This document shows, in pieces, positions 1 to 58,622 of a stretch of 58,622 nt of DNA (the stretch's first letter is position 1; each line of letters starts with the position of its first letter). The DNA is from Candidatus Nitrosopelagicus sp. (GTDB taxonomy: Archaea; Thermoproteota; Nitrososphaeria; Nitrososphaerales; Nitrosopumilaceae). A program made the translations under genes and the position numbers. Where the stretch lies: positions 1 to 58,622 of the forward strand of contig JAOMDA010000008.1 of NCBI GenBank assembly GCA_028345295.1. The letters are read 5' to 3'. The notes beneath the pieces are model-generated. The model was not told the DNA's origin and ran no database searches. It worked only from the letters and a program-made list of their open reading frames with translations.

Positions 1-62
1 CCTAATGGATATTGTATTGATCAAGGAATACATTTAATTTCTTAGTAAACTCAAAATTTTAC

Positions 63-824
63 ATGTCTATGATAAATACATCAAAAGACGAGGGCGTTAG
101 TATTGTCACTATAAATCGTCCAACCAAACTAAATGCAATGAACACAGATGTAGCACAAGAAATCATCAGTATTTTTAAACAGTTAGACAAAGATGATAGC
201 GTTAAAGTTATTATTTTAACTGGTGAAGGTGATAAAGCATTTTCCGCAGGAGCTGACATTGAATACATGTCAAAGATTACTCCTGATGAATCTGAAGTCT
301 ATGCAAAACTTGGTCAAGAAGTAACTGCAACAGTTGAAAATGTTTCTAAACCTACTATTGCAGCTGTTAATGGTTTTGCATTAGGTGGTGGATGTGAACT
401 TGCTATGTCATGTGATATAAGAATTGCATCTGATAATGCAAAGTTTGGTCAACCTGAAGTAACTATTGGAATTCCTCCTGGTTGGGGTGGAACACAAAGG
501 CTAATGCGTATAGTTGGAATTGCAAAAGCAAAAGAACTTGTCTATACTGGTAAGATGATCAAAGCTGCAGAGGCAAAAGAAATTGGTTTAGCAAATCATG
601 TAGTTTCACAAGAGTCGTTAATGGAAGAAGCAATGACTATGGCAAAAACAATTGCTGCAAACGCAACACTTGCAGTTCATATGTCAAAAACTGCAATTAA
701 CACTGGAAGAAATGCAGATCTAGATACTGGATTAGGAGTTGAGCTTTTAGCATGGAGAAATTGTTTCTCAGATCCTGAGCGTGAAAAACGCATGACTGAT
801 TTTGTAAACAAATCCAAAAAGTAG
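63..824 (+). CDS. 3-hydroxypropionyl-CoA dehydratase / crotonyl-CoA hydratase (enoyl-CoA hydratase family)
   Basis: A 253-residue crotonase-fold protein that adds or removes water across the 2,3 bond of short acyl-CoAs. The oxyanion-hole region [11 protein letters not shown] and the [14 protein letters not shown] segment are clear. Glu112 and Glu132 are the two catalytic glutamates, 20 apart as in the family. In Nitrosopumilus the orthologue acts twice in the 3-hydroxypropionate/4-hydroxybutyrate carbon-fixation cycle, as 3-hydroxypropionyl-CoA dehydratase and as crotonyl-CoA hydratase; assigning that role here is inference from lineage. A TATA-like stretch (about 29-38) precedes the ATG; a second in-frame ATG at 69 is possible. 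It appears monocistronic and is followed by a T-rich tract. Confidence 0.85.
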
Positions 825-845
825 TTTCTTTTTCATTTTCTTTTT
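824..845 (+). terminator. T-rich termination tract after the dehydratase
   Basis: Three pyrimidine-rich T runs start right after the stop codon. Archaeal termination typically uses such T tracts without a stem, and the next gene has its own TATA box, so termination here is likely. Confidence 0.5.
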
Positions 846-878
846 ATGCGTTACTAGTGTGGAATGTATGAAAAGGTT

Positions 879-888
879 CTTATAATTT
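879..888 (+). promoter_or_regulatory. TATA box of the A-type Fe-S carrier gene
   Basis: The stretch CTTATAATTT is centred about 22 bases before the ATG at 906. This spacing predicts transcription starting at or just before the start codon, so a leaderless mRNA. No Shine-Dalgarno motif is visible. Confidence 0.5.
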
Positions 889-905
889 GAATTAGAATTT
901 TCCCT

Positions 906-1256
906 ATGGCAACTGAACAATCACAGAAGTTGATTACAATCACTTCTAAAGCCGCAGAAAAAATTAAAGAATTCATGGCTGAAGAGGCAGAAAAACCACA
1001 ATACTTGAGAGTATATGTTCAAGGTGGTGGATGTTCTGGTCTTTCTTATGGCATGGGTTTTGAAAAAGAGGCAGAAGAGGATGATTTAACCATTGAAGAA
1101 AATGGTGTAAAAGTACTTGTTGACAGTATGAGTCAAGATCACCTACAAGGTGCAAATGTTGATTACATTGAGAGCCTTATGGGTTCTGGATTTAAAATAA
1201 ACAATCCAAATGTTACCAAATCTTGTTCATGTGGCTCTTCATTTAGTACTGAATAA
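906..1256 (+). CDS. A-type iron-sulfur cluster carrier (IscA/ErpA/HesB family)
   Basis: A 116-residue protein of the HesB/IscA fold that receives and hands over Fe-S clusters to apo-enzymes in the cytosol. The three conserved ligand cysteines are Cys43 in GGGCSGLSYGM and Cys107 and Cys109 in the C-terminal SCSCGS motif. Length is normal for the family. It is a single gene between a T-rich tract upstream and another downstream. Many Fe-S proteins encoded nearby (quinolinate synthase, the methylthiotransferase) could be clients, but that is inference. Confidence 0.9.
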   Translation: MATEQSQKLITITSKAAEKIKEFMAEEAEKPQYLRVYVQGGGCSGLSYGMGFEKEAEEDDLTIEENGVKVLVDSMSQDHLQGANVDYIESLMGSGFKINNPNVTKSCSCGSSFSTE

Positions 1257-1260
1257 TCCA

Positions 1261-1290
1261 TTTTTTTAAATTTTTTATTATTTTATTTTT
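1261..1290 (+). terminator. Poly-T tract after the Fe-S carrier gene
   Basis: A nearly uninterrupted T/A run with T7, T6, T4 and T5 blocks begins four bases after the stop, before a new TATA box near 1310. It fits an archaeal intrinsic terminator. Confidence 0.5.
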
Positions 1291-1309
1291 AGGCTCACAT
1301 TACAGCTAA

Positions 1310-1361
1310 GCGTTTATAAATCTCAAGCCAAATATTAAATTATTGAATATTAAGGAGATGA
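1310..1361 (+). promoter_or_regulatory. dnaG promoter and leader with Shine-Dalgarno site
   Basis: A TATA-like GCGTTTATAAA lies at 1310-1320, about 50 bases before the coding start, leaving room for a leader of roughly 25-30 nt. GGAGATGA at 1354-1361 is a strong Shine-Dalgarno match placed 7 nt before the TTG at 1369, and it decides that start. Confidence 0.55.
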
Positions 1362-1368
1362 AATATAA

Positions 1369-2511
1369 TTGCCCTATACAGGCATTGTCAAGTATCACGT
1401 TAAACTATCCTATCAAGTTGATGGTCTTGTCGAACGAGCAGATATAATCGGTGCCATTTTCGGACAAACCGAGGGTCTTTTAGGACCTGAGATGAATCTG
1501 AATGAGTTACAGAGAGTATCTAAAGTTGGACGTATAGAAGTTAATTCTACTTCAAACGAAAATTCAACAAAAGGTGATGCATTACTTCCTATGAGTACTG
1601 ATATTGATACATGTGCATTAATTGCTGCAGCAATTGAAAGTATTGATAAGGTCGGTCCATTTGATTGTAGTTTTCATTTGGATGCAATTGATGATGTTAG
1701 GGCATCAAAAAAAGAGGACATAGTTAAGCGAGCAAAAGAAATCAAGCAAAAATGGTCCACCAATTCTGTCAGCGAAGGTGATGAAATGTTAAAAACAGTT
1801 CATGAAAATAATTCTGATAAAATTACTACATATGGAAAATCCAAATTACATTGTAGTACTGGTATATTTGACTCACCTTGGATAATTCTAGTTGAGGGCA
1901 GAGCTGATATTATTAATTTGTTAAGAGCTGGTTATGATAATGCTATTGGTATTGAAGGTGCAAGAATTGATGAGTCAATAAAAGAATTGTGTCAAGACAA
2001 AGAAAAAATTGTTGCTTTCTTAGACGGTGATAGAGCAGGAGGATTCATACTGAAGGAATTAAAATCAGTTGTAGACATTGATTACGAACTTAGAGCTGAT
2101 GAAGGTATTGAAGTAGAGGAGCTTACTCCAAAAAGAGTTGATGAAATCTTAAGTCCTGTAGTAAAGGAAATTAATGAAGGTTCAAAACCTCCTACACTAA
2201 AAGATGAGAGTGATGAACCATTATCTGAGATGTGCAAAAAAGTATTTTCAGAACTAAATGAATCACTTGAGGCTATAGCACTAAATTCTAAAGAGGAAGA
2301 AGTTTTTAGAGTCGCAATTAGTGAATTGGTTGGAAAAATATCTGGACAGTCAGAAATTGATTATCTTATACTTGATGGAATAATAACTCAAAGATTACTT
2401 GATGCAGCAAAAAAAGCAGGGGTTAAACATATTGTTGGGCATCGTGCAGCAAAATTATCAAATCATGATGGTATTGGATTAAAAACATTTACAGAGCTTG
2501 GTATTGCTTAG
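1369..2511 (+). CDS. dnaG: Archaeal DnaG-type primase (Toprim)
   Basis: A 380-residue bacterial-type primase homologue with an archaeal layout: N-terminal domain (about 1-160), Toprim domain (about 165-260) and C-terminal helical tail. The Toprim catalytic Glu is in ILVEGRADIINLL and the acidic pair is in VAFLDGDRAGG. The start is TTG, chosen because a good Shine-Dalgarno site lies 7 nt upstream and the N-terminus (YTGIVKYHVKL) matches the family. In archaea this protein can make RNA primers in vitro and also associates with the exosome; which role dominates here cannot be read from sequence. The riboflavin kinase gene follows 5 nt after the stop, so the two are probably co-transcribed. Confidence 0.92.
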   Translation: MPYTGIVKYHVKLSYQVDGLVERADIIGAIFGQTEGLLGPEMNLNELQRVSKVGRIEVNSTSNENSTKGDALLPMSTDIDTCALIAAAIESIDKVGPFDCSFHLDAIDDVRASKKEDIVKRAKEIKQKWSTNSVSEGDEMLKTVHENNSDKITTYGKSKLHCSTGIFDSPWIILVEGRADIINLLRAGYDNAIGIEGARIDESIKELCQDKEKIVAFLDGDRAGGFILKELKSVVDIDYELRADEGIEVEELTPKRVDEILSPVVKEINEGSKPPTLKDESDEPLSEMCKKVFSELNESLEAIALNSKEEEVFRVAISELVGKISGQSEIDYLILDGIITQRLLDAAKKAGVKHIVGHRAAKLSNHDGIGLKTFTELGIA

Positions 2512-2516
2512 TTTTA

Positions 2517-3209
2517 ATGGCAGATTTAAAAACTCAACACCTACTAACTTTAGCACATATTTTATCTAAAGGTGGAAAACATAATTTTGTTAATATCACT
2601 ACTAGTATACTTGGAAAAGAAATAGGCAAGTCTCAACAATCTGCATCTTTGCATTTGAAAGAGCTTGAATTGGGAGGATTTATTGAAAGAATACAGTCTG
2701 GACGAAAGCAATCAATAAAAATTACTAGTAAAGGATTTGTTGAATTATCAACACTTCATAATCTTCTTTCAAAATTAATATCAAAATCACCTAATTCATT
2801 ATCAATTACTGGTACGATAACCTCTGGAATGGGTGAAGGTGCATATTATATGTCTATGAAAGGCTACACAAAGCAGTTCAAATCAAAATTGGGTTACATT
2901 CCTTATCCTGGAACTCTAAATGTTAAATTAAAAGAAAAATTTTTTTCTGAAGCAATCTCACAATTATCAAATTATGATGGAATAAAGATTAATTCATTTT
3001 CTGATGGTAAAAGAACATTTGGATGGGTAAAATGCTTCAAATCAAAAATTAATAATAAAATTGACTGTGAATTGATTTTATTAGAAAGAACTCATCATGA
3101 TACAACTATTGTTGAATTTATTGCAAAGCACAATATTAGAAAATTATTAAAAATTGGAACCAAATCAAATGTGAAAATTAGAATCTCAATACTAGGTAAT
3201 TTCTCTTAA
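2517..3209 (+). CDS. ribK: CTP-dependent riboflavin kinase with N-terminal winged helix
   Basis: A 230-residue two-domain protein. Residues 1-95 form a MarR-like winged helix (SQQSASLHLKELELGGFIERIQSGR). Residues about 98-228 are the archaeal CTP-dependent riboflavin kinase (DUF120), with the GTITSGMGEGAYYM start and the YPGTLNVKL motif. It phosphorylates riboflavin to FMN. In some archaea the fused winged helix makes the protein (RbkR) also a repressor/activator of riboflavin genes, so self-regulation is plausible. Its stop overlaps the stop of the convergent FAD synthase gene in a TTAA, pairing the two FMN/FAD steps. Confidence 0.92.
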   Translation: MADLKTQHLLTLAHILSKGGKHNFVNITTSILGKEIGKSQQSASLHLKELELGGFIERIQSGRKQSIKITSKGFVELSTLHNLLSKLISKSPNSLSITGTITSGMGEGAYYMSMKGYTKQFKSKLGYIPYPGTLNVKLKEKFFSEAISQLSNYDGIKINSFSDGKRTFGWVKCFKSKINNKIDCELILLERTHHDTTIVEFIAKHNIRKLLKIGTKSNVKIRISILGNFS

Positions 3210-3679
3210 AGATCGTGAATATCTTTACCGTATTCTTTTTGAATTAATGAACTTGAAGTTTCAGGTCTTGGGGATTCTAATCTAGCCACTGTTACATCCA
3301 AATTTATTTTTCTACATCCTTCTGTAATGTATTTTTCTTGATGTGTTTGGTCATAGCCTAATGCAATTATCTGTGGTTTTACCAAATCAACAGTTTTGAA
3401 AATATCATCTTCATCTCCAATAATGCATAGATCCACCATGGATAACGATGAAACTAATTCTTGTCTTAATTGTGCACTATGTAGTGGTTTACGTTTCTTC
3501 ATTTTAAGAGCGGTTTTGTCAGTTGCTACAACTACAACAAGAGTATCTCCTAGTTTTTTTGCAGCGTTTAATGTATTGATATGCCCTGGATGGATTATAT
3601 CGAATACTCCTCCAGCTAAAACAATTTTTGACGAGGAATTTTGTAGTTCTCCAAGAGTTTTCACATTATTCTCAGTCAT
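3206..3679 (-). CDS. ribL: FAD synthase, archaeal cytidylyltransferase family
   Basis: A 157-residue nucleotidyltransferase. GGVFDIIHPGHINTL holds the HxGH motif that binds the nucleotide phosphates, and ESPRPETSSSLIQ is the C-terminal SS/T signature. Archaeal RibL adenylylates FMN to FAD; the glycerol-3-phosphate cytidylyltransferase family looks similar. The tail-to-tail neighbour riboflavin kinase favours the FAD synthase call. It may be the last gene of the minus-strand run that begins upstream with lysK-dphB (39 nt gap). Confidence 0.82.
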   Translation of the reverse strand: MTENNVKTLGELQNSSSKIVLAGGVFDIIHPGHINTLNAAKKLGDTLVVVVATDKTALKMKKRKPLHSAQLRQELVSSLSMVDLCIIGDEDDIFKTVDLVKPQIIALGYDQTHQEKYITEGCRKINLDVTVARLESPRPETSSSLIQKEYGKDIHDL

Positions 3680-3718
3680 ATAATGTCACAACTATTGTCT
3701 AATTTCAACTCATCGTTA

Positions 3719-4756
3719 TCACATTTTTGGGTCAAAACCTTTTGCAATGCGTAATGCATCAACCAAACCATCAGCATAGCCAATACTTAGCACTGCATAT
3801 TCTTTTTTTCCTTCTTTTAGGAAATTTTCTGCATCGTCAATGTATAATTTTGCATTTATTAAAACATCTTCATATTCCTTAAGATTTTCATAGTGGGGTT
3901 TGATCTCTTCTAATGCTTTACGAACCATCGGAACGTATTTTTCAATCATCTGTTCAGAGACACTCTTAATATTTGCAGAGTTATCCAATGGTTCGTCTAA
4001 ACATTCTGTAACTAACTTGATTGAATCTGATTCAGTAAAATGTAGATTTGCAGGAATGATTATACTATGTGGTGGTTCACCAAATTCTTTTTTAATTAAT
4101 TTTGATATTTTTCCAGATGTTATCTTTTGATCACTTTTTCCAATCCTTGATGCTACAATTACGAATGTCTCTAACGAAATAATTTTTCTATTTTGAGTTT
4201 TTTCTACATCTAATAACAGTGAGAATGCATTTTGAGGCTCTAGGAAAAATGATTTGTCCTCGTTATACTCTAGTAAAATTACTGAATGTGCCTTGTTTAA
4301 CAAATTATCAAATATTCTGTTGTATGGGGTAATCATTGATTTTGTATCATTCATAATTGTCAGTATTTTTCCAACTTTGTAATAATGTAATCCTGCTTCA
4401 CCTATTAGTGACGAAATAATTGAGGATGAATGAACACTTTTTGTTTCTATATTATCTCTAATTGCTCTTGTTTTTAATTCAAGATGTGTAGTTGCAATGT
4501 ATGGATCTCCATACGAGATCAAAATAGTTTCTTTGTTTTTTGCATTACTTAGAATCTCATTACCATCTTCTACCAACCAGCGTTTTGCAATTTTGAATTC
4601 CCCATTTGAGATATTTTTCAACTGTGTTTTCTCCGCTTCAGAAATAGGACTGGTAAATGATTCTAGATAAACAACATCTGCATTTTTTATAATAGATAAA
4701 GTTCTATCTGATAATTCTGAAATTCCTGAAATACCTAGACCAATAAACCACAGCAT
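3719..4756 (-). CDS. dphB: Diphthine synthase fused to a C-terminal DUF357 domain
   Basis: A 345-residue protein; ordinary DphB is about 255-270. Residues 1 to about 250 are the SAM-dependent tetrapyrrole-methylase fold (LWFIGLGISGISELS at the N-terminus, ISYGDPYIATTH, SSIISSLIGEAGLHYYK, and PHSIIIPANLHFTE near the end). This domain methylates the modified histidine of EF-2 on the way to diphthamide. Residues about 265-345 look like DUF357, with AKLYIDDAENFLKEGKKEYA followed by VLSIGYADGLVDALRIAKG. The two parts are in one uninterrupted frame. The start ATG overlaps the lysK stop (TAATG). Confidence 0.85.
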   Translation of the reverse strand: MLWFIGLGISGISELSDRTLSIIKNADVVYLESFTSPISEAEKTQLKNISNGEFKIAKRWLVEDGNEILSNAKNKETILISYGDPYIATTHLELKTRAIRDNIETKSVHSSSIISSLIGEAGLHYYKVGKILTIMNDTKSMITPYNRIFDNLLNKAHSVILLEYNEDKSFFLEPQNAFSLLLDVEKTQNRKIISLETFVIVASRIGKSDQKITSGKISKLIKKEFGEPPHSIIIPANLHFTESDSIKLVTECLDEPLDNSANIKSVSEQMIEKYVPMVRKALEEIKPHYENLKEYEDVLINAKLYIDDAENFLKEGKKEYAVLSIGYADGLVDALRIAKGFDPKM

Positions 4757-5877
4757 TATTTCGTTCTATCATGTAGTCTTTTTAAATGGTATAGTGATTT
4801 TTTCAGAATATCTATCCCTTTAACAAATTCATCAATTGAAACTTTCTCATCGATTGTATGTGCTTCATGAGGATCACCTGGGCCATATGTAATTACAGGA
4901 ATATTTAGTTGGTTTCCTATAACATTCATATCCCCTGTGCCAGTCTTTCTGATTAACATCGGTCTTTTCTTTTCAATGTCTAGAACTGATAATGTAATTG
5001 CCCTTACTAATGGAGAATTATGTGCTGCCTCAAAAGGTTCTGTTTCATCAATTACTGAATATAAAATCTCAATCTCTTTCTTTGTTGATATTTCATTAAT
5101 TATTTTACTAATCTTCTCTTCAACATAATTACAATTCATGTCAACTGGGATTCTAATATCTACAGTCGCAACACATTCTATTGGAGTTACATTATGACTA
5201 GTACCACCACGAATTTCTGTTAGTGCTGCAGTAAGCATCATTCCTTTAGTTTTATCTTTTTGATCTAACTCTAAACTATTTTTTAATTCTGAAACTACTG
5301 ATGATGTTTCTTCAATTGCATTTTTTGCTAACCATGGGGCACTTGCATGTGTGCTATCCTTCACATTAACCTTAAGGTTAATTGCTAAACGACCTTTGTA
5401 GGCAATTGTGACTTTCTGAATACTGCTTGGTTCTCCAAATATTGCATAATCTATATCTGGTTTATTTTTCACCAGATTCTTTATTCCTGTAGCATTGCCT
5501 TCTTCATCAACTGCACCAACAAATGTCACTGTTCCCTGATTCTCCTTGATACTTGCAGCTGCAAATAACATTGCAATTAGTGGTGCTTTGGCATCTGATG
5601 CTCCTCTACCATGCAACATATCTCCTTCTTTTCTAACTTTTACCCTCCCTGGAACAACATCCATATGACCACATAGCATAATTTTTGGCTCTCCTGAGCC
5701 TTTAGTAGCTATCAAATTTCCAACTTCATCTTGGTGAATATCCCTGAATCCTAAATCATCGCATCTGTCTGCAAGAAAATCTGCTAATGCTTTTTCGCTT
5801 AATGATGGAGTATAGATTCGTAATGCTTTTTCTAAAGTCTTAATTGCATATCGAGAAGTCTCTAAATGTTCATCCAT
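4756..5877 (-). CDS. lysK: [LysW]-lysine hydrolase, M20 metallopeptidase
   Basis: A 373-residue M20 family zinc hydrolase. Metal-binding motifs are MLCGHMDVVPG, GRGASDAKAPL, VDEEGNATG, GEPSS and the late His in GDPHEAHTIDE. In the LysW pathway, LysK cleaves the isopeptide bond that joins lysine (or ornithine) to the carrier's C-terminus and releases the free amino acid. It directly follows lysX (1 nt) and precedes dphB, so it is in the lysine operon. ArgE or DapE would look similar, but the LysW/LysX neighbours make this assignment firm. Only one such hydrolase is seen in the window, so it probably serves both carriers. Confidence 0.88.
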   Translation of the reverse strand: MDEHLETSRYAIKTLEKALRIYTPSLSEKALADFLADRCDDLGFRDIHQDEVGNLIATKGSGEPKIMLCGHMDVVPGRVKVRKEGDMLHGRGASDAKAPLIAMLFAAASIKENQGTVTFVGAVDEEGNATGIKNLVKNKPDIDYAIFGEPSSIQKVTIAYKGRLAINLKVNVKDSTHASAPWLAKNAIEETSSVVSELKNSLELDQKDKTKGMMLTAALTEIRGGTSHNVTPIECVATVDIRIPVDMNCNYVEEKISKIINEISTKKEIEILYSVIDETEPFEAAHNSPLVRAITLSVLDIEKKRPMLIRKTGTGDMNVIGNQLNIPVITYGPGDPHEAHTIDEKVSIDEFVKGIDILKKSLYHLKRLHDRTK

Positions 5878-5878
5878 T

Positions 5879-6724
5879 TTATGCTAACTCCTTTACATAT
5901 TCAAGCATTAATTTTGGAATGTCTACTCCTGTAACTCTTACAACATTTCGAAATTCTGTAGTATTGTTTATCTCATGGACAACCATTCCTTTATCATTAC
6001 TTTCCATTAGATCAATTCCTACAATGTCTCCATATACTGTATCTTTTGCTTTAATGCAGATGTCCTCAAGTTCATTGGTAATTTCACATGTCTCTGCAGA
6101 ACCTCCTAGATGCGTATTTGTTTTCCAGTTCCCATCTCCTGAATTTCTGTATATTGCAGCTGCAACATTATCTCCTATTACAATTACACGAATGTCACGT
6201 GGAGGACGTTCCACAAACTCTTCTAGAAAGTGAACTTGATGAATTGGATACATTGCTTCTCGTCCATCAATTATGCCTTCTGCAGAATCCATATCATTAA
6301 TTTTTGAGACCATTCTGCCCCAACTACCTACAGTTGGTTTTATTATTTTTGGAAATCCATTTTTATCTAATGCGTCAAGTGCTGAATCTTTTGAAAATGC
6401 AACCGTTGCATCTGGTGTTGGAACTCCTGCTTTTTGTAACAGCATATGTGTGAAAAGTTTGTTTCCAGCAAATATACCTGTATTAAGACAATTTACAACT
6501 TTGGTTCCTTGCCCCTCAATGGCTGCAGTAGAATGAAGATTTCTGTAATAGCTTACACAACGTTGTAGTATCGGTCCATCAAAAATTTTCTTATCATTAA
6601 GATCAACAAATAGCTTTTTACAATCTACCATCTCCAAATTAATGTCATTCTTTTTAGCTGATTCAATAAGTAATTTTTCTTCGAGACGGATTGTATCATA
6701 AAGAGCTGTTATAGTGGTAGTCAC
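5879..6724 (-). CDS. lysX: Alpha-aminoadipate-LysW ligase, ATP-grasp
   Basis: A 281-residue RimK-like ATP-grasp ligase that, in this family, joins the amino group of 2-aminoadipate to the gamma-carboxyl of the LysW C-terminal Glu. Features are KPTVGSWGRMVSKI (ATP-binding loop), RDIRVIVIGD, GIDLMESN and VHEINNTTEFRN. The last segment continues VVRVTGVDIP, which resembles Thermus LysX as I remember it, whereas the second ligase in this window has Gly in place of Asn after EFK/R. I therefore assign this copy to lysine. Start is GTG at 6724, overlapping the carrier's TGA stop (GTGA), so it is translationally coupled to the Gln-ending carrier. Confidence 0.85.
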   Translation of the reverse strand: MTTTITALYDTIRLEEKLLIESAKKNDINLEMVDCKKLFVDLNDKKIFDGPILQRCVSYYRNLHSTAAIEGQGTKVVNCLNTGIFAGNKLFTHMLLQKAGVPTPDATVAFSKDSALDALDKNGFPKIIKPTVGSWGRMVSKINDMDSAEGIIDGREAMYPIHQVHFLEEFVERPPRDIRVIVIGDNVAAAIYRNSGDGNWKTNTHLGGSAETCEITNELEDICIKAKDTVYGDIVGIDLMESNDKGMVVHEINNTTEFRNVVRVTGVDIPKLMLEYVKELA

Positions 6725-6888
6725 TGTCCCCAGTCCTCACCGACGGTTTGGGCAGGTCTTAACTCAAATCCTTCGGAGGCCTTTACTAACTCAAAACTTG
6801 CTCCACAATCAGGGCACGTTACGATTTCACTTTCCACTGCATCCTCTGGTATAGTGATATTTGCATCACATTCTGGGCAATTTGTCAT
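6721..6888 (-). CDS. lysW: LysW-like carrier protein ending in Gln
   Basis: A 55-residue acidic zinc-ribbon carrier: two CxxC pairs (CPEC at residues 4-7 and CPDC at 25-28), a Glu-rich body and the LysW tail motif TVGEDWG. The final residue is Gln (CAG, then TGA), not the Glu that known LysW proteins use as attachment point. The reading is clean: GAG GAC TGG GGA CAG TGA on the minus strand. It lies between homocitrate synthase (8 nt upstream) and lysX (4-nt overlap). Compared with the second carrier at 12529-12696, length and most key residues match. It could need deamidation, be a non-acceptor paralogue, or reflect a sequence error. Confidence 0.88.
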   Translation of the reverse strand: MTNCPECDANITIPEDAVESEIVTCPDCGASFELVKASEGFELRPAQTVGEDWGQ

Positions 6889-6896
6889 TTTAATCT

Positions 6897-8075
6897 CTAT
6901 TTACTCCGTTTTTCGTCATTAATTATCTTTCTTTCAAGCCTGTCTTCAAGTGGAATATCCAAAACATCTCCCATTCTTAGATTTTTAAGTCCTGCAGCAA
7001 CTTTCTTGGCAGTTTCATTATCTTGTTTAATTCCTAATAAGGACATCAGATAACCTGCACCAGTTTTACCTGCAAGCTCACCAAATACAATAGTACGATG
7101 ATTGCCTACAATCCTAGGTGGAATTGGTTCATATGCAGCAGGATTTTTTAGAATCGCAGCTAAGTGTGTGCCTGCTTTGTGTTTATAGGCTGAAGTACCA
7201 ACAATTGGTTTTGAATCATAAGGTTTGATTGTTGTATATTGTTCTATGAGTCTTGATAAATCTGCTAGCATATCTAATCTAAAATCATTTGGTGATTTGT
7301 ATAGATATGTAAGTGCAACTGCAACTTCAGCTAATGATGGAATTCCAGTCCTTTCTCCAATACCATCTATTGTAGTATGAATTTGATCTACACCAGCTTC
7401 ACAAGCTGAAAATGCATTGGCTAGTGCAAATCCTATATCATTATGGACATGTACGTCTAATGGTGTATCAATAATTGAACGCACATTTTTTACAAAATTA
7501 TACATACCTACTGGTCTCATTATGCCAACCGTATCTGGTAAACTAATTCTATCCACTCCAGCTTCTGAAATTGCCTTACATACACTTATTAGGAATTCTG
7601 GATCGGCTCTACTTCCATCTTCTACGGTAAATCTAATTTTTAATCCATGTTCTTTTGCATAACTAACAGTATTTACTGCTCTTTCTAGGGCTTGTTCTTT
7701 TGTTATACGTAACTTATCTTTTAGATGAACATCTGATATTCCCAAATATGCCGCAACCCATTTTGCATCACATGCTAATGAGATATCAATATCTTCTGTT
7801 AGTGCTCTACCATGTGAAACAATATCTGCACGTAGACCTTGCTTGATAATTGTTTTTGTAGCATCTTTATGATCAGGTGAAACTACAGGTGAGATTTCAA
7901 TCTGATCTACTCCAAAGTAATCTAACATCCATGCAATCTGTATTCTTTGTTTGTTAGTAAATGAGACACCAGGATGTTGCTCACCTTCTCTTAACGTAGA
8001 GTCAAGCACACTAATTTTTCTTGGCGTTTCATCATACGCATTATACAAATCTGCATAGTGATTCGGATCTTTCAT
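6897..8075 (-). CDS. lysS: Homocitrate synthase (LeuA-like family)
   Basis: A 392-residue DRE-TIM metallolyase. The N-terminal DSTLREGEQHPGVSF signature holds the catalytic Arg and metal-binding Asp. HVHNDIGFALANAF supplies the two metal His, and DGIGERTGIPSLAEV follows. The GERTGI form fits homocitrate synthase better than isopropylmalate synthase (usually GERAGN). It condenses acetyl-CoA with 2-oxoglutarate as the first step to 2-aminoadipate. It starts the lysine operon lysS-lysW-lysX-lysK. Citramalate or isopropylmalate synthase remains possible but is less likely in this neighbourhood. Confidence 0.83.
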   Translation of the reverse strand: MKDPNHYADLYNAYDETPRKISVLDSTLREGEQHPGVSFTNKQRIQIAWMLDYFGVDQIEISPVVSPDHKDATKTIIKQGLRADIVSHGRALTEDIDISLACDAKWVAAYLGISDVHLKDKLRITKEQALERAVNTVSYAKEHGLKIRFTVEDGSRADPEFLISVCKAISEAGVDRISLPDTVGIMRPVGMYNFVKNVRSIIDTPLDVHVHNDIGFALANAFSACEAGVDQIHTTIDGIGERTGIPSLAEVAVALTYLYKSPNDFRLDMLADLSRLIEQYTTIKPYDSKPIVGTSAYKHKAGTHLAAILKNPAAYEPIPPRIVGNHRTIVFGELAGKTGAGYLMSLLGIKQDNETAKKVAAGLKNLRMGDVLDIPLEDRLERKIINDEKRSK

Positions 8076-8098
8076 TGCTATTATCGTTGCTAAAACAC

Positions 8099-8108
8099 AT
8101 TAATATAA
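8099..8108 (-). promoter_or_regulatory. TATA box of the lysS operon
   Basis: On the minus strand TTTATATTAA sits about 29 nt before the ATG at 8075, fitting a leaderless or very short-leader mRNA. The 116-bp gap up to lrp holds nothing else clearly recognisable, apart from a TCGCGA dyad near 8126. Confidence 0.5.
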
Positions 8109-8191
8109 ACATAATCGTACTAATATCGCGAATTTAAGTAAAAACAAATACTAAATTAGATTAGTTTCTTTGATATAGTTTCGAAAATCGA

Positions 8192-8611
8192 TTATCTGAT
8201 TGTTCGTAGAATAATTACTGTATTAGTGTCAATTACACCTTGAATCTTTCGTAATTCATCAATACATATGTTAATTTCAGTAATATTTCCAGCTCTTATT
8301 ATCACACTAATATCATATTGACCCGTGATCTCATAAACAGTTTTCACTGCTTCTAGTTTTGTTAATTTTGTTGATACTTTTGAGGTATCAGTTGCTGAGT
8401 CAACTGAAATTAGTACGATTGCACTGGTTGTGTTAGATTCACCCATCTCAACAGTAAATTTTTCAATCACTCCACTACCAAGTAAGTTTTTTACTCTACG
8501 TCTAACTGCTGATTCTGAGAGTTTGAGTTTTTTTCCTATTTCTACAAATGATTCTCTAGCATCATCTCTAAGAAACCCAATTATTTTATCATCAGTTTTA
8601 TCCTTAGACAT
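8192..8611 (-). CDS. Lrp/AsnC family regulator (LysM-like)
   Basis: About 139 residues: an N-terminal winged helix (FVEIGKKLKLSESAVRRRVKNLLGSGVI) and a RAM effector domain (AIVLISVDSATD to the ITGQYDISVIIRAG segment), the standard Lrp layout. I prefer the ATG at 8611, which overlaps the upstream lysJ end by 8 nt; a longer start at 8629 exists. Being last in the arg/lys operon and just before lysS, it resembles LysM of Sulfolobus, an Lrp-type regulator of the lysine genes that responds to lysine. A regulatory role for both blocks is inference. Confidence 0.85.
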   Translation of the reverse strand: MSKDKTDDKIIGFLRDDARESFVEIGKKLKLSESAVRRRVKNLLGSGVIEKFTVEMGESNTTSAIVLISVDSATDTSKVSTKLTKLEAVKTVYEITGQYDISVIIRAGNITEINICIDELRKIQGVIDTNTVIILRTIR

Positions 8612-9779
8612 TTCGACGGTTCTCCTCATTTGTTAACAATTCATCCAGTATTTCTAAGGACTTTGTTACATCCTCTTCAGAGATTACCAATGGTGGTAAT
8701 AATCGTAAGATGTTACGACCAGAATATAATAAGAGTAGATTTTTTTCAATTCCTTCCATTAGAATATTTTTAACTTCAAATTTAAGTTCTATTCCAATCA
8801 TCAGTCCTTTTCCTCTAATCGCCCTAATTACAGTGTGTTTTTCTTTTAATCTTTCTAACCCTTCTCTAAATAATTTTCCCATTTTATCAGCATTGTCAAT
8901 TAAACCATCTTGTGTTAATGCATGAAGTGTAGCAGTTCCAGCAGCGCATGATAATGGATTTCCACCAAATGTTGAAGAGTGTTCTCCTTTGCTAATACAA
9001 TCTAAGATATCAGGTCTTACCATAGTTACTCCCATTGGTACACCACCTGCAATTCCTTTTGCAATACACAAAATGTCTGGTGCCGTATACCAGTGTTCTG
9101 ATGCCCACATTCTCCCTGTTCTCCCTAATCCTGCTTGAATTTCGTCGAATATAAGAAGAATTCCGTTATCATTGCATAACTTTCTTACATCCTGTAAAAA
9201 TCCATCTGGGGCTACATGAATACCACTTTCTCCTTGAATTGGTTCTAATATGACAAAAGCTGTATCATCATCAATCTTTTCACGTAAAGATTCAATGTTA
9301 CCAAAAGGTGAGAATGTAACCTTGTCTACTAATGGCTGGAAAGCTTTTCTATATTTTGGATTAAACGTTAAGGATAATGCACCCATTGATTTTCCATGAT
9401 ATGAGCCATTCATTGCGATCATGCCCTTTTTACCAGTGAATTTTCTAGCAAATTTCATTGCAGCTTCTATTGCCTCTGCACCACTGTTATTCAGGTGAGC
9501 TTGAGTTAGTCCTTTAGGAGCAACCTTAAACAATGTCTCTAGGAATTCCTCCCTTGTTTTACTATAAAGTGAACTATGTACTGTTATAATTTTGTCAATC
9601 TGTGATTTTATGGCATTTACGACTCGTTCATTTCTGTGACCAACAAGTGCAACACCGTAACCACCCATACAATCTATGTATTTTTTATTGTTAGTATCCC
9701 ATACATGTGCACCGAGTCCTTTTTCTATAGTCACTGGAAATCTTTGGTAAAGGTTTCCTAGATATTGATCTTCAGTCAT
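8604..9779 (-). CDS. lysJ/argD: [LysW]-aminoadipate/glutamate semialdehyde aminotransferase
   Basis: A class-III PLP aminotransferase of 391 residues. Key motifs are MGGYGVALVGHRN, HLNNSGAEAIEAAMKFAR, SYHGKSMGALS, LLIFDEIQAGLGRTG (PLP Asp) and CIAKGIAGGVPMG (Schiff-base Lys). It converts the carrier-bound semialdehyde to carrier-bound lysine or ornithine. The ATG at 9779 overlaps the kinase stop as ATGA and is preferred over an upstream in-frame start at 9797. A single copy beside both carrier systems suggests it serves lysine and arginine, as in Sulfolobus. Confidence 0.9.
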   Translation of the reverse strand: MTEDQYLGNLYQRFPVTIEKGLGAHVWDTNNKKYIDCMGGYGVALVGHRNERVVNAIKSQIDKIITVHSSLYSKTREEFLETLFKVAPKGLTQAHLNNSGAEAIEAAMKFARKFTGKKGMIAMNGSYHGKSMGALSLTFNPKYRKAFQPLVDKVTFSPFGNIESLREKIDDDTAFVILEPIQGESGIHVAPDGFLQDVRKLCNDNGILLIFDEIQAGLGRTGRMWASEHWYTAPDILCIAKGIAGGVPMGVTMVRPDILDCISKGEHSSTFGGNPLSCAAGTATLHALTQDGLIDNADKMGKLFREGLERLKEKHTVIRAIRGKGLMIGIELKFEVKNILMEGIEKNLLLLYSGRNILRLLPPLVISEEDVTKSLEILDELLTNEENRRNV

Positions 9780-10576
9780 TTTTTTATCACCGTACAATTA
9801 TTATGTGAAATTGCAGAGGATATGGGGTTTTCCTTTTGACCATTTGCAATTAATGCTTCTCCTACACCCATTTCTAATGCTTCAGTTGCAGCAAGAATTT
9901 TCTTTTCCATTCCAAATCCAATTTTTGGTAAGATCTCTTTTGCTTCTGATAGAGTCAAATTTTCAACTAATTTATCATCCATTAATAATCCATCAACATT
10001 TGTTATGAATAGCACCTTGTCAGTCTTTACATGACCCGCTACATTTGCAGCAGCTCTATCACCATCAACATTCAGGAAATCAAATTCTTCACTTATTGCA
10101 ATTGGTGAAATAACAGGCGTGTAACCTTTTTCTAAAATTGTAGAAATTAGATCTGCATTTACATCAGAAATTTTGCCAGTGTATCCACCATCAATTACCT
10201 GTTTTCGCCCTTTTTCATTCGTAATGATTAGTTTTTTCTTCCTGTTAGCCTGTATTACTTTGCCATCCATTCCAGAAAGACCTACAGCATTAATTCCATT
10301 CTTTTGTAACATTTGTACTATATTCTTGTTAATTCTTCCCGACATCACCATTGTGAATATCTCTGATGTTTCTTTGTCAGTGTATCTACTCTTTATTCCA
10401 CTTGGTGACACTACAAACTTTGGCTCTTTTCCAAGTTGTTCTGTAACCTTAGTTACTTCTTTTCCACCACCATGAACAAGAATTACACCTTCTCGGTCTA
10501 CTACTTTTTTGATATCTGATATAGTAGTTGGATGAAGATTATCTACTACACTTCCACCAATTTTTATTGTTATCAT
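9776..10576 (-). CDS. lysZ/argB: [LysW]-aminoadipate/glutamate kinase
   Basis: A 266-residue amino-acid kinase. IKIGGSVVDN is the phosphate-binding lysine motif, VLVHGGGKEV the glycine loop, and INVDGDRAAANVA plus FITNVDGLL lie in the nucleotide half. It phosphorylates the side-chain carboxyl of the carrier-bound substrate. It sits 3 nt after the reductase gene and overlaps lysJ, so the three chain-modifying enzymes form one tight transcription unit. A single copy presumably acts on both aminoadipate- and glutamate-loaded LysW. Confidence 0.9.
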   Translation of the reverse strand: MITIKIGGSVVDNLHPTTISDIKKVVDREGVILVHGGGKEVTKVTEQLGKEPKFVVSPSGIKSRYTDKETSEIFTMVMSGRINKNIVQMLQKNGINAVGLSGMDGKVIQANRKKKLIITNEKGRKQVIDGGYTGKISDVNADLISTILEKGYTPVISPIAISEEFDFLNVDGDRAAANVAGHVKTDKVLFITNVDGLLMDDKLVENLTLSEAKEILPKIGFGMEKKILAATEALEMGVGEALIANGQKENPISSAISHNNCTVIKK

Positions 10577-10579
10577 CTA

Positions 10580-11626
10580 TTATACAGGTGTTAATGGGGA
10601 ATACATAATTCCTTCGAACTCATCAAAGCCTGACATTACATTCATGTTTTGAACGGCCGAGCCTGCTGCACCTTTCATGAGATTATCTGAAGCAGATAAT
10701 GCAATTAATCTATTATTATCTTTATCTAGATCAAATCCAATATCACAGAAATTTGAGCCAACCAAAAACTTTGGATCTGGGAATTTGTGTAGACCATCTT
10801 TATCTCTAATCAATCTGATAAATCGCTCTTCACTATATTCTGACCTGTAAATCTTCCAAAGTTCTTTTTCATCAATGTCTTTTTTAAGGAATGTATGATT
10901 TGTACATAAAATTCCTCTTACAACATCTACTGCATGTGGACTCATTGACACTTTGATCTTTTTACCAGCGGTTTCACTTAGTTCCTGTTCGATCTCTCCA
11001 GTGTGTCTATGTTTTGCTGGTTTGTATGGTCGAATTACTCCAGCACGCATTGCATGTGACGTTCCTGCACCTGCACCTGCACCTGAAGAACCAATCTTTG
11101 AATCGACCACAATGTGATCAGTATCAATCAAATCATTTTTAATTAATGGATTTAATGCAAGCATTGAAGTTACTGCCATACAACCTGGGCATGAAACAAG
11201 TTGTGCATTTTTAATTTGTTCACGATGAAGTTCAGGAACACCAAAGACAGATTTTTCCAAGTAGTCAGGATGTGGATGTTCCCAACCGTACCATTTTCCA
11301 TAATCTTCTGGATTATGTAGACGATAATCTGCACTAAGATCAATAATCTTCATACCCCTGTCGTAAAATGATTTTACAATTTCAGTTGCAGTACCATGTG
11401 GAACTGCTGTGAAAACTAAATCACACGAGTCACTCATCTTTTCATAATCTAGTTCTGAAAATTTTAAGTCAGTAAAACCTCTGAGGCTAGGTTGAGCTTT
11501 ATGTAGAAATTTTCCTACATGTTGCCTTGATGTTACCATTGAGACTTCAACTTTTGGATGGCTTAGAAGTAATCTAAGAACTTCTCCTCCTACATACCCT
11601 GATGCACCTACAATTCCTACTTTCAT
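10580..11626 (-). CDS. lysY/argC: [LysW]-aminoadipyl/glutamyl phosphate reductase
   Basis: A 348-residue NAD(P)-dependent semialdehyde dehydrogenase. The N-terminal Rossmann motif is VGIVGASGYVGGEVLRLL and the catalytic Cys is in QLVSCPGCMAVTSML; the His in SMSPHAVDVVRGI is also conserved. It reduces the acyl phosphate made by LysZ/ArgB to the semialdehyde. A 44-nt gap separates it from argX upstream; I see no clear separate promoter there, so it is likely in the same operon. Confidence 0.9.
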   Translation of the reverse strand: MKVGIVGASGYVGGEVLRLLLSHPKVEVSMVTSRQHVGKFLHKAQPSLRGFTDLKFSELDYEKMSDSCDLVFTAVPHGTATEIVKSFYDRGMKIIDLSADYRLHNPEDYGKWYGWEHPHPDYLEKSVFGVPELHREQIKNAQLVSCPGCMAVTSMLALNPLIKNDLIDTDHIVVDSKIGSSGAGAGAGTSHAMRAGVIRPYKPAKHRHTGEIEQELSETAGKKIKVSMSPHAVDVVRGILCTNHTFLKKDIDEKELWKIYRSEYSEERFIRLIRDKDGLHKFPDPKFLVGSNFCDIGFDLDKDNNRLIALSASDNLMKGAAGSAVQNMNVMSGFDEFEGIMYSPLTPV

Positions 11627-11670
11627 TTACAATCCTATTTGTAACACAGCATAATTTAACGTTAATTGAG

Positions 11671-12528
11671 CTATTTTCTAATGTAGTTTATTGCAAAATC
11701 AATCATTTCTTTAGGAATATTTTTCTCTGCAACCTTGACTAATCCTTTGAATTCAACAGTATTGTTAACTTCGTGTACTACTAAGCCTCTGTTTTTATCT
11801 TCCATCAAGTCAATACCCAATATACCACCGCCTACTGCTTTTGATGCCTTTAGACACAATTCTTCAATATCATTTGTTATTTTACATATCTCAGGTTCTG
11901 CACCAAGTGCAATGTTTGTCTTGAATCCTCCAGATGATTTTCTATACATAGCAGCTACTATTTGATCACCTACTGTTATCACACGTATATCTCTTGGTGG
12001 TCTATCAATCATTTCTTGTAAATAGTATATTCTATCTTGTGGACCATCTGTAACTTGCCTATTTTCTATTATAGCATCAGCTGTATCCTTATCTTTTATT
12101 GGCATTACACTACGTCCCCAACTTCCAATTATTGGTTTAATAACTAATGGATATCCTACTTTTTCAAAATGCTCCATTGCTGATTCAGCAGAAAAGGAAA
12201 AGTATGTTTTTGGAGTTGGGATATTATTTTTTTTAAGCAGCATTGAAGTAATCATTTTATTTCCACATGTGTTTGAAACTTCAAATGAATTTATTACTGG
12301 AACATTTAAAAATTCTAGACATGCAGTAAAATGTAATCCTCTATAGTAGCTTATGCATCTTTCAAGTACTACATCACCAAAGTCATACTCGCTCTTATTA
12401 CTGTCAGTGTTAAACCTTGTAATCTTTGCATCAATCATCGATGTTTCATAGCCCATTTCAGACGCTTGAGTCTGAAGTAATTTTTCTTCAGTTCTTAATC
12501 GGTCAAACACAATACAAATTTTTTGCAA
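11671..12528 (-). CDS. argX: Glutamate-LysW ligase, ATP-grasp
   Basis: A 285-residue RimK-like ATP-grasp ligase, paralogue of the lysX gene at 5879-6724. It shows KPIIGSWGRSVMPI, RDIRVITVGD, GIDLMEDKNRG and VHEVNNTVEFKG. Gly follows EFK, where the other copy has Asn; that position belongs to the region reported to separate glutamate from aminoadipate ligases, so I assign this one to arginine. The TTG start at 12528 is immediately next to the TAA of the Glu-ending lysW, and argG lies just upstream, both supporting the arginine call. Biochemistry would be needed to exclude dual specificity. Confidence 0.84.
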   Translation of the reverse strand: MQKICIVFDRLRTEEKLLQTQASEMGYETSMIDAKITRFNTDSNKSEYDFGDVVLERCISYYRGLHFTACLEFLNVPVINSFEVSNTCGNKMITSMLLKKNNIPTPKTYFSFSAESAMEHFEKVGYPLVIKPIIGSWGRSVMPIKDKDTADAIIENRQVTDGPQDRIYYLQEMIDRPPRDIRVITVGDQIVAAMYRKSSGGFKTNIALGAEPEICKITNDIEELCLKASKAVGGGILGIDLMEDKNRGLVVHEVNNTVEFKGLVKVAEKNIPKEMIDFAINYIRK

Positions 12529-12696
12529 TTACTCTCCCCAATCTTCGCCAACTGTTTCTGCTTGCTTTAGTTCTATATCAGAACCTTCTTTCTTTGCAAT
12601 TTCATAGTCAGCACCACAGTCAGCACAAGAAACAATTTCTCCTACTGCTGCATCATCAGGGATGTTCAAATTTGCGTCACATTCTGGGCAATTCAT
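12529..12696 (-). CDS. lysW: LysW amino-group carrier protein (canonical Glu end)
   Basis: A 55-residue zinc-ribbon carrier with CPEC (residues 3-6) and CADC (24-27), a strongly acidic surface and the canonical C-terminal EDWGE. The terminal Glu gamma-carboxyl is the known attachment site for glutamate or aminoadipate, shielding the alpha-amino group during chain modification. I chose the internal ATG at 12696 because it gives the family N-terminus MNCPEC; a GTG at 12717 overlapping the argG stop would add seven residues. It lies between argG and argX. Confidence 0.92.
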   Translation of the reverse strand: MNCPECDANLNIPDDAAVGEIVSCADCGADYEIAKKEGSDIELKQAETVGEDWGE

Positions 12697-12713
12697 ATTT
12701 TTTTTTCCATAAT

Positions 12714-13895
12714 TCACTCGAATTTATTAGCTTCTGTTGTCTGCAAACCCCATAATTCAACAAAACCTTTTGCCAATTTCTGATCAAATGTTGATTTTTT
12801 TCCATATGTTGCAATGTTATGACTGTATAATGAATACTTAGACTCCCTTCCTACAACCCTTACACTGCCTTTGAATAGTTTCAATTTCACAGTTCCAGTT
12901 ACACGTTTTTGTGTCTGTTCTATGAATTTGTCTAGATCATTTTTTAGAGGATCATCCCACAAACCGGAATATACAAGCCATGACCATTCATCATCTACTA
13001 GGGACTTGAATTTTGTTTCATGCTTTGTATGTACCATTTTTTCAAGATCAGAATGAGCTTCAATTAAGCAAACTGCTGCTGGTGTTTCATAAACTTCACG
13101 TGATTTTATACCAACAACTCTATCTTCAATGTGATCAATTATTCCAACTCCATTTGCACCCGCTTTCTTGTTAATGTATTCGATTAGTTTTACAGGAGGT
13201 AATTTTTTTCCATCAACTTCAACTGGAATCCCCTTAACAAATTTAATTTTGAGATAAGTTGGTTTTGCAGGAAGATTTTTTGTCTTTATCCAAATAAATG
13301 CATTAGATGGTGGTTCATTGAATGGGTTTTCAAGTACTCCACCTTCAATTGCTCTTCCCCACAAATTTTGATCAATACTAAATTTTTTTGCTACATTATC
13401 AATTTCAATTCCATGTTTTTTAGCAAATTTTAGTTCTGTTTCACGATCTAAATTCAAGTCTCGAATTGGTGCAATGATAGGTAGATTTGAACCAGCACGA
13501 AGTGTGTTGTCAAATCGAACCTGGTCATTTCCTTTTCCTGAACATCCGTGTGCTAATGACGAAACTTTTTCTTTCTTTGCAATTTCTAAAACTTTATGTG
13601 CAATTAATGGACGTGCAAGTGCTGTTGCAAGGCAGTATTTTTTTTGGTATAGAGCATTTGCCTGAATTGCAGGAAAAATAAAATTAGTAACAAATTCTTT
13701 TTTTGCATCAATATTGTAATGCTTTTTTACTCCTAGTTTTTTTGCTTTTTTTGTTATGTTATTTTGGTTGTCACCTTGTCCAACATCTACTGTAACTGTA
13801 ATGACATCCATGTCATGTATTTCCTGCATATACTTTACGACAACTGAGGTATCAAGACCACCAGAAAACGCAAGTATTGATTTTTGTTTCTTCAA
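12714..13895 (-). CDS. argG: Argininosuccinate synthase
   Basis: A 393-residue ligase joining citrulline and aspartate with ATP. The N-terminal AFSGGLDTSVVVKYM is the PP-loop ATP motif, with LAHGCSGKGNDQVRF and the SIDQNLWGRAIEGG segment following. Length matches the family. It is the first gene of the minus-strand arginine block, and its TGA is followed at once by lysW. No argininosuccinate lyase gene is visible in the window. Confidence 0.95.
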   Translation of the reverse strand: MKKQKSILAFSGGLDTSVVVKYMQEIHDMDVITVTVDVGQGDNQNNITKKAKKLGVKKHYNIDAKKEFVTNFIFPAIQANALYQKKYCLATALARPLIAHKVLEIAKKEKVSSLAHGCSGKGNDQVRFDNTLRAGSNLPIIAPIRDLNLDRETELKFAKKHGIEIDNVAKKFSIDQNLWGRAIEGGVLENPFNEPPSNAFIWIKTKNLPAKPTYLKIKFVKGIPVEVDGKKLPPVKLIEYINKKAGANGVGIIDHIEDRVVGIKSREVYETPAAVCLIEAHSDLEKMVHTKHETKFKSLVDDEWSWLVYSGLWDDPLKNDLDKFIEQTQKRVTGTVKLKLFKGSVRVVGRESKYSLYSHNIATYGKKSTFDQKLAKGFVELWGLQTTEANKFE

Positions 13896-14038
13896 GCAAC
13901 TGTCTGAATCTAGTTTATCATTTATCTTTTATGTTCTCAACTATTCCGAGGGTTAGATTGATTTTTTTGATGTATGTATAATCAGTAGGCAAAGCTAAAA
14001 TTCGATCACTATTTAACTTTCAGATATAACGCTGTTTT

Positions 14039-15070
14039 ATGAAAATTTCATACCTAATTGGAATAGGAGTAGCATCACTAGCAATTGCTGTAATCGCTAG
14101 TTTGAGTCAATCGTATATTGATACATCAGAAGAAAAAATTCGAATTGCGTTTTTCCCAAGTATTGTACATGCAGTACCAATTGTTGGCATGGAAAATGAA
14201 ATTTTCAAAGAAAACTTGGATGACCAAACTAAAATCGATGTAAAAATTTTTGATAGTGGCCCACAAGTAATAGAGTCTTTATTCTCAAATTCAATTGATA
14301 TTGCATATGTTGGACCTGGACCAGTGATTAATGGTTATTTGAAATCTAATGGTGATGCACTAAAAATTTTAGCAGGAGCTGCAGATGGTGGAGCAAGTTT
14401 AGTTGCACAGAAAGATTCTGGGTTAGACTTAATTGCAAATTTTGATGGTAAGAGAATTGCAGCACCACAAATTAGTAATACGCAAGATGTCTCACTAAGG
14501 CATTATTTATCATCAAATGGATTAAAACCAGTTGAAACAGGTGGAACAGTTTATGTTCTAAATATTTCTAATCCTGACATATTCACATTATTTGCAAAAG
14601 GTGATATTGATGGTGCATGGGTTCCAGAACCTTGGGCTACAATGCTTGTTCAAGAACTTGGTGGAGTGAGAGTATTTAATGAGAGTCAGTTTTGGCCAGA
14701 TGGGGAATTTTCATCTGTATTATTGATTGCTAGAACAGACTTTGTTGAAAATAATCCGAAAGTTATACGAAACTGGATTGAGTCTAATGAAAAAACAGTT
14801 CAATGGATAAATAACAATCCTGAACAAACAAAAAAAATCTATAGTGAGTTTTTAACAAATTACATGGGTAAAACATTACCAGATGAAATAATTAATGAAT
14901 CATTTTCAAATTTAATTATAACATCTGATCCGTTAAAAAAATCAGTTTACACTTTTGCTGAGCGAGCTGATTCATTAGGATATCTTGGTCGTGCAGGGTA
15001 TGATATTAATGAAATTTTTTATGAGTATGACACTTCATTAATACCATCGGAGGAAAATCAGAATGGGTAA
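14039..15070 (+). CDS. ABC transporter substrate-binding protein (NMT1/SsuA-like)
   Basis: A 343-residue periplasmic-binding protein with an N-terminal hydrophobic segment (about residues 4-24) that would act as signal or anchor; no lipobox cysteine is present. KIRIAFFPSIVHAVPIVG opens the NMT1-like domain, and GDIDGAWVPEPWA is a typical signature of nitrate/sulfonate/taurine-type binding proteins. The ligand cannot be named from sequence. A TATA-like TATTTAACTT lies about 25 nt before the ATG, giving a leaderless operon start. It overlaps the ATPase gene by 8 nt. Confidence 0.82.
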   Translation: MKISYLIGIGVASLAIAVIASLSQSYIDTSEEKIRIAFFPSIVHAVPIVGMENEIFKENLDDQTKIDVKIFDSGPQVIESLFSNSIDIAYVGPGPVINGYLKSNGDALKILAGAADGGASLVAQKDSGLDLIANFDGKRIAAPQISNTQDVSLRHYLSSNGLKPVETGGTVYVLNISNPDIFTLFAKGDIDGAWVPEPWATMLVQELGGVRVFNESQFWPDGEFSSVLLIARTDFVENNPKVIRNWIESNEKTVQWINNNPEQTKKIYSEFLTNYMGKTLPDEIINESFSNLIITSDPLKKSVYTFAERADSLGYLGRAGYDINEIFYEYDTSLIPSEENQNG

Positions 15071-15818
15071 ACTAGAAGCTAAAAATGTTGAGAAATTTTT
15101 CCAACATGATGGAAAACCTCTCAAAACACTGGGAGGTGTAAATCTTACTGTAAATGATGGTGAGTTTGTATGTATTGTCGGTCCATCTGGATGTGGTAAA
15201 TCTACTTTTCTTAGAATTCTAGCAGGATTGGAAAAACCTGATGGAGGAGAAATCATGCTTGATGGGAAAAAAGTTAATGACACTGGTCCTGAGCGCATAA
15301 TGGTCTTTCAAGAAGGCGCATTGTTTCCTTGGCTCACAGTAAGGGATAATGTAGAATATGGTTTAAAAATTTCAGGAATTCCAGAAAAAGAGCGAAATGA
15401 AATTTCCAATAGATACCTAGACATGATGCAGCTCACTCAATTTGCTAATTCATATACATATCAACTATCAACTGGAATGAAACAACGTGTTGCTATAGCA
15501 CGTGCATTGGTAATGGATCCTGATGTATTACTAATGGACGAACCATTTGCAGCACTCGATTCTCAGACTAGAGACCTACTTTTGGTTGAAATGCAGTTAA
15601 TTTGGAAAAAAACACAAAAGACAATTATTTTTGTGACACATAACGTACCAGAGGCAGCAGTACTTGGATCAAGAGTTGCTGTATTTAGTGCTAGACCATC
15701 GATTGTTAAAAAAATAATAGATGTTGATTATAAACGACCACGTGTTGCTGAAGATGAAAATCTAGGAGTATATGAAAAAGAAATTCTTTCTTCATTACGA
15801 CATCAGGGACCAAAATAG
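15063..15818 (+). CDS. ABC transporter ATPase (SsuB/TauB-like)
   Basis: A 251-residue ATPase with Walker A GPSGCGKST, Q-loop VFQEGALFPWLTV, signature LSTGMKQR (the usual LSGGM with Gly to Thr), Walker B VLLMDEPFAALD and switch VTHNV. FQEGALFPW is typical of the nitrate/sulfonate/taurine group. It overlaps the binding-protein gene by 8 nt and precedes the permease by a short gap, making a complete three-gene importer. Confidence 0.92.
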   Translation: MGKLEAKNVEKFFQHDGKPLKTLGGVNLTVNDGEFVCIVGPSGCGKSTFLRILAGLEKPDGGEIMLDGKKVNDTGPERIMVFQEGALFPWLTVRDNVEYGLKISGIPEKERNEISNRYLDMMQLTQFANSYTYQLSTGMKQRVAIARALVMDPDVLLMDEPFAALDSQTRDLLLVEMQLIWKKTQKTIIFVTHNVPEAAVLGSRVAVFSARPSIVKKIIDVDYKRPRVAEDENLGVYEKEILSSLRHQGPK

Positions 15819-15830
15819 GAGTGAATGTTG

Positions 15831-16589
15831 ATGAAGGCTAATTTATTTGGAAAAAAAATTCTGTTTTACATTGCAATCATTATAGTTTGGCAGGTTATTG
15901 ATAGCGCAGATATCTGGCCAGATAACATATTTCCATCACCAATTGAAGTTGGGGAAGACTTGATCTATGGAATATCTGATGGAAGTTTGTTCTATGGAAT
16001 TGGAACTAGTATGTGGCGTTTGATACTTGGATTAGCAATTGCCATTGGTGGTGGAATGATACTTGGAATTTTTATGGCTAGAGTCGAAACTGTGAATCAA
16101 ACAATTGGTTCATTAGTTCTCGGATTACAATCAATACCATCGGTAGCGTGGGTACCATTAGCCATACTATGGTTTGGACTTACAGATGCTGGAATCATTT
16201 TTGTCACAGCAATTGGTGCAATCTTTGCTGTCACAATCAATGTATACACTGGAGTCAAGAACATAGACCCCTCATACATTGAGGCTGCAAGAAACATGGG
16301 TGCAAAAGGCAGTCAGCTTATTACAACAGTCTTGATTCCTGCTGCATTTCCATACATGATTACTGGATTCAAGCAAGGCTGGGCATTTGCATGGCGAGGA
16401 GTGATTGGTGCAGAGTTACTATTTTCATTCTTAGGACTTGGATTTTTGTTAAATGTTGGAAGGCAACTAAATGATGTTTCTCAAGTTATTGCAATGATGT
16501 TAGTAATCATGGGCATTGGAATCCTAATTGATGGATTTGTTTTCAAAAGAATAGAAGACAAAGTAATGTCTAGATGGGGACTTCGTTAG
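15831..16589 (+). CDS. ABC transporter permease (SsuC/TauC-like)
   Basis: About 252 residues with roughly six membrane segments and the cytoplasmic EAA loop IEAARNMGAKGSQLITTVLIPAA that docks the ATPase. I take the ATG at 15831 because a GGAGTG Shine-Dalgarno site at 15818-15823 is 7 nt upstream; the ATG at 15825 is too close to it. The 3' end overlaps the convergent MFS gene by 20 bp. Confidence 0.9.
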   Translation: MKANLFGKKILFYIAIIIVWQVIDSADIWPDNIFPSPIEVGEDLIYGISDGSLFYGIGTSMWRLILGLAIAIGGGMILGIFMARVETVNQTIGSLVLGLQSIPSVAWVPLAILWFGLTDAGIIFVTAIGAIFAVTINVYTGVKNIDPSYIEAARNMGAKGSQLITTVLIPAAFPYMITGFKQGWAFAWRGVIGAELLFSFLGLGFLLNVGRQLNDVSQVIAMMLVIMGIGILIDGFVFKRIEDKVMSRWGLR

Positions 16590-17697
16590 GTTTTTCTGAT
16601 TGCATTTTACTTGAAATTATAAATGCTAATAGAGTCATTATAATTGAAAAATACATCACAATTGTATAGTCTGTATAATATGCAATAGCACCTGCTATCA
16701 CTGGTCCGATAACCGTAGAAATTGCAAGTGTAGAACTAAAGATTGCTGTTGATGTTGATCTTGGATTGTTTTCCATCAAATGGAAGTTTCCCCCAATGAA
16801 CAAAAATGCCCATGAGCATCCCACTATTGCCATAAATGGCATTGCCATCCACCAATCTGTAATCATTGATAATCCAACAAATACTATAACTGTCATGCCA
16901 ATTCCAATCTTAAACTTTGTAATGTTTTTTATCTGAATTTTGTTTGACATTAAATTCATTACAAGAAATGCTGTTAGTGTATTTGCTACGTATACGATTG
17001 AAACTTGATACAATTCTGCACCGAAATACTCCATCAACATAATTGGTAATATTGTCCATGCTGCAGCTGCTCCAACATGTCGAATCAGTAGTGATGAAAA
17101 CAGAAACTTGTTTTTTACAATTATTTTCTTGATAATTCCTTTACCAACAATCTTCGTTGTTTGTAATTTTGGCAGTTTCAATGAAATTAAGAAACCTATG
17201 ATAAAAAATCCACTACTTATCACAAAAATCAATCTTTCATCATTTGCAAATCCTGCTGCAACTATTCCTGCAAGCCATCCTAAAGCATGAAATGATATGA
17301 CTGATGCTACTTTTGATTTGCCTTTTCCAGCCTCATATGCATATGCTAACATTGGTGGAATCATTATTCCTGATGATATTCCTGCACCTATTCTTGCTAT
17401 CAGCAGGTATGTTGTATTATCTGCAAAATAATGTAGCCCGAATGTAAGCGCACATAAAATGAAACCCACTCTTATGAAAAGTAATCTTTTTGCTTTTCTG
17501 TCTGACATTCGACCAAAATATGTTTCAGTTAAAATTTGTGCAAATGCAAATGCTGCAACAATTATACCAATCTCAAAAACAGATTCTGCAACTCCGCTTG
17601 CTATGATTGGCATAAACACAAAAGTTATTGCTATTCCAGAATGTTGGAAAAATGTTGAACCTCTCACAAGATTACTAAGACCTATTTTATGACTCAT
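16570..17697 (-). CDS. Major facilitator superfamily permease
   Basis: A 375-residue polytopic membrane protein with 11-12 predicted helices. ILTETYFGRMSDRKAKRLLF is the MFS motif A between helices 2 and 3 (G-x-x-S-D-R-x-x-R/K). Substrate is unknown; the family includes drug, sugar and metabolite exporters. Its C-terminal codons overlap those of the convergent ABC permease, and its start faces the next plus-strand gene. Confidence 0.82.
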   Translation of the reverse strand: MSHKIGLSNLVRGSTFFQHSGIAITFVFMPIIASGVAESVFEIGIIVAAFAFAQILTETYFGRMSDRKAKRLLFIRVGFILCALTFGLHYFADNTTYLLIARIGAGISSGIMIPPMLAYAYEAGKGKSKVASVISFHALGWLAGIVAAGFANDERLIFVISSGFFIIGFLISLKLPKLQTTKIVGKGIIKKIIVKNKFLFSSLLIRHVGAAAAWTILPIMLMEYFGAELYQVSIVYVANTLTAFLVMNLMSNKIQIKNITKFKIGIGMTVIVFVGLSMITDWWMAMPFMAIVGCSWAFLFIGGNFHLMENNPRSTSTAIFSSTLAISTVIGPVIAGAIAYYTDYTIVMYFSIIMTLLAFIISSKMQSEKPNEVPI

Positions 17698-17793
17698 ACA
17701 TATGATAATTTTTTACCTAATTTGAAAGAATCCAGTGCTAATTTGATAATTGTACTATTTATCTTTAAATTACCATCGAATTTTTTTCACTTT

Positions 17794-18183
17794 ATGTTTA
17801 ACTATCAAACATTTGTACAAAAAAGAAGTAAGATTGTAATTTTTTCAATTATTGGTATTGTTTCAGCATGTACTATACCAATTTTATATCCACATGTTTA
17901 TCATGGAACTCACATTTACCATCTGGCATTACATGTTGCAGGAATAATTTTGTCCCTCATAATGGCAACTTTGTCCATAAATTCATTCTTTATGCATAGG
18001 GCAAAGAAAATGATTGTTGTCTCTAGTGCATTTTTGATGTTTACAGCTGCCGAACTAGTGCAATTACTTGAAGCAGAAAAAACTCATATTCATAATTTTT
18101 GGGAATCACCAACTGAAATATCACATATTATGTTATTTGGAATGCTTGTACTTTTTGCAATAGCAATTTTTAAGAGGAATTAA
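17794..18183 (+). CDS. Small four-helix membrane protein of unknown function
   Basis: About 129 residues with four hydrophobic segments (IVIFSIIGIVSACTIPIL, HLALHVAGIILSLIMATLS, MIVVSSAFLMFTAAELV and ISHIMLFGMLVLFAIAIF). Several His (YPHVYHGTHIYHLALH) and Glu residues lie near the membrane faces and could bind a metal or haem, but this is only a suggestion. The start at 17794 is favoured by a TATA-like ATTTATCTTTAAA about 26 nt upstream; a longer in-frame start at 17689 would overlap the divergent MFS gene. The double winged-helix gene follows 2 nt later, so they form a two-gene unit. Confidence 0.7.
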   Translation: MFNYQTFVQKRSKIVIFSIIGIVSACTIPILYPHVYHGTHIYHLALHVAGIILSLIMATLSINSFFMHRAKKMIVVSSAFLMFTAAELVQLLEAEKTHIHNFWESPTEISHIMLFGMLVLFAIAIFKRN

Positions 18184-18185
18184 TT

Positions 18186-18689
18186 ATGCAAAAACTAACA
18201 AGAGAAGAAAAAATAATTTTAGAGATACAAAATAACCCCGGTATTAGATTTAGAGAATTAATGAAAATGTTAGGCATAACCAACGGTATACTCAGTTATT
18301 ATATTACTAAACTTGAAAAAATCGGCACAGTTCATGTACAAAGGAAATCTGGTGTTTCAAGATTCTTTATGCCTGATCTAACTGATGATGAACTAAAATT
18401 AACTAAATATCTAAGAATGCCAACTCCAAAAAAAATTCTAGTGGTTTTACTAGAAGACAAAGAACTTACATTCAAACAAATTACTGAAAAAATTGGAATG
18501 GCTCCAGCAACTACTTCATTTTATCTCAAAAAACTAGTGCAAGATAAAATTGTTAGAACCACAAATAATGTACTTAAAAAATATTCAATAATTAAAGAAG
18601 TACAAATAGCAAATTTAATCTCGGAATATCATCCTGATCTAGTTGAAAATGCATCTGGTAATCTAGCAGATATATTTTCATCATATTAG
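18186..18689 (+). CDS. Regulator with two winged-helix domains
   Basis: A 167-residue protein with two tandem ArsR/MarR-like winged helices: residues 1-65 (FRELMKMLGITNGILSYYITKLEKIG) and about 78-145 (FKQITEKIGMAPATTSFYLKKLVQDKIV). No ligand domain or metal site is obvious. It is co-transcribed with the small membrane protein just upstream, an arrangement suggesting that the membrane protein senses a signal and this protein acts on DNA; that is inference. Its stop overlaps the convergent NUDIX gene. Confidence 0.82.
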   Translation: MQKLTREEKIILEIQNNPGIRFRELMKMLGITNGILSYYITKLEKIGTVHVQRKSGVSRFFMPDLTDDELKLTKYLRMPTPKKILVVLLEDKELTFKQITEKIGMAPATTSFYLKKLVQDKIVRTTNNVLKKYSIIKEVQIANLISEYHPDLVENASGNLADIFSSY

Positions 18690-19246
18690 AAAGAACTTTT
18701 TTTTGTTAGATTATCCTTAACTTGCTTTAGCATTCTGGCTGTTGCACCCCAAATCAAGTTTTTTTCAAATGTGAATATGTACATTTCTTGTATGGAGTTA
18801 TGATTCGGATCCATGTCATTTTCTAGTGTCTCTAAAAATGTAATAAGTGGAATTTGTAAGAATGATTCTACCTCAGAATTTGCCACAAGATTGTTAATTT
18901 TATCTAAAACACAAACAAATGGAAGAATTGTAAATCCTGAATTTAGAGTTGTAACCTGATTTAGCTGTCCAATAATATCACTTTTGGAAATTTCCAATCC
19001 AGTTTCTTCTTTTGTTTCACGTATAGCAGTTTCAAGTAAATCACTATCAGATTGAATATATTTTCCACCCGGAAATGAAATTTCTCCTCCATGCTGTGCC
19101 ATACTTATTGGTTTTTTTGTCATCAAAATTTTTGGGGGATCGTCATAGATTATTATTAGAACTGATGCAAGTTTGTTATTTCCGTAATTGTTAATTTTTG
19201 GATTAATTTCACTTGTTAACGTGGTTTTAATTTTTTCTAGAGTCAC
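18686..19246 (-). CDS. NUDIX hydrolase, CoA pyrophosphatase-like
   Basis: A 186-residue protein with a complete NUDIX box, starting at GGKYIQSDSD and ending RETKEETGLE. The preceding MAQHGGEISFPGG matches the CoA/NudL subgroup, which hydrolyses CoA and related pyrophosphates. The GTG start overlaps the stop of the upstream surface-protein gene as GTGA, so the two are translationally coupled though functionally unrelated at first sight. Confidence 0.85.
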   Translation of the reverse strand: MTLEKIKTTLTSEINPKINNYGNNKLASVLIIIYDDPPKILMTKKPISMAQHGGEISFPGGKYIQSDSDLLETAIRETKEETGLEISKSDIIGQLNQVTTLNSGFTILPFVCVLDKINNLVANSEVESFLQIPLITFLETLENDMDPNHNSIQEMYIFTFEKNLIWGATARMLKQVKDNLTKKSSF

Positions 19247-20700
19247 AATCTGTTATAAAACAAGTTTGATATGGAGTTTGTCCTTTTTGAAAAAACTATC
19301 ATGCCGATGATTCCCAAAATTAGGATTATCATTACAATATGATTAAACTCAGGAACAACATAACTACCAAAAATCTCAATCTTTTCTGTTCCAGCAGTAA
19401 ATGGAATTGTTATCGTTTTTCCTTTATCAAAACTAAAACTATCTGTTATAATATACGCAGTTTTATCCTCAGTAGCTAACTCAGGTATCATTTCTGTGAC
19501 TGCTACATATTCATCATTTTCAAATGGTCGTAGAAGAAATTCATTCATCTTAATCATCAAATGCCCATCTGTTTCAGATTCAATTAAAACCTGCAATGAT
19601 GCCTCATTTGGTTTGGCAAGAATTTGTTTTACCTCACCACCTGTAATTTCATAGTACACTAAGTTGGTTAAATCAATCTCATCTGGCACTGTAATAGTTC
19701 CATCATTTTTCATAAAACCTGAGATACTTACATTACCCTGAAATCCTGATGGGACCTCAAAATATAGATGCCAATTTCCCATCTCATCTATACTTTGCAA
19801 TGTCTCAATCTGTTCAGTGATTTTTATTTTTGGATCTTTTGAACTGGCACCAATCTCAAATTTCTCACCGTCCAAAACCACATCATACTTTTCGCTGATG
19901 GAATTTGTTGGAAATTCAAAACTTCCAATTACTGGCATTTGAAAACCATTTAACGAATACAATGTTAAAACAGTTTCATCAGAATTAAACGTCCCATCTT
20001 TGAACCATGCATTAGCTGTGTATCTAAATGTCATTTCACCATCTCCTTTTTTTACTGTAAGAGGCATAATTGCATCATCACCAAATGAAAAACAACTATA
20101 GTATTCTACATCATCTGCAATATATGATGCTGCTAGCAACTTGAAATCAAAAACATCACCAGGTTTCATCATATCAAACTTATCTGAAAATGCCACATCC
20201 AGTATGGTGTCATTTTTGTCCTTGATTAATGCATAAACTCTAAAGTTTTCAAATATTTCCTCACCACCATTTCGAATTTTTCCAGTTAGACTTGCATCAT
20301 CATGAATTATTAGAGTATCATCATAAATTACATAACCACCAGAAAACTTGTTTTCAGATTTTGTGTATGTAATTATCGGCTCTTCTAAAATTGGACTCTC
20401 ACTTGTTATTTCTGGTAATTTAATTTTCATAGGAAGCATTTGATGAGGCATTATTGTGGAAAACTCATAATCAGATGAGATTATTTTACCTCCATCATTT
20501 ATTGACACAGTCAAAGTTGGAACAACAGCAAAATTTTCTTGATTTTTGATACCAGCAATTACAGTATACATCCCATCGCTATCAAAAAATCCGGTATATT
20601 CATGATCCGGTATGTATACACCACTTTCTGCCTCTGCAAAATTTGAAAAGACAGTAGTGAGTAAAATTACTGAAAATGTGAGAATTATTGCAACTTTCAT
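19243..20700 (-). CDS. Secreted surface protein with PEF-type C-terminal anchor
   Basis: A 485-residue protein with an N-terminal signal peptide (residues 1-24, ending FAEA). The long body is rich in beta-strand-like segments (transport/adhesion-type domains not identified), and one transmembrane helix lies at the C-terminus (VMIILILGIIGMIVF) followed by Lys/Arg. The sequence just before the helix is VVPEFNHI, resembling the PEFG/PEF-CTERM sorting tails that archaeosortases process in ammonia-oxidising archaea. Function is unknown; cell-surface location is likely. Confidence 0.75.
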   Translation of the reverse strand: MKVAIILTFSVILLTTVFSNFAEAESGVYIPDHEYTGFFDSDGMYTVIAGIKNQENFAVVPTLTVSINDGGKIISSDYEFSTIMPHQMLPMKIKLPEITSESPILEEPIITYTKSENKFSGGYVIYDDTLIIHDDASLTGKIRNGGEEIFENFRVYALIKDKNDTILDVAFSDKFDMMKPGDVFDFKLLAASYIADDVEYYSCFSFGDDAIMPLTVKKGDGEMTFRYTANAWFKDGTFNSDETVLTLYSLNGFQMPVIGSFEFPTNSISEKYDVVLDGEKFEIGASSKDPKIKITEQIETLQSIDEMGNWHLYFEVPSGFQGNVSISGFMKNDGTITVPDEIDLTNLVYYEITGGEVKQILAKPNEASLQVLIESETDGHLMIKMNEFLLRPFENDEYVAVTEMIPELATEDKTAYIITDSFSFDKGKTITIPFTAGTEKIEIFGSYVVPEFNHIVMIILILGIIGMIVFSKRTNSISNLFYNRL

Positions 20701-20704
20701 TACG

Positions 20705-20758
20705 ATATTCTGCTCAAATTAAATAAATACATTTCAGACTAATCATAAAGCAGAATAT
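20705..20758. promoter_or_regulatory. Inverted repeat in the divergent surface-protein / metF promoter
   Basis: ATATTCTGCT (20705-20714) and AGCAGAATAT (20749-20758) are a perfect 10-bp inverted repeat with a 34-bp spacer. The left arm lies between the minus-strand TATA-like TATTTATTT and the start of the surface protein gene. The right arm lies just upstream of the metF TATA-like TTTTAATC. The placement fits an operator for a factor acting on both genes. Confidence 0.45.
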
Positions 20759-20794
20759 AGAGAAGTTTTAATCAAGTATGCGAAAAAACACCTT

Positions 20795-21535
20795 ATGACA
20801 GTAAGATATGAGATAAATCCACCAAAAGTGAGTGATAACACTGATGCTCAAATTGAAAAATTAGAAGACCGAATTGAACACATAAGCCATTTTTGTGATG
20901 GCATTCATGTTACTGAATCGGTATTAGGAATTCCTAGAATTCCACCACTTGACATTGCAAAAAAGATTAAAGAAAAAAAACCCCAACTAAAAGTGACAGT
21001 TAGTTTACGAACAATTGATAAAACAAGTCAACAGATCTATTCAATCTTAAACGAATTAATTGAGAATAAAATTGATGGTGTATTAGTTTTAATGGGTGAT
21101 CCACCTGTAGACACCAAACAAAATTCTCAGTTGTTTCCTAGTAAAGTAGTTTCTGAATTAACTAAAAATGAGTATAAAGAAAAAATTGAAGTTTTTCTTT
21201 CGATACCAAATAAACCTAATTTTCAAAAGATTACAAAAAAGGTAAACTCTGAACCAAATGGTTTTGTTACTCAGGTCATACATAATTATGAAGAGGCAGA
21301 AAAAATTTACAATTATCTAAATCCGAAGGGATTTGAAATTATTCCATGTATACTATTTCCATCTGATAATAATGTAAAATCCGCAGAATTTCTTAAACTA
21401 GATTGGTCAAATTACAAAGAAAATTTTACTCAATATGTTAATCAAATCCATAAACTAACCAACGATGTATTGATTACTTCTCCAAACGACTTTAAAGGGG
21501 CACTTGATTTTTTTTCAAGTTTGAATCTTGACTAA
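20795..21535 (+). CDS. Methylenetetrahydrofolate reductase-like protein
   Basis: A 246-residue TIM-barrel protein of the MetF family, shorter than the bacterial enzyme (about 290). YEINPPK matches the family N-terminal FEFFPPK, and VLVLMGDPP matches LALRGDPP. It would reduce methylene- to methyl-tetrahydrofolate (or the archaeal pterin analogue) for methionine synthesis. The context is strong: it overlaps the homocysteine methyltransferase gene by 8 nt, and metH follows. The divergent motifs leave cofactor and pterin preference uncertain. Confidence 0.78.
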   Translation: MTVRYEINPPKVSDNTDAQIEKLEDRIEHISHFCDGIHVTESVLGIPRIPPLDIAKKIKEKKPQLKVTVSLRTIDKTSQQIYSILNELIENKIDGVLVLMGDPPVDTKQNSQLFPSKVVSELTKNEYKEKIEVFLSIPNKPNFQKITKKVNSEPNGFVTQVIHNYEEAEKIYNYLNPKGFEIIPCILFPSDNNVKSAEFLKLDWSNYKENFTQYVNQIHKLTNDVLITSPNDFKGALDFFSSLNLD

Positions 21536-22478
21536 AGAAAAATTTTTACAAGCACTTGATACTAGAATTATCTTATTTGATGGTGCTATGGGAACAGAAA
21601 TTCAAAAATTGGATCCAAAATCAGAAGATTTTCCAGATGGTAAGGATGGATTTAATGATGGATTATCATTTTCAAAACCTGAATGGATAAAAGAAATCCA
21701 TAGATCATATCTTAAAGCAGGTTCTGACTGTATTGAAACTAATACATTTGGTTCAAATAAAATTAAATTAGATGAATATGGATTTGGCTCTCAAACTGTT
21801 GAACTCAATCAAAAAAATGCAGAACTAGCAAGAAGTGTGTGTGATGAATTTACTGATAGACAAAGATTTGTTGTCGGTTCTATGGGTCCTACTGGTTATC
21901 TTCCTAGTTCTAATGATGCTGATCTTGGTCAGATGCCTTTATCTGAAATAAGAGAAGCTTTTGAATTACAGGCTGAGGGATTAATCAAAGGAACTGCAGA
22001 TGCTCTACTAATTGAAACTAGTCAGGATATACTTGAAGTAAAATTGGCAGTTGAGGCATCTCATGTAGCAATGGAAAAAACTGGAAAAAAGGTGACATTA
22101 ATTTCAAATGTTACTCTGGATCAATATGGAAAGATGCTTCTTGGGACAAATGTCCAGTCTGCATATACCACAATTTCTGATATGGGAATTGATATTTTTG
22201 GTCTAAACTGTTCTACAGGTCCAATTGAGATGGAACCAAGTATACAGTGGCTAAATGATCAAAAGCACAAACCATTGCTTATAGTTCCAAATGCAGGAAT
22301 GCCAGAAAATGTTGGTGGTCAAGCAGTATACAAAATGACACCTGAAAAAATGGCATCTACACTTAATTCATTCATTGAAGAATACCCTCAAATTAGCATA
22401 ATTGGTGGCTGCTGTGGAACAAATCCTGAGCACATTGCACAATTAAGAAAAACTATTGACCAGCAAAAGAAAGATTGA
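21528..22478 (+). CDS. metH1: Homocysteine S-methyltransferase module (MetH N-terminal half)
   Basis: A 316-residue protein equal to the homocysteine-binding domain of cobalamin-dependent methionine synthase: FDGAMGTEIQ at the N-terminus, ETNTFGSN, and zinc ligands Cys in FGLNCSTGP and in the IIGGCCGTNPEHI pair. It begins with TTG inside the end of the MetF-like gene. The remaining MetH domains are encoded by the next gene, 38 nt downstream, so the enzyme is split in two polypeptides. Confidence 0.88.
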   Translation: MTKEKFLQALDTRIILFDGAMGTEIQKLDPKSEDFPDGKDGFNDGLSFSKPEWIKEIHRSYLKAGSDCIETNTFGSNKIKLDEYGFGSQTVELNQKNAELARSVCDEFTDRQRFVVGSMGPTGYLPSSNDADLGQMPLSEIREAFELQAEGLIKGTADALLIETSQDILEVKLAVEASHVAMEKTGKKVTLISNVTLDQYGKMLLGTNVQSAYTTISDMGIDIFGLNCSTGPIEMEPSIQWLNDQKHKPLLIVPNAGMPENVGGQAVYKMTPEKMASTLNSFIEEYPQISIIGGCCGTNPEHIAQLRKTIDQQKKD

Positions 22479-22516
22479 TGAGATAAGTATTTAGAAAATT
22501 TCATTTAAAAATATGC

Positions 22517-25018
22517 ATGTTAAAGCCTAGAGTTAGCTCTTCAATAAAATCAGTTGATCTAAAACAAGAAGTGGGACCTCTCATAATTGGAGAGAGATTA
22601 AACACACAGGGTTCAAAAAAAGCAAAACAGCTTGTTCTAAATGATGACTTTGATGGATTAGTTGATCTTGCAAGAAATCAAGTTGAAGATGGTGCTCATT
22701 GTATAGATGTTTGTGTGGCAACAACTGAACGTTCAGATGAAAAGGAGTTCATACTAAAATTAGTAAAAAACTTGAGTCTAGAGATAGAAGCTCCTCTTGT
22801 AATTGATTCAACAGATCCTGAAGTAATTGAATCTGCAATTGAACAAATTCCAGGCAAACCAATTATTAATTCAATTAATTTGGAAGGTGATGGAAGTAGA
22901 TTCAAAGCATTAGCGCCATTAATGGCAAAATATGGAATTCCTGCAATTGCATTATGTATTGGTCCTGAAGGAATGGCAAAAACTCCAACTCAAAAAGTTG
23001 AAACTGCAGAACTATTATACAAATCTGGAAAAAAATATGGCTTACGTGCAGATCAGTTCATCTTTGATGTCTTAACTTTCACACTTGCAACTGGTGAGGA
23101 TGAATTTCTTGATGCTGGAAAAAACACTTTGGAAGGAATTAAACTTGTTAAAGAAAGGTTCCCAAATTCATTTACCACTCTGGGTTTGAGTAACATTAGT
23201 TTTGGTTTAGCTCCACAAACACGACGTGTTCTAAATTCTGTATTTCTATATCATGCAGTTAAAGCGGGTCTTGATAGTGCAATTGTTAATGCACGAGAAA
23301 TAACACCTTATACTGAAATTGATGAAAAAGAAAGAAAACTTGTAGAAGATTTAATTTTTAATACACATCAAAATGCATTATCTGATCTAATTTCTCATTT
23401 TGAAAATATCAGTCAAGATTCTACATTACAGAAAAAGAAAGTTGATGTTGATCCATCATGGCCTGCTGGTAAACGTTCAAACTTTAGAATAATTAATCGT
23501 CTTAAAGATGGAATTCAAAATGATGTGGTTTCTGCTATTGCTGAAAAATTATCTGATCAGGATTTACTAATAGATAATGATGGAATCTTATCAATTAATG
23601 CTAGTAAGGAAATCACCCATCAAGGTGCTATTCAAACATTAAATGAGGATCTTTTACCTGCGATGAAAATTGTCGGTGACAAATTTGGTGCAGGAGAGTT
23701 AATCCTTCCATTTGTACTAAAATCTGCAGAATGTATGAAGGCTGCAGTTAAAGAGTTAGAAAAATATCTTCTAAAAGAAGAGGGAACCAGTAAGGGAATT
23801 CTAGTTTTAGGAACAGTTTATGGCGATGTACATGATATTGGAAAAAATTTGGTAAAAACAATTTTTGAGAATAATGGTTACACTGTACATGATCTAGGTA
23901 AACAAGTACCACTCCAAAAATTTGTTGAAAAAATCAAAGAAGTAAAACCAAATGCAGTTGGTTTATCTGCACTGTTGGTATCTACATCAAAGCAAATGCA
24001 ATTCTTTGTTGAACATGCAAGAAAAACTGATGTCAATATTCCAATACTATGTGGTGGTGCAGCCATAAACAGTAATTACATTAATCGAATAGCAAAACAG
24101 GATGGAATCTATCAACCTGGTATATTTTACTGTGGAACAATGTTTGATGGACTAAAAACAATGGATAAACTAGTCTCTGAAGAAAAAGATGCTTTTGTTA
24201 ATAATTGGAAGGAAAAAATATCAAAATGGGAAGAAAGATCATCAAAAAAAGTTACAGCTGAAAACCTACCTAAAAGTGATGTAAAGCCTATCTCACCACC
24301 AACTCCTCCAAAACTTAACGAAGTTACTAGACTTGAACCTAAAGACTTTGACCTAAATGAAATTTGGAAATATCTAAACAAAAAATCCCTTTTCAAGCTG
24401 TCCTGGGGCATAAAAGGAAACTCAAAAACTGATTCTATTAATGATCCTGAAAAACTTCTTACTGAATGGAAGCAGCGAGTATTAAATGATAATCTCTTTG
24501 AACCAAAAGCTGTCTATGGATATTTTGTATGTCACAATCGTGATGACAAATTAGTTGTAGATATACCTAATGAGAAAGAAATCATTTTTGATTTTCCTCG
24601 TTCATCTAAAACTAAACATCTATGTTTGACTGATTATTTTGGCGAAGATGATATTGTTGCATTTCAATCTGTTACTGTAGGAACCAAGGCTGCTGACTTA
24701 ATTGAAAAATGGGATAAAGAAGATAAGTATACTGATGCATATTTTCTGCATGGATTGGCTGTTGAAACAGCAGAGGCAATGGCAGAATGGCTTAACCAGA
24801 AAATAAAAACAGAGTTGGGAATAACAGAAAAAGGTGGACTAAGATATAGTTGGGGTTATCCAAGTTGTCCTGATACAACTCAACAGCACCTTGTATGGAA
24901 ACTAATACATGGAGAAAAATCAGGAATGGAATTAACTGAGTCTGGTCAAATTATCCCTGAGCAGTCTACTGCAGCAATTATTGTTCATCATCCAGACGCT
25001 GAATATTTTGTTCTTTAA
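22517..25018 (+). CDS. metH: Cobalamin-dependent methionine synthase, pterin/B12/activation part
   Basis: An 833-residue protein containing, in order, the pterin-binding barrel (GERLNTQGSKKAK to about residue 280), the cap and B12-binding domains (about 320-580) with the lower-axial-ligand motif GDVHDIGKNLV, and a C-terminal SAM-dependent reactivation domain (GGLRYSWGYPSCPD). It transfers a methyl group from methyl-pterin through cobalamin to homocysteine held by the upstream partner. Ammonia-oxidising archaea make cobalamin, so dependence on it is expected. A linker rich in Lys and Pro (about 590-620) joins B12 and reactivation domains. Confidence 0.92.
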   Translation: MLKPRVSSSIKSVDLKQEVGPLIIGERLNTQGSKKAKQLVLNDDFDGLVDLARNQVEDGAHCIDVCVATTERSDEKEFILKLVKNLSLEIEAPLVIDSTDPEVIESAIEQIPGKPIINSINLEGDGSRFKALAPLMAKYGIPAIALCIGPEGMAKTPTQKVETAELLYKSGKKYGLRADQFIFDVLTFTLATGEDEFLDAGKNTLEGIKLVKERFPNSFTTLGLSNISFGLAPQTRRVLNSVFLYHAVKAGLDSAIVNAREITPYTEIDEKERKLVEDLIFNTHQNALSDLISHFENISQDSTLQKKKVDVDPSWPAGKRSNFRIINRLKDGIQNDVVSAIAEKLSDQDLLIDNDGILSINASKEITHQGAIQTLNEDLLPAMKIVGDKFGAGELILPFVLKSAECMKAAVKELEKYLLKEEGTSKGILVLGTVYGDVHDIGKNLVKTIFENNGYTVHDLGKQVPLQKFVEKIKEVKPNAVGLSALLVSTSKQMQFFVEHARKTDVNIPILCGGAAINSNYINRIAKQDGIYQPGIFYCGTMFDGLKTMDKLVSEEKDAFVNNWKEKISKWEERSSKKVTAENLPKSDVKPISPPTPPKLNEVTRLEPKDFDLNEIWKYLNKKSLFKLSWGIKGNSKTDSINDPEKLLTEWKQRVLNDNLFEPKAVYGYFVCHNRDDKLVVDIPNEKEIIFDFPRSSKTKHLCLTDYFGEDDIVAFQSVTVGTKAADLIEKWDKEDKYTDAYFLHGLAVETAEAMAEWLNQKIKTELGITEKGGLRYSWGYPSCPDTTQQHLVWKLIHGEKSGMELTESGQIIPEQSTAAIIVHHPDAEYFVL

Positions 25019-25063
25019 GAAATCCTCGTTTGATTTAAAAAGAGGCTAACATGCCTGATTTTT

Positions 25064-25222
25064 ATGGCAACTCGCAAAACATCAGCAAGAAAAATAAGAC
25101 TAATCAAAAAAACCAAGCAGACATCACCAGTTCCAGCTTGGGTAATTCTTAAGACTAAGCGAGCAGTCAGAACAAATCCTAAACGTAGATCATGGAGAAG
25201 CACTGACGTGGAGGTTGGATAG
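25064..25222 (+). CDS. rpl39e: Ribosomal protein L39e
   Basis: A 52-residue, very basic protein. The block PVPAWVILKTKRAVRTNPKR followed by RSWRSTDVEV is the L39e signature. It lines the ribosomal exit tunnel in archaea and eukaryotes. It is followed with no gap by L31e, the usual archaeal pair. Too small to be found by length alone, but the match is unambiguous. Confidence 0.95.
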   Translation: MATRKTSARKIRLIKKTKQTSPVPAWVILKTKRAVRTNPKRRSWRSTDVEVG

Positions 25223-25702
25223 TTGTCCCAAGAACAACTTGAAAGAGTGTATACTATTCCATTAGGAAAAGTTCTGTTAAGCGCAAATACTCATAGAGCA
25301 GTTCGCGCGATCAATATGATTAAAGAGTTTGCAAGACGTCATATGAAGACATATGAAATAAAAATTGATGAAGAAGTAAGTCATCAGATTTGGGCACGTG
25401 GTGTTCGTAGTCCACCAAGAAAAATTAGAGTAAAAATGACAAAAACAGACGAAGGTCATATCCTTGTTTCTAGTTATGAAGAAGAAGTTGAATCTACAGC
25501 AATTCCAGAAGTAGAACCACCCAAGGTCACTAAAGAAGTGGAAGCAGAAAAAATAGAACCAGAAGAAGGAGAAGTCGAAGAATATGTTCCAACAAAAACA
25601 TCCGAAGAAGAAATTAAGGAGGAACCAAAGAAAGAATCTAAACCAAAAGCTGCACCAAAGAAAGAATCTAAACCAAAAGCTGCACCAAAGAAAACTAAGT
25701 AA
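25223..25702 (+). CDS. rpl31e: Ribosomal protein L31e with long acidic/basic tail
   Basis: A 159-residue protein whose first 85-90 residues are L31e (ERVYTIPLGKVLLSANTHRAVRAI in outline, then IWARGVRSPPRKIRVKM). The remaining 70 residues are a low-complexity tail: first acidic and Pro-rich, then Lys/Ala/Pro-rich with a duplicated ten-residue unit. Start is TTG directly after the L39e stop. The tail is absent from typical L31e and probably extends from the ribosome surface; its function is unknown. Confidence 0.93.
   Translation: MSQEQLERVYTIPLGKVLLSANTHRAVRAINMIKEFARRHMKTYEIKIDEEVSHQIWARGVRSPPRKIRVKMTKTDEGHILVSSYEEEVESTAIPEVEPPKVTKEVEAEKIEPEEGEVEEYVPTKTSEEEIKEEPKKESKPKAAPKKESKPKAAPKKTK
25625..25684 (+). 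repeat. 30-bp perfect tandem repeat in the L31e tail
   Basis: Two identical 30-bp units (25625-25654 and 25655-25684) encode the repeated PKKESKPKAA. The first bases of a third unit follow. A perfect DNA repeat points to recent duplication by slippage and a length-variable tail. Confidence 0.85.
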
Positions 25703-25707
25703 TTATT

Positions 25708-26658
25708 TTATTCTAATTGTGGGATATTAAGTTCACATTCTATACTACACTCTGGTTCATCCCAATCAATTGTTTTATCATGGGAAATCATTCCAAGTGG
25801 ATCATATTTATCAAAACGTGTTTCACCTTGAATTGCACTGAGCATTACAACGTTTGTATTTTCAGATGATGACATATCTATGTGTGTATTGTCTTCTTCA
25901 AATATACCACCTACAATATTTGATACAGAATTTATTACACCAACTGGGATCTTACTTCCGCCATAAACATACAGCATAGAGCGTTTGATACTAGTTGGAG
26001 CTGCATCTTCGTAAAGCATTCTCATAGAGTCTTTTAATGACGTCTCAAGATCTTCTGCATTCCTACTTGTTGACATGATATTCATGTCATCAGAGAGTGT
26101 TGATGATTTCAGTGAAGTTGTAAGGCAATGAATTGCTTTATTTGTAATTTCATAGCATTTCTCTGGAGTAAGATCTGGATTACTGTCAAGTAATGCATCA
26201 TTATCAATAATTATTGTACAATCAGAATTTGTTCTAAGTCTTTTTAGTGATATACCTGATTGGAAAATTCGATCTTTTTGAAATTTAAATGGCATAATGG
26301 CAAATGATAATACGTTTTTGTTTTGCTCTTTACATACTGAAGAAACAATTGGTGATAATGCTGCACCTGCTTTACCAGCTAAATTTGTCATGATAATTAC
26401 AGTATCATAGTTTGATATACATTTGGTAATCTCATCAGTATATTCTAATGCACAACCTCTAATCAATTGGATTGAAGGATTAATGATTGATTTGGTAGAA
26501 ATCTCAATTGAATTTTCACCATTTAGATCTTTTTTATCATTACTGATGCAAATACAGTCAGAATTCATTACTTCTTTTAGCTCCTTTGCAAGTTTTGAGC
26601 CTGCTCCACCAAGGCCAATTACCAATACAGGCTCAGATATCTCAAAAGTCATGAACAT
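25708..26658 (-). CDS. FtsZ/tubulin-like protein with degenerate GTPase motifs
   Basis: A 316-residue protein with an FtsZ-type fold signature. LVIGLGGAGSKLAKEL is the T1 loop, IIDNDALLDS resembles the FtsZ ribose-binding NDKLL segment, and MTNLAGKAGAALSPIV aligns to the T4 tubulin signature. There GGGTG[ST]G is replaced by AGKAGAA. The T7 catalytic NxDxxD is not visible (NIMSTSRNAEDLE in its place). Nitrosopumilus divides mainly with the Cdv system and its FtsZ is divergent; this is probably that protein. A non-hydrolysing or non-GTP role is inference. A second ATG at 26652 may be the true start. Confidence 0.7.
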   Translation of the reverse strand: MFMTFEISEPVLVIGLGGAGSKLAKELKEVMNSDCICISNDKKDLNGENSIEISTKSIINPSIQLIRGCALEYTDEITKCISNYDTVIIMTNLAGKAGAALSPIVSSVCKEQNKNVLSFAIMPFKFQKDRIFQSGISLKRLRTNSDCTIIIDNDALLDSNPDLTPEKCYEITNKAIHCLTTSLKSSTLSDDMNIMSTSRNAEDLETSLKDSMRMLYEDAAPTSIKRSMLYVYGGSKIPVGVINSVSNIVGGIFEEDNTHIDMSSSENTNVVMLSAIQGETRFDKYDPLGMISHDKTIDWDEPECSIECELNIPQLE

Positions 26659-26720
26659 TATTGCAAATTCTGATAAAAAACTGTTTACTTAGTTTTGGTT
26701 AGAATTCCGATCTAAAATTT

Positions 26721-27989
26721 TTAGCTCATAATTTGCCCGATTAGACTATGAGTTGTTGTATCTATGATTTTGACATTAGAAATCTGACCAATTCTTGGTT
26801 TTTCTTTTACAAAAATAGGTTTGTATGCAAAATTTCTGCCTCTTATTTGACCTTCGTGCTCTTCATCAAAAGTTACCTGACCTTCCCACCCAATCCAATT
26901 TCTATTATTTTCCTCAGAAATCTTATTGATTAACTCATAGGCAATTTTACTTCTGCGCTTTACTTCAGTTACATCAATTTGATTCATTTCAGCAGCATCT
27001 GTTCCGGGTCTTTGACTATATCTTGACAAATTTACAATGTCCGGCTTTGTTTCTTCTAAAAGTTTTAGTGTCTGCTCAAAGTCTTCTTCAGTTTCTGTTG
27101 GAAATCCAACAATTATATCAGTAGAAATTGTAAATTTCTCAAATTTACTTCTAAACTTATTGGTGACATCCCTAAAAGTCTGTTCTGTGTGCCCTCGTTT
27201 CATATCATTTAGAACTTTGTTACTTCCACTTTGTACAGGAACATGCAAAAATTTGAAAACTTTGCTACTTTCAAATGATTCTAATAAACCATTTCTAATT
27301 TTTGGCATATACATAGGATTCATCATTCCAATGCGAATGAAAAACTGCTTGTCTATTTGTGAAACAGCATTTACTAGTTCAGGCAAATCTGATCCAATAT
27401 CTAAACCATAGCAGCCATTATCAGTTGACGTTAACCAAACCTCATTACATCCATCGGAAATTTCTGTTTGAACCTGTCTTACTATATCACCAATTCTATA
27501 GCTAGCCAAGTCCCCTTTTGCTAATTTGGTCTGACAAAACGTACATTCACTCATACAACCACTTGCAATCTCTACAATTCCAATAGCAGAATTTAGACGA
27601 ATTTTTGGTAATCCAACTTTGGATATGTCAGTATCCTCTAACGCAATCATTTTTTGCCCATCAAGTGCTGATTCAATTACTTGGAGCGTCTTTCCAATAG
27701 AATTTGGGCCTAATAGGCTTGCATTTTCAGCAAATTTCTCAACTGTCTTCTGTTCAGCCTTTGGTAGACAACCTGCTACCACTAATGGCTTGGATTTTGA
27801 CTCCTTAATTCTATGAACCATCTTTGCCGCAGTCGCATCTTTTACAGAGCATGTAACAATCACATTCAGATCTGATTCTTCTGAATTTGTTGCTAAAGTA
27901 TGACCTCCATTTACAATCAAACCTGAAATCATTTCCGAGTCTGAAAAACTAGCAGAGCATCCATATGCTTCTACCCAAATTTTTGCCAT
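26721..27989 (-). CDS. tRNA t6A37 methylthiotransferase (archaeal MtaB-type)
   Basis: A 422-residue radical-SAM enzyme with three domains: UPF0004 N-terminal Fe-S domain (WVEAYGCSASFSDSEM and the later VAGCLP cysteine), radical-SAM core with CMSECTFC (residues about 150-157), and a C-terminal TRAM RNA-binding domain. It converts t6A to ms2t6A at position 37 of ANN-decoding tRNAs. It is 1 nt downstream of the fumarase gene, so the two are one transcription unit. Confidence 0.9.
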   Translation of the reverse strand: MAKIWVEAYGCSASFSDSEMISGLIVNGGHTLATNSEESDLNVIVTCSVKDATAAKMVHRIKESKSKPLVVAGCLPKAEQKTVEKFAENASLLGPNSIGKTLQVIESALDGQKMIALEDTDISKVGLPKIRLNSAIGIVEIASGCMSECTFCQTKLAKGDLASYRIGDIVRQVQTEISDGCNEVWLTSTDNGCYGLDIGSDLPELVNAVSQIDKQFFIRIGMMNPMYMPKIRNGLLESFESSKVFKFLHVPVQSGSNKVLNDMKRGHTEQTFRDVTNKFRSKFEKFTISTDIIVGFPTETEEDFEQTLKLLEETKPDIVNLSRYSQRPGTDAAEMNQIDVTEVKRRSKIAYELINKISEENNRNWIGWEGQVTFDEEHEGQIRGRNFAYKPIFVKEKPRIGQISNVKIIDTTTHSLIGQIMS

Positions 27990-27990
27990 A

Positions 27991-29352
27991 CTAACCTAGT
28001 AGAGAATTCACTTCTTTATTTGTCAATAACTTTTTTGAAACAACTAATTCCCGTATTGTTTTTCCAGTTTTTAGAGATTCTTTGAATAATTCGGCAGACC
28101 TTTGATATCCAATTTTTGGTGTTAACAATGTGACAATTACTGGACTGTTCTCAATATTTTCTTTCAGTTTTGATTGATTTGCTGTAAGTCCATCAACAAG
28201 GTTTGCAGAGAAAATTGGTAAAAAGTTAGTTAGCATGTCAGTAGAGTCAAGTACTGCTTTTAGCATTCCAGGCAGCATTACATTTAGTTCAAACTGCCCA
28301 GCCTGTGCTGAAAAAGAAACAGTAGTATCATTTCCTATCACACTAAAACAAATCATGTTCATGCATTCTGCAAGTGAAGGATTTATTTTACCAGGCATTA
28401 TTGATGAACCTGCATGTACTGCAGGTATTCCAAGTTCACTAAGACCAGCAATTGGCCCTGATGCCATTAATCTAATATCGTTTGAAACTTTTCCAAGTTC
28501 TATTGCAAAGTTCTTCAATGCTGATGATACATTAGTTATTGGAAATTTACTTTGTAGAGAATATTGCATATCTTTTTCGGGTTTTAAATTAAGTTTTGAA
28601 ATTTTTCCAAGCTCTGAAATTACAATTTTTCTATAACCACGTGGTGTATTAGCACCAGTGCCAACTGCCGTTCCACCTAATGCAACTTGTTCTAATTGTT
28701 TTTTTGATCCTAAAATAGACTCTTTGGTATTGGTTAATGCAGTTACATATGCACTAAACTCACTACCAAGTGTTACTGGTAATGCATCCATTAGATGAGT
28801 ACGTCCAATTTTCTTGAACTTTGAAAATTTCCTTGCTTTTCTATCCAGCGACTTTATCAATTTTTCAATTTCAGGAATTAAATTTTGTAATGAAAATAAA
28901 ATTGCCATGTGCATTGCAGTTGGATAAGTGTCATTACTTGATTGTGACATGTTCACATGATCATTAGGATGAAGAAATTGATATTGGCCTTGTCTTTTAC
29001 CTAAAACTCTCAATGCAACATTTGAAATAACTTCGTTTGTGTTCATGTTAAACGCAGTGCCTGCACCAGAGTTTATCATATCAACAACAAATTGATCTTG
29101 TGCTTTACCTTTCAGTATACTATCACACGCTTTAACAATTGAAAGTCCTTGTTTTCTGTTAATTGCTTTTGTTTTCATATTTGCAATTGCAGCTGAACGT
29201 TTTATCATTACAAATGATTTAATTAAATTTGGGTGTGCGGTTTTTCCAGTTACGTGGTATTGTTTAATTGCTCTTCCTGTGAAAGGCCCATAGTATGCAT
29301 TAGATGGAATCTTTACAGAACCCAATGAATCTTTATCCGTTCTGTTTTTCAC
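27991..29352 (-). CDS. fumC: Class II fumarate hydratase
   Basis: A 453-residue member of the fumarase/aspartase superfamily. The catalytic loop is GSSIMPGKINPS, with HVNMSQSSNDTYPTAMH and GRTHLMDALPVTLGSEF. The SQSSNDTYPT and GRTH-MDA-P patterns favour fumarase over aspartate ammonia-lyase, though the latter cannot be excluded. It would interconvert fumarate and malate for the partial citric-acid cycle linked to HP/HB autotrophy. The GTG start has a minus-strand TATA-like TCTTTATGTTTAA about 27 nt upstream. Confidence 0.82.
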   Translation of the reverse strand: MKNRTDKDSLGSVKIPSNAYYGPFTGRAIKQYHVTGKTAHPNLIKSFVMIKRSAAIANMKTKAINRKQGLSIVKACDSILKGKAQDQFVVDMINSGAGTAFNMNTNEVISNVALRVLGKRQGQYQFLHPNDHVNMSQSSNDTYPTAMHMAILFSLQNLIPEIEKLIKSLDRKARKFSKFKKIGRTHLMDALPVTLGSEFSAYVTALTNTKESILGSKKQLEQVALGGTAVGTGANTPRGYRKIVISELGKISKLNLKPEKDMQYSLQSKFPITNVSSALKNFAIELGKVSNDIRLMASGPIAGLSELGIPAVHAGSSIMPGKINPSLAECMNMICFSVIGNDTTVSFSAQAGQFELNVMLPGMLKAVLDSTDMLTNFLPIFSANLVDGLTANQSKLKENIENSPVIVTLLTPKIGYQRSAELFKESLKTGKTIRELVVSKKLLTNKEVNSLLG

Positions 29353-29508
29353 ATTAATTCTAATTTAACATTAAACATAAAGATTATTCGAACATTGTAC
29401 TACACTTTTGTAAATTTATTTTCGTTAATTTCAAATTGAAAAAAGAGATCTAATTCTTATTATCAAATATTAAAATATGATCTATGTATTGTTTAGATTA
29501 CCATTATG

Positions 29509-29542
29509 TGTACCAGTACATGCCTAGAAGGGTTTATTAAAA
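29509..29542 (+). promoter_or_regulatory. nirK promoter with palindromic element
   Basis: TTTATTAAAA at 29533-29542 is a TATA-like box about 26 nt before the ATG, predicting a leaderless mRNA. TGTAC-CA-GTACA at 29509-29520 is a 12-bp dyad just upstream and could bind a dimeric regulator. The rest of the 211-bp gap to fumarase is AT-rich without another clear gene. Confidence 0.45.
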
Positions 29543-29563
29543 GAAATAAAATTAAATTTTTTA

Positions 29564-31009
29564 ATGAATAAGCGTTATTCAACAATAATGTCCATGGCTG
29601 CAGTTGCAGTTATGGCAGGCGCATTATTCGGAAGTACACTCACAGCAGCCCCAATCTCTGTACAAGGCGCAGATACTCCAGTATCAGCACTTGAAGCAGT
29701 AGAAAGAATGGGCGGCTTGCAACTTGTAATGCCAGGTGCATATGCAGTTTCAGGTACTTGTGATGAGCTTTTAAACTCAGATAGACCTGTTGTAAACTTT
29801 GATTTGACAGGCGAAAGTCATTCACTACCAATGTTAGGTGGTGACTACAACGCAATGACTTTTAGCGGACAAATCCCAGGACCAACACTCAGAGTTACAC
29901 AAGGTGACGTAGTTCACATGACTTTGACTATCCCAGGTGACGAGCCAACACAACACGGAAACGATATGCACGCATCACAAATGTCTGCTGTACCTTACAT
30001 GGGTGCAGTAAATATTGGTGAGACTGGTGAATACTGCTTCATTGCAGAAGTACCAGGCGTTTACAAGTATCACTGCTCTGGTGTTAATGTCGCAGCAATG
30101 GACCAACACGTACTATCTGGTATGTATGGTATCACCATTGTTGACCCACTCGATGGTTACAAACGATTGATGGTAGACAAGACATCAGTAAGTGGTGGTG
30201 AAGTTTCTAAAGACAGACAATTCTATAGTGCAGATGCATTGGAAATACAACTCCAATACAATCAGCTATATGTTACCGATGGCAACTATGACATGGGTAA
30301 GATGATGGCACACTCAACTACAGGAACTGTAGTTAACGGACAACAATTCGGTTATGTACCAAATTCAATTCATAACTTATTGATGTTCGGCGACATGGAT
30401 AAGAACATCTTTGTTGCACAACCATGGAATTCAATGGATTTGAAACAGTACCAATCACAGTTGATATTCTTCCCAACTGATACACACGTAAGATTCTTTG
30501 TTGAGAATCAAGGCAACATGCCAGTTTACTGGCACATTGTCGGTGAGATCATTGATAGAATAACACAAGCTAATAGAGTGCAAGCACAAGGAACCGAGAC
30601 TTGGTTACTTGGTGGTTCACAAAACATGATTGCCGATGTCGTCTTTGACGAACCAGGTGTTTATGTTGCAGTAAACCATGATTATGCCGCAATCTATAGT
30701 GGTGCAGCAACCGTAATGGTTGCAGGACTACCATTAGCTCCAATTAACGAGACAGCCGCAGCAATCTCAACTGAGAAATTCCCAGTTATTGATGGCGCAG
30801 TTGGTGCTGGATCATATGTTGGTGCATTAGGAAATCCTTATGATGCAATTCCTCCAGCAGGAGCAAACAGTATCTCCCACGCAGCTAAAAACGTGCATTG
30901 TATGTGTACTGACGATGTAGCATCAGCTCAAATCGCTGATGGCGCAATACCACTATGGGAAGCAGTTCCAGCTATTCTAGCTGAATCAGCTGCACAAGCC
31001 GAACAATAA
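29564..31009 (+). CDS. nirK: Copper nitrite reductase-like multicopper oxidase (AniA/NirK type)
   Basis: A 481-residue secreted two-domain cupredoxin enzyme with a signal peptide (about residues 1-33). Copper ligands are visible: HGNDMH holds the type-1 and type-2 His, YHCSG holds His and Cys, and DQHVLSGM gives the second type-1 His and Met. VYWHIVGEIID in domain 2 gives a type-2 His. Residues about 405-481 are an extension with a CMC motif. In ammonia oxidisers this family is abundant and linked to nitrogen-oxide chemistry, but its exact role is unsettled. More C-ending codons than neighbours suggests high expression. Confidence 0.88.
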   Translation: MNKRYSTIMSMAAVAVMAGALFGSTLTAAPISVQGADTPVSALEAVERMGGLQLVMPGAYAVSGTCDELLNSDRPVVNFDLTGESHSLPMLGGDYNAMTFSGQIPGPTLRVTQGDVVHMTLTIPGDEPTQHGNDMHASQMSAVPYMGAVNIGETGEYCFIAEVPGVYKYHCSGVNVAAMDQHVLSGMYGITIVDPLDGYKRLMVDKTSVSGGEVSKDRQFYSADALEIQLQYNQLYVTDGNYDMGKMMAHSTTGTVVNGQQFGYVPNSIHNLLMFGDMDKNIFVAQPWNSMDLKQYQSQLIFFPTDTHVRFFVENQGNMPVYWHIVGEIIDRITQANRVQAQGTETWLLGGSQNMIADVVFDEPGVYVAVNHDYAAIYSGAATVMVAGLPLAPINETAAAISTEKFPVIDGAVGAGSYVGALGNPYDAIPPAGANSISHAAKNVHCMCTDDVASAQIADGAIPLWEAVPAILAESAAQAEQ

Positions 31010-31026
31010 AGTTAGGTTATCCCACA

Positions 31027-31049
31027 TCTTTTTCTTTTTTATTTTTTTC
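31027..31049 (+). terminator. T-rich tract after nirK
   Basis: Three T runs (T5, T6, T7) follow the nirK stop by about 18 nt, consistent with archaeal intrinsic termination of a highly expressed gene. The same tract lies after the end of the small minus-strand gene. Confidence 0.5.
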
Positions 31050-31065
31050 AGAAACTGGATTATGC

Positions 31066-31170
31066 CTATTTGAACATAATCCAGATTCGTGTTCCAACTA
31101 AGATTCCTACTGCAGCCACGATACAAACTATTGGAAGAACCTGAAAAAGCAAGTCATTTGTTATTTCCAT
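31066..31170 (-). CDS. 34-residue single-pass membrane peptide
   Basis: A small frame on the minus strand (ATG at 31170, TAG at 31066-31068) encodes a short polar N-terminus (MEITNDLLF), a hydrophobic helix (VLPIVCIVAAVGILVG) and a Thr-Arg-Ile-Trp end. It resembles the small one-helix subunits often associated with membrane complexes. It occupies most of the 241-bp gap between nirK and serA. No Shine-Dalgarno motif is evident and function is unknown. It could be a chance frame, but the clean helix with a positively charged flank argues otherwise. Confidence 0.5.
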   Translation of the reverse strand: MEITNDLLFQVLPIVCIVAAVGILVGTRIWIMFK

Positions 31171-31251
31171 AGTTTATCTAGGCGAGAACTAAATTTTAGT
31201 AATTCTATACTAACGCATAATAATTATATTAAATGAAAAATCCTGATTTGC

Positions 31252-32184
31252 ATGAGCCTTGACCAGTCTGTATTAGTATGTGATCAAGTAAATCCTGTAT
31301 TAAATGAGATTTTAGAAAAAAATGGTTTAAAGATAACATATGAACCAGAAATTACTCCAGAACAAATTTCAGAAAAGATTGAAAATTTTGATGTTGTGAT
31401 AGTTAGAAGTAGAACAAAATTAACCAAGGATTTGATTGAAAAAGCAAGTAAATGTAAAATTATAGCTAGGGTTGGTGTTGGACTAGATAACATTGATCAA
31501 AATGCTGCAAAAGAAAAAGAAATTCGAGTAATTAATGCTGTTGAAGGTGCAATGAACGCAGTTGCAGAATTAGTAATTGGTTTAATGTTATCCTTAGCAA
31601 GGGAGATTCCTAGAGCCGACAGAGAAGTTAGAAACGGTAACTGGATAAAAAAAGAATTGATGGGAACTGAACTTAGAGGTAAGTATCTTGGAATTGTAGG
31701 GCTTGGTAACATTGGGAAAAGACTTGGTAGATTAGCCAGAGCATTAAATATGAATATTATCGGTTTTGATGTTGTTCCAATTGATGATGAGTTTTCAAAA
31801 GAAGTTGGTCTTATGAAAGCTGATCTAGATACATTACTTGCAAGTTCTGATTATGTTTCACTACATGTTCCATTATTAGATAGTACAAAACACATGATTA
31901 ATTCTGCAAAAATGACATCAATGAAAAACACTGCAAGAATAATCAATACATCACGTGGTGGTGTAATAGATGAGGAAGCGTTGTATGAAGCACTGAAGAA
32001 TGGACAACTTGGAGGCGCAGCATTGGATGTTTTTGAAGTTGAACCTGCCACGTCAAACAAACTTGCTACACTTCCAAACTTTATTTCCACGCCTCATATG
32101 GGTGCTCAGACAAAAGAAGCTCAGTCTTTAGCTGCAAATGTTATAGCAGAGAAAATAATACAGATACTAAGAGGCGTTATCTAG
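31252..32184 (+). CDS. serA: D-3-phosphoglycerate dehydrogenase (short, no ACT domain)
   Basis: A 310-residue D-isomer-specific 2-hydroxyacid dehydrogenase. GIVGLGNIGKRLGRLA is the NAD-binding motif. RVGVGLDNID, INTSRGGVIDEEAL and the catalytic His in FISTPHMGAQTKEAQ are all present. It lacks the C-terminal regulatory domains of long SerA, so serine feedback via ACT is not expected. Glyoxylate or other 2-hydroxyacid reductase activity is a minor alternative. A TATA-like AATTATATTAAA lies about 25 nt before the ATG. Confidence 0.88.
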   Translation: MSLDQSVLVCDQVNPVLNEILEKNGLKITYEPEITPEQISEKIENFDVVIVRSRTKLTKDLIEKASKCKIIARVGVGLDNIDQNAAKEKEIRVINAVEGAMNAVAELVIGLMLSLAREIPRADREVRNGNWIKKELMGTELRGKYLGIVGLGNIGKRLGRLARALNMNIIGFDVVPIDDEFSKEVGLMKADLDTLLASSDYVSLHVPLLDSTKHMINSAKMTSMKNTARIINTSRGGVIDEEALYEALKNGQLGGAALDVFEVEPATSNKLATLPNFISTPHMGAQTKEAQSLAANVIAEKIIQILRGVI

Positions 32185-32185
32185 G

Positions 32186-32884
32186 GTGTTCCCAAAAACT
32201 GTATTTGCAATTGTGGCTTTTTCTGTATTTTCGTTAGTGCCAGCTGCGTTTGCTGACACAATTTCTGTTGATATAGGTGATTCCACATATAATATTGAGT
32301 ATACGGCTACTGATTTGACAATAAGTTCTGTTACTGCAGATATGGACTTTATCTCATTAATTTTTGAAGTAGATGTATTACTAAATGAAGGACAATTGGA
32401 ATTTAATTTCGATAGGGACTTCTTTGATGCTAAATTAGGTTCTGAGGATGATGATTTCTTTGTAATTGTAGATGGAGATGAATTATCATTTGAAGAAACC
32501 AAAGACGATTCTCATAGAAGTATATCATTTTTAGTTGATCCTGGTACTGAGGAAATTGAAATTATCGGAAGTGATCTTGCTGGAGCTTCATATATTTTAG
32601 AACAAGAGGCTGAAGTTAAAGCAGAACAAGAGGCAATTAAACAAGAAGAGGAAGAGAAGGAAGCTGAAATTATTTCTATACTAGAAGAACAATGTGGTGA
32701 AGGAACAATTCTTGAAGATGGTGTATGTATTCTTGAAAATCCGATTATTGAATCACCTCCAATTGATTCAACACCATTACTTTTGGGCATATTTGGTGCA
32801 ATGGGTATTGGATTGGCAGTAGTACTAATTCTATGGGGAATTGGTAAAAGAAGTAATAAAGTAATTCCACCAGAACGAAACTAG
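32186..32884 (+). CDS. Secreted protein with coiled segment and C-terminal membrane anchor
   Basis: A 232-residue protein starting with GTG 1 nt after the serA stop. It has a signal peptide (about 1-23, ending PAAFA), a beta-rich domain (about 30-125), and a Glu/Lys-rich coiled stretch (EQEAEVKAEQEAIKQ). Next come an ECGEGT-like CGEGTILEDGVCIL motif with two Cys, common in secreted proteins of this lineage, and a final transmembrane helix (about 198-220) with Lys/Arg after it. Function unknown; probably surface-exposed and anchored at its C-terminus. Confidence 0.72.
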   Translation: MFPKTVFAIVAFSVFSLVPAAFADTISVDIGDSTYNIEYTATDLTISSVTADMDFISLIFEVDVLLNEGQLEFNFDRDFFDAKLGSEDDDFFVIVDGDELSFEETKDDSHRSISFLVDPGTEEIEIIGSDLAGASYILEQEAEVKAEQEAIKQEEEEKEAEIISILEEQCGEGTILEDGVCILENPIIESPPIDSTPLLLGIFGAMGIGLAVVLILWGIGKRSNKVIPPERN

Positions 32885-33544
32885 TTAATCTTGTATTAAC
32901 TGTGCATCAGAAATAACTATAATATCTTTTTCAAGCAAAAATTTTAAATTATTAACAAGCTGTGTATCTGTCATATATCCAACTGACCACCAACCTGCAA
33001 CAGTCTTAAACCATTTGGGAATGAAAATTACATCTTCATCTAGATAAGGTGGGTGTGGTTCGTTTATTACCCCTTCATCAATTAATTGTACAATTACATT
33101 TCTTACATAGTCTTTATCCGTCGCCTCATCATTAAGCCACATCATGGTAACATCCCTGAACCAAAATGGTAAACTAACACTCCCATCATCTATCAAACTA
33201 AACGTGGTAATAGAGGATGCCCCTGAATACTCCAATTCTAGAATATATTGTCCCTCCTTCCAAACTATACTATCAAAAGGAAATTGAGCAGTGACAACCG
33301 TATTTTGTATCTCAATTGGCATTGTCAATAATTGACTTCTTATATCTGATTCATCTATAATGTAAATAACTGCATTCTCATTGGTTACCTCTGAAACAAT
33401 AATCTGATATTCCAACTTGTCACCAAATTTGTATGTCTCAGATGAAATAATAATTTCTACTGTTGGAATATTTTGTGCAAATGCACTTGTAGTTAAAACT
33501 GAAATAGTAAACATCATTAAAACTAACATCATAATTTTAAACAT
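32885..33544 (-). CDS. Secreted protein with two tryptophan-rich repeat modules
   Basis: A 219-residue protein with a signal peptide (1-23, ending AFA). A central beta-sandwich-like part follows, then two related C-terminal modules: LPFWFRDVTMMWLNDEATDKDYV and its downstream partner starting at IPKWFKTVAGWWSVG. The pattern P-x-W-F-x-x-x-x-x-W-x followed by an acidic 'T/D-D' and 'LI/LE..GVI/DII' recurs in many secreted proteins of ammonia-oxidising archaea. No function is known to me. The convergent 3' end directly abuts the upstream plus-strand gene. Confidence 0.72.
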   Translation of the reverse strand: MFKIMMLVLMMFTISVLTTSAFAQNIPTVEIIISSETYKFGDKLEYQIIVSEVTNENAVIYIIDESDIRSQLLTMPIEIQNTVVTAQFPFDSIVWKEGQYILELEYSGASSITTFSLIDDGSVSLPFWFRDVTMMWLNDEATDKDYVRNVIVQLIDEGVINEPHPPYLDEDVIFIPKWFKTVAGWWSVGYMTDTQLVNNLKFLLEKDIIVISDAQLIQD

Positions 33545-33645
33545 TTAACCAAAAATTCCTGAAACTAATTATAAATCATTTTGATTGTGGAATGAGTTTT
33601 TCTAATACCTAATACGAATATTAAGGGCAATTTTTGACTCTTACC

Positions 33646-34104
33646 ATGAATGCTGCACAAGATAAAATTTGGTTGAAACTCTGGAAAGATAATTCACCAG
33701 AACTTAGGGATAGAGTTGTCACATGGAGAAAACAAGATGCAGTAACTAGAATTGAAAAACCTAGTAGAATTTTCAGAGCACGAAGATTAGGATACAAAGC
33801 AAAACAAGGAATCATAGTAGTTCGTATGAGAGTTGGAACTGGCGGAATGAGAAGAAAAAGACCAACTGGTGGTAGAAGACCAAAACATCTTGGTGTCACT
33901 AGAATTAAGGCGGCTGTTAATATGAAACAAGTTGCTGACCGTAGGGTTTTAGAAAGATATCCAAACATGACTCTTTTAGGTTCATATTTTATCTACAAAG
34001 ATGGAATGCATTATTGGTTTGAAGTGATCCTAGCTGATCCATCACATCCTAGAATCATAAAAGATAAAGAATTAAGAAAAAGAGTGCTACCAAGTGTAGC
34101 ATGA
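33646..34104 (+). CDS. rpl15e: Ribosomal protein L15e
   Basis: About 152 residues. RVVTWRKQDAVTRIEKPSRI, RARRLGYKAKQGIIVVRMRV and RRPKHLGVTRIK are the L15e core. I favour the ATG at 33646; an in-frame TTG at 33634 would add four residues. An AT-rich box near 33614-33623 would fit leaderless transcription from 33646. The N-terminus is shorter than in many archaeal L15e. Its TGA overlaps the next gene's ATG (ATGA). Confidence 0.93.
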   Translation: MNAAQDKIWLKLWKDNSPELRDRVVTWRKQDAVTRIEKPSRIFRARRLGYKAKQGIIVVRMRVGTGGMRRKRPTGGRRPKHLGVTRIKAAVNMKQVADRRVLERYPNMTLLGSYFIYKDGMHYWFEVILADPSHPRIIKDKELRKRVLPSVA

Positions 34105-34595
34105 TGAAAGTACTTTTCATATTACTTTTATCGATGATAATTACAATACCCACTGCATTAGGACTTGTTTTGTCTGAAGATGGTACAGGATTAACACACA
34201 CATTCATTGTGCAAACTGGTGGATATGATTTTCCAGTTCAAGTCACAGGAAATCTTGATGTCACTGATCTTTCATTTGATAAAGATATGAAAATAATTAC
34301 TCTGTATATTGATAGTTCACTTGACTACAATCTACTTGAAATTTTAATTCCTACAAATTTGATTAATGGTGAGTTTACTTTCCTACTAGATAGTTCAGAA
34401 ATATTTCCCAAAGTTTCAATGGGTAATGATATATCTTTTATTACTATTGAATTTGATGGAAAAGGTGCTCATAAACTTGAAATTATAGGAACTACATATC
34501 TTCCAGAGTTTGCTGAAGTTGCACCAATTGTTTTGGCAACATCGTTAATTGGAATAATAGTTATTCTAAAACGTTTTAAAAAATTAAATTATTAA
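34101..34595 (+). CDS. Small secreted protein with PEF-type C-terminal tail
   Basis: A 164-residue protein with a signal peptide (about 1-21). A beta-rich body follows, then LPEFAEVAP, a hydrophobic helix (IVLATSLIGIIVIL) and a basic end (KRFKKLNY). The tail resembles PEF-CTERM sorting signals. It is translationally coupled to L15e, an unusual partner that may only reflect compact genome packing. Function unknown. Confidence 0.7.
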   Translation: MMKVLFILLLSMIITIPTALGLVLSEDGTGLTHTFIVQTGGYDFPVQVTGNLDVTDLSFDKDMKIITLYIDSSLDYNLLEILIPTNLINGEFTFLLDSSEIFPKVSMGNDISFITIEFDGKGAHKLEIIGTTYLPEFAEVAPIVLATSLIGIIVILKRFKKLNY

Positions 34596-35252
34596 TTACT
34601 CATTAAGTAATTTTTGAACCATTGATTCTAAGTTTGTATTTTGTCCAAATGATACATCACGTAAGATTCCATTTCTATCTACAAGAATTGTAGATGGAGT
34701 TCCTTGTAGTGAATACATTTCAAATGTTTCTGCAGAATATTCTTTTGATTTATAATATTGTTTTACTTTTTCATAAATCTGGTTTTTATAATCTTCAGGC
34801 TGTGATTCAAAATTAGGAATTTGATTGTTGATAAATGCATTCATTTTTTCTTTGGATGGGTCTCCTGCTTCTTTTACTAGTGAATCCATTGCAACTGGAT
34901 ATGGAATTTTAAATTGTAATTTTCCATCATCAAGTTGACCATATTGTGTAAGTGCTTGTTTTGTATCGCCTACAACCTCGCCAGTTGTTAGTAACATTTC
35001 AAGATTTTCTAGTGTATTTTTATCGTAATCCTCAAAAGCAGTAGCTACACCAAATACAGAAAGTCCATCTGATTTGTAATTGTTGTAAATATTGATTATT
35101 TCTGGAATGGAGTGCATGAAGCAGCCAGGGCAGTTTACTTGGAAGACCTCAACTAGTTTTACATTGTCACCCTCATTATCCAGATTTGTATCCATTCCCT
35201 GAACCCATTTTCCTAATTTTAGATTTGGTGCTTTTTCGCCAATTACTGCCAT
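34596..35252 (-). CDS. Thioredoxin-fold redox protein (TlpA/AhpC-like)
   Basis: A 218-residue protein with a CPGC active site in VFQVNCPGCFMHSIPEI and a late cis-Pro region (GTPSTILVDRNG). The central insertion is longer than in simple TlpA, resembling cytosolic TlpA/peroxiredoxin-like proteins. No signal peptide is visible, so it is probably cytosolic. It may reduce disulfides or peroxides; the partner is unknown. Confidence 0.8.
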   Translation of the reverse strand: MAVIGEKAPNLKLGKWVQGMDTNLDNEGDNVKLVEVFQVNCPGCFMHSIPEIINIYNNYKSDGLSVFGVATAFEDYDKNTLENLEMLLTTGEVVGDTKQALTQYGQLDDGKLQFKIPYPVAMDSLVKEAGDPSKEKMNAFINNQIPNFESQPEDYKNQIYEKVKQYYKSKEYSAETFEMYSLQGTPSTILVDRNGILRDVSFGQNTNLESMVQKLLNE

Positions 35253-35337
35253 GCATTCTGTGATTTGGTTTTATATTAAAAACATAACTGATATTTTCTT
35301 AAAGTAGAATTAAAAAGGACTAAAAAAAATCTTTGAC

Positions 35338-35826
35338 ATGGAAGTAGTACCACAATCTAGAATAGATCTTTTTGCAGAAATGGAATCTCATTACGAAATG
35401 AAAGATACAGATTATTTTGTAAAACTATTGGATCATGATGACTATGTTGTTCGCTGTAGGGCAACATGTATTCTAGTGGACCTTGGTGGCGAAGACAAAG
35501 TCCAATATGTTGCTAAGGTTCTAAAGAATGATCCAAATGAACTTGTAAGACATGAGGCTGCATTCTCACTAGGTCAGATGTGTTATAGTAGTGGAATTGA
35601 GCCTTTAGAAGATGCAACTGCAAATGACCCAAGCATGTTTGTAAGACATGAAGCAGCAGTAGCATTAGGTGTTGTCGGTTCAAAAAGTGGTTCTGATGTT
35701 TTAGAAAAAGCACTCAATGATCCAGAAGAATCAGTTAGACATTCTGCAGTAGTTGCACTTTCGAATCTGGAATTTATGAAGACTCTAAGTAAAAATGAAA
35801 AGTTTGCTAAACTAACTGGTGGCTAA
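35338..35826 (+). CDS. HEAT-repeat protein
   Basis: A 162-residue all-helical protein with about four HEAT/PBS-lyase-type repeats. The recurring unit is 'LVRHEAAFSLGQM', 'FVRHEAAVALGVVG', 'SVRHSAVVALSNLE', plus an earlier 'VVRCRATCILVDLG'. Such repeats form protein-binding scaffolds; deoxyhypusine hydroxylase has the same repeats but its paired HE metal ligands are only partly present here (RHEA twice), so an enzymatic role is uncertain. Its stop overlaps that of rad50. Confidence 0.82.
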   Translation: MEVVPQSRIDLFAEMESHYEMKDTDYFVKLLDHDDYVVRCRATCILVDLGGEDKVQYVAKVLKNDPNELVRHEAAFSLGQMCYSSGIEPLEDATANDPSMFVRHEAAVALGVVGSKSGSDVLEKALNDPEESVRHSAVVALSNLEFMKTLSKNEKFAKLTGG

Positions 35827-37904
35827 AGAGCAGAAACTATAGTACCATTTTGTGAGGGTTCAAATTTGTATATGTTTTCAACTGAAGAGTCCTCAAATAT
35901 TTCAGCATCATGAGTTATGATAATGAACTGCATTGAAGAATTATCTTCCTTGACATTTGTCAGTTGAGATAGCACATTAACAAGTGATTTTCTACGTTCT
36001 GAGTCTAAGTGTGTTGTAGGCTCGTCTAGTATCATGAAATTGAGATTTGATGAACCAAGAAGGTGTGCCATACCCAGTCTAAGCGCAAGTGCTATGCTGA
36101 CTTGTTCTCCTCCACTGAGTGATTCAAGTTCAAGAGTAGTATTTCTTGCATAACATGCAATGTTTACATCTCGTGTTGTTTCTGACAGCGAAATTCTCTG
36201 AATCTTTGTATTTAGCTTCTCCAAGTACTCTGAAGCCTTCTCTGAGATGATTTCCAATGACCAGGAACGTAGACTTTTACCTACAGGACCATCACGATTG
36301 TAAACAGAATCTTGAATCTCCTCAAGTTCCCCAACGTAACCTTGAACTTGTTTAAGATCTTTTAATGTAGTGCCAAGTTTTTCAAGCTCAGAATTTATTT
36401 TTTTGATATTTCCGGAAATTTCCCCATATTCTTGATCAATTTGACTTAATTTACTTCTGGAATCATGTAAAGATTCTTTCATTTCGAGGAATTCCTCTTG
36501 ATTGAATCCATTTGTTGATTTTTCAAGTGTAGTGATATTCTCATAAAGTGATTTTGTATGATCATCTAATGTTCCAGCCTCAATAAGTTGACCAGAATTA
36601 ACTGTAATAGGTATTTTTTGAATTTGTTTTGTTTTAATTTTAATCTCAGCAATCATTTCCTCAATCTGTGATTCTTTTGTAATTTTATGAGTTTTCAGTA
36701 TTGTTGCAGCTTCTTTTGATTCTTCTAGTTCATTAGAAAGATTTTCTGATTTTTCTAATAGTACTTCCCGTTCATTTTCCAGTTCTACAATTTTCTTTTC
36801 AATTCCTTCAATTTCATTTTCTATGTGCTCTTTTTGAAAATCTGGATTTAGATGGTCAACATTTGAATCACACACTGGGCATTTACCATCTTTTAATTCA
36901 AGTTTAGCAGCTAACTCCTCTTTTTCTTCATATTTAGCTTGTTTTTTCTCTAAATCACTAATCTGAGTCTCTACAGTAACTAGATTTTCCTGTGTCTTGT
37001 TAATCTCAGACTCGAGTCCCTCTTTATTCTTAGATATTACAAAGCATGGCTTACACTCATTTACTGTTTGTTCCTTCTCTGAAACTTCTTTTTGAATTGA
37101 TTTTATCACATCTCTGGCATACGAAATTAATTCATTTTTCCTTGAATCTAGCTCTTTTAGTTGTGACTCTTTTGAAGTATTAATTTGAACTTCTTCCTCA
37201 AGATTTGAGATATTTTCCTCAATTTCTTTTTTATCTATTACAAGTTTTTCTAATCTCGGTTTAGCATTTTTGGATTCAAGCTCATATGCAGTAATTGTAC
37301 TCTCAAGAAGTTGTATTTGTGTGTCATCATAACCAAGTTTTTTCTGTATATGATTTCTGAATTCTTTTTGTACTGTTCTCATTGAACCAAGAGCAATATC
37401 TAATTTGTCTATACCAATTATAGCATTCAGTAGTTCTTTCTTATCTTTACCTCCTGCATCTATGATTGACTTGAGCTGACCTTGTTGAACTATTGATGCA
37501 ATTTTTAATTTCTCAAAATCTATACCAAGTGTCTTTTCAACTTCTTTTGTCATTGATTCAAGGAATTGCCTTCGCTCTCCTTCAGCAATAGTAATTAATT
37601 TTCCATTAACGTTCTCAGAGAATTGTGCAATAAGCTCTCCTTTTGAATTAATTTTTCTTAAAGCTTGATAGTTTTTCCCATTTGCTGAGAACTCAATCTT
37701 AGCAAATCCTTGATTTGCTCCACGCCTAATCAAACTCTTATTAGTTTTTCTTGTGTGTTTACCGAATAATGCAAATGTAATTGCATCTATGATGCTTGAT
37801 TTACCAGCACCGTTATGCCCAACAAACACAGTTGTACTATCATCCAATTCCAGTTTAGTATCAGAATGTGATAGGAAATCAACTAGTTCAATACTTTTTA
37901 TCAT
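35823..37904 (-). CDS. rad50: DNA double-strand-break repair ATPase Rad50
   Basis: A 693-residue SMC-like ATPase: Walker A GHNGAGKSSIID near residue 30, and a long coiled coil. The zinc hook CPVC lies near residue 343, and the C-terminal signature LSGGEQVSIALALR and Walker B NFMILDEPTTHLD follow. It pairs with Mre11 to tether and process DNA ends. A second CxxC (ECKPC near residue 285) lies in the coiled coil. The length is shorter than many archaeal Rad50 (about 850-880). It is last in the nurA-herA-mre11-rad50 operon, overlapping mre11 by 4 nt. Confidence 0.95.
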   Translation of the reverse strand: MIKSIELVDFLSHSDTKLELDDSTTVFVGHNGAGKSSIIDAITFALFGKHTRKTNKSLIRRGANQGFAKIEFSANGKNYQALRKINSKGELIAQFSENVNGKLITIAEGERRQFLESMTKEVEKTLGIDFEKLKIASIVQQGQLKSIIDAGGKDKKELLNAIIGIDKLDIALGSMRTVQKEFRNHIQKKLGYDDTQIQLLESTITAYELESKNAKPRLEKLVIDKKEIEENISNLEEEVQINTSKESQLKELDSRKNELISYARDVIKSIQKEVSEKEQTVNECKPCFVISKNKEGLESEINKTQENLVTVETQISDLEKKQAKYEEKEELAAKLELKDGKCPVCDSNVDHLNPDFQKEHIENEIEGIEKKIVELENEREVLLEKSENLSNELEESKEAATILKTHKITKESQIEEMIAEIKIKTKQIQKIPITVNSGQLIEAGTLDDHTKSLYENITTLEKSTNGFNQEEFLEMKESLHDSRSKLSQIDQEYGEISGNIKKINSELEKLGTTLKDLKQVQGYVGELEEIQDSVYNRDGPVGKSLRSWSLEIISEKASEYLEKLNTKIQRISLSETTRDVNIACYARNTTLELESLSGGEQVSIALALRLGMAHLLGSSNLNFMILDEPTTHLDSERRKSLVNVLSQLTNVKEDNSSMQFIIITHDAEIFEDSSVENIYKFEPSQNGTIVSAL

Positions 37905-39034
37905 TTTTTCTCCTTGTATTGTTCAAAGTTTTCAATTACTAGTTCTGTTGCTTGTTCAAGTTGACTTGTTTCTAATAGTGGAAGTAGTTCATTAATTGCA
38001 AATCCTGCAAGTTTTTCTGATTTTAATGCATTAATTGCCAGTTTGAATAATTCTTCATCTATTCTTGTTGGTCTATCTAGAAGGACAGATGTTCCATCAT
38101 CAGTTTGTGATATCTTCCATGAACAATGCAATGTTTTTGGAATTATTTGTAAAACCTTTGCTTCTACTACATCTCTCTCAGCAGTTTTGCCATGAATCTT
38201 AATCTCAATTATTGGCTTTTTCTCAAATGTACCTATTTTTTCTATAACTTTAGTAATGGAGTCATCAAATTCCTCAAAATCAATTTTTGAAGAGAATTGT
38301 GGTCTGGTATCTAGTTTAATCCAGGTTGGTTTAGCCTCATTTGTTGATATATCAACCTCAAAGAATCCTTTCTCAGTTTCTTTTATGCCTTCACTTGTTG
38401 TCATTTCAATAGAGCCTGGATATGCAAGTGGTCCTCCAAGCTGATCAAAATCTTTTACAATCTTATCATGTAAGTGTCCCATGGCGTAGTAAGTAAAGTT
38501 CTTTGGAAGATCTGATGCATTTAGTTCTCCAGCAAATTGGTTTAACTCAGTAATTCCTTGATGTAATACAAGAATTTTATGACCACTGTGCTGTTTTGCT
38601 AAACTGTCAAGTTTTCTAAATTTCTCCTCAAATGGTGTAATTTCATTTTTTCTTATTTTATCAAAACCAGCAATCATTACGTCTTTGTGATAAACAGGTT
38701 CTCCTCTTCCAACATATTTTGAAAACTCCAAGTTATGATATACATAGGATACAGGCGTAGCACGAATTCTGCTAATGTCATGTTCACCTAGAATAAAGAA
38801 CGACTCAATAGAATTTTGTTTTAATCTTTTTAATGCATTTGCCATCTGTAGTATTGCTTTGCCACTTGGGTTTGGTGTGTGAAATATGTCACCTGCAAAT
38901 ATTATAAAATCTACTTTATCTTTTATTGAAATATCAATTGCCTGATTGAATGAATCATAGACGTCTTGCTCTCTTTCCTCTAATCCATATTGCTCTAGTC
39001 CAAGATGTGTATCAGAAATGTGTGAAAATATCAT
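37901..39034 (-). CDS. mre11: DNA repair nuclease Mre11
   Basis: A 377-residue calcineurin-like phosphoesterase. Motifs are SDTHLGLEQYG, FAGDIFHTPNP, LGEHDISR, LVLHQGI and YAMGHLHDK. The third motif is usually GNHD; here Asn is Glu. It provides the nuclease of the Mre11-Rad50 complex at DNA ends. The start is 1 nt after the herA stop region, and the stop overlaps the rad50 start, so expression is tightly coupled. Confidence 0.95.
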   Translation of the reverse strand: MIFSHISDTHLGLEQYGLEEREQDVYDSFNQAIDISIKDKVDFIIFAGDIFHTPNPSGKAILQMANALKRLKQNSIESFFILGEHDISRIRATPVSYVYHNLEFSKYVGRGEPVYHKDVMIAGFDKIRKNEITPFEEKFRKLDSLAKQHSGHKILVLHQGITELNQFAGELNASDLPKNFTYYAMGHLHDKIVKDFDQLGGPLAYPGSIEMTTSEGIKETEKGFFEVDISTNEAKPTWIKLDTRPQFSSKIDFEEFDDSITKVIEKIGTFEKKPIIEIKIHGKTAERDVVEAKVLQIIPKTLHCSWKISQTDDGTSVLLDRPTRIDEELFKLAINALKSEKLAGFAINELLPLLETSQLEQATELVIENFEQYKEKK

Positions 39035-39035
39035 T

Positions 39036-40562
39036 TTAATCCATCAGAAGATCTTTTTGAACTAGGTCTTGACTAGACTTTGCTCCCGCATCATCAATTT
39101 TTTTTGCTACAGCCCATTCACCAACAGCATTCTGGTCAGAGCCAATAGTTTTTCCTTTCACTTCATCAATGTGTACAATTGCTGGAAGATTTACCCATTG
39201 TCCAACTAGCACTGCATCACCTATGTTTAGTGATGTAAGCTGTGAAATGAATTCTCTACTAATCGACTCTGCAGCAGATGCAATCTGTCTTTGATCATCC
39301 TCTTGAACGATTTTCATTACCGCAAGTGAGCCCATCTGACTCAGAACATTTGCATCAATGTCTCTTGGTCGTTGAGAGACAATTCCAAGACCAAGACCAA
39401 ACTTTCTTCCTTCTCTGGCAATTTTTCCTGCCCAGTATTTGGCTTTGGCATCCTCATTTTTAGGTATGAATACATGCGCCTCTTCGATAATGACAAAGAT
39501 TGGGGTGTTAAACCTATAATTTCTTTTTAATTTTGATTTTGCACTTTTGGCATTAACTGCCGCCTTTCTGTCAGCTAAAAGTTCTTGCAGATAATATGCA
39601 ATTGCAACATTTGCCTGTTTATCAGTAAACTCTGAAACATTCAGAATGTTTAATCTTCCTTCTTTGATAAGACCAACTGGATTTGTCATATCAGGATCTA
39701 ATATTTCAGATGCTCTACTGCGAGCATCATCAATTTTATCTTGTACTCTATCAGCAGAGTGTCTGTCCTCCTTTCTTTCTGGATTTGCACCAATGTATTG
39801 CACTTGTTCATCTAATGCCTCCCAGAAATTAGCAGATTCTTTGATTTCAGGTGTAAACGCTAATCGTAAAATTCTTTGTTGTACATCAGCGCTTTCTCTA
39901 ATTTCTAGTACATCTGAAAGTGTATCAGCTTCTAAAAGTCGAGGATTAATCTTTGCGTCAATGACGTTAATTTTTGGAATATCTAGATCAGAATAGTCAT
40001 TATGATAATCAAAGATGATTACAGTTCCATCAAGTTTTGCAATCTGTTTTGCAAGTAATGTAACTAGATTACTTTTTCCCATGCCAGTCATAGCAAGTAT
40101 TCCAACATGGCGTGAAACAATTTTATTCAAATTTATCAGTGAGTCTATTTCTGAATTTCTAAGCAGGTTACCAATCTTTATCCATTCATTATTCTCAGGA
40201 CCAAAGATTTGACCTAGGTCTTCTTTTGTTGCCTTTATGACTTGTGTTCCTGGAATTGGTGGTACTGCAGGAAGTATAGCCTTGCCTTTTTGTAATGATT
40301 CTAGAAATCCTAAGATTCGAATTGATGCAGTATAACTTTTGTCACGCTTGTTAAGATCTGCAACTTCGATACTTTCCAATGCCTCATCATAGTTTTTCAC
40401 ATCACCAAGTGCAGCACTTGAAACAACTGATTTCTCAGCCAGACCAACAATTTTTCCATCTTGAGAATCAATGATGACATATTCGCCTATTGGTAATGAC
40501 CTTGATGTCTGTGCTGTAACTAGTGTTGGTTTTGATTCACCAATAACAAAGCCTAATGTCAT
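39036..40562 (-). CDS. herA: HerA DNA-translocating helicase
   Basis: A 508-residue FtsK/HerA-type ATPase. The N-terminal HAS barrel domain (about 1-110) precedes Walker A MTGMGKSNLVTLL near residue 160 and Walker B PIFVIIEEAHVFIP, with the arginine-containing GIVSQRPRDID segment after it. A hexameric translocase, it works with NurA to resect DNA ends. Its ATG overlaps the nurA stop, and mre11 follows immediately. Confidence 0.95.
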   Translation of the reverse strand: MTLGFVIGESKPTLVTAQTSRSLPIGEYVIIDSQDGKIVGLAEKSVVSSAALGDVKNYDEALESIEVADLNKRDKSYTASIRILGFLESLQKGKAILPAVPPIPGTQVIKATKEDLGQIFGPENNEWIKIGNLLRNSEIDSLINLNKIVSRHVGILAMTGMGKSNLVTLLAKQIAKLDGTVIIFDYHNDYSDLDIPKINVIDAKINPRLLEADTLSDVLEIRESADVQQRILRLAFTPEIKESANFWEALDEQVQYIGANPERKEDRHSADRVQDKIDDARSRASEILDPDMTNPVGLIKEGRLNILNVSEFTDKQANVAIAYYLQELLADRKAAVNAKSAKSKLKRNYRFNTPIFVIIEEAHVFIPKNEDAKAKYWAGKIAREGRKFGLGLGIVSQRPRDIDANVLSQMGSLAVMKIVQEDDQRQIASAAESISREFISQLTSLNIGDAVLVGQWVNLPAIVHIDEVKGKTIGSDQNAVGEWAVAKKIDDAGAKSSQDLVQKDLLMD

Positions 40563-41395
40563 CCTAGAACCTCTCTAGATCCAATTTCATTGGATAATCC
40601 GTGAATACTAGCCAATTTGGCAAGATCATTCCCTGAAATTTTACAATTATTGTGTGCAAGTTTCAATGAATATGGGTATCCACCAATACTGTTTTTGTAA
40701 ATTCTGTTTAAGACTTGGATGACATCATTATCTGTATGTCCTGAACCAAAAAGTTCCACCTTGATTAATGGTAAAGAATCTGCTAGTCGAGCAAATACTG
40801 ATGTTATAATTCTGTCATTCCCAAATTTTGAATCCTCAAAGATCTTACTGAAGCCAGGAGTTTTTGTTGCATGATTATAATAAAAAATGTCACCAGCGAT
40901 TGCTCCTAAATCTTCAAACTGTTTTCGTGTGTTAGATGTTTTTGAAATAAAAACAACATTGTTTCTCTTTTTCATTGATTTAATCATTAATTGTGTTAAA
41001 GATGCCTGTCGCGTCATAAATTGTGAATAAAGTGAACCATCCATCAAAACTAAATCTGCATCATCAATTGACATGTTACATGCCTCTATCTCCATCTTGC
41101 TTGCCATAGATGCTAATTCTGGACTTGTATCCAATCCAAAATCATGCAAATCTGCAATAATTTCTCCATCTGATTTTATTGAAACTGCAGTAACTGCCCA
41201 AAGTTCTGCACCTTGAAATTTTGTACTATTGAAACTACTATCTATTCCTGCAGAAACTATATCCTCTTTTTGTGGTTTGTATTCAACCCAGTTTTCCTTT
41301 GCCTTCTGAATTATTTTTTCATATTGGGGCCCTTTAAGAATAGAAAGCGTCTGCTCTCTATTTTGAATTGCATCCTTGAATACACTATTAAGCAT
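40559..41395 (-). CDS. nurA: NurA 5'-3' nuclease
   Basis: About 278 residues. Acidic metal-binding sites characteristic of NurA are in VSAGIDSSFNSTKFQG and DADLVLMDGSLYSQF. Acting with HerA, it degrades the 5' strand at breaks. I prefer the ATG at 41395 over a TTG two codons earlier. The minus-strand TATA region ATATTTATGA lies about 22 nt upstream and heads the four-gene repair operon. Confidence 0.92.
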   Translation of the reverse strand: MLNSVFKDAIQNREQTLSILKGPQYEKIIQKAKENWVEYKPQKEDIVSAGIDSSFNSTKFQGAELWAVTAVSIKSDGEIIADLHDFGLDTSPELASMASKMEIEACNMSIDDADLVLMDGSLYSQFMTRQASLTQLMIKSMKKRNNVVFISKTSNTRKQFEDLGAIAGDIFYYNHATKTPGFSKIFEDSKFGNDRIITSVFARLADSLPLIKVELFGSGHTDNDVIQVLNRIYKNSIGGYPYSLKLAHNNCKISGNDLAKLASIHGLSNEIGSREVLG

Positions 41396-41412
41396 AATCA
41401 ATCATTTGGCAT

Positions 41413-41461
41413 TTCATAAATATGAACATTGGGGTAGAAAATTAGCTGGCTATTAGCCAGC
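41413..41461. promoter_or_regulatory. Two dyads in the nurA-nadX divergent promoter
   Basis: TTCATA-AA-TATGAA (41413-41426) is a perfect palindrome lying on the nurA TATA box. GCTGGCT-ATT-AGCCAGC (41445-41461) is a perfect 7-bp stem with a 3-nt loop just upstream, in otherwise AT-rich DNA. The nadX TATA-like TTTATTTATTA lies at 41504-41514. These could be operator sites; no known regulator can be named. Confidence 0.4.
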
Positions 41462-41535
41462 GTTGAATCTTTCTTGTTTGTATTTTTTGCCTATAACTCA
41501 GAGTTTATTTATTATCCATACACCAAATTATCGAA

Positions 41536-42354
41536 ATGAAGCGTATAGGATTGTTAGGATGTGGTGCTATAGGTACTCAAATTGCAATAGCAATTGATAC
41601 AGGAATGATTCCAGCACAACTCACACACATATTTGATTCTGATGTGTCAAAGGCTGATACTTTACTAACAAAATTAAAACAAAAACCTGAGATAGTTGAA
41701 AATGCACATCTACTCTCATCAAATCCTTTGGACTTGGTGGTAGAGGCTGCATCACAAGATGCAGTAAGTGATAATGCATTAAGCATTTTACAGAACAGAA
41801 AGGATTTAATGATTATGAGTGGTGGTGCACTCTTGGATGAATCTGTTTATGAAATAATTTCTGATGCATGTAAGGAATTTAAAAAAACTGTTTATCTTCC
41901 ATCAGGTGCAATATCAGGTTTGGATGCACTCAAATCTGTAAAAAATGAATTAGAGTCAGTAACAATTACTACAACAAAACATCCAAACTCTCTGAAAGGT
42001 GCTAAGTTTTTTGAAACATCAAACATAGAACTTGACAAAATATCTGAAGTAACGACAATTTTTGAGGGTTCTGCAAGTGAGGCAGTTAGATTATTTCCAA
42101 AAAATGTTAACGTGTCAGCATTACTAAGTCTGGCTGGAATAGGAAGTCATGAGACTATAGTAAAAGTTGTAGTAGACTCTAGCACAGACAAGAATACACA
42201 TCATATTGAATCTAAAGGAACTTTTGGTAAGATTACTACAACCATAGAGAACGTGCCAGATGCAACTAATCCAAAAACAAGTAGGCTAGCTGTTCTTTCA
42301 GCCATAGAAATGCTACGCTCAATTTGTACTAATGAAATTAAAATTGGTACCTAG
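41536..42354 (+). CDS. nadX: L-aspartate dehydrogenase
   Basis: A 272-residue NAD(P)-dependent enzyme. The N-terminal GLLGCGAIGTQIA is the Rossmann motif, and LPSGAISGLDALKS and TKHPNSLKG are typical of the family. It oxidises aspartate to iminoaspartate, which quinolinate synthase then uses, replacing the oxidase NadB. The nadA gene is next (92 nt). A TATA box sits about 28 nt before the ATG, so it is probably leaderless. Confidence 0.9.
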   Translation: MKRIGLLGCGAIGTQIAIAIDTGMIPAQLTHIFDSDVSKADTLLTKLKQKPEIVENAHLLSSNPLDLVVEAASQDAVSDNALSILQNRKDLMIMSGGALLDESVYEIISDACKEFKKTVYLPSGAISGLDALKSVKNELESVTITTTKHPNSLKGAKFFETSNIELDKISEVTTIFEGSASEAVRLFPKNVNVSALLSLAGIGSHETIVKVVVDSSTDKNTHHIESKGTFGKITTTIENVPDATNPKTSRLAVLSAIEMLRSICTNEIKIGT

Positions 42355-42411
42355 AACGGCAAAAATTGCCAGTTTCATAAATATTTGTTAAAAAATTTGA
42401 CAGCAGATAAT

Positions 42412-42423
42412 CCTTTAAATGAT
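42412..42423 (+). promoter_or_regulatory. TATA region of nadA
   Basis: CCTTTAAATGA is centred about 29 nt before the nadA ATG, so nadA may have its own start. Two small dyads flank it: GGCAA-AAA-TTGCC at 42358-42370 and CCGA/TCGG at 42432-42446. Their role is unknown. Confidence 0.4.
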
Positions 42424-42446
42424 AATCAATACCGATAATTTTTCGG

Positions 42447-43382
42447 ATGTTAAAAGATAAGGTAACTAAATTAAAAGAGGAAAAAGATGTTGTTATTTTA
42501 GCACATAATTATCAGATTCCAGAAGTTCAAGATATTGCTGACTTTGTAGGTGACTCGTTAGGTCTTGCAAGACAGGCTGCCAAAACAAAACATAAAACAA
42601 TTTTATTTTGTGGTGTGCATTTTATGGCAGAAACTGCAGTCATAATTAGCCCAGATAAGAAAGTCTTAATCCCAGATTTAGACGCTGGCTGCTCATTATC
42701 AGATTCTATTACAGTGTCACAGTTGCAAAAATGGAAAAAAGAACATCCAGATGCAATTTCTGTTGGTTACGTAAATACAACTGCAGAAATTAAATCTGAA
42801 CTTGATTTCTGTTGTACATCATCTAACGCTGTAAATGTTGTAAAATCAATACCTGCTGATAAAGAAATTCTCTTCCTACCTGACATGTTCCTAGGTTCGT
42901 ACGTTGCAAGAATGACTGGTAGGAAAAACATGTTCATTTGGGCTGGTGAGTGTCATGTTCATGCAGGAATTACACCAGATGATGTAAAATCAAAGCTTGA
43001 TTCCCTAAAGAATGCTGAATTTTTAATACATCCAGAATGCAGTTGTACTTCTCCTATGCTGTATGATGTTGCTGCAGGTAGTTACAATGAACGCCAAGTC
43101 CAAATCTTATCAACTGAAGGAATGATGTCTCATGCACAGAAATCAGAATCAAATGATTTTGTAGTAGCTACAGAAACTGGTATACTTTACAGAATGAAGC
43201 AACAAAACCCTACTAAGAATTTTGTTCCTGCATCAACAAATGCTGAATGTGAATTTATGAAAATGATTACACTTGAAAAAGTCTATGACTCTTTACTAAA
43301 TGAAAAATATGAGGTTAAAGTTCCCAAAAAAATAGCTAACAAAGCAAGACTGGCAATAGAAAGAATGTTGTCTATAAGTTAG
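42447..43382 (+). CDS. nadA: Quinolinate synthase
   Basis: A 311-residue [4Fe-4S] enzyme that condenses iminoaspartate with dihydroxyacetone phosphate. The family start VVILAHNYQIPEVQDIADFVGDSLGLA, the FCGVHFMAETAV cysteine, the FLPDMFLGSYVA segment, and the WAGECHVHAGI and HPECSCTSPM cysteines are present. The stop overlaps that of the convergent nadC. Confidence 0.95.
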   Translation: MLKDKVTKLKEEKDVVILAHNYQIPEVQDIADFVGDSLGLARQAAKTKHKTILFCGVHFMAETAVIISPDKKVLIPDLDAGCSLSDSITVSQLQKWKKEHPDAISVGYVNTTAEIKSELDFCCTSSNAVNVVKSIPADKEILFLPDMFLGSYVARMTGRKNMFIWAGECHVHAGITPDDVKSKLDSLKNAEFLIHPECSCTSPMLYDVAAGSYNERQVQILSTEGMMSHAQKSESNDFVVATETGILYRMKQQNPTKNFVPASTNAECEFMKMITLEKVYDSLLNEKYEVKVPKKIANKARLAIERMLSIS

Positions 43383-44200
43383 ATTTCTAAACTTAAATCC
43401 ACACCTTTTGGAGAGTTTGTTATTTTTCCAATAGAAATCATATCAACTGCAGTTTTTCCATATGCCACAATATTTTTTTCATTAATTCTTCCAGATGCTT
43501 CAATTTTTACATTTTTTAGCAGTCCCAAATCTTTCAGTTTTTGCGTTAAATTTCTAATCTGTATTGGTGTCAAATTATCTAGCATGATAATATCTACCCC
43601 CATTTTTGCAGCTAGTATTGCATCTTTTTGATTTTCTACTTCAACTTCAATCGTCTTGCTGGTTTTTTTCGCTTTTTTAATTAATGATTCAAGTGTTTCC
43701 AGTGATCTATGGTTATCCTTGATCATTATCATTTCATCTAACGACATTCTATGTTTGTAACCACCACCAATTTCTACTGCAATTTTGTCGAAATATCTTA
43801 GACCGGGTGCAGTTTTTCTTGTTGCAAATAATTTTGATTTTGAGTTATTTTTTTGAAGTAATTTTACTAAATGATTTGTTTCGTTGGCTATACCACACAT
43901 TCTAGATAATAAATTAAGCACGGTTCTTTCACAACTCAAGATTGAGTATGGTGTACCTTTTACTTCCAAGATTGATCGATTGGCACTGATCTTTTTCCCA
44001 TTATTTTTGATTATTTTTACTGAACAACCTTTCAATTCAAAAATTTGCTTAGCAAAATCCACTCCTGCAACAATGGTTTTCTCTCTAGAGATGATTTTTG
44101 CTATGATTTGTTTCTTCTTTAAGAGTCTACTAGTTATATCCTCTTTTCCAACATCTTCTTCTAGAAATCTTTTAAGTTCACGGTTTACCTTAAAACCCAA
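43379..44200 (-). CDS. nadC: Nicotinate-nucleotide pyrophosphorylase (quinolinate phosphoribosyltransferase)
   Basis: A 273-residue type-II phosphoribosyltransferase. CERTVLNLLSRMCGIA, ATRKTAPGLR and IEASGRINEKNIVAYG are family motifs, and VEVENQKDA carries the substrate-binding Glu. It makes nicotinate mononucleotide from quinolinate. It is encoded tail-to-tail with nadA but co-transcribed with spt4 and rpo7, starting with TTG 1 nt after the spt4 stop. NAD synthesis thus lies in an RNA-polymerase operon. Confidence 0.95.
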   Translation of the reverse strand: MGFKVNRELKRFLEEDVGKEDITSRLLKKKQIIAKIISREKTIVAGVDFAKQIFELKGCSVKIIKNNGKKISANRSILEVKGTPYSILSCERTVLNLLSRMCGIANETNHLVKLLQKNNSKSKLFATRKTAPGLRYFDKIAVEIGGGYKHRMSLDEMIMIKDNHRSLETLESLIKKAKKTSKTIEVEVENQKDAILAAKMGVDIIMLDNLTPIQIRNLTQKLKDLGLLKNVKIEASGRINEKNIVAYGKTAVDMISIGKITNSPKGVDLSLEI

Positions 44201-44201
44201 C

Positions 44202-44390
44202 TTAAGTTACCTTTAACGCATATTTGCCTTTTTCAGTAATACCTAGTGTTTTCGCAATTTGTGATGTTGTAGGATCAACTACTAATGCAATTCCACTCCA
44301 ATCAGGTGAAAGATCTGTTGACTTGCAAACACTACATACTTTTCCAACTGTTACATGTTTACATTTTCTACATGCTAATTCTTTTGCCAT
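44202..44390 (-). CDS. spt4: Transcription elongation factor Spt4 (RpoE'')
   Basis: A 62-residue zinc-ribbon protein with CRKC and CSVC (residues 7-10 and 19-22). The segment SPDWSGIALVVDP is the conserved Spt5-facing patch. It partners Spt5 to keep RNA polymerase processive. It lies 1 nt after the rpo7 stop, the standard archaeal order. Confidence 0.95.
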   Translation of the reverse strand: MAKELACRKCKHVTVGKVCSVCKSTDLSPDWSGIALVVDPTTSQIAKTLGITEKGKYALKVT

Positions 44391-44391
44391 A

Positions 44392-45003
44392 CTATTTCTC
44401 CTTTACTTCTACTACTGATGATTTTTTTTCTGTTGGTTCATCTTTACTACCATCTTCAGTATTTTTAATTTCTTCAGCAATCCATTCCTCTGAACCCAAG
44501 AATGGTTGTCTACATGTGATTCCAATCTTACCCATTGACGCAGCTTTACCTAATGACACTGCAGTTATTCTAGCTCTAATTGTAGAGCCAACTTTTAATG
44601 TTCTTCCACTTTGATTTGCAATTATCATTCCTGACGCAACATCACTTTTTAGATAATCATCCATTACCTGTGACAAATGCAACAATGCATCAGTTGGACC
44701 AATTCTTACAAACGCACCAAAGTCTGTGATGTCTACTAGTTCACCATTTACAATTTCTTGAAGCTTTGGATAAAACGTTAATGCTTGAAATTCAACTCTG
44801 TGAAAAGTTCCACCGTCACCAGGAATCATTTTTCCTAATGGATTAACTTTTGCACCCATAATCATTATGATGTATCCTAAATCTTGATTTATCATGCTTT
44901 CATATTTTGATTTTAGAATATTTTCAGCTGCTTTTTTCAGGGTAGTACCAAATAGACTAGGTGGTATCCTTACAATATCTACTAGCGTTGAAACAGAAAA
45001 CAA
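44392..45003 (-). CDS. rpo7: RNA polymerase subunit Rpo7 (RpoE')
   Basis: A 203-residue stalk subunit: N-terminal RNP-like domain (LVDIVRIPPSLFG) and a C-terminal S1/OB domain (GELVDITDFGAFVRIGPTDALLHLSQV). It is slightly longer than usual, with a Glu/Lys-rich tail. It starts with TTG at 45003, which gives the family N-terminus; a TATA-like TTCATAAATT is about 28 nt upstream. Confidence 0.95.
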   Translation of the reverse strand: MFSVSTLVDIVRIPPSLFGTTLKKAAENILKSKYESMINQDLGYIIMIMGAKVNPLGKMIPGDGGTFHRVEFQALTFYPKLQEIVNGELVDITDFGAFVRIGPTDALLHLSQVMDDYLKSDVASGMIIANQSGRTLKVGSTIRARITAVSLGKAASMGKIGITCRQPFLGSEEWIAEEIKNTEDGSKDEPTEKKSSVVEVKEK

Positions 45004-45038
45004 CTTCGAATTTTTTTATGAATTTCAATTTATGAACC

Positions 45039-45109
45039 TTTGGGTAAAATATGATAATTTAAAGCAGAAATAACAATTTTTGCGTGATTAAAGTAAATTT
45101 TTACCCAAA
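45039..45109. promoter_or_regulatory. 11-bp inverted repeat between rpo7 and mrp
   Basis: TTTGGGTAAAA (45039-45049) and TTTTACCCAAA (45099-45109) are perfectly inverted, 49 bp apart, in the 178-bp divergent promoter. A related TTTGGGATAA (45173-45182) touches the mrp start codon. The mrp TATA-like TTTTAAATAA lies at 45151-45160. Confidence 0.45.
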
Positions 45110-45181
45110 TCTGATGAAATTTTTAATTAGTTTGGACTAAGTAAATCTAATTTTAAATAAAGTATGTAATGATTTGGGATA

Positions 45182-46273
45182 ATGGTTGGAGTAGATCAAG
45201 TTTTAGAGAAATTGGCAACTGTGATTGATCCTGATTTAAAAAAGGACATAGTATCAATGGGCATGATTAAAGATCTAGAATTGAATTCTGGCGACTTAAA
45301 ATTTACATTGGAGTTAACAACACCTGCATGTCCATTCAATGATGAAATTGAAGCGGATGTACGAAAGGCTGTAGACGAATTAGAAGAAATTAAAAATTTT
45401 GATATGAAAGTTACAGCTAAAGTCATGGAAGGTCGTTCACTAGATGCTGATGAGGCAATGGCAACTGTAAAAAATGTTATAGGCGTAGCTAGTGGTAAAG
45501 GTGGTGTTGGTAAATCAACTGTTTCATTAAATCTGGCATTAGCATTATCACAAACAGGTGCTAAAGTTGGATTGCTTGATGCAGATATCTATGGACCATC
45601 AATACCATTAATGCTTGGAATGAAAGATGGTGCAATGGAAGTTGAAGATAATAAACTACAACCAGCTGAATTTAATAATCTTAAAGTTGTATCATTTGGA
45701 TTTTTTGCTGAACAAGAACATCAAGCTGCAATTTATCGTGGTCCCATAATTTCTGGTATTCTTAAACAATTTTTGGTTGATACAAATTGGTCAGATCTTG
45801 ATTATCTAATTGTTGATCTTCCACCAGGAACTGGTGATATTCCTTTAACACTTGCACAAACCATTCCTATAACAGGAATTCTAGTAGTGACAACTCCACA
45901 AGATGTTGCAAGTAATGTTGCAGTCAAAGCTATTGGAATGTTTGAAAAACTAAACGTTCCAATTTTAGGTGTAGTAGAAAACATGAGTTATTTCATATGT
46001 CCTGATTGTTCTAACAAACATTATATTTTTGGTAATGGTGGTGCAATGAAAATAAGTGAAAAACATAATATTCCATTTTTAGGTGAAGTTCCACTTAATT
46101 CTGGTATAATGGAAGGTTCGGATTTAGGTAAACCAGTTATGATGACAGATTCTGAATCACCAAGTGCAGAAGCATTTAGAATTTCAGCAAAAAACGTTGC
46201 AGCTCAATGTAGTATTGTTGCAGCCAAACTTCAAGAAGAAATGCAAGCAGAAACTGCACCATCAACTAATTAG
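45182..46273 (+). CDS. mrp: Mrp/ApbC Fe-S cluster carrier ATPase with N-terminal MIP18 domain
   Basis: A 363-residue protein. Residues 1-85 are a MIP18/DUF59 domain (TPACPFNDEIEADV), and the rest is a ParA-like ATPase with deviant Walker A ASGKGGVGKSTVS and LLDADIYGPSIPLMLG. CPDC (in MSYFICPDCSNKH) can hold a bridging cluster at the dimer interface. It loads Fe-S clusters onto targets. The gene starts close to a TATA box and is followed 4 nt later by the dephospho-CoA kinase. Confidence 0.93.
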   Translation: MVGVDQVLEKLATVIDPDLKKDIVSMGMIKDLELNSGDLKFTLELTTPACPFNDEIEADVRKAVDELEEIKNFDMKVTAKVMEGRSLDADEAMATVKNVIGVASGKGGVGKSTVSLNLALALSQTGAKVGLLDADIYGPSIPLMLGMKDGAMEVEDNKLQPAEFNNLKVVSFGFFAEQEHQAAIYRGPIISGILKQFLVDTNWSDLDYLIVDLPPGTGDIPLTLAQTIPITGILVVTTPQDVASNVAVKAIGMFEKLNVPILGVVENMSYFICPDCSNKHYIFGNGGAMKISEKHNIPFLGEVPLNSGIMEGSDLGKPVMMTDSESPSAEAFRISAKNVAAQCSIVAAKLQEEMQAETAPSTN

Positions 46274-46277
46274 TACT

Positions 46278-46775
46278 TTGATTTTACCAGAAAATTTACG
46301 GAGTGAGTTGAAAACTCCATTTGGCAGACTAATATTAGAAACTGATCCTAACCAAGAAGAAATTATTAGAGAAACATATGCAAACTCATTAATAATTACT
46401 GTAGGAGATGCCACAACTGAAAAGCTTCTAAAAATGGGGTTAATACCATTTCTACAAATTATAGATGGTCAAGAAAAAAGGATCAAACGTAATGTCCCAG
46501 AGTCTGAATTAATTAAAACATATCTTGATTGTCAGAATTCACCAGGTGAAATTTCTCAAAAAAGTATTTCAATAATTAGAGACGCATTTGACTCAAAACC
46601 ACCTATTAGAATTACAGTAAATGGTGAAGAAGACTTATTGGTAATACCTGTCTGTCTTCATGCACCAGAGAATTGTGTCGTTATGTATGGACAGCCAAAT
46701 GAAGGGTTGGTCATAGTTCACATAAATCATGAAATAAAAGAAAAAGTTCAAAAAATAGTAAATTCAATGAATTAA
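46278..46775 (+). CDS. GTP-dependent dephospho-CoA kinase (DUF359)
   Basis: About 165 residues of the archaeal DUF359 family, which performs the last step of CoA synthesis using GTP. TVGDATTEKLLKMG and FLQIIDGQEKRIKR are the conserved blocks, with GEEDLLVIPVCLHAPE towards the C-terminus. The TTG at 46278 lies 4 nt after the mrp stop; starts further upstream would lie inside mrp. Confidence in the family is good; the exact first codon is less certain. Confidence 0.85.
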   Translation: MILPENLRSELKTPFGRLILETDPNQEEIIRETYANSLIITVGDATTEKLLKMGLIPFLQIIDGQEKRIKRNVPESELIKTYLDCQNSPGEISQKSISIIRDAFDSKPPIRITVNGEEDLLVIPVCLHAPENCVVMYGQPNEGLVIVHINHEIKEKVQKIVNSMN

Positions 46776-46832
46776 GGGAATGATGAGACGGTGGCTGTAT
46801 GAATTATGATTACAACACTAAACTCTGACCTC
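46776..46832 (+). ncRNA. Candidate C/D box sRNA (2'-O-methylation guide)
   Basis: Right after the DUF359 stop: C box ATGATGA (46780-46786), 12-nt guide, D' ATGA (46799-46802, canonical CTGA), 3-nt spacer, C' ATGATTA (46806-46812), a second 12-nt guide, and D box CTGA (46825-46828). GGG before C and CCT after D can form a short terminal stem. Box order, two 12-nt guides and 49-nt C-to-D length match archaeal C/D sRNAs. A T-rich stretch follows. The targets are not identified; it may be cut from the mrp operon transcript. Confidence 0.6.
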
Positions 46833-46899
46833 TTTATTTTATTAAAAGACCAGTAACAATTGACATTATCAGATAAACAGATTTTTTTAAAATATAAAT

Positions 46900-47262
46900 A
46901 TGAAATTAGATGATGATGTGAGATTATCTATATTAGAAAAAATCGGTGTTTATTCAAATCGCTTTTCAATATTAGAACCTAAAGTATTTCTAACAAGTAA
47001 AGAAGTAATGATGGCTCCAAAAGTAATTACAGAAGGTCGACGAACTACTGCCTACAAATATTATGGGGTAGCCTATTTGGAGCATAATTCTGTTTTTATC
47101 AATGTAAAAAGAATTCCCGATGAAAAGATACTTGAGAATACAATTGTCCATGAACTGATCCATCATAGATTTCCATATCTCAGTCATGGGAGACGATTTA
47201 ACAAACTAGTACGACTAGGATTGAAGGGTAAAACATTCCCACCGTATAAAAAACGAAAATAA
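46900..47262 (+). CDS. Small SprT/YgjP-like zinc metallopeptidase
   Basis: A 120-residue protein with an HExxH zinc site in VHELIHHRFPYLSHGRRF; the later His may be the third ligand. The N-terminus has no signal peptide, so it is cytosolic. Related small domains include SprT and YgjP-type proteins, which cut or scan proteins, but the substrate is unknown. A CAGATAAACAG about 26 nt before the ATG may be its TATA region. Confidence 0.75.
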   Translation: MKLDDDVRLSILEKIGVYSNRFSILEPKVFLTSKEVMMAPKVITEGRRTTAYKYYGVAYLEHNSVFINVKRIPDEKILENTIVHELIHHRFPYLSHGRRFNKLVRLGLKGKTFPPYKKRK

Positions 47263-47320
47263 TTGAAACAAAAAACCTTGATGATTTATATTCTTCAGAA
47301 TTTCGTTTCTGATTATTAAG

Positions 47321-49381
47321 ATGGCTATTCAAGATACTCTTCCTTTGCCTTTAGAGGTCATTTTACCTGTTATCGCGGCAATTGCTTCATTTGCAGTTGC
47401 TGGATTATACACTGCTTGGGTTGCAAAACAAAAACCTGGCACAAAAGAAATGCTTGAAATTTCAGAAGCTGTAAGACAAGGAGCAGCAGCATTTTTGAGA
47501 CGTGAAATGAGAATTATTGTTCCAATAGCTATTGGATTATCTGTTATTATTGGATTCTTTATTGGTGAATCAAACGGAATTGCATTTGCAGTTGGTGCAA
47601 CACTTTCTGCAGTTGCAGGATTTATTTCATTAAAAGTTACTGTAAAAGCAGCTGTGAGAGCAGCTAATGCAACAAGTTCTGGTTTAGGTAAAACATTTGC
47701 AATTGCTTTTAGAGGTGGTGCAACCGTTGGTTTAGCAGTTCCTGCTATGGCACTTGCTGCAACTGCTATACTCTATATGATTTTTCCAAACCCAATTACT
47801 ATTGCAGGTGTAGGAATAGGTGCAAGTTTGATAGCATTATTCATCAGAATTGGTGGTGGAATATTTACAAAAGCTGCAGATATGGGTGCAGACTTGGTAG
47901 GAAAAGTAGAAGCAAATATTCCTGAAGATGATCCTCGAAATCCTGCTACAATTGCAGATAATGTAGGTGATAACGTAGGCGATGCTGCAGGTATGGGTTC
48001 AGATGTCTATGAATCTTACATTGTAACAATTTTGGCATCATTATTAATTGCAGCGCTAATTGGTTCACCTGAAAACTTTGCATATCCAATCTTAATTGGT
48101 GCATCTGGATTAATCGCATCAATCATTGGTACAGCCACAATTGGAACAAGAAAGATTACTGATGTTATGAAGCCACTGAATATTTCATTTTATGTTACAG
48201 CTGCAATTGCAATTGCATTAAACTTTGCATTTACTTATGTGATTCTAGGAACAACTCCAATCGCATATGCATTATTTGGTTGTTCAGTCATAGGTGTAAT
48301 TCTTGTTCCAGTTATACAAAAAATTACAGACTATTACACAAATGCTAATTCCAAACCTGTTAGAGAAATTTCTGAATCTGCAAAATGGGGATATGCATCA
48401 CTTACACTAATGGGAATCATCAAAGGATTACAATCAACTGGCCCATTCATGATTGCACTAGTTGCCGCAATTATCGTATCCTTTGCAATTGCATCTTCTG
48501 CAGCACCTGAAGGAACTGACCCACTGCTTTATGGAATATTTGGAACATCATTAACTGCTATGGCAATGTTAAGTCTTGCAGGAATTGTTCTTGCTATTGA
48601 TGCATTTGGACCAATTGCAGATAATGCAGGTGGTATTGTAGAAATGACTGAAATGGGTGAAGATAATCGTAAAATCACTGATGAAATTGACGCAGTTGGA
48701 AACACTACAAAGGCTGTAACTAAGGGCTTTGCAATTGCAAGTGCAGCACTAGCTGCACTGGCAATGATCCAAGCATTCCAATTTGAAGCCTCACATTATT
48801 TCAGTGAAATGGTTATTGATTATGGTCTTTCAAATCCTTCAGTAATTGTAGGTCTTCTTGTTGGTGGATTAATTCCATTTATCATAACTGGCCAATTAAT
48901 TAGTGGTGTAGAAAGAGCTGCAAAGAAAATGGTCGATGAAGTAAGAAGGCAATTCAAGAATGATTCTGGAATTTTAGAGGGAACATCAAAGCCAGATTAT
49001 GCAAAATGTGTTGATGTTGCTACTGTTGCATCATTAGGTGAATTATGGAAATCTGCATCAATTGCAGTAGCAGCCCCAATAGTTGTCGGTATATTATTAG
49101 GTCCTTCTGCAGTTGCAGGTCTATTAATGGGAGCTGTTGTAACTGGAATCTTCCTTGCATATCACTTGGCTAATACTGGTGGTGCATGGGATAACGCTAA
49201 AAAATTAATTGAGATGAAAGGTGAGAAAGGTACTGAAGAACATAAAGTTGCTATTGTAGGTGATATTATTGGTGACCCATACAAAGATACTGCAGGTCCT
49301 GCACTTAACACAGTAATCAAACTACTCAACACAATTGCAATTGTATTCGTACCTGTATTCTTTGCAATCATAGTGTTATAG
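47321..49381 (+). CDS. hppA: Membrane-bound H+-translocating pyrophosphatase, K+-independent type
   Basis: A 686-residue integral membrane enzyme with about 16 helices that couples PPi hydrolysis to proton pumping. Active-site loops include DMGADLVGKVE, DNVGDNVGDAAGMGSD and DPYKDTAGPALN. GNTTKAVTKG has Lys where K+-dependent enzymes have Ala, the diagnostic for K+ independence. The gene has its own upstream AT-rich box near 47283. It can recycle energy from PPi made in biosynthesis. Confidence 0.95.
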   Translation: MAIQDTLPLPLEVILPVIAAIASFAVAGLYTAWVAKQKPGTKEMLEISEAVRQGAAAFLRREMRIIVPIAIGLSVIIGFFIGESNGIAFAVGATLSAVAGFISLKVTVKAAVRAANATSSGLGKTFAIAFRGGATVGLAVPAMALAATAILYMIFPNPITIAGVGIGASLIALFIRIGGGIFTKAADMGADLVGKVEANIPEDDPRNPATIADNVGDNVGDAAGMGSDVYESYIVTILASLLIAALIGSPENFAYPILIGASGLIASIIGTATIGTRKITDVMKPLNISFYVTAAIAIALNFAFTYVILGTTPIAYALFGCSVIGVILVPVIQKITDYYTNANSKPVREISESAKWGYASLTLMGIIKGLQSTGPFMIALVAAIIVSFAIASSAAPEGTDPLLYGIFGTSLTAMAMLSLAGIVLAIDAFGPIADNAGGIVEMTEMGEDNRKITDEIDAVGNTTKAVTKGFAIASAALAALAMIQAFQFEASHYFSEMVIDYGLSNPSVIVGLLVGGLIPFIITGQLISGVERAAKKMVDEVRRQFKNDSGILEGTSKPDYAKCVDVATVASLGELWKSASIAVAAPIVVGILLGPSAVAGLLMGAVVTGIFLAYHLANTGGAWDNAKKLIEMKGEKGTEEHKVAIVGDIIGDPYKDTAGPALNTVIKLLNTIAIVFVPVFFAIIVL

Positions 49382-49417
49382 AAAATCCCTATATTTTGTA
49401 GAGGATAGTAATTATTT

Positions 49418-49621
49418 ATGATACAAAAATTTGTTGTAATTTTGATAGGCTGTATTTTTGGAAGTATAGCTGGAATTATTCCAAGTAATTTGATAATGTT
49501 TTATGGATTTACATCTGAAACATTTGGCATGTCTATTCCATTCATTGCGGTAGGTATAGTTGGTGTTGTAATATGCTTCTATTTTGCTCAAAAAATGGAA
49601 AATGTTAGATCCGAACTCTAA
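49418..49621 (+). CDS. Small two-helix membrane protein
   Basis: A 67-residue protein with two hydrophobic segments (FVVILIGCIFGSIAGIIP and IPFIAVGIVGVVICFYFA) and a short polar tail. It follows hppA by 36 nt on the same strand, so it may be co-transcribed. No family is recognised; an accessory role for the pyrophosphatase is a guess only. Confidence 0.65.
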   Translation: MIQKFVVILIGCIFGSIAGIIPSNLIMFYGFTSETFGMSIPFIAVGIVGVVICFYFAQKMENVRSEL

Positions 49622-49655
49622 TCATAGAAAAATAAAATAAAAAAAGATTATAGGA

Positions 49656-49919
49656 TTAAGGACAGCCTTCCATTTTTTGGATGTAGAATCCCTTTTCTTT
49701 AATTTCGTTTTCGACTGGTTCTGGTGCACCCTGTGTATGACAGAATTGGCATTCCTCACCAGTCACTGTAGCATCACCTTCACCTATTGTTGAAAGCCAT
49801 TGTTTTGCAAACTCAATTGCCTTGTCATGATCTTGCACATCAGTAATTACATCAAAATGCATTGTATGACCATCTTTGGCTTTAACATAAGTGTCGTAGA
49901 CATGTATATCCATTGCCAT
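49656..49919 (-). CDS. DUF2024 family protein
   Basis: An 87-residue protein starting MDIHVYDTYVKAKDGHTMHFD and ending in KGFYIQKMEGCP, with EECQFCHTQGAP in the middle, matching the DUF2024 pattern as I recall it. Two Cys of CxxC and one near the C-terminus could bind metal. Function is unknown. It is the last gene before the pyrophosphatase unit on the opposite strand. Confidence 0.75.
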   Translation of the reverse strand: MAMDIHVYDTYVKAKDGHTMHFDVITDVQDHDKAIEFAKQWLSTIGEGDATVTGEECQFCHTQGAPEPVENEIKEKGFYIQKMEGCP

Positions 49920-49948
49920 ATTATTTCATGAAATAAGGAGTATTTAAT

Positions 49949-50356
49949 TTAAACAACATCTATACTAATATCATTCAATTCTAAATCTAGAGAATATGCT
50001 TTCATAATATTTGTATGTCCAGAATAAATAATCCATGGATATGGATTTACCTTCATGAATTTTTTATCAGTGTTGGATGGAATTGGTTCAGATGTTGGAT
50101 GTGAATGAAAGATTGATATTATTTCAAGATTTTTTTGTTTTGCAATTTCATCAATTTTAAATTCTTCCTGAGGACTAATTGTAAAATTAATCTTAGATTT
50201 TTCTGTATTTTCTGTTAAGAACACTTCAATAACTTTCCAACCACGTTCAATTTCTTGTCCAATTAGAATTGCACATGATTCATACGGTTCCTCAGATTTT
50301 GCATGTTGAATTAGCTTTTCCTTGTCTGAATTTGTTATAATTATTGATTTTTGCAA
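49949..50356 (-). CDS. JAMM/MPN+ metalloprotease
   Basis: A 135-residue JAMM protein. The zinc/catalytic motif is HSHPTSEPIPSNTD with an upstream Glu in ESCAILIG. Archaeal JAMM proteins (for example HvJAMM1) cleave ubiquitin-like SAMP conjugates or thiocarboxylate precursors; substrate here is unknown, and no SAMP gene is visible in the window. It starts with TTG 5 nt after the cupredoxin gene stop, so they are co-transcribed. Confidence 0.83.
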   Translation of the reverse strand: MQKSIIITNSDKEKLIQHAKSEEPYESCAILIGQEIERGWKVIEVFLTENTEKSKINFTISPQEEFKIDEIAKQKNLEIISIFHSHPTSEPIPSNTDKKFMKVNPYPWIIYSGHTNIMKAYSLDLELNDISIDVV

Positions 50357-50361
50357 CTGTC

Positions 50362-51165
50362 TTATTCTATTGGTTCATCTATAACAAACGTTGCTACCAT
50401 CCAAGGATGTACAATACACATGTATTCATACATGCCTAAATCAAGTGTATTACTATCCAAACTAAAAGATTCACCAGCCATTAACATACCTGAATCAAAT
50501 GTTTCACCAAAATCTACCGAACTTGTAACAGTGTGTGGCATTTCGTCATTGTTTAACCACTCTATTACATAACCCTGAGAAATAATTGATTCGTCAGGAT
50601 CATAGTCAGGATTACCTTGTTCAGCTGAACCTGCTAGAATTGAAATTGCAAATACTGGACCTTCAAGAACTACTTCAATAATTTCTTCTACTTCCACAAT
50701 TTCTTCTGTTACTAAGTATGCATTAGGACCAGTAAAACCAAATCCAACATATAATGCTACACCACTACCTATTGCTAAGATGAAAATTAGTCCAATTGGT
50801 TTAACATACTGTGGAACTTTCATTGCAAAGTATGCAATTACAATAGATGGTATTACAATCATAATTAATAATCCAAAGTAAACTGGTAACGTAGAATTTT
50901 CAGTCATGGTGGTTGCAAATGTACCAAATGCAAGACAAATTGAAACAATTACCAAAATCACTGCTTTGGTTCTATTAGTTGTTGAAATACCACCTTCTAA
51001 TATTCCAGCTGCAAGTATAATTAATCCAATCATAGTAAGAAGTCCAGTGAGGGCATGCATACCATCAATGAAAGTGTGAGCTATTCCAGAATACGATGTT
51101 ACTAACCCTGCTAGCCCAATAGCAGTCAAACCTGCTCCAGGCATAATTAAATCCCAATTACTCAT
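50362..51165 (-). CDS. Five-helix membrane protein with C-terminal cupredoxin domain
   Basis: About 267 residues: five predicted membrane helices (about 5-165), then an extracytoplasmic blue-copper domain. Copper ligands are His in MPHTVTSS and Cys, His and Met in YMCIVHPWM, the plastocyanin/amicyanin pattern C-x2-H-x2-M. It likely carries electrons at the outer membrane face in the copper-based chain of ammonia oxidisers. I use the ATG at 51165 because a start at 51264 would overlap the divergent haem O synthase. Partner oxidase is not encoded here. Confidence 0.82.
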   Translation of the reverse strand: MSNWDLIMPGAGLTAIGLAGLVTSYSGIAHTFIDGMHALTGLLTMIGLIILAAGILEGGISTTNRTKAVILVIVSICLAFGTFATTMTENSTLPVYFGLLIMIVIPSIVIAYFAMKVPQYVKPIGLIFILAIGSGVALYVGFGFTGPNAYLVTEEIVEVEEIIEVVLEGPVFAISILAGSAEQGNPDYDPDESIISQGYVIEWLNNDEMPHTVTSSVDFGETFDSGMLMAGESFSLDSNTLDLGMYEYMCIVHPWMVATFVIDEPIE

Positions 51166-51242
51166 TTTAGCTTTGATGGTTTCTCGGTAATATTTTATCT
51201 TTGTGAAATAACTATGATCGCTATTAGATTGGTATAAATTCA

Positions 51243-52136
51243 ATGTATAGGCGAGATAAATCATTGGGTCTTAATGAAATCCTAGAAATATCTAAACCAA
51301 GAATTGTGGTTCTTTTAGTAATAACTGCTGTAACATCCATGTTTGCTGCTAGTAAATTAGTAGGGCCAGATCTTGATTATTGGGGTCTTTTACATATAAT
51401 AATTGCTGGTGCATTAGCATCTGCTGGATCAAGTGCGTTGAACCACTATTATGACAGAGATATTGATCCATTAATGAAACGAACAAGTACTAGACCAATT
51501 CCTTCTGGAAGAATGAAGCCAAATTCTGTTTTAATTTATGGTCTTGCGGTAAGTGTAATTTCGGTAGTATATGGTGCACTAACTTTGAATTACATCTCGG
51601 CATTTTTTATCGCATTAGGTATTTTCTTTTATGTTATAATATACACTGTATGGCTGAAGCGACTTAATTCTTCAAATATTGTTATTGGTGGATTTGCAGG
51701 AAGTGCTGCATCTATGGCGGGTTGGTCAGCAGCAACAGGCTCAATGGATATTCTTGGCTTTCTAATTGGATTTTTGGTTTTTGTATGGACTCCTTCACAC
51801 TTTTGGTGTCTAGCCATGAAAATGAAAGATGAATACACTGAAGCAAAAGTGCCTATGTTACCAGTATTAATTGGAATGCAAAAGACATCGACTTACATTT
51901 TAGTTAACACTCTGATTCTCTTACCATATTCTTTAATGCTTTATGCATTTGGTATGGGATTAGTTTACACTGGTATAGCTGCAGCTGCAGGTGGTCTAAT
52001 GTTAGTATATCATTATAAATTAACAAAACTTCCTACTTCAGAATTTGCATGGAAAGCGTATAAAGTAACTGCACCATATCTTACAATTATATTTTTAGCA
52101 ATTGCATTAGATGCTGCATTCCATTTTAGAATATGA
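51243..52136 (+). CDS. ctaB: Protohaem IX farnesyltransferase (haem O synthase)
   Basis: A 297-residue UbiA-family membrane prenyltransferase. NHYYDRDIDPLMKRTSTRPIPSG is the first Asp-rich motif, and WTPSHFWCLAMKMKDEYTEAKVPMLPV is characteristic of CtaB. It farnesylates haem B to haem O, the precursor of haem A for terminal oxidases. It is divergent from the membrane cupredoxin, with 77 bp between the starts, and both probably serve respiration. Confidence 0.93.
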   Translation: MYRRDKSLGLNEILEISKPRIVVLLVITAVTSMFAASKLVGPDLDYWGLLHIIIAGALASAGSSALNHYYDRDIDPLMKRTSTRPIPSGRMKPNSVLIYGLAVSVISVVYGALTLNYISAFFIALGIFFYVIIYTVWLKRLNSSNIVIGGFAGSAASMAGWSAATGSMDILGFLIGFLVFVWTPSHFWCLAMKMKDEYTEAKVPMLPVLIGMQKTSTYILVNTLILLPYSLMLYAFGMGLVYTGIAAAAGGLMLVYHYKLTKLPTSEFAWKAYKVTAPYLTIIFLAIALDAAFHFRI

Positions 52137-52143
52137 TTATTTT

Positions 52144-52446
52144 TTATTCTGTTCCGGGGAAACTCGCTTCATAGTCTTTATCCTCAGATTCTTGGATTTG
52201 TTTCTCATATTCATCATCTTTCTCATTTATGGAAACAATTTCAATTCGTTTTGTATCCTTAGTCATCCATGTAACTGAGATAAGTCCCATAATTTCTAAA
52301 TCTAGTAAAATTTTATTAAATTCATTGTCTGTAATTATGACTTCATTTTTTACAAGAATTTTTGCAAGTTCTTTATCTGTAAGTCCTCCCTTCTCGGTAA
52401 TATTTTCTAATATTTTATTTTTTATTGGAATAGTCATTTTAACCAT
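52144..52446 (-). CDS. Small winged-helix protein downstream of CDC48
   Basis: A 100-residue protein. Residues about 5-70 look like a winged helix (LTDKELAKILVKNEVIITDNEFNKILLDLEIMGLI in outline), followed by an acidic tail. Its start overlaps the CDC48 stop by 8 nt; an ATG three codons in is also possible. Function unknown; it may be a regulator or an adaptor for the neighbouring ATPase. Confidence 0.72.
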   Translation of the reverse strand: MVKMTIPIKNKILENITEKGGLTDKELAKILVKNEVIITDNEFNKILLDLEIMGLISVTWMTKDTKRIEIVSINEKDDEYEKQIQESEDKDYEASFPGTE

Positions 52447-54610
52447 AAAATGTATTATCCATCTTCTGTGGAACTACATTTGAAACTCCTTCTTTGATCT
52501 TGTTATACCATGTTTCTACTTCTTTACTAATAGATGGTTTAATTCGTTTTAATCCTAATGCAAAATTGTTACTGGTGATTTTAGTTGAGTTATTTTGCAT
52601 TGCCTCAACAGCGGCTTCTCTACATAATGCTGCAAGGTCTGCACCAGAGTAATTTTGTGTAGCAAGTGCAATTTCTTTTAAATTTACATCAGCTGAAATA
52701 GGCATATTTTCTGTTAGAATTTCTATTATACTTAACCTTCCTTTTTCGTCTGGTGGTGGAACAAAAATTCTTAAATCTAGTCTACCTGAGCGTAACATAG
52801 AATTATCAATAACATCGGGCCTATTTGTTATTCCAATAACTACTACTCTGGAACTAGAACCTTCTTCCATCTCTGTAAGTAATTGACTTAGTATTGTTTC
52901 TCCAATACCACTTTCTTCACCGGATTTTAGTTTTGCAAGAGAGTCTAACTCATCAAAAATTATTACACATGGTGATGAGGATTTTGCTTTTCTAAAAATT
53001 TCTCTTATTGCCTTCTCAGATTCACCAACCCATTTTGATAAAATTTCTGGTCCTCTAACAAGTATCATATTACCTCCACTTTCTGTTGACATTGCTCTTG
53101 CCAGAATTGTTTTTCCACATCCTGGTGGCCCATAGAGCAATGCACCCTTTGGTGGTTTTATTCCCATTTTCAAAAATTTATCAGGTTCATTCATTGCAGC
53201 AATCAGGTTTTCTTCCAAGATTTTCTTTGCGTCATCTAATCCACCAACATTTTCCCAGTAAATTTTGGATCGCTCTACATAAAATTCTCTCATAGCAGTT
53301 GGTACTACTTCATGCATTGCATCGTAAAAATCAATTATTTTTATTTCCATTGATTGAAGAATTTTAGAAGGAATTTTTTCTGTTTCTAAATCTATTTTTG
53401 GTAAGTATCTTCGTATAGATTTCATTGCAGCTTCTCTACAGAGAGATTTCATGTCAGCACCAGTATATCCATGTAATTCTGATGCTAAAACCTTCAATTC
53501 TACATCATCAGCAATTGGCATTCCACGTGTATGGATTTGTAGTACTTCCAATCTACCATCTGCATTTGGTACAGATATCTCCATTTCTCTATCAAATCTC
53601 CCAGGTCTACGAAGTGCTGGATCTACACTATCTGGTCGATTTGTTGCACCAAGAACTATCACATTACCTCTTTCTGTTAAACCATCCATTAATGCAAGTA
53701 ATTGTGCAACCACTCTTTTTTCAACATCACCATATGCTTCTTCCCTTTTTGGTGCAATTGCATCAATTTCATCAATAAAAATAATACTGGGTGAATTTTC
53801 TTTTGCTTCTTTAAAGATATCTCTTAATCTAGCCTCTGTTTCTCCATAATACTTATTCATAATTTCTGGACCATTAATAGAAAACATATTGGCTTCTGAT
53901 TCACTAGCTAAAACTTTTGCAAGTAATGTTTTTCCACACCCAGGAGGACCGTATAACAGTATTCCACTATGTGGTTCTACCCCTAATCTAGTAAATAATT
54001 CTGGATGTCTTAATGGCAATTCCACAATTTCACGCATAACTTTTATTTCATCCCTTAAGCCACCTACTTCTTCATAAGTAATTCCAGATTTTTTATCACC
54101 AGTAGATTCTGAAAGAATTACTACCTGTGTAGGTCTTTCAATTTTTACTATTCCTTTAGGCGAAACCTTTTTTATTTTAAAGTCCATTGAATTACCTAAA
54201 ATCATAACTGAAATTTCATCTCCTTGACTTAGTGGCATTCCTTTTAATCTATTTTTTACAAAATCTGTAAATTCTTTATCAACAGCAACAATATCACTAA
54301 CTGGAACTAATGTAACAGTTTTTGCTTGTGATGTCTTTATTTTCTGAATTTCAACCACATCATTTAATGCAACTTCTAAATTCTTTCTCGTTTGCCCATC
54401 AATTCTAATGGTGTCTGGATATTTTTCATCTTCATCAGCAGGCCAAATGATTGCACATGTAGTATTTTTTGCATTAATCTTAATTGTGTCACCAGGTGAT
54501 GCATGAAGATAATCCATGGCATCAGGTCCAATCCGTGCCCTTTTTTTACCAATATCCCTATTTTTTGCTTCCCCAACCCTCATCTGAAGTGGATCAACAT
54601 TTTGTACCAA
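52439..54610 (-). CDS. cdc48: CDC48/VCP-type AAA+ ATPase
   Basis: A 723-residue double AAA protein: N-domain (about 1-180), then two AAA modules. Walker A GPPGCGKT occurs near residues 223 and 497. Walker B motifs are IIFIDEIDAIAPKR and VIIFDELDSLAK, and arginine fingers are in DPALRRPGRFD and NSMLRSGRLD. It unfolds proteins for the archaeal proteasome. It begins with TTG at 54610, preceded by a GGTGA Shine-Dalgarno-like site, and follows EF-1 beta by 10 nt. Confidence 0.95.
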   Translation of the reverse strand: MVQNVDPLQMRVGEAKNRDIGKKRARIGPDAMDYLHASPGDTIKINAKNTTCAIIWPADEDEKYPDTIRIDGQTRKNLEVALNDVVEIQKIKTSQAKTVTLVPVSDIVAVDKEFTDFVKNRLKGMPLSQGDEISVMILGNSMDFKIKKVSPKGIVKIERPTQVVILSESTGDKKSGITYEEVGGLRDEIKVMREIVELPLRHPELFTRLGVEPHSGILLYGPPGCGKTLLAKVLASESEANMFSINGPEIMNKYYGETEARLRDIFKEAKENSPSIIFIDEIDAIAPKREEAYGDVEKRVVAQLLALMDGLTERGNVIVLGATNRPDSVDPALRRPGRFDREMEISVPNADGRLEVLQIHTRGMPIADDVELKVLASELHGYTGADMKSLCREAAMKSIRRYLPKIDLETEKIPSKILQSMEIKIIDFYDAMHEVVPTAMREFYVERSKIYWENVGGLDDAKKILEENLIAAMNEPDKFLKMGIKPPKGALLYGPPGCGKTILARAMSTESGGNMILVRGPEILSKWVGESEKAIREIFRKAKSSSPCVIIFDELDSLAKLKSGEESGIGETILSQLLTEMEEGSSSRVVVIGITNRPDVIDNSMLRSGRLDLRIFVPPPDEKGRLSIIEILTENMPISADVNLKEIALATQNYSGADLAALCREAAVEAMQNNSTKITSNNFALGLKRIKPSISKEVETWYNKIKEGVSNVVPQKMDNTFYG

Positions 54611-54620
54611 GTGAAGTCAC

Positions 54621-54902
54621 CTATTTCATGTCAACAGACATTCTGCTCATATTTAGAACTTCAACCTCACTTACACCTTCTACAGATTTAACAGAATTCT
54701 CTAATGAATCCATTTGACCTTCTGCATCATCAAGAGTAAATTGTGCTTTTATGAATTCAAGTCCAAATGCAAGTGGTTCCTTGGAATATTCTTTTAATTC
54801 AATATCATCCTTTAGTTGTTTTTTAATTGAATTAGCTAACTCATCCAAATCAACCTCAGTTCCTGTTGGAAGTATTTTCACAATTAACAATAGTCTAGTC
54901 AT
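54621..54902 (-). CDS. ef1b: Translation elongation factor 1-beta
   Basis: About 93 residues. [19 protein letters not shown] at the start and [20 protein letters not shown] in the middle are diagnostic for archaeal EF-1 beta, the GDP/GTP exchange factor for EF-1 alpha. I use the ATG at 54902, which leaves the zinc-ribbon gene free upstream. It is co-transcribed with that gene and with cdc48. Confidence 0.93.
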
Positions 54903-54906
54903 ATTC

Positions 54907-55086
54907 TTAAGGTCCTGAGAAATTACAAGATTCACATGTATAAGATGTAGCTGATTCCCTGCAACTTTCACATCTCCATAGTAAAATAGAATCACATTCT
55001 GGGCAATTGAATTTTACACATTTATCATTAGGCATAATATGTCTGTGGCAACAACTACAAACAGGTAATTCTATACTTGATGACAT
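54907..55086 (-). CDS. Zinc-ribbon protein of the EF-1 beta operon (HVO_2753-like)
   Basis: A 59-residue protein (ATG at 55086, TAA at 54907-54909) with four C-x2-C pairs: CSCC, CPEC, CESC and CESC, ending in NFSGP. This matches the short archaeal zinc finger (DUF1610, HVO_2753) encoded ahead of EF-1 beta in many archaea. It presumably binds one or two zinc ions; RNA or ribosome association is inferred from its neighbours. Too short for a length-based finder but well supported. Confidence 0.9.
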
Positions 55087-55132
55087 ATAATTTGGCTTCT
55101 AGTTCGGAATTTATACCTTCCTTGAGTTATTC

Positions 55133-56278
55133 CTAACCAGGAATTAATTTTTTAATTTCACTACCAATTAATGCTTGTGCAGTTCCAAGAGATCTCTTTA
55201 ATCCTAGTAATTTTATAATTGAACCTGTATGAAAGTCAAAATCATCTTTTTTTGAAATGTCATTAATTATTTCTGGTGTTATAAAACTATAAAGTTTGTT
55301 TACTGTTTTATTATCAATTCTTGAAAGTATTTTTCTAGCAAGTATTTGTTTTTCAAATTCTTTTCCAAATTTATTTCTCCATAATGTTTCATAATTACTT
55401 AATTCTGATTCAATGTTGGTTTTCAAGTATTTTGAGATTGATTGACCAGCAAATATTCCTCCCATACCACATGAGAAAATTCCACCTGCAGTAGTTGGTT
55501 TGGCTTGACCAGCAGCATCACCTACAATAACTGTATTACCATGTACAAACTGTTTGATTGGACCTTTAATCCAAATTGGAGCATAAATTTTTCTAATAAC
55601 AGAGAACTTTCCTTTATTCTTTAAGAATTCATTGATTGCTTGTACTGAGCTAATTGAATTTCCAGATACACCAACTTTTCCAACGCCATTACCAGAAGGA
55701 ATTATCCATGCAAAGAATCCAGGAAATTTTTCCTGATCAAGATAAACTTCTACCTGATCTTTTTTTATCCAATCTGCATATACTTCATATTGCGCTGTGG
55801 GATAAATACCATCTTTATTTTTATTAGCTAATATTGATGTCCCCCTACAATCAACAAATACCTTACAATCAAAATTTCCTATTGATGTCTCAATAATATT
55901 AGAATTTTTATTTTTAAAACTAGCTTTAACAATTATTTCTGCACCATTATCTTTGGCCTGCCTTGCAACTTGTTTGTCAAGTTCACGTCTATTTACAACA
56001 ATTATTTCTTGATTTCTTGAATCTATACTGAAGTTATCACCGTTTGGAAAAAATACTTTAGCAGAATCAATTTTACATTCAAATGATTTTTCTGATGGCT
56101 CAATTCCTAACTCTTTTAGTGCTGACTCACTTACTAGACCGCCACAATGTTCTGGACTTCCCACCTCAAAACCTTCTTCTAAAACTAATACAGAATGACC
56201 TCTCTTAGCAACTTCACGAGCAGTTAGTAGTCCAGAAATACTGCCACCTGCCACTATAACATCATACATATCAGTCAT
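55133..56278 (-). CDS. Geranylgeranyl reductase-family FAD enzyme
   Basis: A 381-residue flavoprotein. The N-terminal VIVAGGSISGLLTAREVAKRG binds FAD, HCGGLVSESAL is typical of geranylgeranyl reductases, and GDAAGQAKPTTAGGIFSCGMGG is the second FAD motif. It reduces double bonds of prenyl chains, giving saturated archaeal membrane lipids or saturated quinones; which one is unknown. It is a single gene with a 46-bp gap to the zinc-ribbon operon. Confidence 0.9.
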   Translation of the reverse strand: MTDMYDVIVAGGSISGLLTAREVAKRGHSVLVLEEGFEVGSPEHCGGLVSESALKELGIEPSEKSFECKIDSAKVFFPNGDNFSIDSRNQEIIVVNRRELDKQVARQAKDNGAEIIVKASFKNKNSNIIETSIGNFDCKVFVDCRGTSILANKNKDGIYPTAQYEVYADWIKKDQVEVYLDQEKFPGFFAWIIPSGNGVGKVGVSGNSISSVQAINEFLKNKGKFSVIRKIYAPIWIKGPIKQFVHGNTVIVGDAAGQAKPTTAGGIFSCGMGGIFAGQSISKYLKTNIESELSNYETLWRNKFGKEFEKQILARKILSRIDNKTVNKLYSFITPEIINDISKKDDFDFHTGSIIKLLGLKRSLGTAQALIGSEIKKLIPG

Positions 56279-56362
56279 TAAAATTTAAATTATTTATTCC
56301 AATTTATGTTTGTCCAGATCATTAGTTGTAAAGTTTATCATAACGGTTTTTTCATATAAGTT

Positions 56363-56716
56363 ATGACTGAAATCAAGCAGGTAATTGTAGTTAGAACAGA
56401 TCTTGACATGGGTAAAGGAAAGATTGCTGCACAGGTAGGTCATGCATGTGTACTTGGCGCAGAACATGTTCGAAAATCAAATCCTGATTGGTTTATGAAA
56501 TGGTGGAATGGACAAGAAAAAGTCGTTGTCAAAGTTTCTGGTTTAAAAGAATTAGAAAAAATTAGAGATGGTGCAATTGAAATTGCAGTTCCATGGTCAG
56601 AAGTCACAGATGCAGGTCACACTCAGATTGCACCTGGAACTACAACCTGTATATCTTTGGGTCCTGCACCAGAAGATTTGATTGATAAAATTACAGGAGA
56701 TTTAAAACTCCTGTAA
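56363..56716 (+). CDS. pth2: Peptidyl-tRNA hydrolase Pth2
   Basis: A 117-residue Pth2. DLDMGKGKIAAQVGHACV, VVVKVSGLKELEKI and DAGHTQIAPGTTTCISLGP are the family motifs. It frees tRNA from stalled peptidyl-tRNA. In many archaea the next gene is truD; here a beta-propeller gene is inserted between them. Confidence 0.95.
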   Translation: MTEIKQVIVVRTDLDMGKGKIAAQVGHACVLGAEHVRKSNPDWFMKWWNGQEKVVVKVSGLKELEKIRDGAIEIAVPWSEVTDAGHTQIAPGTTTCISLGPAPEDLIDKITGDLKLL

Positions 56717-56755
56717 TTCGGAATAAGATATAACAAGCTTAGATTTTGAAGAATC

Positions 56756-58363
56756 GTGAAACAAAAGACAAAGGCATACCTTGCATTCGGATTTTTGGGC
56801 GGAATTTTATTAACATCTACTATATTGTTTGCACTTCCTCCTCCAGCTCCAACAATGACTGAAGCAGAAATGATCTCAGAAGCAGAAATAACTAAAACTG
56901 GAAGTCCAATGGATAATTATCCAAATGACCAACGTGATACATTTTGTGGTATAGGTGATGCAAAATCAAATACTTTTGTCAACGAATATAAAATTCCAAC
57001 TGTATGTACACAACCACTTGCCATTCACGTAACTCCTGATGGCCAAATATGGTTTGTTGAAAGTAACGTAGGTAGAATTGCAAACTTTGATCCAACAACA
57101 GAGACTTTCACCGAATATGATAATCCATATTGGCCTGAGGCTAGCCGCTCTATGAATTGGGGAATAGATTACTCTTCAGATAATTCACTATGGTATACTG
57201 ATGGTAGTACTGATTCTATATGGCAGTTTAGTATTAACGACAAAAATTATACCGCATTAACATATCCTGTATCTGAATCTGGTTCCTTACCTCAAAGATT
57301 AGAAATCTATGGCTCTAATGTGTTTGTAAATGATTTCACGGGAGGAAAATTAACGATGTTTGATATTAGTAAGAATTCAGATGCAGTAGAATATACTAGT
57401 ATAGTCAACCCAATACCTGAAAGTTTTACTGGCGACTTTGCTTTAGATTCTCAAGATAATATTTGGTATACATCTTGGAGACCAGACGATGTAGGTGTAC
57501 TTGCTAAAGTCAATATCTCTATGTATACACGAGATTTGAACCAAGATGAACCTTTATCAGAAGATGATGTGGCAGCATTCGAATTCCCACAGGATCTTAA
57601 CACGGCAAATGGGTTATCAATTGACTATAATGGAGATATATGGATTGTTGATACATCAAGTAGTTTCTTCTTCAGGTTTGATCCAACAACTGAAGAATTT
57701 ACAAAATACATTACACATGTACCTCATCTATCTACTTATGGAAATGAAACTGGAGTGATCAAAGATCCAATATCTAGACCATACTGGACAGATCTTGATA
57801 ATTTTGGAAATCTTGTATTTAATGAACAAACGTCAAATAGAATTGGAATTCTCAATATATCTAATGAATCATTTATCGAATATACGATCCCATCAAAGAA
57901 TCCCAACTGGGCTGACTGTGGTGATTTGAAAGACTGTGGTATTGCTCAAGTATTTGATTTTGCTATTCATGGCAAAAAAATTTGGTTCACTGAGTGGGTT
58001 GAAAATAATATTGGAGTATTAGATACAGAAAAACCATTACCATTTACTATAGAAACTGATACACAAGAAATAACACTAAAGAAAGGCGAATCTATTGATG
58101 CGGTTCTTAATGTAAACTATAATGATGCAAGTAGTTATGTTAATAGTGAATTCCTATCTGCACATACTGCGGCTAAAACCATTAATTTCACTGATATTGA
58201 AATTACTCCATCCCGTGAATCATTTCAAAACAATAAGGAAAGTATCTTAGTAACTATCCACGCAAGTGAAAACGCACTCTCTGGAGACTACAAAGTGCTT
58301 GTTGGTATTGGTAATGATGAAGTCACAGTGTCCAAATTTATTACTGTAAAAATAGAATCGTGA
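56756..58363 (+). CDS. Secreted/anchored beta-propeller protein (streptogramin lyase-like)
   Basis: A 535-residue protein starting with GTG. A hydrophobic N-terminal segment (about 7-27) is a signal or anchor. Residues about 75-430 contain repeats of the form 'DGQIWFVESNVGRIANFDPTTETFTEYD' (split over several copies), typical of Vgb-like streptogramin lyase/NHL propellers. A C-terminal beta-sandwich (about 435-535) follows. Antibiotic lyase activity is not implied; many homologues are of unknown function. Two Cys (in FCGIGDAK and PTVCTQP) may form a disulfide outside the cell. Confidence 0.78.
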   Translation: MKQKTKAYLAFGFLGGILLTSTILFALPPPAPTMTEAEMISEAEITKTGSPMDNYPNDQRDTFCGIGDAKSNTFVNEYKIPTVCTQPLAIHVTPDGQIWFVESNVGRIANFDPTTETFTEYDNPYWPEASRSMNWGIDYSSDNSLWYTDGSTDSIWQFSINDKNYTALTYPVSESGSLPQRLEIYGSNVFVNDFTGGKLTMFDISKNSDAVEYTSIVNPIPESFTGDFALDSQDNIWYTSWRPDDVGVLAKVNISMYTRDLNQDEPLSEDDVAAFEFPQDLNTANGLSIDYNGDIWIVDTSSSFFFRFDPTTEEFTKYITHVPHLSTYGNETGVIKDPISRPYWTDLDNFGNLVFNEQTSNRIGILNISNESFIEYTIPSKNPNWADCGDLKDCGIAQVFDFAIHGKKIWFTEWVENNIGVLDTEKPLPFTIETDTQEITLKKGESIDAVLNVNYNDASSYVNSEFLSAHTAAKTINFTDIEITPSRESFQNNKESILVTIHASENALSGDYKVLVGIGNDEVTVSKFITVKIES

Positions 58364-58622
58364 TTCCTAAAATTGATTCTGACATAGGCATATTTCTTTA
58401 TACAACAAAGTCAGTTGGTACAGGTGGCACAATAAAGAAATCAAATGATGATTTCAAAGTCAAAGAACTTCTTTCAGAAAAAGCATTAAAGACAATTTCA
58501 AACGATATTGGGCTCTCAGTCTATACTCTTCAAAAAAACGGTATTGATACATCTCATGCATTAAGAGATGTTGAAAAACGATTTGGATTAGTTTTGAAGT
58601 CACTTGGATTAAAAGATGCAAG
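58360..58622 (+). CDS. truD: tRNA pseudouridine synthase TruD, N-terminal part (cut by window end)
   Basis: The frame starts at GTG 58360, overlapping the propeller stop as GTGA, and runs off the end. The 87 visible residues match the TruD N-terminus: KSVGTGGTIKKSNDDFKVKEL precedes the family's nucleotide-binding region. TruD makes pseudouridine 13 in tRNA. Only the first part is present, so the catalytic Asp is not in view. Confidence 0.83.
   Translation, partial: MIPKIDSDIGIFLYTTKSVGTGGTIKKSNDDFKVKELLSEKALKTISNDIGLSVYTLQKNGIDTSHALRDVEKRFGLVLKSLGLKDA

Follow-up and report, generated by a model that had tools for sequence, protein, structure and literature searches.

The LysW carrier protein encoded in the lysine gene cluster of a Candidatus Nitrosopelagicus genome ends in glutamine (EDWGQ) instead of glutamate. 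LysW is the carrier on which lysine, and in some genomes arginine too, is built in these archaea, and its chemistry is defined by a C-terminal Glu; a whole order of abundant archaea, ammonia oxidisers included, nevertheless encodes Gln. This points either to an unrecognised deamidation step in archaeal lysine and arginine synthesis or to a different chemistry of attachment; a step that activates the carrier could be a point of control over both amino acids. Judging from the sequence comparisons set out below, the Gln-ended protein (LysW-Q) is probably a working carrier made as a pro-form, the terminal Gln of which would be converted once to Glu before the carrier enters normal cycling.

LysW-Q and its gene cluster

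The window, by which we mean the whole 58,622-nucleotide stretch of DNA that was analysed, carries a cluster (Table 1) transcribed in the order argG, lysW-E, argX, lysY, lysZ, lysJ, the lysM regulator, the lysS-like synthase gene, lysW-Q, lysX and lysK. The 55-residue product of lysW-Q (MTNCPECDANITIPEDAVESEIVTCPDCGASFELVKASEGFELRPAQTVGEDWGQ, followed by the stop codon) closes with TVGEDWGQ. The first-pass annotation had described a CAG codon ahead of TGA, full retention of both CxxC pairs and of the TVGEDWG motif, and an adjoining, overlapping lysX, and all of this is borne out: the codons read as stated, the translation keeps the motifs, and the overlap amounts to 4 nt, the GTG start of lysX being made up of the G of CAG plus the TG of TGA. 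Against the archaeal LysW family NF041070 (NCBIfam) the protein scores 86.6 bits (cut-off 75) and is aligned through the final profile position. It scores 35.4 bits against the equivalog TIGR01206, under the cut-off of 53.2, as does the product of lysW-E with 35.1 bits, so the shortfall reflects the lineage and not the terminal Gln. In its two Cys pairs and EDWG tail, its match to NF041070, the adjoining LysX/ArgX-type ligase with a GSWGR motif and the operon partners, LysZ and LysK among them, LysW-Q is like the LysW/ArgW proteins of Thermus, Sulfolobus, Thermococcus and Natrinema; it differs in that the gene itself specifies a C-terminal Gln (CAG-TGA), whereas the known carriers load their substrate on Glu.

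The first-pass finding did not include a Glu-ended paralogue, lysW-E, which lies with argX 5.8 kb from lysW-Q. The two ligases differ in their signatures. Asn-Thr, present in the window LysX, has been reported for the aminoadipate-using LysX of Sulfolobus, and by this rule α-aminoadipate is the predicted substrate of LysX (PMC10433800); for ArgX, with Asn-Ile, the predicted substrate is glutamate. Taken together with synteny, the signatures suggest that lysW-Q serves lysine and lysW-E arginine synthesis. The lysX product scores 306.7 against TIGR02144 (cut-off 275.6) and the lysK product 262 against TIGR01902 (cut-off 163), with an alignment to 5XOY that spans its length; a sequence search finds a single full-length lysK in the genome to which the window belongs. 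The lysS-candidate synthase gene, lysW-Q, lysX and lysK are syntenic in genomes G444 and G578. Adjoining argG on the opposite strand (14039-16589, +) are genes for a binding protein, an ATPase and a permease, by eye an ABC importer of the nitrate/sulfonate type.

Table 1. Features of the lysine/arginine cluster in the window
Feature	Position	Strand	Remarks
argG	12714..13895	-	argininosuccinate synthase; begins the arginine part of the cluster; from position, sequence and synteny
lysW-E	12529..12717	-	second carrier (arginine copy), tail EDWGE
argX	11671..12528	-	second ligase, signature KTNIALGA (Asn-Ile)
lysY/argC	10580..11626	-	reductase, common to both pathways
lysZ	9776..10576	-	kinase, one copy, common to both pathways
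lysJ	8604..9797	-	aminotransferase, common to both pathways
LysM-type regulator	8192..8629	-	NF040947, 186 against cut-off 180
lysS candidate	6897..8075	-	homocitrate/isopropylmalate synthase-like; immediately upstream of lysW-Q
lysW-Q	6721..6888	-	lysine-copy carrier, tail EDWGQ
Gln codon CAG	6724..6726	-	last codon of lysW-Q; stop TGA 6721-6723; lysX GTG 6722-6724
lysX	5879..6724	-	RimK/ATP-grasp ligase; GSWGR motif; signature KTNTHLGG (Asn-Thr)
lysK	4756..5877	-	M20 hydrolase freeing Lys/Orn from LysW; candidate deamidase

Distribution of the glutamine end

Of 398 genomes sampled across the phylum, metagenome-assembled and possibly incomplete ones among them, 87 have an EDWGQ-stop end. Within the family of the window organism the lysine copy is Gln-ended in 62 of 63 sampled genomes, the sole exception (G147) encoding Glu as GAGTGA, so that the pattern of Glu in every close relative, against which the first-pass annotation had measured its finding, does not apply. 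Nearly all complete members of a set of 250 genomes of this family combine one GGN-CAG-TGA end with one GGN-GAR-stop end. Named GTDB loci, which cover Nitrosopumilus, Nitrosopelagicus, Nitrosotenuis, Nitrososphaera, Nitrosocosmicus, Nitrosocaldus and others, gave 75 Gln and 5 Glu ends among 80; here Gln is encoded by CAG and CAA and followed by TGA, TAA or TAG. Gln ends are also seen beyond the order of the window organism, in families f12, f17, f35 and f38.

The notion that the Gln is a sequencing or assembly error, or a codon imposed by the GTG start of lysX, can for practical purposes be set aside. In the window, as in most members of the family, the codon does overlap the start of lysX, but GAGTGA keeps the same GTG and exists, Gln persists where the overlap is missing (CAATAA, CAGTAA, CAATAG), and the Gln end is conserved over hundreds of independent assemblies. 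Since Gln is kept across varied codons and stops, its retention is at the amino-acid level and the overlap does not dictate it. EDWGQ was not found in the literature searched, a search that had most subscription journals outside its scope, and earlier notice is possible; a Nitrosopumilus maritimus model paper mentions LysW and ArgX, in passages that have no word on the LysW end (PMC6038301).

Combinations of carrier copies

Written as lysine copy/arginine copy, the combinations Q/E, Q/Q, E/Q, E/E, single Q and single E all occur. Genus g24, which is Nitrosocosmicus by match to the named loci, has Gln ends alone in 15 genomes with one LysW each, apart from a duplicate at a contig edge in G591 and a match by chance in G433. 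Three of these genomes with complete chromosomes show the order ArgG-ArgX-LysY-Z-J-M-HCS-LysW-LysX-LysK, in which both ligases are kept and the second LysW, that of arginine, is missing between argG and argX. Gln LysW is likewise the only kind in f12 g36 and f17 g42, and no Glu end in a LysW context was found in g24 or the other Gln-only genomes tested; a hidden Glu copy was considered for G550 and rejected, as the lone loose match there is not a LysW. Every copy is Gln-ended in G444, G578, G244, f12 g36 and f17 g42, and two Gln ends are present in G444, in G578, in the rest of g28, in genera g174 and g176 and in the member of g179 that has two copies; Nitrososphaera-like genomes carry Gln on both copies, the Glu copy being absent. 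Genera g175 and g178 are the reverse of the window, with a Glu-ended lysine copy and a Gln-ended arginine copy, the copies being identified by spacing, order, stop codon and the named lysine-copy sequences. Two Glu ends occur in G147 and G536. Finally, in G005 (locus L240; 3.2 Mb), which belongs to the same family as the window genome, the lysine LysW is lost: the synthase gene runs directly into lysX, LysX and LysK are kept, and LysW-E is the sole LysW.

All combinations thus exist, as interchangeable carriers would predict, and because a Gln-ended LysW is the sole carrier in Nitrosocosmicus and a Glu-ended one in G005, LysW-Q must work and the two ends are interchangeable.

Some loci depart from the usual arrangement. 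In two congeneric genomes of f35 (G367 and G332; L116 and L117) a LysW-LysX pair, Gln-ended in one and Glu-ended in the other, is distant from LysZ/Y/J and adjoins unrelated genes, thiolase-like and CarA-like by eye; the pair may belong to a different pathway or to one whose genes are scattered. The LysW of L252 and L253 (G293, G258) has the tail VEDYGE in place of EDWGE.

Switching between Gln and Glu

LysW is too short for phylogeny, and the switches were therefore traced on trees of the ligases. Two such trees each show 12 changes of the E/Q label. Starred branches force at least 9 of these in the tree of 166 adjacent ligases, and at least 8 lie on well supported branches in a slower tree of 73 ligases. 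A profile lacking the last residue recovered 157 distinct LysW proteins from the fetched loci, 100 ending in Q, 57 in E and none in any other residue, and the subset from loci chosen independently of the last codon repeats this picture (122 distinct proteins: 81 Q, 41 E, 0 other). Phylum-wide pattern scans for EDWG followed by a pyrimidine-ending codon, or by a purine-ending codon starting with A or T, yielded matches at about control level and no end of the D, N, H, S or K type in a LysW context: none of the 30 and 25 scan loci inspected, nor the lone Asp end in G437, is a LysW, with 23 pyrimidine-type matches left out. The A, G, V, P, L and R ends (G- or C-starting codons with a purine in third position) fall outside the scans and do not occur among the 122 LysW. 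The terminal position is thus confined to Gln and Glu and looks nearly free between the two.

Within the lysine clade 5 E/Q changes compare with 8 purine/pyrimidine changes at the wobble position of the neighbouring Gly. That purifying selection strongly favours Gln over Glu was considered and is unsupported, as the rate of E-Q exchange is not clearly below that of a neutral transversion. Gln is long-lived in some clades and may confer something that conversion alone leaves unexplained.

Partner enzymes

GSWGR and the conserved residues of the active site are intact in ligases of both classes, and no ligase column tracks the E/Q switch, none being significant on independent pairs. At LysX residue 168 most of the order's lysine-copy ligases have Glu, and other LysX/ArgX proteins have Gln; the residue is Glu in the majority of Gln lineages and Gln in Glu lineages. 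As a candidate compensating change it was rejected since it is lineage-bound, Glu revertants keeping Glu168 and independent Gln gainers keeping Gln168. Each of 12 genomes has one LysZ and one LysK, bar a weak second LysK match in one, so conjugates on either carrier must be handled by one and the same kinase and hydrolase. All 30 complete genomes in which the LysK family was sought contain a member of it. The first-pass annotation had proposed a search for a deamidase gene that co-occurs with the Gln form; no member of the Pup ligase/Dop family (PF03136) was found in 22 genomes, the control, Corynebacterium glutamicum, being detected. Given this absence of a Dop-type enzyme, a dedicated co-occurring deamidase gene might not exist.

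Possible activation of a Gln-ended carrier

A single conversion of Gln to Glu is the simplest account of the interchange, the restriction to E and Q, the unchanged ligases and the common downstream enzymes. Glu-type LysW is loaded at the γ-carboxyl of its last residue, and replacement of that residue in Natrinema ArgW (E54A) results in arginine auxotrophy (PMC10433800). From the sequences we infer a conversion, an agent for it and a γ linkage in Gln-ended LysW. A C-terminal Gln would in effect be LysW-Glu-γ-NH2, and could become Glu through hydrolysis or through exchange of the ammonia at first loading. LysX would then attach α-aminoadipate, or ArgX glutamate, to the γ-carboxylate of the converted carrier, LysZ/Y/J would build the side chain on the loaded carrier, and LysK would free lysine or ornithine and leave LysW-Glu behind. 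As the carrier would be reused, one conversion per molecule would be enough and a slow side activity could suffice. LysK is the first candidate agent in that it already cleaves an amide at the same γ-carbonyl. The leaving group that M20 hydrolases usually recognise, however, is an amino acid bearing a carboxylate and not ammonia, and LysK is present in Glu genomes also, so that co-occurrence does not single it out. The ligase itself, acting with ADP/phosphate as proposed for Dop, would be the next candidate, followed by another amidase.

Deamidation before ligation by analogy with Pup-Gln, as suggested in the first-pass annotation, is thus the best fit and finds partial support in the E/Q interchange, the lack of any third residue and the unchanged partner enzymes. 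Pup, of actinobacterial pupylation, is likewise a small protein that is attached through its C-terminal side chain and ends in Gln or Glu depending on the lineage, and Pup-Gln must become Glu before ligation; LysW, with only Gln and Glu ends that switch among lineages, follows the same logic by analogy, not by membership. It differs in being recycled in metabolism, Pup being a degradation tag, in its fold and ligase family, and in that a Dop/PafA homologue is absent from the 22 genomes. Dop not only deamidates Pup-Gln but also cleaves Pup from protein conjugates (PMC8599861). Whether the Gln end amounts to a second, unrelated strategy of the Pup-Gln kind, in which an inert pro-form would be activated once through deamidation by LysK or by LysX/ArgX, having evolved repeatedly across Thermoproteota and become general in the ammonia oxidisers, is in our judgement evenly balanced.

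Alternative explanations

The ligase might dispense with free Glu. In this scheme LysX would activate the carboxamide of LysW-Q, with ATP or ADP/phosphate, and swap the ammonia for α-aminoadipate by amide exchange or amidine chemistry. As the route this is possible but rather unlikely, and as a first conversion it partly overlaps the pro-form explanation. No extra gene would be needed, which matches observation, and activation of the amide oxygen of Pup-Gln has been proposed for Dop (PMC8599861); the first-pass statement that ATP-grasp ligases are unable to activate a carboxamide was to that extent too strong. Dop and PafA, however, have a glutamine-synthetase fold and are not ATP-grasp enzymes, and no ligase residue tracks the Gln state. 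The use of another carboxylate, also raised in the first-pass annotation, is disfavoured. Its specific form, in which LysX/ArgX would join the substrate to the C-terminal α-carboxylate through a peptide bond and LysK would act as a carboxypeptidase, we regard as distinctly improbable. It makes a deamidase unnecessary, LysK matches carboxypeptidase G2 by sequence, and the nearest relatives of LysX/ArgX by profile, the ATP-grasp enzymes MptN, CofF and RimK, are named α-L-glutamate ligases and use an α-carboxylate; but Glu-type carriers use the γ-carboxyl (PMC10433800), a side chain freed from this role could vary and only E and Q are found, these two alternate among close relatives with the ligase unchanged, and the one LysZ and one LysK of a cell would face two linkages.

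Two further readings are far less probable. Archaea make Gln-tRNA indirectly, by way of Glu-tRNA(Gln); where this is left unamidated, the terminal Gln codon could be read as Glu in some chains, and a recycled carrier would need few such Glu copies. However, the elongation factor usually rejects Glu-tRNA(Gln), and a small active fraction would be costly to fix repeatedly, which makes this decoding route very improbable. Slightly more improbable still is that LysW-Q is a paralogue without activity, or one with a regulatory or scaffold role, while the Glu copy carries everything. The window genome with its nearby Glu copy would be compatible with it, and the first-pass annotation had listed an inactive or regulatory carrier among its options; as a general reading it is excluded by whole genera that combine a Gln LysW alone with the rest of the pathway (Nitrosocosmicus, f12 g36 and f17 g42), provided that their lysine and arginine synthesis runs on LysW and no Glu carrier in them went unrecognised, alongside the Nitrososphaera-like genomes with their two Gln copies, and the Cys pairs and EDWG motif of the Gln-ended proteins are kept throughout.
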